A stretch of 29,310 nt of DNA, taken from positions 1 to 29,310 of IMG/VR virus record IMGVR_UViG_3300042402_004741; one strand, written 5' to 3'. This document shows, piece after piece, positions 1-29,310 of this stretch (its first letter is position 1; each line of letters opens with the position of its first letter). Below the pieces are notes generated by a model that saw only the letters and a list, made by a program, of their open reading frames with translations, made no database searches and was not told the origin of the DNA. The DNA is from a virus. The position numbers and the translations under genes were made by a program.

Positions 1-713
1 ACGGTGAGAAGGATGCCTTGGCAGAAGTCAAGTCATGGATGGAACATCAAGCCTACTACTTGACCGAAGCCACGGTGGAACTGGCCAAAGAACGTGGCCG
101 TTGTAAAGACAGTGATAAGACACGTTACGGTAAAGGAATCTTTCCTTGGGAACTACGTGCCCGAGGCGTGAACGAACTCACAGATTTCACTCCTGATCCT
201 GCATTAGACTGGAATACCTTGCGTGGCAACATGCGAGCATACGGTGTACGCAATGCCACATTGATGGCTGTGGCACCTGTGGAAAGTTCTAGTGTTGTTA
301 TCAACTCAACCAACGGCATTGAAATGCCTATGAGCTTGATCTCAGTGAAAGAAAGCAAAGCAGGCAGTTTGACACAGGTGGTACCTGAGTACCACAAGTT
401 AAAAAACAAGTACCAACTGATGTGGCAACAAAAAGACTGTGTTGGTTATTTGAAAACAGCCGCTGTGCTGGCAGCATATATTGACCAGAGTATCAGTACT
501 AACACATTCTACAATCCCGCACACTTTGCAGATCGCAAAGTACCCACCACATTGATTGCTAAAAATCTAATGCAAGCACATCACTGGGGTATCAAGACAT
601 TTTACTACAGTCTAATCAACAAACAAGGCGCCAAAGCTGCCAAGGAAGAGTCCGCGCCACTAGAAGCCATTGACTTCGACGATGCGGAAGACTGCGAAAG
701 TTGCAAACTATAA
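1..713 (+). CDS. nrdA: Ribonucleoside-diphosphate reductase, class Ia large subunit (3' part)
   Basis: C-terminal part of the large (alpha) subunit of class Ia ribonucleotide reductase, which reduces NDPs to dNDPs in the cytoplasm. The reading frame is open to the left edge (codons from base 3), so the gene begins outside the window. Visible landmarks are the STNGIEMP segment of the substrate-binding barrel, the tyrosine pair in KTFYYS that corresponds to the radical-transfer tyrosines Y730/Y731 of E. coli NrdA, and the C-terminal CESC pair that passes electrons from thioredoxin or glutaredoxin to the active site. It is followed at 14 nt by a thioredoxin gene and then nrdB, so subunits and reductant are co-transcribed. 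Family assignment is very secure. Confidence 0.96.
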   Translation, partial: GEKDALAEVKSWMEHQAYYLTEATVELAKERGRCKDSDKTRYGKGIFPWELRARGVNELTDFTPDPALDWNTLRGNMRAYGVRNATLMAVAPVESSSVVINSTNGIEMPMSLISVKESKAGSLTQVVPEYHKLKNKYQLMWQQKDCVGYLKTAAVLAAYIDQSISTNTFYNPAHFADRKVPTTLIAKNLMQAHHWGIKTFYYSLINKQGAKAAKEESAPLEAIDFDDAEDCESCKL

Positions 714-726
714 AGAAACAAACATT

Positions 727-978
727 ATGAAAATATTAAAATTTTATGCAGATTGGTGCGGTCCATGCAAGATGTTGTCAAAGACAATTGAATCAATCAA
801 GGAAGAAATTCCATTTAAAGTTGAGGAAATTGATGCAGACCGCAACTCTGAAATGGCCAAGAAGTACAACATTCGGGGTTTGCCTACCATGGTTATAGTG
901 GATGGCGAGACTGAAGTCAAACGCCATGTAGGCAATATGACCGCAGATCAAGTAAAAGAATTTGTTAAAGTAAAATAA
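727..978 (+). CDS. Small thioredoxin
   Basis: Thioredoxin of 83 residues, shorter than the usual 105 or so. It starts almost directly with the first beta strand (MKILKFYADW), so the N-terminal helix and strand of E. coli thioredoxin are missing. The active site WCGPC lies at residues 10-14 and the cis-proline loop is GLPT near residue 53. The ATG at 727 is chosen because the thioredoxin fold begins there; an upstream in-frame ATG at 670 would overlap nrdA without adding recognisable sequence. It lies between nrdA and nrdB, ending 1 nt before the nrdB ATG, and is the likely electron donor to the CxxC tail of NrdA. Confidence 0.93.
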   Translation: MKILKFYADWCGPCKMLSKTIESIKEEIPFKVEEIDADRNSEMAKKYNIRGLPTMVIVDGETEVKRHVGNMTADQVKEFVKVK

Positions 979-979
979 A

Positions 980-2089
980 ATGAGCCAAGCACAATATAAC
1001 CTATCAACAAAAACAGACTATCTAAACCGCAAGATGTTCTTGGACCCTGCTGGTCCTGTCACAATTCAACGATTTGAAGAAGTCAAGTACAACAAACTTG
1101 TTAAGTTCGAACAAGAGGCACGTGGCTTCTTTTGGATCCCTGAAGAAGTGTCACTCACAAAAGATGCCAACGACTTCAAAGAAGCAAGTGACACTGTGAA
1201 ACACATCTTTACATCAAACTTGTTGCGCCAAACAGCCTTGGACAGTTTACAAGGACGTGGGCCAGCACAGGTGTTTACTCCTGTTGTAGGCATTCCTGAA
1301 CTGGAAGCCTTGATGTACAACTGGAGTTTCTTTGAAACAAACATTCACAGTCGTAGTTACAGCCACATCATTCGCAACATCTACAACGTGCCCAAGGATG
1401 TGTTCAACACCATTCACGACACACAAGAGATTGTGGACATGGCGTCAAGTGTGGGCCGGTACTATGATGATTTACACAAATTAAACTGCATCAAAGAAAC
1501 AGATGACGATCCAAATAATTGTCCAGAAAAGTCACACATCAAGGCCATTTGGTTGGCACTCAACGCCAGCTACGCATTGGAAGCATTCCGCTTCATGGTG
1601 AGTTTCGCCACGTCATTAGCCATGGTTGAAAACCGTATCTTTATTGGCAACGGCAACATCATCAGTCTGATCCTGCAAGATGAAATCCTGCACCGGGACT
1701 GGACTGCCTGGATTATCAATCAAGTTGTTAAAGAAGATCCACGCTTTGCCGCAGCCAAGGTGGAATGTGAAGCCGAAGTGTATCAGATGTACCTGGATGT
1801 TATCCGTGAAGAAAAAGCCTGGGCTGACTATTTGTTCCAGAAAGGTCCTGTGATTGGACTCAATGCACAGATTTTGAAAGACTTTGTGGACTACACAGCA
1901 GTGGGCGCACTCAAAGAGATTGGCATCAAGTACCTGGAACCTGCACCACGCAGCACACCAATCCCTTGGTTCATGAAGCACGTGGACACCAGCAAGAAAC
2001 AATCGGCCTTACAGGAAACAGAGAGTACCAATTATGTTTTGGGAGTTATGTCGGAAGAGTTAGATTACGATGATTTACCTGATCTTTGA
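980..2089 (+). CDS. nrdB: Ribonucleoside-diphosphate reductase, class Ia small subunit
   Basis: Small (beta) subunit of class Ia RNR, 369 residues against 375 in E. coli. It carries the di-iron site and the stable tyrosyl radical. By alignment to E. coli NrdB from memory, the metal ligands are D88, E119, H123, E217, E235 and H238, the radical tyrosine is Y127 (in HSRSY), the electron-relay tryptophan is W52 (GFFWIPEE) and the C-terminal relay tyrosine is Y352. The DYDDLPDL tail fits the peptide that docks on NrdA. One oddity: E119 and H123 are four residues apart (ETNIH), whereas E. coli has three (ETIH), so this metal-ligand helix has a one-residue insertion. A minus-strand homing endonuclease gene runs into its last 44 bp. 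Confidence 0.97.
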
Positions 2090-2735
2090 TCAATGACCAT
2101 CCCTTTACGCTCTTGTACATTGGATGCTGTTTTATTAATCGATTTACTGCACCACTGTCAAGATTGTATGTGGTTCTTAATTCATATTGAGTCATCTTAA
2201 CAGTTTCATTTGTTTTTATATTAACAAAATCGTAGATGGTATGATCATAACAAGTACTTCCAGATCCAGTGTGTAATTTACGATGCAAATCTTTGTTTTT
2301 TTGATTATGCATAGGATTGTCTGGACCAGACATACGTAATTTAGCAGAGAGATTATTACGCCCAGTTAACGATGCACTAGTATTAGGACGTTTTTGTCCT
2401 GTTTGTTTTTGTATATTAATAGCAACTCGATGGGCAATACGTTCTTTTGTTTGCTTTATCCCACATGTTCCGTCCCCGCCATCTGTTTTATTTCGAAGTA
2501 TACCGGTATTGTTGTCCTTGCGACCGTACCAGCGTATCATTCTACGTTCGATCGCCAAGGAACCAATTTCAGATAAATTAGATTCAAGGATAATTATTTT
2601 TGATTTGTCCAGCGGTGGGCGAACTTCGCCTTTTCCCTTTATCCAGGCTCGACGATTTTTACCTTTGCCTATATAATATGGAGTTCCGTCATCGCGTAGA
2701 TATGCATAGACGTAAAAGTTTGTTGTTAAATACAT
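2046..2735 (-). CDS. GIY-YIG homing endonuclease, free-standing
   Basis: Homing endonuclease of 229 residues. The N-terminal GIY-YIG nuclease domain shows [10 protein letters not shown] and [11 protein letters not shown] (residues 8-30) and a downstream catalytic-type Glu in [11 protein letters not shown]. The middle has short NUMOD3-like DNA-binding repeats ([19 protein letters not shown]). The C-terminal part resembles NUMOD1 or a helix-turn-helix ([20 protein letters not shown]). Transcription is opposite to the flanking RNR genes and the last 44 bp overlap the nrdB 3' end. The start at 2735 has a good ribosome binding site (GGGAGGA, minus strand). A late-type promoter and a hairpin lie just upstream. 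It is probably a selfish insertion between nrdB and grx; phage RNR genes are classic homing targets. Confidence 0.9.
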
Positions 2736-2760
2736 TGCTGATGTCCTCCCAGACGTTAGA

Positions 2761-2804
2761 GTAGTTGGATATTACTAGTATCGCGAACTACACTTATATT
2801 TATG
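2761..2804 (-). promoter_or_regulatory. Late-type promoter followed by 5' hairpin (endonuclease leader)
   Basis: On the minus strand CATAAATA (2804 to 2797) matches the T4-type late promoter. Six bases later an inverted repeat begins (GTAGTT, 2791-2786, pairing with AACTAC, 2766-2761) with an inner GATA/TATC helix. The hairpin would form the 5' end of the endonuclease mRNA, ahead of GGGAGGA and the ATG at 2735. T4 homing endonuclease mRNAs are known to be controlled by late promoters and leader hairpins, so the arrangement is plausible. Confidence 0.5.
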
Positions 2805-2819
2805 AAAGAAAACTAAATT

Positions 2820-3044
2820 ATGACAAAAGCGATAATTTGGAGTCGAGACCAATGCGCCTTCTGCGAACAAGCCAAGGGCTTGTTGGAAATGAAAGGCATT
2901 GAATACGAAGTACGCAATATCAGTCAAGACTGGACACGTGAACAATTATTAGAAGCAGTACCAACTGCCAGATCAGTACCACAAATTTTCTTGGATGAAG
3001 AATACGTGGGTGGATTTAACGAACTTAGAAAGAAATTAGCATGA
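2820..3044 (+). CDS. Glutaredoxin
   Basis: Glutaredoxin of 74 residues, within the size range of phage glutaredoxins. It has the dithiol site CAFC at residues 12-15, the SVPQIF cis-proline loop and the YVGGFNEL glutathione-binding segment. It probably re-reduces RNR disulfides with glutathione as reductant. The gene is separated from nrdB only by the homing endonuclease, suggesting the original order nrdA-trx-nrdB-grx. Its stop overlaps the next start as ATGA, so the two genes are translationally coupled. Confidence 0.94.
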   Translation: MTKAIIWSRDQCAFCEQAKGLLEMKGIEYEVRNISQDWTREQLLEAVPTARSVPQIFLDEEYVGGFNELRKKLA

Positions 3045-3343
3045 CATTAACAGTGGGAAAAGTTTATACATTTAAAATGAATTCAGGAGAAGAAGTTGTT
3101 GCTAAATTTGTTGGTGAACCGCAGTCTCAACACATCAGCGTAAGCAACCCAGTTAGTATTGCACCCGGGCCACAGGGCATGGGCTTGGTACCCAGCATGT
3201 TTACTGCAAATCCCCAGCAAGATGTGTCAATAAATACTAATAGTATTGCAATGTATGCGGAAACAGATGATGCTGTGCAATCAAAATACATTGAAGCTAC
3301 TACTGGTATAAAAGTACCAGAAAAAAAACTTATTTTAGGATAA
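3041..3343 (+). CDS. Small conserved phage protein, possible Sm-like fold
   Basis: Protein of 100 residues. The first 30 residues (VGKVYTFKMNSGEEVVAKFVGE) have the strand-turn-strand pattern with a central Gly-Glu seen in Sm/Lsm-type small barrels. The middle is Pro/Gly/Met rich (SIAPGPQGMGLVPSM) and a charged tail follows. Proteins of this appearance occur in marine T4-like phages, but I know no function. It overlaps glutaredoxin by 4 nt and ends 2 nt before the PAAR gene. An internal late-promoter-like site at 3229 could serve the virion genes downstream. The Sm-like idea is an inference from pattern only. Confidence 0.75.
   Translation: MTLTVGKVYTFKMNSGEEVVAKFVGEPQSQHISVSNPVSIAPGPQGMGLVPSMFTANPQQDVSINTNSIAMYAETDDAVQSKYIEATTGIKVPEKKLILG
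3229..3250 (+). promoter_or_regulatory. Candidate late promoter for the PAAR operon
   Basis: AATAAATA at 3229-3236 matches the late-promoter pattern used upstream of groES, hsp20 and phasin. It overlaps a small AT-rich hairpin (AATACT, AAT loop, AGTATT). It lies inside the upstream reading frame about 110 nt before the PAAR start, in the right place to switch on virion genes late. The coding constraint of the host gene makes a chance match possible. Confidence 0.35.
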
Positions 3344-3345
3344 TT

Positions 3346-3633
3346 ATGCCAGCAGTTCAGCGAGTAGGCGACGCCAATGGGGCCGGGGGTGTTATTACTT
3401 CGGGCATTGGTTCTGTGCGAGTCAATGGTCGTCCTATTGCTGTGATTGGAAAAAGTGTGACAGCACATCCTTGTTGTGGTGCCAAAGGGTGCCCGCCAGT
3501 GCATTGTTCAGCAACAACATCTGGTGGCATAGGATCAGTACGTGCAGGAGGAAAACCGGTGAGTGTTACTGGTGATTCAGACACATGTGGCCACAGTAGA
3601 AGTGGTGGCAGTGGCGATGTAAGGGCGGGTTAA
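3346..3633 (+). CDS. PAAR-repeat spike-tip protein
   Basis: PAAR protein of 95 residues, the sharpened cap at the tip of the baseplate central spike (gp5.4 in T4). The sequence shows the two hairpin repeats typical of the fold: GGVITSGIGSVRVNGRPIA and GGIGSVRAGGKPVSVTGD. His and Cys residues (AHPCCG, PPVHC, TCGH) can bind the stabilising metal. Length is normal for a stand-alone PAAR protein. It heads a run of three tightly packed genes, its stop overlapping the next ATG by one base, so the next two products are probably virion parts as well. Confidence 0.93.
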   Translation: MPAVQRVGDANGAGGVITSGIGSVRVNGRPIAVIGKSVTAHPCCGAKGCPPVHCSATTSGGIGSVRAGGKPVSVTGDSDTCGHSRSGGSGDVRAG

Positions 3634-4805
3634 TGTCATCAAGTAACAACGGATTATTAAGCCCTCTGCAACTAGAAGCTGGCGCAGGCATGTTGAACAA
3701 CAGTGGCAATGTGTTTGGCGTTGCCCAATCGTTTCTAACACAAATCTCAACGTATCAGTCCACTGTAGTAAGTGGATTACATACTACTTTGGCACTGGCA
3801 AACACTGCAAATTTATCATCAGGCACAATTCAAAGCTTAAAAACAATCGGTGCAAATGCCATTCCTGCACTGGGAGACAGTTTCCCTGTTGCATATGCAA
3901 ACACCAGTTTTTTATTCCCCATCTATCCTAGCGGCAACGGCATGTTCAGCGGACAAATTGCCAATATTGGCAGCATTTATCTTGGCAGTGGCGACACCGG
4001 TAAATTTGCACAAGTTTTTTTTGCAGCCAAGGGCTATACTGAATTAGTAAATGTGTTTATCAACAGTGCCATCAATGCCAATTCAAACAATTATCTAGGA
4101 CCAACATTCAATCAAGCTGCATCAGGTCTGGGTAACATGGACAACTTGATCACTGGGGAAATCAGCAAGTTAACCTTGGCTTTTGCAGCGTTTGGTGAAG
4201 ATTTAGAAAAACTTGGTGATGCCATAAGTTTGCAAAATCTTGAAAACTTTGGTACGCCAGCAGCATTGCTTCAGCAATTGGCCAATGTTGCCAACATCAC
4301 TGGAACATTGCCTTGTGTGGAACAAGCAATGATAGCAGCCGGTGTCACTGTCAACGAAATAAATGATTTGGTATCAAACAATCGTCTCAGTGCCACCAAC
4401 ACAACTGGCCTAACAGAAAATCAATTCAACACATTACAAAGAAAAGCCTATGTTGGGTTAACCAATGTGGCTGGCGATTGCTTAGACCAAGTGCTGACAA
4501 CGTTGCAAGTGACAACTCCAAATATCACACAAATGTCAGAACTACTAGATCCAGTGATGATTTTCCCAGATAGTTACCCAAGTTTGACTTATGCCGGGCC
4601 CAACGGTCCTGAGTTGATTTACAATGACCTTGGGCAAGTCAATCAAATCTTGTTGGGAAATGCTCCAACCGGATGTGAAGATTTAGCAAAGATTATTCCG
4701 CCGGCTCAAGCAGTGGCCAATCGTGCCATTGCTGCCACCTGGCAACAGGTAAAAAACATTTCGCAAGTGTCATTGCCTGATCTTGCAGCAATATTATTGG
4801 CATAA
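3633..4805 (+). CDS. Probable virion protein, unknown
   Basis: Protein of 390 residues that I do not recognise. It is rich in Asn, Ala, Thr, Leu and Gly with few charged residues, a composition common in phage tail and baseplate proteins, and has no signal peptide. Features include a helical-looking N-terminus (LQLEAGAGMLNNSGN, SFLTQISTYQS), a central acidic helix (FGEDLEKLGDAISLQNLENFG) and a C-terminal IFPDSYPSLTY segment followed by a long helix (IIPPAQAVANRAIAATWQQ). It overlaps PAAR by one nucleotide and is followed after one base by another protein of similar composition. A structural role near the spike is inferred from position alone. Confidence 0.8.
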   Translation: MSSSNNGLLSPLQLEAGAGMLNNSGNVFGVAQSFLTQISTYQSTVVSGLHTTLALANTANLSSGTIQSLKTIGANAIPALGDSFPVAYANTSFLFPIYPSGNGMFSGQIANIGSIYLGSGDTGKFAQVFFAAKGYTELVNVFINSAINANSNNYLGPTFNQAASGLGNMDNLITGEISKLTLAFAAFGEDLEKLGDAISLQNLENFGTPAALLQQLANVANITGTLPCVEQAMIAAGVTVNEINDLVSNNRLSATNTTGLTENQFNTLQRKAYVGLTNVAGDCLDQVLTTLQVTTPNITQMSELLDPVMIFPDSYPSLTYAGPNGPELIYNDLGQVNQILLGNAPTGCEDLAKIIPPAQAVANRAIAATWQQVKNISQVSLPDLAAILLA

Positions 4806-4806
4806 C

Positions 4807-5622
4807 ATGGAAACACTCAAAGGTTTGAATTTGTTAAATGTGGGCAAACAACCATTGAGTACTGGTGCCTACAATTTCTACATCAATACATTTGCAGGCG
4901 GGACCGGAGCAAATGGTACCTATCTAATAACAGATTTCATAGGCACAGCTATTGGTGTAACCGCTGGTACTTATTTTGATCAAGCTACAACAATAATTAC
5001 AAATCGAGCATCTACATTATCTACGTTGTCTGACATTTATCAAAGAATGGTAAGAAGTTGCAACGGAACCTATGGTCCAGTACCCAGCGGACCCATAACT
5101 GTTCCTGCAGGACCAGGCGCTGGCGTATACCTTACCCCAGATTCAGCTGTGAACAGTTTGATCAACCGTGCCAATGTCGAAATTGGTAATCTTGTTACCT
5201 CACTGGGCACTGATACCTCAGCATTGAACACTGCATGGAACAACATTTGTATTCGAGTAAATTATGAAGTTAACAATTTAAGTTTGTGTAACATTGACTT
5301 GAACAACCTCATCAGCGGAGACCGATTTAGTGCTCTCAATTTGGTTGTGAGTTTGCCTGAACTTGGCAATGATACCACTGTGGGAGGTGCAGGTCAATTC
5401 ATGGAAGCCATTGCTAGAACTGATAACATAGCTGGTCAGGCCATGATAGGCGCCATGCGCGAAGGTCGCAACAACACTAGAATGAATGCGGCAAGAATCA
5501 ATCGAGACAACACTGTGCCAGACAACAGCACATCAGTACCAGCACAGGCCACTTTGAGCTCAGCTTCATACACAGTGGCCGAAGCCCGTGCATTTGTCAA
5601 TCAAATCAACCGGGCTGTATAA
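4807..5622 (+). CDS. Probable virion protein, unknown
   Basis: Protein of 271 residues from the ATG at 4807, one base after the stop of the preceding gene; a start at 4783 is in frame but would overlap it. It is again Asn/Thr/Gly/Ala rich with a Pro/Gly-rich turn region near residues 95-110 (PVPSGPITVPAGPGAG). The C-terminal third is more helical and basic (AMIGAMREGRNNTRMNAARI). No domain recognised. It is the last gene of the PAAR group; the next gene has its own early-type promoter, so this is probably the end of a late transcription unit. A virion role is inferred from operon position and composition. Confidence 0.78.
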   Translation: METLKGLNLLNVGKQPLSTGAYNFYINTFAGGTGANGTYLITDFIGTAIGVTAGTYFDQATTIITNRASTLSTLSDIYQRMVRSCNGTYGPVPSGPITVPAGPGAGVYLTPDSAVNSLINRANVEIGNLVTSLGTDTSALNTAWNNICIRVNYEVNNLSLCNIDLNNLISGDRFSALNLVVSLPELGNDTTVGGAGQFMEAIARTDNIAGQAMIGAMREGRNNTRMNAARINRDNTVPDNSTSVPAQATLSSASYTVAEARAFVNQINRAV

Positions 5623-5634
5623 TATCAAAAATGT

Positions 5635-5651
5635 AGTACTTTTGTAGTACT
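5635..5651 (+). repeat. AGTACT repeat pair abutting an early promoter
   Basis: AGTACT occurs at 5635-5640 and 5646-5651, five bases apart; the flanking bases also repeat (GTAGTACTT twice). Each AGTACT is its own reverse complement, so the pair is both direct and inverted. The second copy shares its last T with the -35 box at 5651. This resembles an operator or terminator remnant related to the palindromes at 5982 and 25552. Confidence 0.4.
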
Positions 5652-5679
5652 TGACCAGAAATCACCTTTTTGCTATAAT
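5651..5679 (+). promoter_or_regulatory. Early sigma70 promoter
   Basis: TTGACC at 5651-5656, a 17-bp spacer and TATAAT at 5674-5679, in the shared context TTGACCA...TGCTATAAT. The predicted +1 is the A of GCATA at 5686. A 24-nt leader carrying AAAAAGGAG then leads to the ATG at 5710. Confidence 0.9.
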
Positions 5680-5709
5680 ATAGGCATACAGTAACAAAAA
5701 GGAGCCAAG

Positions 5710-5985
5710 ATGTACTACATTGTTTCAAGAGGTACCGGACTTATTGTGTCAGATGGTCCCAACAAGACCCGTGCATACAAAACTTTTGGTGCCGCCCGTG
5801 CCACCCGCACTCGACTCTGCCGCAAAGCAGGTTGGAGTGTGGATCAACTCAGCGTTGTGGACACAAAACACTACAAACCCAAAATGGTCACACGTACAAA
5901 TCTCATGACTGGGCAAGAGTATGAAGAGGATGTCAACACCCCCAACTTCTGCTCACCCGCCTCAGAATCATTCTGGAGCATGTAA
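5710..5985 (+). CDS. Small early protein, unknown
   Basis: Protein of 91 residues, not recognised. It begins MYYIVSRGTG and has a strongly basic middle (ARATRTRLCRKAGWS) and an acidic, polar tail (EYEEDVNTP). The start has a strong Shine-Dalgarno (AAGGAG). It is transcribed alone from its own early promoter and ends at a palindrome (5982-5999) containing its TAA stop. Small basic proteins made early often bind host factors, but no function can be assigned. Confidence 0.82.
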   Translation: MYYIVSRGTGLIVSDGPNKTRAYKTFGAARATRTRLCRKAGWSVDQLSVVDTKHYKPKMVTRTNLMTGQEYEEDVNTPNFCSPASESFWSM

Positions 5986-5999
5986 TACTCAAGTATTAC
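5982..5999 (+). repeat. Palindrome at a stop codon, upstream of an early promoter
   Basis: GTAATACT (5982-5989), CA, AGTATTAC (5992-5999): perfect 8-bp arms with a 2-base centre, followed by CGTTTT. A near copy sits at 25552-25569, also built around a TAA stop and also upstream of an early promoter. It could be a weak terminator or a regulator binding site. Confidence 0.55.
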
Positions 6000-6010
6000 C
6001 GTTTTGGTGG

Positions 6011-6039
6011 TTGACCAATAATTGCCAAAATGCTATAAT
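6011..6039 (+). promoter_or_regulatory. Early sigma70 promoter
   Basis: TTGACC at 6011-6016, a 17-bp spacer and TATAAT at 6034-6039, in the same extended context as the 5651 promoter. Predicted +1 at 6046 (ACATA). A short leader with CTGGAG precedes the ATG at 6070. It probably drives the coupled run from 6070 to at least 7037. Confidence 0.9.
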
Positions 6040-6069
6040 ACGGACATATTGTAACAACTGGAGCCTGAG

Positions 6070-6351
6070 ATGACATACGCAACAATCCAAGAAGTCAACA
6101 CTTCTATCATGTTCAGCAATTTCTCAAATGAGCAACTCAACAGCATCAGCGATGCGGTGAACTATGCTCGTGCCCAACTTCGTGCAACCAAGATTCGCTC
6201 GTTCACCAAAGGTGACACAGTGAAGTTCCACAGCACCAAACGTGGCGTCACTGTGACAGGTACTGTGACCAAGGTTGCTATCAAGTATGTCACAGTCAAA
6301 GATGGCATGATGTTGTGGCGTGTGCCAGCCAACATGCTGGAGGCAGCATGA
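6070..6351 (+). CDS. Small early protein with possible KOW/SH3-like barrel
   Basis: Protein of 93 residues. The N-terminal 40 residues look helical (NEQLNSISDAVNYARAQLRA). The C-terminal half (KGDTVKFHSTKRGVTVTG followed by TVTKVAIKYVTVK and MLWRVPANML) has the alternating strand pattern of a small SH3/KOW-type barrel as in nucleic-acid-binding proteins. It is first in an operon of four overlapping genes and its stop overlaps the next start (ATGA at 6348). The fold is inferred from strand pattern; no family was identified. Confidence 0.8.
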   Translation: MTYATIQEVNTSIMFSNFSNEQLNSISDAVNYARAQLRATKIRSFTKGDTVKFHSTKRGVTVTGTVTKVAIKYVTVKDGMMLWRVPANMLEAA

Positions 6352-6464
6352 AGGTCTATTTCAGCAAGCGACTTATCGTTGTTGAATCTAATACTGCCTG
6401 GGCACTGCCTTACTGGCAGGCTCGTAAGCAGTTGGACAAACGAATCACTTGGGAGTTTGTATGA
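6348..6464 (+). CDS. Tiny coupled ORF, 38 residues
   Basis: Peptide of 38 residues starting MKVYFSKRLIVVESN. Both ends use 4-nt stop/start overlaps: its ATG at 6348 overlaps the previous stop and its TGA at 6462-6464 overlaps the next ATG at 6461. This double coupling is the main support for its being real. It is basic with several aromatic residues. No homologue recognised. Confidence 0.6.
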   Translation: MKVYFSKRLIVVESNTAWALPYWQARKQLDKRITWEFV

Positions 6465-6625
6465 CATTTCGACGCTGGTGTGACTTGATGTGGCAAGAAC
6501 ACTGTGATGAAGTGTTTGCATGGACAGGCAACAACCCCCAGTACCTGTCAAAACAATATTTTGAAACATACAAATGGTGGCTCCGCAGAGAGTACCGAGC
6601 AAGAGGAGATCAACATGGGACTTGA
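6461..6625 (+). CDS. Tiny coupled ORF, 54 residues
   Basis: Peptide of 54 residues starting MTFRRWCDLMWQEHCDE, rich in Trp, Arg and Glu and helical in appearance. Its start overlaps the preceding stop as ATGA, and its 3' end overlaps by 11 nt the next gene, whose GAGGAGA ribosome binding site lies inside it. Function unknown. Confidence 0.6.
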   Translation: MTFRRWCDLMWQEHCDEVFAWTGNNPQYLSKQYFETYKWWLRREYRARGDQHGT

Positions 6626-7037
6626 TATGTACGCATACGTGGCCGCCCGAGCAGGCCAGCAAGATGAATACTACGAAGGTGCCGAGTATGATGCGGATAC
6701 TGGTGAATTTGTAAACCCCAATGTCAACCGTCCACGTCAACTTGCCTACTGGCGCAAGCATCCCAACCTGCATGGCTGGATGGAACGCCTGTGGAATCAA
6801 CGCAATGGCGGTGATCATGATGCCGACAAGTTCAACGGCGTTGAATTAGAACTCACTGCCGAGGACTTGGATGAACTAGAGTATGCAGTGCAAAACGATC
6901 GACTACCGGCAACATCAGGATTCTTTTTTGGTGATGGTGCAGATGATTACTACAAACCCAGTGATCTAAAATTTATTCAAGAAGCCCGAGCAGAACTGTT
7001 CTTTGGCTTGAAAGTATTCTATAACTCATCATGGTAA
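6615..7037 (+). CDS. Conserved phage protein, MGLDMY family
   Basis: Protein of 140 residues with the MGLDMYAYV start typical of a widespread phage family of unknown function. Further typical pieces are AYWRKHPNLHGWMERLW, an acidic helix (LTAEDLDELEYAVQND), SGFFFG and a C-terminal FYNSSW. The start at 6615 is chosen for the family N-terminus and GAGGAGA upstream; a longer frame from 6504 would add unrelated residues. Last gene of the 6070 operon. The family occurs in many phages and some bacteria, but its role is not known to me. Confidence 0.88.
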   Translation: MGLDMYAYVAARAGQQDEYYEGAEYDADTGEFVNPNVNRPRQLAYWRKHPNLHGWMERLWNQRNGGDHDADKFNGVELELTAEDLDELEYAVQNDRLPATSGFFFGDGADDYYKPSDLKFIQEARAELFFGLKVFYNSSW

Positions 7038-7049
7038 CACTGTAAATAT

Positions 7050-8438
7050 ATGAATGGCATTGACTTCGCACACACTCAATTCAACGGTATCACTGTGGCA
7101 GCCGATTGGATAAGGGACCTTGAAAGTTCTGACAGCCGATTGCATAAAGAACGAGTGATTGAAAAAGCACTCATGGCTGCAAAATTGGGCAGTGCCAATG
7201 CACAGTGTTTCTTGTTCAACTGCTATCAAGCCTACAATCCCTACTACACATTCCATGTCCGGCAGGTGCCTGAAAGCGAAGGCATTGAGCATGCTCCCAA
7301 TCCTTGGCCTGTGTTCTGGGGCTTGCTTGAGGGCCTGCGTACTCGATCATTCTCTGGGCATCGTGCTCGAGATGCTATCTTGGAATGCATGAAGCAGTTT
7401 GACTCATTAGAGTGGAACAACGTTTGCCGACGTGTTATTACCAAAGATCTGCGATGCGGCATCTCAGAGAAAACACTAAACAAAGTGCTGGGTCGAACAG
7501 AGTGGCGAATTCCTGTGTTTACTTGTCAGTTGGCACAAGACAGCACAGACCAACCCAAGAAGCTCAAAGGCATCAAACGTCTTGAGTGCAAGTTGGATGG
7601 CGTGCGTGTGTTGGCTGTGATCGAAGATGGTGATGTCACACTGTACAGCCGCAATGGCAAAGTGTTTGAAAACTTTCCCGAAATTGAAGAGGCTATTCGA
7701 CAACACAGCACCAAGTTCATGTTGGGCGATGGTGGTGGACACAGAGTGCAACACCGCCTGGTCTTGGATGGCGAGATTGTGGGCGAGAGTTTTCAGAAGT
7801 TAATGAAGCAAGCACATCGCAAAAGCAATGCAGTGACCACAGGTATGACCTATCATATCTTTGACATGTTGCCCTTGGCAGCATTCCAAGAAGGTCACTT
7901 CAATGCACAACAACACAAACGCATTGAGAACTTGGAACGTGCCCGAGCGAAACTGCCCGAAGACGGCCCTTTGCAGATCATGAACGGTTTGGAAGTGGAT
8001 TTGGACACAGCCGAAGGACATGACATCATGCAACGCTATGCCGAAGCCGCTGTGGAAGGTGGCTTTGAAGGAATCATGATCAAGAGCATGGATGCTCCGT
8101 ACCTGTGCAAACGCACAGACTACTGGATGAAATGGAAACCCACAATCACAGTTGACCTCAACATTGTGGGATTCGAAGAAGGTACTGGTCGCAATCTAGG
8201 CCGGTTGGGTGCTATAATCTGTGAAGGAGATGACAATGGGCGACATATTCGTGTTAATGTTGGCAGTGGCTTGTCTGATAGCGATCGTGATGAGTATTGG
8301 CACAGTCGGGCAGATCTGGTTGGGCACTTGGTTGAAGTGCAAGCTGATGCAGTTACGCAAAACCAAGACGGATCATACAGTTTGAGATTCCCTAGATTTT
8401 TACGTTTCCGTGATTTTGAAGCAGGTGAAAAAGTTTGA
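7050..8438 (+). CDS. ATP-dependent DNA ligase
   Basis: DNA ligase of 462 residues, similar in size to T4 gp30 (487). It seals nicks using ATP through a ligase-AMP intermediate. The adenylated lysine is K181 in motif I (CKLDGVR). Motif III is DGEIVG (240-245), motif IV EGIMIK (340-345) and motif V WMKWKP (359-364). An N-terminal helical domain of about 170 residues (AAKLGSANAQC, RVITKDLRCGIS) fits the T4-type DNA-binding domain, and the C-terminal 90 residues form the OB domain. It is followed without a gap by four small genes with 4-8 nt overlaps or short spacing. It likely acts in Okazaki fragment joining and repair. Confidence 0.96.
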   Translation: MNGIDFAHTQFNGITVAADWIRDLESSDSRLHKERVIEKALMAAKLGSANAQCFLFNCYQAYNPYYTFHVRQVPESEGIEHAPNPWPVFWGLLEGLRTRSFSGHRARDAILECMKQFDSLEWNNVCRRVITKDLRCGISEKTLNKVLGRTEWRIPVFTCQLAQDSTDQPKKLKGIKRLECKLDGVRVLAVIEDGDVTLYSRNGKVFENFPEIEEAIRQHSTKFMLGDGGGHRVQHRLVLDGEIVGESFQKLMKQAHRKSNAVTTGMTYHIFDMLPLAAFQEGHFNAQQHKRIENLERARAKLPEDGPLQIMNGLEVDLDTAEGHDIMQRYAEAAVEGGFEGIMIKSMDAPYLCKRTDYWMKWKPTITVDLNIVGFEEGTGRNLGRLGAIICEGDDNGRHIRVNVGSGLSDSDRDEYWHSRADLVGHLVEVQADAVTQNQDGSYSLRFPRFLRFRDFEAGEKV

Positions 8439-8842
8439 AGTATTTTGCATATGGTATGAACACTAATCTAGAGCAAATGGCAGCCCGATGTCCGGGTGCC
8501 GTTTGTCTGGGTCCAGCATGGATCAACGACTATGCCTTGGTGTTCCGCTATTGTGCAGATATTGAACCTGCAGCCGGCAACTGGTGTGATGGTGTGCTGT
8601 GGGAAATCACAGATGACGACCTAGTGGCCTTGGATGCACTAGAAGGGTATCCCTATCACTACACACGATTTTCAGTAGTGGTGCATACTGATCGCGGATC
8701 AGAAACTGCCTTGGTGTATCAAATGGTGGACCAGTCTTTTGAAGAAGCCCCTAGTACGCACTACTACAACATGGTAGCAGAAGGTTACCAACAAAACAGT
8801 GTGCCTACCGATCAACTGGTTGCAAACTTGGAACTACAATGA
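8435..8842 (+). CDS. Gamma-glutamylcyclotransferase-like protein
   Basis: Protein of 135 residues of the GGCT/AIG2-like superfamily, whose members release 5-oxoproline from gamma-glutamyl compounds. The glycine loop is YFAYGMN at residues 3-9 and the likely catalytic glutamate is E70 in ALEGYPYHY. The start is taken as TTG at 8435, overlapping the ligase stop: the next ATG (8453) would delete the conserved YFAYG strand. AGGTGAAAAAG upstream can serve as ribosome binding site. Such genes are common in large phages, where the substrate is unknown. Confidence 0.88.
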   Translation: MKYFAYGMNTNLEQMAARCPGAVCLGPAWINDYALVFRYCADIEPAAGNWCDGVLWEITDDDLVALDALEGYPYHYTRFSVVVHTDRGSETALVYQMVDQSFEEAPSTHYYNMVAEGYQQNSVPTDQLVANLELQ

Positions 8843-9120
8843 TCAATTTAAAATTTGCAATTGAGTACCCTTTGACCAGGGTGTCATTCAATCATATTTT
8901 CCGCCGTGCTTGGAGTACACCGTTCAAACACAAATATCTTGAATTGGAAGTATTTCAAGACTGTGAAAATCTATTGCATTTTAATTTTGATTGGACCACT
9001 AGATGCGACCATGCAGGCATTAAACTTGAACTAGGACTATTCGGCTACGAACTAATATTTCACTTGTATGACAATAGACATTGGGATTATCATGCCAATA
9101 CCTGGGTAGCCAATGACTAA
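8839..9120 (+). CDS. Conserved phage protein, unknown
   Basis: Protein of 93 residues rich in aromatic residues and His (FNFDWTTRCDHAG, GLFGYELIFHLYDNRHWDY). Its pattern of short strands suggests a compact beta-rich domain. Proteins with this RCDHAG...YDNRHWD look are familiar from T4-like phages of aquatic bacteria, but I know no function. It overlaps the neighbours by 4 nt upstream and 8 nt downstream, so it belongs to the ligase operon. Confidence 0.8.
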   Translation: MINLKFAIEYPLTRVSFNHIFRRAWSTPFKHKYLELEVFQDCENLLHFNFDWTTRCDHAGIKLELGLFGYELIFHLYDNRHWDYHANTWVAND

Positions 9121-9580
9121 GAAAATCTTTTATGAAAAGGTTGGACGTAGATACGTACCTGTACATGAGTATGATGAGTACCTCATGGATGGGCTACCCT
9201 ATGGCAACCACATGATCATGTGCTACCCAGGCGGAAAGAGCACACGCTACAACATTGATCCTGCACTGGCGCCCATGATTGCCGCAGGCCGTGTGGCCGA
9301 AGATCGAATGAGTGAGGCAGTGCGCCGGGCCAGTGAAATGCGCCCGCGCCGAAAAGAACTCACACACGATCAACAACGTGCTTGGCAACGGTTGAACCGG
9401 GCCTTGGGCGATGATGTCTATACTTTGGAAATTGCCAGTGCCAGAGACATTGCCGAAGCCGGCATAAAGGCCATGCAAGCGGAAGCCGAAAAACTCATGA
9501 CCAATCCTGCTGTGAAACTGGCCTACGAGCAGTTTCTCCTTGTGTGTGAATTAACCAAGAAAAACGTTGGCAACGTTTGA
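9113..9580 (+). CDS. Conserved phage protein, unknown
   Basis: Protein of 155 residues. The N-terminal 60 residues include YEKVGRRYVPVHEYDEYLMD and a PGGKSTRYNIDP turn. The rest is predicted helical and strongly charged (RMSEAVRRASEMRPRRKEL, IKAMQAEAEKLM). No domain recognised. It overlaps its upstream neighbour by 8 nt and is the last tightly coupled gene of the ligase operon. Confidence 0.8.
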   Translation: MTKKIFYEKVGRRYVPVHEYDEYLMDGLPYGNHMIMCYPGGKSTRYNIDPALAPMIAAGRVAEDRMSEAVRRASEMRPRRKELTHDQQRAWQRLNRALGDDVYTLEIASARDIAEAGIKAMQAEAEKLMTNPAVKLAYEQFLLVCELTKKNVGNV

Positions 9581-9587
9581 TCTATAA

Positions 9588-10178
9588 ATGCTAGTCTATA
9601 TACTTGATTTGCCGCCACCTAGTGATTCACTAGTTGCAGAATTTCGCAATTGGGAAAGACATTGTGAGTTATCTGCTTCTAGTAAGCAATGGCTTGATGA
9701 TTTTCACCAAAACAAAATTAATTGTGCAGCACACTGGTTTGGATTAATACCTAATTTAGACGTATTAGTACAAACCGAATACCAACAATACTTTGAACCA
9801 ACTATTTGTGCTGGCGGCGGAATCATGCAGAACTGGGCAACCACTAATGCGGCACAACCGCCACATTCGGACCGTGCAAGAAAGTTAGCAATCAACTGGT
9901 ATTTTGATCTTGGTGGTAATGTAGATACTGTGTTTTACCACGAAAAATCACAAACCAAAAATGAAGCAAAAAATTATCAATACCAAGATGTACACGAACT
10001 AGATCGATATCAATTTTCAAGTAACAATTGGTATGCATATGATATTGACAGATGTCACGCTGTTGAACACATTCAGACTCGTAGAACATTTTTATCTATT
10101 GTCCTAATAGGTGCCATGGACACATTTGGTCTGGAAGAATTAACTAAACAAAGTTCAATTAAATTATTGACAATTTAA
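9588..10178 (+). CDS. 2OG-Fe(II) oxygenase-like protein
   Basis: Protein of 196 residues with the residue pattern of a 2-oxoglutarate/Fe(II) oxygenase: HxD at H93/D95 (PPHSD), a strand-rich segment (KLAINWYFDLGG), a distal H157 (CHAVEH) and R165/R166 that could bind 2-oxoglutarate, before a hydrophobic strand (TFLSIVLIGAMD). Such compact oxygenases are numerous in aquatic T4-like phages and mostly uncharacterised. It is more AT-rich than the genes upstream. A second protein of this type is encoded at 21462. Substrate unknown. Confidence 0.65.
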   Translation: MLVYILDLPPPSDSLVAEFRNWERHCELSASSKQWLDDFHQNKINCAAHWFGLIPNLDVLVQTEYQQYFEPTICAGGGIMQNWATTNAAQPPHSDRARKLAINWYFDLGGNVDTVFYHEKSQTKNEAKNYQYQDVHELDRYQFSSNNWYAYDIDRCHAVEHIQTRRTFLSIVLIGAMDTFGLEELTKQSSIKLLTI

Positions 10179-10195
10179 CGTTTGTGCAGTATAAT
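10167..10195 (+). promoter_or_regulatory. Consensus sigma70 promoter for the structured leader
   Basis: Perfect consensus TTGACA at 10167-10172, a 17-bp spacer and TATAAT at 10190-10195. The -35 box overlaps the 3' end of the preceding gene. Predicted start near 10202, giving a leader of about 190 nt before the next coding region. Confidence 0.9.
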
Positions 10196-10201
10196 CACTG
10201 T

Positions 10202-10393
10202 GCATGATCAGGGAGGTGGGTTGTTTAATGGGTAATTCAGGAAAAGATCTTTAACCGGTCCTGTCTTGTGCCGTGGCATCAGAAACGTAAATCCCGTAGG
10301 ATGAGACACTGTCTAGACCTGGCAACAGGTCAAAACACTGGCTGGTACCCAGTGGAGTATGCCTTGTAGATAAAAACAGTGAGAAGGATAGTA
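10202..10393 (+). ncRNA. Candidate structured RNA leader or small RNA
   Basis: A roughly 190-nt gene-free stretch behind a consensus promoter, unusual in a window where most genes overlap. Hairpins visible by eye, in order: CAGGA/TCCTG, ATCC-CGTA-GGAT, AGAC-ACT-GTCT, GACCTG-GCAA-CAGGTC (6 bp with a GNRA tetraloop) and CACTGG/CCAGTG (6 bp, 7-nt loop). The last three are packed into about 50 nt. It is either a cis-regulatory leader of the downstream genes or a stand-alone small RNA. No tRNA, known riboswitch or ribozyme core was recognised. No clear poly-U terminator lies before the next start. Confidence 0.5.
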
Positions 10394-10711
10394 ATGTCTG
10401 TTGAAATTGAAACCTCTGCGTTGAGCATGTTTGAATCCCTTGACTCTCTTAGATCAACGCCCTTGGTCATGCACCGTATTCAGGTTGAGTTGCGTGATAT
10501 CAAAACATGGTATGCAGTAATACGTGAACTCAATCAAACCTTTGGTGCCAACAACTGGAAGGGCCAAAATCATGTTCGACGTCGCCTGGAAGGCCTGATC
10601 TGGAATACAGATAAAACCATATGGGTTTGGTTTGATGTGCCAGACGTCAAGATTGCCACATGGTTGGCCGTTAAACTAGCCGTCACAGTCCGTATAACAC
10701 CCAATAAATAA
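10394..10711 (+). CDS. Phage protein, unknown
   Basis: Protein of 105 residues, not recognised. The ATG at 10394 has GAGAAGGA six bases upstream and is preferred over a GTG at 10379. Features are an N-terminal acidic stretch, then HRIQVELRDIKTWYAVIREL and IWVWFDVPDVKIATWLAVKL, alternating helix and strand. It sits directly behind the structured leader and 4 nt ahead of a large membrane-protein gene. Confidence 0.78.
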   Translation: MSVEIETSALSMFESLDSLRSTPLVMHRIQVELRDIKTWYAVIRELNQTFGANNWKGQNHVRRRLEGLIWNTDKTIWVWFDVPDVKIATWLAVKLAVTVRITPNK

Positions 10712-10715
10712 ATCT

Positions 10716-12296
10716 ATGTTCCTTAGTTATTTCACATTGTTAACCGCTCTTTCATTGAGCGTGGTTGCGGCCTGGTACAGTATCCTGGGCCTTACTGCTA
10801 TTTTTGCGAGTGCAGTGATTCCCATTATCATCATGGGTGGCATCTTGGAAGTGGCCAAAGTCACTGTCACAGTATGGTTGCATGAATATTGGGACCGTTG
10901 TAGACTGCTGATGAAATTTTATTTGGTGCCTGCTGTGGGCATGCTTATGGTAGTCACGTCAATGGGTATCTTTGGTTTCCTAAGCAAAGCACATTCGGAT
11001 CAAAGTCTAGTGTCAGGTGATGTGTTGGCCAAGATTGCTGTGTACGATGAAAAGATCAAAGTAGCAAAGGACAACATAGATGCCAACCGCAAAGCACTTA
11101 AACAGATGGATGAGGCTGTGGACCAGGTTATGGGCCGAAGCACAGATGAAAAAGGTGCTGACAAAGCAGTTAGTATCCGCAGGGCGCAGACTAAAGAACG
11201 CAATCAACTGCTTGCCGAAATCTCAGCCGAACAGAAAAAGATTACTGCTCTTAATGAAGAACGAGCCCCTATTGCTGCCGAGGTACGCAAGGTGGAGGCA
11301 GAAGTCGGTCCGATAAAATACATTGCGGCTTTTATCTATGGCGATAATCCTGACACCAATGTGTTGGAACGTGCTGTGCGTTGGGTTATTATCATACTTG
11401 TGGTGGTGTTTGATCCACTTGCTATCATGATGGTATTGGCAGCCACAGAGAGCTTGAAGTGGGAACGTGAACGCAGACTGCAACCTACGTATGAAGCCGA
11501 CGATGGTCCATTGACGCCAGCACAAGTTGAACAACTGCGTGAAACTGTAGAACCAGAATTGCCGCAAGGTGAAACGGTCGCTACCAGCCGACTGTTTGAT
11601 GACCCAGGCGAACACCCTGCAGACACATTTGATCACGAAATTGAAGAACCCTTGGCAGTTGATCCACATCCACCAGGCTGGATGTATGGTGACCTAACAT
11701 CAAATCCTCTCAATGAAGCGGAAGTAGAAGAAGTTGTGGCAGAATTTGATCGTGCCAGACATGCATACTTGGACCGGTTTGACCACTTTAAAGATCTTAA
11801 ACCTGTGGTGGCATCACCAGTGTTTAATCAAAACTATTTGAATGCAGTAGCGCAAAATGTTGAACATGATGATCACGACAATCCTAATATCAAAGCCGCT
11901 ATTAAGCAGTGGAAAAGCGAAAACCCTGACAGTACAATAAAAGAAGAACGTATCAAGTTGGCCACTGGTAAAATTGATCAATTACCGTGGATGAAGCTGT
12001 TGGCTGACAATGACTTGGGTAGAGAGCCTAGATCAGGATTTGGCATTGCTTTCCCTGCTGATCCTATCAAAGGCGACACATTCATGCGGGTAGATCAAAT
12101 GCCCAATGTATTATACAAGTTTAATGGTATTCACTGGATCATTGTGGACAAAAATCTAACCGACAACTACACATATGATGATGCATATATTGAGCATTTG
12201 ATTGCCAAACTCACCAGCGGTGAATACGATCCCGACATGTTGAGTGATGCAGAAGCCGATGCTATTGCTCGTCGTGTACGACCCATCAACACATGA
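10716..12296 (+). CDS. Large membrane protein with cytoplasmic coiled coil
   Basis: Protein of 526 residues. Hydrophobic segments lie near residues 5-24, 25-45 and 68-90, then a long charged coiled-coil stretch (about 103-205, KIKVAKDNIDANRKALKQM and similar) and a fourth membrane segment near 221-244 (VIIILVVVFDPLAIMMV). The C-terminal 280 residues are soluble and acidic, with EEPLAVDPHPPGWMYGD and a terminal domain containing VLYKFNGIHWIIVDKN. Proteins with this plan (paired membrane segments around a coiled coil) recur in large phages of aquatic bacteria; no function is known to me. The start has little ribosome binding site and lies just after AATAAATA. Its stop overlaps the epimerase start (ATGA). 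Confidence 0.85.
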   Translation: MFLSYFTLLTALSLSVVAAWYSILGLTAIFASAVIPIIIMGGILEVAKVTVTVWLHEYWDRCRLLMKFYLVPAVGMLMVVTSMGIFGFLSKAHSDQSLVSGDVLAKIAVYDEKIKVAKDNIDANRKALKQMDEAVDQVMGRSTDEKGADKAVSIRRAQTKERNQLLAEISAEQKKITALNEERAPIAAEVRKVEAEVGPIKYIAAFIYGDNPDTNVLERAVRWVIIILVVVFDPLAIMMVLAATESLKWERERRLQPTYEADDGPLTPAQVEQLRETVEPELPQGETVATSRLFDDPGEHPADTFDHEIEEPLAVDPHPPGWMYGDLTSNPLNEAEVEEVVAEFDRARHAYLDRFDHFKDLKPVVASPVFNQNYLNAVAQNVEHDDHDNPNIKAAIKQWKSENPDSTIKEERIKLATGKIDQLPWMKLLADNDLGREPRSGFGIAFPADPIKGDTFMRVDQMPNVLYKFNGIHWIIVDKNLTDNYTYDDAYIEHLIAKLTSGEYDPDMLSDAEADAIARRVRPINT

Positions 12297-13150
12297 TTTT
12301 AGTAACCGGCGATCGCGGCTTTATTGGCAGCGAACTCAAGCAGTATCTCATTGACCAAGGCCATGATGTACACGGGCTTGATTGGGACACACGTGGCCGC
12401 ACATACACTGCAAACACACCCGTAGAATGGATATTCCACATGGGTGCCATCAGCGAAACCAATGCTGACAATTGGGCGGATATTGTGCGCAAGAACATCC
12501 AGGATACACAAGAATGGATCAAAACCGCCGAACGTTGGGGATGTGGCATTACCTATGCATCAAGTGCCAGTATATATGGTCCTTGGTCGAACAGTCCCGA
12601 ATGGGGACCAGTGCAACCACAGCACATGTATGGTGTCAGCAAACTAGCCGTTGACAACTGGTGTGCTGAACAAAACTTCTCTGTGCCGGTGCAAGGCATG
12701 AGATTCTTCAACGTATACGGACGCAACGAATCACACAAACGCCAACCCAGCCCCATACGCACATACATGCGTCAGGCCATTGCAGGTGGTCCACTCACAG
12801 TGTGGAATCACAATGGGCGTTTGGGCACAAGAGATTTTGTCAGTGTAGATGATTGTATCTCGGCAATGATGCAGTTGAAAGCCACAGGCACAAGTGGCGT
12901 GTACAACGTTGGCACCGGCCAACAACTCACTTTTAAAGATATTGCGCACAGCATACAGCGTAGATTTGATAACATACAAGTATTGTCAGAACCCATGCCT
13001 GAGCACATGGTTGAGAAATATCAATGGGAAAGCCGTGCGGATTTAAATAAACTGAGATCTACGATATCGTGGAATCCACAATCAGTGGATCAGTGGCTAG
13101 ACCGCAACTTTGAAACCCTTTACAATAAGATTAAGAATGAAAACACCTGA
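12293..13150 (+). CDS. NAD-dependent nucleotide-sugar epimerase
   Basis: Short-chain dehydrogenase/reductase of the extended epimerase class, 285 residues. The Rossmann motif is TGDRGFIG (5-12), the catalytic Tyr/Lys pair is Y113/K117 in YGVSK, and the helper Ser is in YASSASIYG. The C-terminal substrate domain has FFNVYGRNE and RDFVSVDD. The latter and overall length recall ADP-glycero-mannoheptose 6-epimerase (RfaD), but GDP- or UDP-sugar epimerases are also possible. It is coupled to the membrane-protein gene upstream by ATGA and overlaps clpX by 14 nt. It could modify a phage or host surface glycan. Confidence 0.92.
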   Translation: MILVTGDRGFIGSELKQYLIDQGHDVHGLDWDTRGRTYTANTPVEWIFHMGAISETNADNWADIVRKNIQDTQEWIKTAERWGCGITYASSASIYGPWSNSPEWGPVQPQHMYGVSKLAVDNWCAEQNFSVPVQGMRFFNVYGRNESHKRQPSPIRTYMRQAIAGGPLTVWNHNGRLGTRDFVSVDDCISAMMQLKATGTSGVYNVGTGQQLTFKDIAHSIQRRFDNIQVLSEPMPEHMVEKYQWESRADLNKLRSTISWNPQSVDQWLDRNFETLYNKIKNENT

Positions 13151-14348
13151 AACCCTAGACAACTGTAGTTTTTGCGGCAAACACAAAGATTCAGTGGCCA
13201 AACTTATTGTGGGCAGCGAAGTCTCAATCTGCAATGAGTGTGTGGATCTTTGCCAGACTTTGCTCAAAGATGAACTGCCAGTCAAGGCCAAAGACGCCTC
13301 AGATGAGACTCTGGATCCCAGAGCCATCAAAGAGCACTTGGATCAGTATGTGATTGGGCAGAGTCATGCCAAAATGGTGTTGAGTGTGGCCATTGCCAAT
13401 CACTACAAACGCATTGCCAATGCTGATCCTGATACCGAAATTGAAAAAGCCAACATCCTCATGCTTGGTCCCACAGGCTCAGGCAAAACCTTGCTGGCTC
13501 GCACAGTGGCACGTTATTTGGATGTGCCCTTTGTGATTGCCGATGCCACAAGCCTAACTGAAGCAGGGTATGTGGGCGATGATGTTGAGAGTTTGATCAC
13601 ACGATTGTTTACAGCCGCAGGTGGCGACGTAGAAAAAACACAACGTGGTATTGTGTTTATTGACGAGATCGACAAGATCAGTCGCCGCAGCGAGAGTGCC
13701 AGTATCACCCGGGATGTATCAGGTGAAGGTGTGCAACAAGCCTTGCTCAAGTTGGTGGAAGGTACCAAGTGCAGAATTACTCCACAAGGCGGCCGCAAGC
13801 ATCCTGCGGGCGAAACTGTGGAAATTGACACAGCCAACATCTTATTCATTGCCGGCGGGGCATTTGTTGGACTAGACAACATTGTGAAAAGCCGTGTCAA
13901 AGGAACCTCAATTGGATTCTCGGCACAGGTAGTAGCAGACAACACCAGCGTTACCTTGGATAAAACCACACCTGAAGACTTGATCCGCTTTGGTATGATT
14001 CCTGAATTTGTGGGACGTTTCCCCAGTTGGGTAGCCTTGGCAGAGCTCAGCAAAGCAGACTTGGTACGCATCCTACAGGATGTCAAGCACAGCTATGTCA
14101 GTCAGTACCAATGGATATTCAAACGTGATCAAGTTGAATTAGAATTCAGTCCTGACAGCTTGGACTTGATCGCAGAACGCACCATTACCAACAAAACTGG
14201 CGCTCGTGGCTTGCATTCAGAACTTGAACGTGTGTTGTTGCCGCACATGTACAACTTGGCCCGTTATCGCACACATGGTATTCGCACCGTTTCTATTGAC
14301 ACTCAGCAGGTAAATATTCCTGAGGAGCTCAAAGAGATAAATGAATAA
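13137..14348 (+). CDS. clpX: ClpX, AAA+ unfoldase of ClpXP
   Basis: Complete ClpX of 403 residues (E. coli 424). It unfolds substrates and feeds them to ClpP. The N-terminal zinc domain has C10/C13 and C32/C35. Walker A is GPTGSGKT (111-118), pore-1 loop GYVG (144-147), Walker B IVFIDEID (172-179) and pore-2 RKH (220-222). The IGF loop that docks on ClpP is kept at 259-261, and the arginine finger (GRFP) and sensor 2 (TGARGL) are present, so an active ClpP-binding motor is expected. The start at 13137 matches the family N-terminus; an in-frame ATG at 13110 would extend further into the epimerase. A phage ClpP is encoded at 28423 and a ClpS at 17546. Confidence 0.97.
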   Translation: MKTPETLDNCSFCGKHKDSVAKLIVGSEVSICNECVDLCQTLLKDELPVKAKDASDETLDPRAIKEHLDQYVIGQSHAKMVLSVAIANHYKRIANADPDTEIEKANILMLGPTGSGKTLLARTVARYLDVPFVIADATSLTEAGYVGDDVESLITRLFTAAGGDVEKTQRGIVFIDEIDKISRRSESASITRDVSGEGVQQALLKLVEGTKCRITPQGGRKHPAGETVEIDTANILFIAGGAFVGLDNIVKSRVKGTSIGFSAQVVADNTSVTLDKTTPEDLIRFGMIPEFVGRFPSWVALAELSKADLVRILQDVKHSYVSQYQWIFKRDQVELEFSPDSLDLIAERTITNKTGARGLHSELERVLLPHMYNLARYRTHGIRTVSIDTQQVNIPEELKEINE

Positions 14349-14565
14349 ATCACGTGCAAGATCAGTATTAGTCCAAGACGGTAATGTAGAAAAAGCCCTG
14401 CGCAAGTTCAAGAAAAAAGTACAAAATTCCGGCATACTAAACGATCTTAGAGAACGTGAATTCTACATCAAGCCCACAACTGCTAGAAAACTCCAACGCA
14501 GTGCAGCCAAGAATCGCTGGCGCAAACAACTAGAATCCCAACAACTTCCTCCACGCACCTACTGA
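14341..14565 (+). CDS. rpsU: Ribosomal protein bS21 homologue
   Basis: Protein of 74 residues matching bacterial bS21 along its length: VEKALRKFKKKVQNSGIL corresponds to the VALRRFKRACEKAGVL helix, LREREFYIKPTTARK to the LRRREFYEKPTAERK segment, followed by a basic tail. bS21 binds the 30S platform near the anti-Shine-Dalgarno and affects initiation. bS21 homologues are among the few ribosomal proteins known from phage genomes, where they probably replace host bS21 and bias ribosomes to phage mRNA. It overlaps the clpX end by 8 nt and the next gene by 1 nt. Confidence 0.93.
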   Translation: MNKSRARSVLVQDGNVEKALRKFKKKVQNSGILNDLREREFYIKPTTARKLQRSAAKNRWRKQLESQQLPPRTY

Positions 14566-14831
14566 TGTACATTGAGTTTGACTTGCTGTCAGATGTTGAC
14601 ATGGCACCAGGACACCGAGCCAGTACCAACCTAAAAATTATACAAGATGCAATGAATTCTTGGGGTGACCGATACAGCATACAATTTCGGGAAAAAACTA
14701 TAAAATACAAATACCGCGTTACTTTTGATCATGATGAGTCCTATACATTTTGGGCCATGTCATGGAACCCTGAACAAAACAAAGTTCTCGCCCAATATCG
14801 CATTGTGTCTGACCTAAATCACAAAATATAA
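14565..14831 (+). CDS. Phage protein, unknown
   Basis: Protein of 88 residues, not recognised. It starts MYIEFDLLSDVD, has a helical segment (NLKIIQDAMNSWGDRY) and then paired strands with aromatic residues (YKYRVTFDHDESYTFWAMSW), giving the look of a small alpha/beta domain. It overlaps the bS21 stop by one base and ends just ahead of the late promoter of the groES leader, so it probably closes the epimerase-clpX-bS21 operon. Confidence 0.78.
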   Translation: MYIEFDLLSDVDMAPGHRASTNLKIIQDAMNSWGDRYSIQFREKTIKYKYRVTFDHDESYTFWAMSWNPEQNKVLAQYRIVSDLNHKI

Positions 14832-14847
14832 TTGAGATTTGTAGTAT

Positions 14848-14855
14848 AATAAATA
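14848..14855 (+). promoter_or_regulatory. Late promoter upstream of groES-groEL
   Basis: AATAAATA, the T4-type late promoter core, followed after 4 bases by the conserved leader hairpin. A TATAAT overlaps at 14845-14850, but no -35 is correctly spaced: the only candidate (TTGAGA) is 7 bp away. A late promoter is therefore the better reading. Confidence 0.65.
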
Positions 14856-14859
14856 CTGT

Positions 14860-14898
14860 TGTAGTGCCCATGGTGGGGCTACACTCGTTAACTTGCTT
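14860..14898 (+). other. Conserved leader RNA element, copy A (groES-groEL)
   Basis: Hairpin: TGTAG (14860-14864) pairs with CTACA (14879-14883); then a T14865-G14878 wobble, an unpaired G14866, CCCA (14867-14870) pairing with TGGG (14874-14877) and a TGG loop (14871-14873). Six bases later comes AACTTGCTT (14890-14898), followed by AAAAGAAG and an ATG at 14909. The hairpin plan and the AACTTGCTT string are shared with copies at 16972 and 25236, with compensatory differences in the stems. Confidence 0.75.
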
Positions 14899-14908
14899 GC
14901 AAAAGAAG

Positions 14909-15013
14909 ATGACACTATCTAAAAACTCTCGTTTACTTGAATCCACTATCTTTACTGGCCAAGTTACGTATTTTTTACGTAATGTTGTTCTATTTTCAAG
15001 CATTTCACATTGA
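14909..15013 (+). CDS. Small ORF between the leader and groES
   Basis: ORF of 34 codons starting MTLSKNSRLLESTIF, with a hydrophobic C-terminal half (VTYFLRNVVLFSSI). Its ATG lies just after AACTTGCTT and AAAAGAAG, the position occupied by hsp20 and phasin behind the other two leader copies, which is the main support. It ends 12 nt before the groES ATG. It may be a leader peptide coupling translation into groES, or a small membrane peptide. Confidence 0.45.
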   Translation: MTLSKNSRLLESTIFTGQVTYFLRNVVLFSSISH

Positions 15014-15025
15014 TAGGAAAAAATC

Positions 15026-16947
<1,922 letters not shown>

Positions 16948-16948
16948 T

Positions 16949-16965
16949 TGACAGTTAAACTGTCA
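16949..16965 (+). repeat. Inverted repeat after groEL, overlapping a late promoter
   Basis: TGACAGT (16949-16955), TAA, ACTGTCA (16959-16965), starting two bases after the groEL stop. There is no T-run, so it is a weak terminator candidate at best. Its right arm shares two bases with the hsp20 late promoter. Confidence 0.5.
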
Positions 16966-16971
16966 TAAATA
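16964..16971 (+). promoter_or_regulatory. Late promoter upstream of hsp20
   Basis: CATAAATA, one base off the T4 late consensus TATAAATA, immediately followed by the conserved leader hairpin. No sigma70 boxes with good spacing were seen. Confidence 0.7.
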
Positions 16972-17021
16972 TGTGTGCGGGTGCCAATGGTTGGGCTCGC
17001 ACACAATTAGTCAACTTGCTT
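16972..17021 (+). other. Conserved leader RNA element, copy B (hsp20)
   Basis: The longest and cleanest copy. The outer stem pairs 16972-16981 with 16996-17005 (mostly Watson-Crick, TGTGTGCG with CGCACA). Above it are a T16982-G16995 wobble, an unpaired G16983, CCAA (16984-16987) pairing with TTGG (16991-16994), and a TGG loop (16988-16990). Seven bases later AACTTGCTT (17013-17021) leads into AAAAAGGAG and the hsp20 ATG. The wobble, bulged G and loop are the same as in copy A, while stem bases differ in a compensated way. Confidence 0.8.
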
Positions 17022-17037
17022 AAAAAGGAGAAATGAC

Positions 17038-17481
17038 ATGACTAAAACCTTGACTCTTCGTTCATTCGATATCCCACAACTTCACAAATTCGGCATTGGG
17101 TTTGACAGCCTGTTTGATGACCTCCAACGTTTTGCCAACCAAGGCACAAACAATTATCCTCCACATAACGTGATCAAAACTGGTGAACACACAGTCACAA
17201 TCGAAGTTGCTGTGGCAGGCTTTGCCGAAGGCGAAATTGATATTCAGATGAACAAACGTGCCCTCGTAATCAAAGGCGAACAAAAACGCAACGACGATGA
17301 AACTTGGGAATATCTGCATCGCGGTATTTCTAGCCGTGATTTTACTCACTCATTTACTTTGGCTGATCATGTTGAAGTAAAAAGTGCCAGCATAGTTGAT
17401 GGTATTTTGCGTGTGTATCTAGAACGACAAGTTCCAGAAGAAGCAAAGCCAAAAAGCATTGCTATCACTTACAACAAGTAA
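17038..17481 (+). CDS. Hsp20/IbpA-type small heat shock protein
   Basis: Small heat shock protein of 147 residues, an ATP-independent holdase. The alpha-crystallin domain runs from about residue 40 to 130: YPPHNVIKTGEHTVTIEVAVAGF near its start, LVIKGEQ, YLHRGISSRDFTHSFTLAD, and the closing GILRVYLER. The C-terminal SIAIT serves as the IxI-type oligomerisation motif. The sequence is close to IbpA/IbpB. Hsp20 genes are common in aquatic T4-like phages. It has its own late promoter and structured leader. Confidence 0.95.
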   Translation: MTKTLTLRSFDIPQLHKFGIGFDSLFDDLQRFANQGTNNYPPHNVIKTGEHTVTIEVAVAGFAEGEIDIQMNKRALVIKGEQKRNDDETWEYLHRGISSRDFTHSFTLADHVEVKSASIVDGILRVYLERQVPEEAKPKSIAITYNK

Positions 17482-17495
17482 TATAATTACAATTG

Positions 17496-17527
17496 TGTAA
17501 ATACAGTGGCAGACAGTCTGCCACTGT
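17496..17527 (+). promoter_or_regulatory. Late-type promoter and 5' hairpin of clpS
   Basis: TGTAAATA at 17496-17503 resembles a late promoter. It runs directly into a perfect 11-bp hairpin (ACAGTGGCAGA 17503-17513, loop CAG, TCTGCCACTGT 17517-17527). No T-run follows, which argues against a terminator and for a 5'-end hairpin of the clpS message. Confidence 0.55.
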
Positions 17528-17545
17528 AGATTTCAAGGATTCATC

Positions 17546-17860
17546 ATGGCCCAAAGTGAAGTAAAAAATAAAATTCGTCCAGTAGAAGGTATCAAAGAAC
17601 CCAGCCAGTTCAAAGTGATCTATCTCAATGACAATGCAACGACCATGGAGTTTGTGGTAGAAAGTTTGGTTGAATATTTTAATTATACACCCGATACTGC
17701 TAGACAAATTACCATTGACATTCACGAAGAAGGTAGTGCAGTGGTTGCTGTGTTACCTTTTGAAATTGCTGAACAAAAAGGTCACGAAATCACACAGTTG
17801 GCCCGTGCCAATAGCTATCCGTTGTTGATAAAGCTTGAACCTGAAGAAGTTAATACGTAA
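17546..17860 (+). CDS. clpS: ClpS, N-degron adaptor
   Basis: ClpS of 104 residues. ClpS binds proteins with N-terminal Leu, Phe, Tyr or Trp and hands them to ClpAP. The binding pocket is intact: N28-D29 (in YLNDN), the gatekeeper M34 (TTMEFV) and H60 (DIHEEG), matching N34/D35, M40 and H66 of E. coli. The N-terminal extension of about 20 residues is present. No ClpA is encoded in this window, so it would work with host ClpA or compete with host ClpS. The phasing after hsp20 and groEL suggests late expression. Its last 11 bp overlap the convergent phosphoesterase gene. Confidence 0.95.
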   Translation: MAQSEVKNKIRPVEGIKEPSQFKVIYLNDNATTMEFVVESLVEYFNYTPDTARQITIDIHEEGSAVVAVLPFEIAEQKGHEITQLARANSYPLLIKLEPEEVNT

Positions 17861-18641
17861 CTGAAATACGTTTGGCAAAATACGCCTGGTTGTTATATGG
17901 CGTATTGCCTCGACCTCGACAATTGTTTACATATCTTACATTTTGATGTAATTGGTCAACATCTCTATGATAGTGTCCAAAGCACCAGGTATGTATTTTG
18001 TTGTTTGTGTCTGCAGAGTGTACCCATGACATGAGATTGTTGCCCATGGTGTTGAATTTTAGTTTGCTGGCCAAATCAGGGTCATGCGAGATTATCTCTG
18101 GTATAGGAACAGTGTGTGTGGCTATAACAATTTTTTGCACATCCTGGTGATCTTGCAGTCGTTTGACACTGTTGATCATGTACTGGGCATCTGTTTTATG
18201 CATGTTAACAATGGCGTCTACACATTCATCGCTTAAATTTTGTTTTTCTTGATACCAAGCCCGACTTTCAACATAACTGAGTGTAGGATCAAAATCAAAA
18301 CCCCACCAACCGTTGGTTCCCAGTATCCCAACACCATCTATTACCACTACATTTTCTTGTAGATATATCACATTAGAAATTTTGTGTAGTTGTTTAGTCA
18401 AGGTTTGATAACTACGCCCAAGATTTTTTATGGTATTTTTATGCTCATCATTTCCGTCAATATAGAACACTGCTTGATAACAACGACCAAGATGCGCTAA
18501 AACGTCAACAACTATGTTCCGATCACAAGCAACGTCACCAACAACAACGCAATAGGGACTGGTAACATTGTGTTCCCAAGAAAAGTGTCCAGGCCATGTT
18601 TCAACATGTAGGTCAGAAATTAGATCAAAAGATAGTGTCAT
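17850..18641 (-). CDS. Calcineurin-like metallophosphoesterase
   Basis: Phosphoesterase of 263 residues with the standard two-metal motifs in order: DLH (D10, H12), GDVA (D36), GNDEH (N64), ATHT, and GHYH near the C-terminus. The GNDEH form differs from the usual GNHE/D, so the catalytic His is displaced or substituted. Substrate cannot be predicted; members cleave phosphomonoesters, phosphodiesters or nucleotides. It is transcribed opposite to clpS. TTTAAATA about 10-17 nt upstream of the ATG may be a late-type promoter. Confidence 0.85.
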   Translation of the reverse strand: MTLSFDLISDLHVETWPGHFSWEHNVTSPYCVVVGDVACDRNIVVDVLAHLGRCYQAVFYIDGNDEHKNTIKNLGRSYQTLTKQLHKISNVIYLQENVVVIDGVGILGTNGWWGFDFDPTLSYVESRAWYQEKQNLSDECVDAIVNMHKTDAQYMINSVKRLQDHQDVQKIVIATHTVPIPEIISHDPDLASKLKFNTMGNNLMSWVHSADTNNKIHTWCFGHYHRDVDQLHQNVRYVNNCRGRGNTPYNNQAYFAKRISVTY

Positions 18642-18665
18642 GATACATATTTAAAAGGATTTAAC

Positions 18666-19031
18666 ATGAACATTATTTTTGGCAACAATATTGAACAAAT
18701 ACCAGACAAATACACAATCTTGGAGCTAGATCAATTTAGACTACCCCCTGATGGAAAAATAGTCAGTTCTTATTGCATAGTTGATCAAATTCCTTTAGAG
18801 GAGTTGGCATTGCTGGATCACCATCGTACTCTTCACAACAATTGTATCAATGGTTATAGGAATCGTCAATGGGAATTTTGTGAACAGGCTTTAGAAACAT
18901 TGCGCGGGTGTTGGAACAGCAAACTTGACACGTTTTACAATCATCTAGCTGACAGAATAGCTACTTTAAAAAATCAAACTTTGTCAGATGATTGGTGTGG
19001 CATTATTGATAAAGATCAATCACAGTTTTAA
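18666..19031 (+). CDS. Phage protein, unknown
   Basis: Protein of 121 residues, not recognised. It starts MNIIFGNNIEQIP with AAAAGGA upstream. The first half has strand-like segments (YTILELDQFRLP, YCIVDQIPLEEL); the second is helical with several Trp and Cys residues (RQWEFCEQALETLRGCWN). It lies between two minus-strand genes and its 3' end overlaps the convergent glycosyltransferase-like gene by 29 bp. Confidence 0.75.
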   Translation: MNIIFGNNIEQIPDKYTILELDQFRLPPDGKIVSSYCIVDQIPLEELALLDHHRTLHNNCINGYRNRQWEFCEQALETLRGCWNSKLDTFYNHLADRIATLKNQTLSDDWCGIIDKDQSQF

Positions 19032-20250
19032 CAACTTTATAAATTTCTTTGTCCTTGCTGTTTTCAATAAAAAATTTTTCCGCTATTCTGAGATATTTTT
19101 TGGTAGAGGTTAATTGAGAAACTGCTTGATTAAAATTGTTTGAAAATTCATCAAACAACTGGTTAGTAAATTCCTCACTAAAAAATCTTTGTTTATTTTC
19201 AGCAGCAATTTTGTGAAGCTCGTTCCAAATTGGAGAATCTGCTGGTAATTGACTTAATCTGCACATTTCGGCGGTGATTAGATTGCGACGAACATCACAA
19301 TCTGATTCAAGGTCATAACTTTCATCTATCCAGGGAGCAAATGTTTTAAATCCATAATGTCGTAATATTTTTAAACTGTTGGGACCTGCTGCCAACATAA
19401 ATGGTTTACCACATGCCAGTGGTCTACATGTTTTTTCAGTGAGATGAATACGACTCGATTCATATATGGTTTCCAACACGAGTTCTATAGCACAATGTTG
19501 GTAATCAGTGTTTGAATAGTCAGCACTGGCTGAACTGGGTGCTGTGTTTGAATTAAAATATGCATCAAGATCATGATCAATATCAAAAGTACTTGCAAGC
19601 GAGGAAAAATGTTGATTGTCCTTCCAAGAAGCAAAATTTACCTGGCAATATTGACTTAAGTTTTGTGTTTTTACGTCTTGCAAAAATTGCAATCGATATT
19701 GCCTAGACCCAGTCCATGCACGGCAGTATATCAAAAAAGTTTTATGAAATTTTTTTGGCCAATTACACAAATTCAAATCATGTTTGGCATATCTAAACCA
19801 ATCTTGTGAAATTATACCATGCGCCCACCAGTACACTGGTATGAAATCGTGCTGTTGATAACGAGCAAGTTCTACACTTGACAACTCACTATGTACCAGT
19901 ATGGTTTGATCATAGCGATTAAGCGGTGAACAAATTAGTGATCTCAAGTGTAAACTTTCAATCAAACGTTTAAACTCAAGATTATCTGTCAATGGTTTGT
20001 TGAGTTCTTTAAATTTTACCTGCATACCGTCAATAAAATCTTGGTATTTGTAAAAATCAAAATCTAAAGGTTCTTGATCATGACAAATTACGCCAAGTTG
20101 ATCTATTGGCAAAATTGATTTTGGCCAATGATGAATAGGTTTCAAATCACTGGAGTTTTTTGAGCCATGTGGCGACCAGCAACTAATTACAATATCATGG
20201 TTGCACAAATTATTAAGATGAGTGTATAATCTATCTAAAGGAACTGACAT
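19003..20250 (-). CDS. Glycosyltransferase-like protein
   Basis: Protein of 415 residues. The best landmark is HLTEKTCRPLACGKPFM, preceded by ELVLETIYESSR and followed by LRHYGFKTF. This TEK...GKPF stretch is typical of a phage/bacterial glycosyltransferase group with a GT10-like nucleotide-sugar domain. The N-terminal part has GVICHDQEPLDFDFY. It is AT-rich. The start at 20250 is chosen because upstream codons overlap the divergent dehydrogenase; the two ATGs are one base apart. No good ribosome binding site is seen, so a start further in is possible. It lies next to a UDP-sugar dehydrogenase, suggesting a shared glycan pathway. Confidence 0.7.
   Translation of the reverse strand: MSVPLDRLYTHLNNLCNHDIVISCWSPHGSKNSSDLKPIHHWPKSILPIDQLGVICHDQEPLDFDFYKYQDFIDGMQVKFKELNKPLTDNLEFKRLIESLHLRSLICSPLNRYDQTILVHSELSSVELARYQQHDFIPVYWWAHGIISQDWFRYAKHDLNLCNWPKKFHKTFLIYCRAWTGSRQYRLQFLQDVKTQNLSQYCQVNFASWKDNQHFSSLASTFDIDHDLDAYFNSNTAPSSASADYSNTDYQHCAIELVLETIYESSRIHLTEKTCRPLACGKPFMLAAGPNSLKILRHYGFKTFAPWIDESYDLESDCDVRRNLITAEMCRLSQLPADSPIWNELHKIAAENKQRFFSEEFTNQLFDEFSNNFNQAVSQLTSTKKYLRIAEKFFIENSKDKEIYKVVKTVIDLYQ
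20201..20230 (+). promoter_or_regulatory. Probable sigma70 promoter of the dehydrogenase operon
   Basis: TTGCAC at 20201-20206, an 18-bp spacer and TATAAT at 20225-20230, upstream of AAAGGAAC and the ATG at 20252. It lies inside the 5' end of the divergent glycosyltransferase-like gene. Confidence 0.6.
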
Positions 20251-20251
20251 T

Positions 20252-21493
20252 ATGAAAAAAATTGGAGTTATTGGTATTGGAAAACTTGGCCTCGATTGCG
20301 CTGAAGTCATGGCAGAAAAGCACGAAGTTCGCGGTTACGATATTTACCCACGAACAAGTGAATCAGTAAAAGTCTGTGACATTGATGAACTAGTAAACGA
20401 AAGTGAATGGATTTTTATTGCTGTGCCCACGCCACATGCCCAAGGATATGATGGCTCAGTGCCCAGCAGCCACATGGAGCCCAGGGACTTTGAACATTCG
20501 GCTGTGATTGATGCAATCAACAACGTTAACAAACACGCGAAATCTCCTAAAAAAGTTGTGTTAATTTCAACAGTGTTGCCTGGAACTACTAGAACCAAGT
20601 TTGTACCTTTGCTAGATAAGCAACATCAATTCTGTTACAACCCTTACTTGATTGCCATGGGATCAGTAAAGTGGGACATGGCTAACCCTGAAATGGTTAT
20701 TATTGGTACGGAAGACGGTAGCTTGACCGGGGTTGCTGGTGAACTAATTGAACTGTACAAAACAATCATGCAGAATGATCCAAGATATGAAGTTGGTACC
20801 TGGGACGAATGCGAAGCCATCAAGATTTTCTACAACACATTTATTTCAGCCAAGGTTGGCTTGGTGAACATGATTCAAGACTTTGCGCTACGCATTGGCA
20901 ACATCAACGTTGATGTAGTCACAGACGCTCTAGCACGTAGCACCATGCGCATCATGGGACCAAAATACATGACAGCAGGCATGGGTGATGCAGGTGCTTG
21001 CCACCCCAGAGACAACATTGCCCTGCGTTGGTTGGCCAAGGAATACAACATTGGTTACGACTTGTTTGACACAGTAATGCACGCCAGAGAAGTACAAGCC
21101 AAGAACCTGGCAAATTATTTGCTGGATTTGAGTGTGATGCACGACAACATGCCTATTGTGATCCACGGTAAAGCCTACAAGCCTGATGTGGAATACTGTA
21201 TTGGTTCATACTCAACACTTGTGGGACACTACATTGAACAAGAAGGCCGTAAGGTTGTTTATGTTGACCCACTAGCAGATGATCCTGCCAATGTGGTTGC
21301 TAACGTGGACACACCTGCAATCTTTTTGTGGGCACACAACCGCAAGATCACTTATGAATATACCGGTGATCAACTAGACACACAGCCCTATTGCGACATC
21401 AAGCCAGGCAGCATCATTGTTGATCCATGGCGCAAACTCAAATCAACTCCTGAGGTAGAAGTTGTCCACTACGGTAACACAAGAACTCATTAA
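20252..21493 (+). CDS. UDP-glucose/GDP-mannose dehydrogenase family protein
   Basis: Nucleotide-sugar 6-dehydrogenase of 413 residues, which oxidises a sugar C6 alcohol to the acid with two NAD+. The Rossmann motif is GVIGIGKLG (5-13), then AVPTP, STVLPGTT, the lysine segment EAIKIFYNTF (K191) and the catalytic cysteine C250 in AGACHPRDN (usually GGxCxPKD). The C-terminal domain begins near KAYKPDVEYCIGS. UDP-glucose is the likeliest substrate but GDP-mannose is not excluded. It starts one base from the divergent glycosyltransferase-like start and heads a coupled three-gene operon with an oxygenase-like protein and an amidinotransferase. Confidence 0.9.
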   Translation: MKKIGVIGIGKLGLDCAEVMAEKHEVRGYDIYPRTSESVKVCDIDELVNESEWIFIAVPTPHAQGYDGSVPSSHMEPRDFEHSAVIDAINNVNKHAKSPKKVVLISTVLPGTTRTKFVPLLDKQHQFCYNPYLIAMGSVKWDMANPEMVIIGTEDGSLTGVAGELIELYKTIMQNDPRYEVGTWDECEAIKIFYNTFISAKVGLVNMIQDFALRIGNINVDVVTDALARSTMRIMGPKYMTAGMGDAGACHPRDNIALRWLAKEYNIGYDLFDTVMHAREVQAKNLANYLLDLSVMHDNMPIVIHGKAYKPDVEYCIGSYSTLVGHYIEQEGRKVVYVDPLADDPANVVANVDTPAIFLWAHNRKITYEYTGDQLDTQPYCDIKPGSIIVDPWRKLKSTPEVEVVHYGNTRTH

Positions 21494-21989
21494 GTATCAC
21501 GTCCCAGCGTTCTGGGACGATGAGTTCAAACGCCTGGACTACATCAACGAGCCCTTCAACGATTCCGTCAGTGTGAATCGTTGGCTTGAGCAAGGCTATG
21601 CCAATAAATTCACTGGTGACATGTGTGACATGCGCAGCCGCCAGCCCACGTGGAATCAAACATTTATTGACATCTACACTGAAATGGGCTGGAAAGATAT
21701 CGGCACCAGTTACTACAGAATGGCCACTGGCACCATATTACCAGTGCATCAAGACCTGTACGTTCGTTATATTGAATTGTTCAACTTGGCAGGACAAGAG
21801 CATCGTATTCGTCGAGCCATTGTGTTCTTGGAAGACTGGCAGTCTGGACACTATTTTGAAGGTGGTGGCCGACCTGTGATAGGATGGCAACGCGGAGATG
21901 CAGTGGAATGGGTGTATGACCTACCACACATGGCTGCCAACATGGGCTTGACTCCCAGATACACACTTCAGATCACGGGGCACGTATGA
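21462..21989 (+). CDS. 2OG-Fe(II) oxygenase-like protein
   Basis: Protein of 175 residues with a double-stranded beta-helix oxygenase pattern: HxD at H96/D98 (LPVHQDLY), distal H156 (DLPHMAAN) and R166 (TPRYTLQITG). The segment HYFEGGGRPVIGWQRGDAVEW is the typical turn into the distal His strand. The start is taken as TTG at 21462, with GAGGTAGAAG as ribosome binding site, overlapping the dehydrogenase by 32 nt; no better ATG lies nearby. The stop overlaps the amidinotransferase start. The position implies hydroxylation of a product of this operon, though the substrate is unknown. Confidence 0.7.
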   Translation: MSTTVTQELIKYHVPAFWDDEFKRLDYINEPFNDSVSVNRWLEQGYANKFTGDMCDMRSRQPTWNQTFIDIYTEMGWKDIGTSYYRMATGTILPVHQDLYVRYIELFNLAGQEHRIRRAIVFLEDWQSGHYFEGGGRPVIGWQRGDAVEWVYDLPHMAANMGLTPRYTLQITGHV

Positions 21990-22903
21990 TTAGCACATAC
22001 AACGAATGGGATCCACTCAAACGGGTGGTGGTGGGTCGTGCTGACACAGCCAACTGGCCTGTAAACGATCCAGTGTTCAAAAACGAAGGCGAGAAAACCA
22101 CTTGGAAAGAAACACCTGTACCGTCGGGACCGGTACCGCAATGGATTATAGACGAAGCCAACGAAGACCTTGAGATATTGACCCAAACATTGCAAGACCT
22201 GGGTGTGGAGGTACTACGTCCGGATCCGTGCTTGAACTTTCAAACACACGACGGGCTCTCCGCCTACTGCCCAAGAGACCGATTGTTGGTATATGGTTCG
22301 ACCATTGTGAACCCTGTGATGATGTATCCTTGTAGAGACATGGAAGCACAGTGTTACTATGACATCATCGACGAAGCTGAACACTACCTGCACATGCCCA
22401 GACACGAAGGCATGATACTTGAAGCAGCCAATGTGTGCAGGCTCAATGATGCCTGGCTGGTGTTGGAATCAGCAGGTGGTAACAGAGCCGCACTGAATTG
22501 GTTGCGCGAACAGTTTCCTGAGGTCAAGATCGAAATGTGCAACTTCTATGCAGGTGTACATATTGACTCAACTATTGTGCCCATACGTGAGGGCCTGGTG
22601 TTGTTGAATGGTACCAGAGTCAATGAAGCCAACTGCCCCCGAGTGTTTGAGAATTGGGACAAGATCTACGTAGATGATGTTGTGGCACAGGGATTTTACC
22701 AATATCCATATGCATCAAAATGGGTAGGCATGAATATGCTGGCCGTGAATCCACACACAGTAATCATGGATCAAAATCAAACTGAATTGATTGAGAAATT
22801 AGAACAACGCAAGTTCACTGTGATTCCGTTAGAATTGCGTCACAGTCGCACACTGGGGGGTGGATTCCACTGTGTTACATTGGACTTGATTAGAAAATAT
22901 TAA
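21986..22903 (+). CDS. Amidinotransferase (glycine/inosamine amidinotransferase-like)
   Basis: Protein of 305 residues of the amidinotransferase family, which moves an amidino group from arginine to an amine through a Cys-amidino intermediate. The nucleophile is C296 in LGGGFHCVTLD and the catalytic His is H192 in HIDSTIVPI; the SKWVGMNML stretch matches the same family. From remembered alignment to human AGAT, the acidic partner (FDAAD) appears here as LEAAN, so E146 replaces Asp. Similar genes are known from aquatic T4-like phages. It is coupled by ATGA to the oxygenase-like gene. The acceptor could be glycine, an amino sugar or a modified polymer. Confidence 0.9.
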   Translation: MISTYNEWDPLKRVVVGRADTANWPVNDPVFKNEGEKTTWKETPVPSGPVPQWIIDEANEDLEILTQTLQDLGVEVLRPDPCLNFQTHDGLSAYCPRDRLLVYGSTIVNPVMMYPCRDMEAQCYYDIIDEAEHYLHMPRHEGMILEAANVCRLNDAWLVLESAGGNRAALNWLREQFPEVKIEMCNFYAGVHIDSTIVPIREGLVLLNGTRVNEANCPRVFENWDKIYVDDVVAQGFYQYPYASKWVGMNMLAVNPHTVIMDQNQTELIEKLEQRKFTVIPLELRHSRTLGGGFHCVTLDLIRKY

Positions 22904-22942
22904 TTAAATTTTGAAGAGTTAACCATTATTCAACTACACCTA

Positions 22943-23314
22943 TTAGGTAGGTAAAAAATCTTCAAAAACTATACCCCATTTAGTACAAAATTGGTTCCAT
23001 TGATCTATTTTCTCATCAGCAATTGGAGTACATACATATACAACTGGTTGTGAAGGCCCATAACTTAATAGTTCTTGCTCAAACACGCCAGTCATGTCAT
23101 AATCATCTTGAATTTCTAAAAAATCTTGACGCAACTCATTTTTTAAAAAAATCTCTACTTGTGCGTCTGTTGTCTCGTCGAACTCATAAACGACAACAAA
23201 TTCCATATCATTTAAAAATTTTGAAGGTATTGGTGTTAGATCGTCGCAATCCTGTGCATAGGCTACCTCAGAAGGAATGGTAACTTTAATAAATTTTTTG
23301 CCTGGCAAATTCAT
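22943..23314 (-). CDS. Phage protein, unknown
   Basis: Acidic protein of 123 residues, not recognised. It starts MNLPGKKFIKVTIPSE, has acidic helices (EFDETTDAQVEIFLKNEL, FLEIQDDYDMTGVFEQEL) and ends VYVCTPIADE then WNQFCTKWGIVFEDF. The ATG has GAGGAG upstream, with CTAAATA, a possible late-type box, just before it. It is convergent with the amidinotransferase and divergent from the uvsE promoter. Confidence 0.75.
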   Translation of the reverse strand: MNLPGKKFIKVTIPSEVAYAQDCDDLTPIPSKFLNDMEFVVVYEFDETTDAQVEIFLKNELRQDFLEIQDDYDMTGVFEQELLSYGPSQPVVYVCTPIADEKIDQWNQFCTKWGIVFEDFLPT

Positions 23315-23350
23315 GTTCTAAAACTCCTCTTTTTATTTAGTCTATTTTAA

Positions 23351-23379
23351 TTGACCAATAATGACAATTTGTGTATAAT
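23351..23379 (+). promoter_or_regulatory. Early sigma70 promoter of uvsE, predicted leaderless
   Basis: TTGACC at 23351-23356, a 17-bp spacer and TATAAT at 23374-23379. The start codon A at 23386 is exactly 7 bases after the -10, where transcription should start, so the mRNA is predicted to begin with AUG. No Shine-Dalgarno fits between. Confidence 0.88.
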
Positions 23380-23385
23380 ACACGC

Positions 23386-24414
23386 ATGACTACACCTAGA
23401 ATTGGCTTTTGTTGCAAGTGGCTCAATGACCCCAGTGAAACTGGCGGCATGAAGGTCAATGCACGGGACCGTGACCTAAACGGCAGATCAACTACCATGA
23501 GGTGGCTGCGCGAACACGCGGCAGAAGCTGAACAGCGCCAGTGGGACATCATGAATCACAACGCTCGTGCGGCCGTGCTCCTGATTGAGCGTGTGGGCAC
23601 ATTGCCACCTGAACGTAGAATGGTACGCCTGGGCAGTGAAATGCTACAAGGCTATACCGAAAAGGACTGGATCAACTGGTGGCAACGTCGGGAGATACAG
23701 GATCACTGTGCAAAGATCTTTGCCCCTGTTGGAGAAGCTGCAAGACGTTTGGGTGTGCGTATTAGTTTTCATCCCGGACAGTTTTGTGTGCTGGCGTCAG
23801 AGTCGGACGAGATTGTGGAACGCAGTATCTTAGAATTTGAATATCATGCAGACATGGCACGTTGGATGGGCTATGGTGCAACCTGGCATGAGCATGGTTT
23901 CAAGATCAATGTGCATTTGTCGGGCAAAGGCGGGCCCGAGAAATTCTTACGCACTCTGGGTAGACTCACACCCGAGGCGAGGAACTTAATCGCTATCGAG
24001 AATGATGAAATATCAAATGGTTTGGATACTGTTTTGCTTGTGGCTGAGCATGTTGCTATTACGTTGGACCTCCATCACCACTGGATCAACACCGGTGAAT
24101 ACATCACCTCTAGCGACCCTAGGGCACAGCGTGTCGTGGAGTCTTGGCGCGGTGTTCGTCCTGCTCTTCACTACAGTGTTAGTCGTGAAGACGTTTTGGT
24201 TGGTCACGATAGTGGAGTTCGACCCGATTTGGCTGAACTTCTTGATCGAGGTTTTAAGAAACAAAAACTCCGAGCTCACAGCGACTTCATGTGGAATGAC
24301 GCTGTGACCAAGTGGGCACTGACCTTTAGTGACCAGTGGGACATACAAGTTGAGGCCAAAGGCAAGAACTTGGCCAGCGAACAAGTTTACGACCAATGGC
24401 AGGCCAATGCTTAA
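23386..24414 (+). CDS. uvsE: UV damage endonuclease UvsE/UVDE
   Basis: UV damage endonuclease of 342 residues, a TIM-barrel metalloenzyme that nicks DNA 5' of pyrimidine dimers and other lesions. Landmarks are GFCCKWLN at the N-terminus, ISFHPGQFCVLAS, HEHGFKINVHLSG, LIAIENDE, LDLHHHWIN and RAHSDFMWN, which carry the metal-binding His, Glu and Asp residues. The ATG at 23386 is preferred to GTG at 23371, since the latter lies in the -10 region. A light-damage repair gene suits a phage of sunlit water. It overlaps the next gene by 8 nt. Confidence 0.94.
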   Translation: MTTPRIGFCCKWLNDPSETGGMKVNARDRDLNGRSTTMRWLREHAAEAEQRQWDIMNHNARAAVLLIERVGTLPPERRMVRLGSEMLQGYTEKDWINWWQRREIQDHCAKIFAPVGEAARRLGVRISFHPGQFCVLASESDEIVERSILEFEYHADMARWMGYGATWHEHGFKINVHLSGKGGPEKFLRTLGRLTPEARNLIAIENDEISNGLDTVLLVAEHVAITLDLHHHWINTGEYITSSDPRAQRVVESWRGVRPALHYSVSREDVLVGHDSGVRPDLAELLDRGFKKQKLRAHSDFMWNDAVTKWALTFSDQWDIQVEAKGKNLASEQVYDQWQANA

Positions 24415-24697
24415 TATACTGTCAGGAATTTTTGATTGGATACAAGATGACTATCGCACTAATCGCTTTAGGTTTGTTGTTGAGCTCTTGGCTTGGGCTA
24501 TATCAATTGGCTGTTCAATTACCATGGCACTCACCGTACCAACCCCTCCTCTTTTGGCTTTGTATCCTGTGTGGATTCTTGGTTGTGCCATGTATGCTTG
24601 GGCTGCCTATACTCGAAAAAGTTTTGGCATGCTGGCCAACTACATGCTATTGGTAACAATAGACAGTGTTGGCCTGGTTCGCATGCTGTTAAACTGA
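24407..24697 (+). CDS. Small membrane protein, SemiSWEET/PnuC-like look
   Basis: Protein of 96 residues with an amphipathic N-terminus (ILSGIFDWIQDDYRTNRF) and about three membrane segments (ELLAWAISIGCSITMAL, LYPVWILGCAMYAWAAY, MLANYMLLVTIDSVGLV). The YPxxIL...WA...R...M..N...L...VGL spacing recurs in the protein at 25638, suggesting paralogy. Similar patterns occur in half-transporter families such as SemiSWEET and PnuC, so a small-solute channel role is possible but unproved. The start at 24407 overlaps uvsE by 8 nt. Confidence 0.72.
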   Translation: MLNILSGIFDWIQDDYRTNRFRFVVELLAWAISIGCSITMALTVPTPPLLALYPVWILGCAMYAWAAYTRKSFGMLANYMLLVTIDSVGLVRMLLN

Positions 24698-25126
24698 TTT
24701 CTTTTTGGCCGGTGCCTTTTTAGCCACAGCTGGTTTGGCTGCTGTTTTCTTGACAGGAGCTTTCTTGGCCTTGGCCACAGCCTTTTGCTTGTTTTGGGCA
24801 GTGACTTCGGCAGCCGATACTCGGTTGGGATTCTGATCACTCACTGCCCATTCTTCAGCAGTCAATTTGTGCAAGCCCACACAAAACCCAGTTGGGCTAC
24901 GCCCACACCCACACTGGGGGGCAGTGGATTCCACTCGATCATCTGCTGACTTGCCAGGCGCGACATCAGCAGGCTTGACGTGAATCTTGCCTGCTGGCAA
25001 TGCTTTTCCGTAGGGCCAGGGACGCTCTGAGTTGGCTTCATTGTCTTTTTGGTCTGGTTGACTCATGGTGTAAATCCAATACCCTGCCAGGGCCAAAATT
25101 GCAATGCTGATAATAATAATTTCCAT
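24689..25126 (-). CDS. Membrane-anchored CDGSH-like protein with Lys/Ala tail
   Basis: Protein of 145 residues in three parts. Residues 1-21 form a membrane anchor (IIIISIAILALAGYWIY). The centre has C72-x-C74...C82-x3-H86 (CGCGRSPTGFCVGLH), close to the three-Cys/one-His CDGSH signature that binds a 2Fe-2S cluster, with one residue fewer between the second and third Cys than the consensus I recall. The tail from residue 114 is repetitive Lys/Ala/Pro (KKAPVKKTAAKPAVAKK), like histone H1 or AlgP tails, suggesting nucleic-acid binding. The ribosome binding site is AGGAGA. The gene lies opposite to its neighbours. Confidence 0.8.
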   Translation of the reverse strand: MEIIIISIAILALAGYWIYTMSQPDQKDNEANSERPWPYGKALPAGKIHVKPADVAPGKSADDRVESTAPQCGCGRSPTGFCVGLHKLTAEEWAVSDQNPNRVSAAEVTAQNKQKAVAKAKKAPVKKTAAKPAVAKKAPAKKKSV

Positions 25127-25202
25127 GTTGAATCTCCTATGCGATATTTAGTAGTGGAAATTAGTGAGCGTACACTAAAGTGGCGAAAAAATCAAAATGA
25201 TG

Positions 25203-25231
25203 TTGCAACGCACAATAAATAATGCTACAAT
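25203..25231 (+). promoter_or_regulatory. Overlapping sigma70-like and late promoters of the phasin gene
   Basis: TTGCAA at 25203-25208, 17 bp and TACAAT at 25226-25231 form a sigma70-type promoter with +1 near 25238. AATAAATA, a late-type box, sits within its spacer at 25214-25221. The gene could thus be read both early and late. The conserved leader hairpin starts at 25236. Confidence 0.6.
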
Positions 25232-25235
25232 AGAA

Positions 25236-25281
25236 ACACAAGACGCTGAATGGTTCGGGTCTTGTGTTCTAGAACTTGCTT
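25236..25281 (+). other. Conserved leader RNA element, copy C (phasin)
   Basis: Outer stem ACACAAGAC (25236-25244) pairs with GTCTTGTGT (25259-25267). G25245 is unpaired, then CTGAA (25246-25250) pairs with TTCGG (25254-25258, one U-G) around a TGG loop (25251-25253). Five bases later comes AACTTGCTT (25273-25281), then AATCAAGGAG and the ATG at 25298. The stem sequence differs from copies A and B, but the hairpin plan, loop and downstream string are kept. CTTG in the string can pair with CAAG next to the ribosome binding site. Confidence 0.75.
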
Positions 25282-25297
25282 AATCAAGGAGAAAAAC

Positions 25298-25555
25298 ATG
25301 TTCAATTCTGTAATCGAAGCTGTGCAAACTGCACAAAAAACTTTTGTAAACACTGTGATCACAAACGAAGAAATCGCCAAGCCCATGGTCCGAATGATTG
25401 ACAGCCAGTGCGATGCTGCCAAGTTGACTGCCAAAGCTGTGATGGATATCACTACCAGCATGGCTGCAATGACCACTGAAAAAGTGCAAGAAGCAATGAA
25501 GTTTGACTTCACCAAATACGCTGACGCATTCCGACCAGCCACTGCTAAAAAGTAA
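25298..25555 (+). CDS. Phasin-like protein
   Basis: Protein of 85 residues, almost all amphipathic helix (FNSVIEAVQTAQKTFVNTV, AKLTAKAVMDITTSMAAMTTEKVQEAM), ending in a basic RPATAKK. Its composition and helix pattern resemble bacterial phasins, which coat polyhydroxyalkanoate granules, though it is shorter than typical phasins. The start at 25298 has AAGGAG. It has its own promoters and the structured leader shared with groES-groEL and hsp20, and ends in a strong terminator, so it is a single-gene unit. A structural or chaperone-like role is the alternative. Confidence 0.65.
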   Translation: MFNSVIEAVQTAQKTFVNTVITNEEIAKPMVRMIDSQCDAAKLTAKAVMDITTSMAAMTTEKVQEAMKFDFTKYADAFRPATAKK

Positions 25556-25569
25556 TACTCTAGTACTAC
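25552..25569 (+). repeat. Palindrome at the phasin stop codon
   Basis: GTAATACT, CT, AGTACTAC: near copy (one arm mismatch) of the palindrome at 5982-5999. It again includes the TAA stop and lies upstream of an early promoter. TTTTT follows at 25570, so here it could act as a first terminator. Confidence 0.5.
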
Positions 25570-25578
25570 TTTTTGAAG

Positions 25579-25601
25579 ACCCTGCTGACGGCAGGGTTTT
25601 T
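25579..25601 (+). terminator. Rho-independent terminator after phasin
   Basis: ACCCTGC (25579-25585), loop TGACG, GCAGGGT (25591-25597), then TTTTT ending at 25601. The next early promoter starts two bases later. Confidence 0.9.
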
Positions 25602-25602
25602 C

Positions 25603-25631
25603 TTGACCAAAATTAGCCAAAATGCTATAAT
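25603..25631 (+). promoter_or_regulatory. Early sigma70 promoter, predicted leaderless
   Basis: TTGACC at 25603-25608, a 17-bp spacer and TATAAT at 25626-25631. The ATG at 25638 begins at the predicted +1, seven bases after the -10; no ribosome binding site is present. Confidence 0.9.
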
Positions 25632-25637
25632 ACGAAC

Positions 25638-25874
25638 ATGACATACAAACAAACAGACAACATTCTACAATGGACCGGAGCAGTGGCCATTGTGTTGGGC
25701 CACAGTTTCAACGCCATGGGTCCAAGCATGTACCCTTGGAACATACTGGTATTTGCCATAGGCACTTTGTTGTTTTTGACCTGGGCTGTTCGAGCACGTA
25801 ATCAGCCACATATGATGGTAAATGTAGTCTCATTGACCATTGGTCTAGTAGGGTTATACAAAGCCCTGGGTTGA
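25638..25874 (+). CDS. Small membrane protein, paralogue of the 24407 product
   Basis: Protein of 78 residues with three hydrophobic segments (LQWTGAVAIVLGHSF, WNILVFAIGTLLFLTWAV, VNVVSLTIGLVGLYKAL). It shares the YPxxIL...WA...R....M..N...L...VGL spacing with the protein at 24407. Its stop TGA is embedded in the -35 box of the next early promoter. The start lies at the predicted transcription start. A SemiSWEET-like half-transporter is a possibility; function unknown. Confidence 0.75.
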   Translation: MTYKQTDNILQWTGAVAIVLGHSFNAMGPSMYPWNILVFAIGTLLFLTWAVRARNQPHMMVNVVSLTIGLVGLYKALG

Positions 25875-25899
25875 CCAGAATTTACCGATCTGCTATAAT
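25871..25899 (+). promoter_or_regulatory. Early sigma70 promoter
   Basis: TTGACC at 25871-25876, a 17-bp spacer and TATAAT at 25894-25899. Predicted +1 at 25906 (GCATA), with a leader carrying AAAAGGAG ahead of the ATG at 25930. Confidence 0.9.
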
Positions 25900-25929
25900 T
25901 TGGGCATACAAAGAAAAAAGGAGAAAGAT

Positions 25930-26142
25930 ATGGAAGCATTTGTAACAGTGAGAGAGATGGTAGAGGCATTGAGCCGTTTGCCGGATGACGCCCGACTGGT
26001 AGTGACCGAAAGCGGTTATTACAGTTATGGTGAACTGGCCCGTGTGGGCTTGCCCGAAGCCTACACCATAGAAGGCGATGAGGATGACATCGCCCGTGGC
26101 ACTGTGGTATACCGTATTGGTCACAGCCACCAAAGTTATTGA
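25930..26142 (+). CDS. Small early protein, unknown
   Basis: Protein of 70 residues: an N-terminal helix (VTVREMVEALSRLPDDARL) followed by strands (VVTESGYYSYGE, GTVVYRIGHS). The LPDDARLVV turn with a following tyrosine-rich strand is common in small phage and bacterial proteins of unknown role. The ATG at 25930 has AAAAGGAGAAAG. It is followed by a coiled-coil ORF with AAGGAG at 26149, probably co-transcribed. Confidence 0.8.
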   Translation: MEAFVTVREMVEALSRLPDDARLVVTESGYYSYGELARVGLPEAYTIEGDEDDIARGTVVYRIGHSHQSY

Positions 26143-26159
26143 TTGAACAAGGAGTTATC

Positions 26160-26318
26160 ATGATTATTCAATACCACAAACCCAACAAAGAAACTTTGAA
26201 ACAGCTCAAGGCTGATCTCAAACAACTCAAAGAAGAATACCAAAAACAACGACTGGCGATTGAAGAACAAATCGAATTTATTAAATCAGGCAGCCCGCAA
26301 GAATTGGTTGACCAATAA
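26160..26318 (+). CDS. Small coiled-coil peptide
   Basis: Peptide of 52 residues, MIIQYHKPNKETLKQL onward, nearly all Lys/Glu/Gln/Leu heptads (LKADLKQLKEEYQKQRLA), ending ELVDQ. It has a good AAGGAG ribosome binding site 5 nt from the ATG. It is a probable coiled coil that could bind another protein; function unknown. Its last codons contain the -35 box of the next promoter. Confidence 0.72.
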   Translation: MIIQYHKPNKETLKQLKADLKQLKEEYQKQRLAIEEQIEFIKSGSPQELVDQ

Positions 26319-26336
26319 ATCCCAATCTGCTATAAT
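26308..26336 (+). promoter_or_regulatory. Early sigma70 promoter, predicted leaderless
   Basis: TTGACC at 26308-26313, a 17-bp spacer and TATAAT at 26331-26336. The ATG at 26343 starts at the predicted +1. The -35 box lies in the coding end of the preceding ORF. Confidence 0.9.
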
Positions 26337-26342
26337 TACAAC

Positions 26343-26492
26343 ATGAAAACACTCAGCTTCACCGTACAACTACCCAAGCAACGCCGCCGTGCGGTGGAGT
26401 TGTACAGTCGCGACACTCCGTTCCGACCCAAGGTGGAAAAGTCAAAGACAGTGTACAACCGCAAAGCCAAACATCGGAACCGTGATGAATAA
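26343..26492 (+). CDS. ArfA-like small basic peptide
   Basis: Basic peptide of 49 residues. The stretch PFRPKVEKSKTVYNRKAKHR, then NRDE, lines up with the core of E. coli ArfA as I remember it ([20 protein letters not shown]...NR): shared F, R, V, E, K, K, Y, R, K, K, H, N, R, with a two-residue gap. ArfA rescues ribosomes stalled on non-stop mRNA by recruiting RF2. The phage peptide stops about where functional, truncated ArfA ends and lacks the hydrophobic tail. Small phage peptides with similar basic motifs are common, so the match may be general. It has its own leaderless early promoter and overlaps the next gene by 8 nt. Confidence 0.6.
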   Translation: MKTLSFTVQLPKQRRRAVELYSRDTPFRPKVEKSKTVYNRKAKHRNRDE

Positions 26493-26730
26493 ACTGTTAA
26501 TCCCATTGCTGACATCTGCCATGGTGGGATGTGCGCATAATTCAGCGCCGCCTTTGGATGTTTCTCAAATTCCCAATGACTGTGCCAATCGAGAGGCCAT
26601 TATTCGTTGGTTAAATGAACAAGCAACCTTGCCTCGACAACCGCTAGAAAGTGAAAAAGATTATGAAAAACATCGTGCATCGATTCGTCACCATGTTTGG
26701 CGTCTGCGTTATAACTGTCAGTCTGTGTAG
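26485..26730 (+). CDS. Small lipoprotein
   Basis: Lipoprotein of 81 residues: signal MNKLLIPLLTSAMVGC with the lipid-attachment C16. The mature part holds PNDCANREAIIRWL and ends SIRHHVWRLRYNC, giving two Cys that could form a disulfide. The following lipoprotein repeats this plan, so the two look like divergent tandem copies. The start at 26485 overlaps the ArfA-like gene by 8 nt. It is probably exported early to the host envelope; superinfection exclusion or a lysis-related role is possible. Confidence 0.75.
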   Translation: MNKLLIPLLTSAMVGCAHNSAPPLDVSQIPNDCANREAIIRWLNEQATLPRQPLESEKDYEKHRASIRHHVWRLRYNCQSV

Positions 26731-27007
26731 TGGTTGTGCCACAGGTACTCCATCTAAGATAGCAATGAATACCAGTGATGTCAAAAATTTACAACCTGAC
26801 TGTCGCAACAAACAAGAGCAAATCAAATTGTTGAAATCTCTTCGTCAAGCATCTGAAAATCAACTTTGGGATGCCATGTTGCTGGCATCAATGCCCATGA
26901 GTCATATCACTCATCCCGAAGAATATCAACAGGCAAAAAGTCTGTTGAGTGGCGAGCACCAAAGAAGCATTGATTACAACCTTTACTTTTTAAACAAGCA
27001 CTGCTGA
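26663..27007 (+). CDS. Small lipoprotein, paralogue of the preceding one
   Basis: Lipoprotein of 114 residues from the ATG at 26663 (MKNIVHRFVT, hydrophobic stretch, LCSGC with C25). The mature part has QPDCRNKQEQIKLL and ends SIDYNLYFLNKHC, the same Cys and helix layout as the upstream lipoprotein with about 23 extra residues. The start is uncertain: GTG at 26651 or ATG at 26693 are alternatives. It overlaps the upstream gene by 68 nt in another frame. The overlap recalls Rz/Rz1 spanins, but both products here are lipoproteins and no inner-membrane spanin is seen. Confidence 0.7.
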   Translation: MKNIVHRFVTMFGVCVITVSLCSGCATGTPSKIAMNTSDVKNLQPDCRNKQEQIKLLKSLRQASENQLWDAMLLASMPMSHITHPEEYQQAKSLLSGEHQRSIDYNLYFLNKHC

Positions 27008-27573
27008 TGAAAATGAAACTAAAAATTTTGACTACCTTGCTGTTTGTAAATTTGGCACAGGCCGAGTGTGTGTTGCAAAGCAATACAATGTCGCAGGCCA
27101 ATATTCAAATACAAGAGCGCAGTGGGTTCTCACAAAATATAATTCGCATGCCCAACGGCACTCAGCGATGTCAGGTGGCTTTTCGCGCCAAAATCAAAAA
27201 TGAATGGCACACCGCATTGGGACATTACGATATTGAGCCAGGGGCAGACACAACCAAAATCTGCACCATGGCTCAACAACTGGCTGAAACAGGTTTGGTA
27301 AGTCGTTTGGCCACCAAAAACGTGGCGTCTGATGCTGTGCTGACCTGCCGTGATCAACCCGATCTTGCCACACTACGTGATACTCAAGTTGGAACTGTGG
27401 GGCAAATTCATCAATTTCGTCCTCACCCAAACTATCCCAGGCGATTTACTCACAACGGTACCCAATGTCAAATGTTTGTTGACCCTGTGCTCTCTGCAAG
27501 AGATGTTAAAATTTGGCAAGGTGTAATTTGCAATCTGCAAGATTCAAAATGGGTAGTGGTTGACAAATTTTGA
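27007..27573 (+). CDS. Exported protein, unknown
   Basis: Protein of 188 residues with a signal peptide (MKMKLKILTTLLFVNLAQA, cleavage before EC). The mature part has six Cys (C22, then pairs spread along the chain) suited to periplasmic disulfides, and beta-rich segments (RCQVAFRAKIKNEWHTALGH). No domain recognised. It overlaps the lipoprotein stop by one base and is the last gene of the 26343 operon. Confidence 0.78.
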   Translation: MKMKLKILTTLLFVNLAQAECVLQSNTMSQANIQIQERSGFSQNIIRMPNGTQRCQVAFRAKIKNEWHTALGHYDIEPGADTTKICTMAQQLAETGLVSRLATKNVASDAVLTCRDQPDLATLRDTQVGTVGQIHQFRPHPNYPRRFTHNGTQCQMFVDPVLSARDVKIWQGVICNLQDSKWVVVDKF

Positions 27574-27588
27574 TGTTTGTTGTATAAT
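27560..27588 (+). promoter_or_regulatory. Consensus sigma70 promoter
   Basis: TTGACA at 27560-27565, a 17-bp spacer and TATAAT at 27583-27588. It starts inside the end of the previous gene. Predicted +1 near 27595; AGGAGG lies 8-13 nt before the ATG at 27620. Confidence 0.9.
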
Positions 27589-27619
27589 TCGATTAACTTA
27601 ACTTGACTAGGAGGTCAAA

Positions 27620-28369
27620 ATGAAAGTAGCAACTGTAGTTTTTGGTGTAGCATTGTTTGTGGGATCAGCACAGGCCGGTTGGTTTGGCAGTGATGAGCCG
27701 GCCAAGCCCGCTCAACCTGCCCCGCACCCTTATGCCATGCCAACAACACCTGCAAGAGTGACTGTGCAAGCACCTGCCTGGTTTGTGCGCATGCCCGAGG
27801 ATACACAGGAAATGGTGTTTGCATCTGGCACTGGATCCAGCACAGATGAGCAAATGGCCTATGAAAAAGCTCGAATGGCTGCTGAACGACGTCTCATTGA
27901 ACGTACCAATGCTGTGATTCGCACACAGACCAAGAGCTATCGCGCAGATCGAGGTGATGTCACCATCGAAAATTTTGAGAGCGTGACACGTAAAAATGCC
28001 GCAGGTGAACTGCTTGGTGCTCAAAGAGTAGACAGCCAAACCAGCTTTGACGGTAATTCTTACAAGGTATACGTGCTGTTGCGGTTGCCCTTGGGTAACC
28101 TGAACCAAGCTGCAAATGATTTGCGTCAAAAACGCATGGTCAAAGAAGCGGATGCACGTGGTGTCAGCGCACACCAAGAACTGGATCAAAACAGTCAGGG
28201 TTCTGTTGAATCTACCCCTGTACCACTCAGTCAAGTGACCCCGGTTACTGTGCCCACAGCCCAAGGGGAAATAAAGCTGTTGGACGTTGACAATGCTGAA
28301 TACAAAGCTCGTCGAGATGCGGCTCTACAAAAACCTGGTGCTGTGATAGGACAAGCAACTTTGCAGTAA
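27620..28369 (+). CDS. Exported LPP20-like protein
   Basis: Protein of 249 residues with a signal peptide (MKVATVVFGVALFVGSAQA, cleaved before GWFG). A Pro-rich linker follows, then a domain of about residues 50-165 with PAWFVRMPED, ASGTGSSTDEQMAYEKARMA, helical ERRLIERTNAVI and YKVYVLLRLP, resembling the LPP20/FlgT-N type domain of bacterial envelope proteins. There is no lipobox. The tail is low complexity with Thr/Pro/Val. It has its own strong promoter and terminator, so it is an independent early unit. It is probably periplasmic; its role is unknown. Confidence 0.78.
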   Translation: MKVATVVFGVALFVGSAQAGWFGSDEPAKPAQPAPHPYAMPTTPARVTVQAPAWFVRMPEDTQEMVFASGTGSSTDEQMAYEKARMAAERRLIERTNAVIRTQTKSYRADRGDVTIENFESVTRKNAAGELLGAQRVDSQTSFDGNSYKVYVLLRLPLGNLNQAANDLRQKRMVKEADARGVSAHQELDQNSQGSVESTPVPLSQVTPVTVPTAQGEIKLLDVDNAEYKARRDAALQKPGAVIGQATLQ

Positions 28370-28381
28370 CAAAATTGCATC

Positions 28382-28389
28382 AATAAATA
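28382..28389 (+). promoter_or_regulatory. Candidate late promoter of clpP
   Basis: AATAAATA, identical to the groES late promoter box, 33 nt before the clpP ATG. The terminator hairpin at 28390 would lie at the 5' end of the transcript, the same promoter-then-hairpin order seen at clpS. Confidence 0.5.
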
Positions 28390-28412
28390 AAAGCGGCTTT
28401 CGAGCCGCTTTT
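28390..28412 (+). terminator. Rho-independent terminator with UUCG loop
   Basis: AAGCGGCT (28391-28398), loop TTCG, AGCCGCTT (28403-28410), flanked by A-tract and T-tract. It ends the 27560 transcript and may double as a 5' hairpin for clpP. Confidence 0.92.
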
Positions 28413-28422
28413 CTCACTCAAT

Positions 28423-28992
28423 ATGACCACAGAAAATGAAACACCTCAAACTCACAGCCAGGCTCTGCAAGAAAATGGCATGTATGTTTTCATGGGCGAA
28501 GTCAACGACGAAAACATTTGCCCTATAGTGGAATGGATCTTGCATGAAAACTATGTGGTCAAGAAAAAACGCAAAGAACTGCTGTTGATGATTTGTTCAG
28601 AAGGTGGAGACATGGGTGCTGCCTTTGCCCTGATAGATGTAATGCAGAGCAGTGCAATACCAATCAAAACAGTGGGACTTGGTATCATAGCCAGTGCAGG
28701 GCTACTGATCTTCATTTCTGGCACTCCGGGAAGACGGGTGCTCACACCCAATACGTCAATCCTGAGCCATCAATTTAGCTGGAGCAATGAAGGCAAGGCA
28801 CATGAACTGTTTGCCACCATGCGAGAGTTTGAACTCACGCAACAACGCATGTCCTCACACTATCAACTGTGTACTGGATTGAGTGAAGAAGAGATCAAAA
28901 AGCATTTGTTGCCACCACATGACATTTGGCTCAGTGCCCCAGAAGCCCTGGGTCTAAATGTGTGTGACCACATTTCAGAACTCACACGTTGA
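28423..28992 (+). CDS. clpP: ClpP serine protease
   Basis: ClpP-family peptidase of 189 residues (E. coli precursor 207). The catalytic triad is intact: S91 in IIASAGLL, H116 in ILSHQF and D167 in HDIWLSAPEAL. The fold markers CSEGGDMGAAFALIDVM and GRRVLTPN are present. The N-terminus before YVFMGEV is about 20 residues, close to what the axial loops need, so the ATG at 28423 is kept although no Shine-Dalgarno is seen; M20 at 28480 is an alternative. It is the likely partner of the phage ClpX (13137), which keeps the IGF loop. It could also act as a prohead-type protease on its own. Confidence 0.92.
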   Translation: MTTENETPQTHSQALQENGMYVFMGEVNDENICPIVEWILHENYVVKKKRKELLLMICSEGGDMGAAFALIDVMQSSAIPIKTVGLGIIASAGLLIFISGTPGRRVLTPNTSILSHQFSWSNEGKAHELFATMREFELTQQRMSSHYQLCTGLSEEEIKKHLLPPHDIWLSAPEALGLNVCDHISELTR

Positions 28993-29035
28993 TTTATTTT
29001 ATTCCTTGTATAGTGCAGACCCCAGATAAAGTCAA

Positions 29036-29310
29036 TTAATAGTAGATGTCAAATTTGGCGTCGTTGTAGATACCTTGAGCCTGAGAAGCCAGTTTGACGA
29101 TAAGTTGGGGCGGCATGGCCTGTAATAGAAAATCGGAAAAATCTATGTCATTATGATGTTCACTATCAAAGTAGGCACGCCAAGCATCGTGTAGTGGACC
29201 TTGTTTGGAGTTCAGCCACTCAAAGCCGTGATCGTCTCGCATAGCGGAAATTCTATCTACCAATTTTTGCAATACCTTGGCTTCACGTTTTGGCAAGGAT
29301 GACACATCCG
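29036..29310 (-). CDS. Phage protein, unknown (possibly 5' partial)
   Basis: At least 89 residues on the minus strand, open to the window edge; a GTG at 29305 could be the start or the frame may continue. Helical and charged: REAKVLQKLVDRISAMRDD, WLNSKQGPLHDAWRAYF, DFSDFLLQAMPPQLIVKLA. No domain recognised. It is convergent with clpP, separated by 43 bp without a clear terminator. Confidence 0.65.
   Translation of the reverse strand, partial: DVSSLPKREAKVLQKLVDRISAMRDDHGFEWLNSKQGPLHDAWRAYFDSEHHNDIDFSDFLLQAMPPQLIVKLASQAQGIYNDAKFDIYY

Follow-up and report, generated by a model that had tools for sequence, protein, structure and literature searches.

A large pseudoknotted RNA predicted to enclose the start of a phage gene: a candidate element of translational control

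The Locus and Its Promoter

The window, that is, the whole stretch of DNA examined here, is a record of 29,310 bases from an uncultured virus. Within it, one gene ends at 10178, the next start codon lies at 10394, and 10179–10393 holds no convincing gene, as a sequence-only reading, which noted about 190 nt free of genes, had stated. The main features of the locus are:

10167–10195, + strand: sigma-70 promoter, TTGACA-17-TATAAT, 12/12 match to the consensus; predicted transcript start at about 10202
10202–10472, + strand: complete structured RNA, whose two ends pair with each other to close it; 66 pairs, of which 45 have two-sided changes; 93.1% of cells paired across 45 relatives
10394–10711, + strand: gene for a basic protein of 105 amino acids (a.a.), codons 1–28 lying in or beside the RNA
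10716–12296, + strand: gene for a 526-a.a. membrane protein, second in the operon; matches PF14362 (DUF4407) at E 4e-4, below the curated cut-off

The first 20 kb contain 59 promoter-like sites, of which only the one at 10167–10195 matches the consensus at 12/12 positions. At the equivalent spot in 93 distinct relatives, a 12/12 match is found in 70 and a match of at least 10/12 in 85, against a background in which 0.9% of random places score at least 10/12. The consensus promoter claimed from the sequence alone is therefore confirmed, both by its perfect match and by its retention in relatives. In 66 of the 93 relatives the −10 box ends 6 nt before a conserved GCA, so the transcript is predicted to begin with the opening base of the fold described below or very close to it (approximately 10202). 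The earlier proposal that this strong promoter drives a structured RNA stands as well, except for the length: the closed fold spans about 271 nt instead of about 190 nt.

The 105-a.a. protein has a pI of 9.5–9.9. The protein of the window has no Pfam or PHROG match, and 12 of 46 family members weakly match phrog_5720, an unnamed phage family (best E 1e-4). An AlphaFold model (pLDDT 82) has a confident core at residues 27–101 and an N-terminus, the part dictated by the RNA, that is not confident; a fold search with this model returned nothing at E 0.001 or better. No homologues of the 105-a.a. protein were found in isolated phages. Relatives of the membrane protein are present in several large phages, and the searched stretches of XacN1 and Mosig contain a relative of this protein only.

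Several other features of the window and its relatives can be described. A GIY-YIG-like homing endonuclease ORF lies at 2046–2735 on the minus strand, between nrdB-like and glutaredoxin-like genes (by eye), and at about 2000–3000 of relative L103 an endonuclease-like ORF appears to part the 105-a.a. gene from the membrane-protein gene (also by eye). Host-like genes for chaperones, proteases, and translation are clustered at 13110–17860, comprising ClpX-like, bS21 (PF01165), GroES-like, GroEL-like, Hsp20-like, and ClpS-like genes, all but bS21 named by eye. Directly 5' of the Hsp20-like gene (17038), a match to the ROSE-like thermometer RF02523 (ROSE_3) at 16974–17043 scores 20.3 bits, and relatives have matches at L093:5981–6045 (36.7 bits), L055:6140–6204 (33.8 bits), and L061:6143–6206 (26.1 bits), all four below the RF02523 gathering score of 43. 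From the recurrence of these sub-threshold matches, phages of this group may carry a heat-shock thermometer.

Architecture of the RNA

The RNA of about 271 nt has 13 helices, two three-way junctions, and one pseudoknot. Its parts, all on the + strand, are:

10202–10213: 5' strand of the closing helix Pc, pairing with 10461–10472; 12 pairs, 97.8% of cells paired, 8 pairs two-sided
10218–10295: 5' arm, composed of P0, P1, and P2, each found by RNAalifold alone
10218–10221/10291–10295: P0, 88% of cells paired
10223–10226/10283–10286: P1, 97.8% of cells paired
10228–10241/10260–10274: P2, with 97.8% (P2a) and 78% (P2b) of cells paired
10275–10278: strand GGCA of the pseudoknot (PK1), partner UGCC at 10360–10363; 98.1% of cells paired
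10303–10306/10445–10448: P9, 100% of cells paired; closes the inner three-way junction and abuts P3 and P10
10307–10381: P3 domain, P3a and P3b, enclosing H5 and H6
10307–10311/10377–10381: P3a, 86.7% of cells paired (structure-blind alignment), 93.7% (model-based alignment)
10312–10315/10367–10370: P3b, 77.8% of cells paired (structure-blind), 84.6% (model-based)
10316–10331: hairpin H5, GACCTG-GCAA-CAGGTC, with a GCAA (GNRA) loop; two-sided changes in 5/6 pairs
10336–10354: hairpin H6, loop CUGGUAC; 95.4% of cells paired
10360–10363: pseudoknot partner UGCC (DNA TGCC), covarying with GGCA 10275–10278
10382–10399: single-stranded linker of 18 nt between P3 and P10, with the Shine-Dalgarno sequence AGAAGGA and AUG 10394–10396
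10400–10404/10440–10444: P10, 99.1% of cells paired; encloses P8, the two occupying codons 3–17
10410–10413/10429–10432: P8, 97.8% of cells paired
10461–10472: 3' strand of Pc, in codons 23–27 of the 105-a.a. gene

From 5' to 3', the Pc 5' strand is followed by a purine-rich linker, the P0-P1-P2 arm, a further linker, and the P9 5' strand; then come P3, the linker 10382–10399, P10/P8, the P9 3' strand, the linker UUAGAUCAACGC, and the Pc 3' strand. GGCA forms a bulge on the 3' side of the P0-P1-P2 arm and its UGCC partner lies in the P3 domain. Because P9 lies directly against both P3 and P10, one at each side, the start codon falls in the sole long linker of the three-way junction; this AUG is invariant in 45/45 aligned relatives. 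The structured RNA passes 10393 and runs about 80 nt into the downstream gene, to about 10474, since its 5' end (10202–10213) pairs with codons 23–27. The sequence-only reading had described a leader ending with three hairpins, a picture that does not hold: the closed fold takes in the beginning of the gene, AUG included, as far as codon 27. Its hairpin with a GCAA loop on a 6-bp stem is indeed present as H5 and covaries in relatives, and in the preset test of hairpin conservation both H5 and H6 proved to be conserved and to covary.

Near the 5' end, a GGAG(G/A)U motif (10210–10217) is kept in most relatives, with no conserved start codon after it. Three further elements were considered and set aside. 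An extra helix between this motif and ACCUCU of codons 7–8 is complementary in the window and lost in many relatives; an AUCC-CGUA-GGAU hairpin (10291–10302) is superseded by P0, which covaries; and a leader peptide from AUG 10228 would begin at a codon that sits in helix P2 and is missing in relatives L024 and L032.

Comparative Support for the Fold

The 66 pairs were counted in A5, a MAFFT alignment of 45 relatives built without structure information. Standard pairs occupy 93.1% of cells, as opposed to 30–43% when the partner is slid by 1–3 columns, and 45/66 pairs have two-sided compensatory changes. None of 500 shuffled controls reaches any of five measures; relatedness is left in by the shuffles and removed by the slid controls, although part of the structure was derived from the very sequences on which it was counted. 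In an unbiased scan of all column pairs, the top match is the 12-bp Pc, and P8, P9, and P10 in the coding region are also found; further variants of Pc were seen as well. With alignments as its sole input, RNAalifold returned P0, P1, P2, H5, and H6 in one run and Pc, P1, P9, P10, and P8 in another, so that P10 and P8 (10400–10444) were likewise recovered by this program alone. P9 occurs as GAGA/UCUC, GCGA/UCGC, and other versions, including GUGG/CCAC and GCGG/CCGC in divergent relatives. The pseudoknot, which was not used when the covariance model was built, changes from GGCA/UGCC to GGCU/AGCC in one set of relatives and to AGCA/UGCU in another. With strands picked by eye, a majority of the most divergent relatives also accommodate Pc, P9, P3, and P10. 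A large predicted fold with a pseudoknot, in which the start region is buried, is thus well supported by comparison, and we infer that it forms in vivo.

The folding energy of the window sequence was considered as evidence and is uninformative (z −0.24 for 10200–10393; z −1.53 for 10202–10474), both values being unremarkable for a single sequence; it is the comparison among relatives that carries the argument. In the window, approximately 15 kcal/mol separates the nested consensus fold from the more stable computed optimum, and the median gap is 28 kcal/mol. A gap of this size implies that the fold needs support from the pseudoknot, from tertiary contacts, or from a binder, a situation that is compatible with a switch and is not proof of one.

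Distribution Among Relatives

Relatives were gathered via the two downstream proteins (31 and 80 loci), and more contigs came from DNA-pattern scans of viral contigs. The region 5' of the 105-a.a. gene is conserved in most loci, at 78–95% identity in close relatives and about 69–77% in distant ones. R1, a covariance model covering two thirds of the RNA from its 5' end, detects relatives at E-values down to 1e-39. Of 20 large records, 15 match R1 with one strong copy each; two of the five others (L073 and L093) have a divergent version that R1 scores poorly. By hand count, about 140 distinct uncultured phage contigs carry the RNA, several of them >200 kb and the largest 364 kb. In 84,980 bacterial and archaeal genomes, five exact pattern matches were found and rejected, as the RNA model backs none of them.

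Every pattern-located copy with enough downstream sequence lies directly upstream of the 105-a.a. gene. Apparent copies without it were considered, and the codons of the gene are visible in these cases, where it had been overlooked because the frame is open further upstream; the exception, L140, is cut off. Three loci (L095–L097) encode a protein of the 105-a.a. type without the N-terminal extension and have no detected RNA.

Using Rfam 15 (4227 models), no match was found in the window at curated thresholds. Permissive Rfam scans of the window and 18 relatives gave no credible match to the RNA region, the matches in the window being unrelated and at chance level; cobalamin-like and group-I-like look-alikes spotted by eye have no Rfam match even at these thresholds. 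The sequence-only reading had recognized no riboswitch or ribozyme core and had called for an Rfam scan, which now agrees in yielding no family. There is no tRNA in the window. A description of this RNA was not found in the open-access papers searched. The RNA is a class without a database family.

Overlap with the Coding Sequence

Codons 1–28 of the 105-a.a. gene are constrained at synonymous positions. Codon choice in this stretch is nearly fixed, as at Leu19 (CUU in 49/49), Thr22 (ACG in 49/49), and Ser8 (UCU in 33/33), in contrast to codons 29 onward, which vary freely. Where two sequences share an amino acid, they also share its codon in 73% of comparisons within codons 1–28 and in 51% after them (Mann-Whitney p 1e-7 over columns, a value that is indicative since the sequences are related). 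The long-range RNA pairing accounts for this constraint.

In four divergent relatives (L058, L069, L054, and L073), a start codon (AUG or GUG) is retained in the linker and opens a short ORF only, which overlaps the real start or stops just before it. These retained linker codons suggest that ribosomes do initiate inside the RNA.

Proposed Function and Alternatives

The reading favored here, at roughly even probability, is that the RNA acts in cis to control translation of the 105-a.a. gene and, via it, of the membrane-protein gene. Such control is favored by initiation signals conserved within the fold, by constraint extending to codon 28, and by the tie to a single gene. Whole-fold covariation, helices made of coding bases, the invariant AUG, and a transcript that starts at the first paired base count on the same side. 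Against it stand P3b and P2b, which are paired in 78% of cells, the gap of 15–28 kcal/mol, and the fact that a free RNA overlapping a gene would show the same covariation. The suggestion of a riboregulator of the membrane-protein operon is accordingly the best reading of the data, with translation probably limited by the fold.

According to this proposal, the message would begin at 10202 from the strong host-type promoter, and its first 271 nt would form the closed pseudoknotted structure, with the Shine-Dalgarno sequence and AUG in the 18-nt linker between P3 and P10, and with much of codons 3–27 taken up by P10, P8, P9, and Pc. In the folded state, a 30S subunit could reach the linker yet could not thread the mRNA, so that initiation would be slow or trapped. 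Once initiated, a ribosome would open P10, P8, P9, and Pc while reading codons 1–27. The simplest trigger, offered as a guess from the basic charge of the 105-a.a. product, would be binding of this protein, which might hold or stabilize the fold and so exert autogenous negative feedback.

The main rival is a separate, free-standing functional RNA that acts in trans, possibly as the RNA half of a particle with the 105-a.a. protein, and that overlaps the gene merely because the genome is compact. This reading, a serious possibility though a minority one, draws on a strong promoter that starts exactly at the terminal helix (an own promoter being a feature of free-standing phage RNAs or RNPs of the ROOL, GOLLD, and HEARO kind), on a fold of about 271 nt that, like those of stable RNAs, is closed and pseudoknotted, on the basic neighboring protein, and on the loci that have the protein without the detected RNA or the N-terminal extension; large phage RNAs whose function is unknown do exist (ROOL and GOLLD; PMC12286853). 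However, the Pc 3' strand is coding sequence, no terminator was found (the scan, which does not bear on RNase processing, lists no + strand site near 10474), the Shine-Dalgarno sequence and start codon inside the fold are conserved, and the RNA is linked to one gene in every examined copy. The first two of these points also leave the earlier idea of a small RNA released from the leader without support. A related and rather unlikely view would have a large phage RNA of a new class with an activity of its own (an RNP with the 105-a.a. protein, catalytic, or ribosome-acting), which is unfolded and switched off by translation of the overlapping N-terminal extension, such that one molecule alternates between functional RNA and mRNA.

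The many invariant unpaired bases around the junctions and pseudoknot, together with a fold that apparently needs an extra stabilizer, could also be explained by a riboswitch, in which the conserved core would be bound by a small molecule, not by the protein that the gene encodes, and translation would be shut or opened in response. A riboswitch class is usually found before several unrelated genes of different kinds; this RNA always precedes the same gene in the copies examined, and no Rfam riboswitch matches. The explanation is unlikely. A paired 5' end generally slows RNase E-type decay, and the first base of the transcript is paired in Pc, which is in keeping with a structural 5' end that stabilizes the message or recruits ribosomes with no regulation. 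Yet a plain hairpin would suffice for this role, which does not account for as many as 13 helices, for a pseudoknot, or for constraint as far as codon 28, so this explanation is improbable. Least of all can a self-cleaving or processing ribozyme be expected, despite the compact pseudoknotted core and its invariant unpaired bases: there is no ribozyme family match, cleavage in or at the end of the fold would take away the start codon, and L073 has CUA in place of the second in-frame AUG of the others.

The RNA is unusually elaborate for a phage mRNA, and it occurs in a group of uncultured phages that includes contigs >200 kb. If translational control is correct, a phage operon would be run by an RNA enclosing a start codon and not by a promoter or repressor alone, and the N-terminus of the gene itself would be shaped by the needs of the RNA. 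As a free RNA, it would be added to the small set of large phage RNAs whose function is unknown. In both cases, the covarying pairs indicate which mutants to test.

Comparison with Known Systems

ROOL and GOLLD are large, ornate, pseudoknotted phage RNAs whose function is unknown (PMC12286853). The RNA described here is likewise large, ornate, and pseudoknotted; unlike them, it contains a gene start, is tied to that gene, and has no Rfam match to either. ROOL and GOLLD are often found near tRNA islands, a setting that differs from that of the window, which has no tRNA.

Like metabolite riboswitches (e.g., cobalamin), the phage RNA has a terminal helix, junctions, a pseudoknot, and invariant unpaired bases, and it contains a short look-alike noticed by eye (GUAAAUCC..GACACUGU). 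On the other hand, it differs from them in its one-gene distribution, and searches of the window and of nine divergent relatives at E up to 10 gave no match; in nine other relatives, there was no match at E up to 1.

The pseudoknotted leader of E. coli rpsO (S15) embraces the Shine-Dalgarno sequence and start codon and controls initiation, and the E. coli alpha-operon (S4) pseudoknot acts by entrapment of the 30S subunit (PMC10931766). Each of these leaders has the start region within its pseudoknot and traps the 30S subunit there (PMC10931766). The phage RNA shares the S15/S4-type feature of a conserved pseudoknotted fold with a Shine-Dalgarno sequence and start codon. It does not belong to the S15 or S4 families themselves, given that no sequence match exists and that the gene content is different: the downstream genes encode an unclassified 105-a.a. 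protein and a DUF4407-like protein, not S15 or the products of the S4 operon. In comparison with rpsO, the phage RNA has 13 helices and about 271 nt, reaches codon 27, would control a different gene product, and does not match in sequence. In comparison with the alpha operon, the phage fold is much larger, is closed by the 5' end of its own transcript, and precedes an unrelated gene, with no ribosomal protein involved as far as seen. By analogy, the ribosome-entrapment leaders of S15/rpsO and the S4/alpha operon would be its closest working counterparts, and the phage RNA may work like them.
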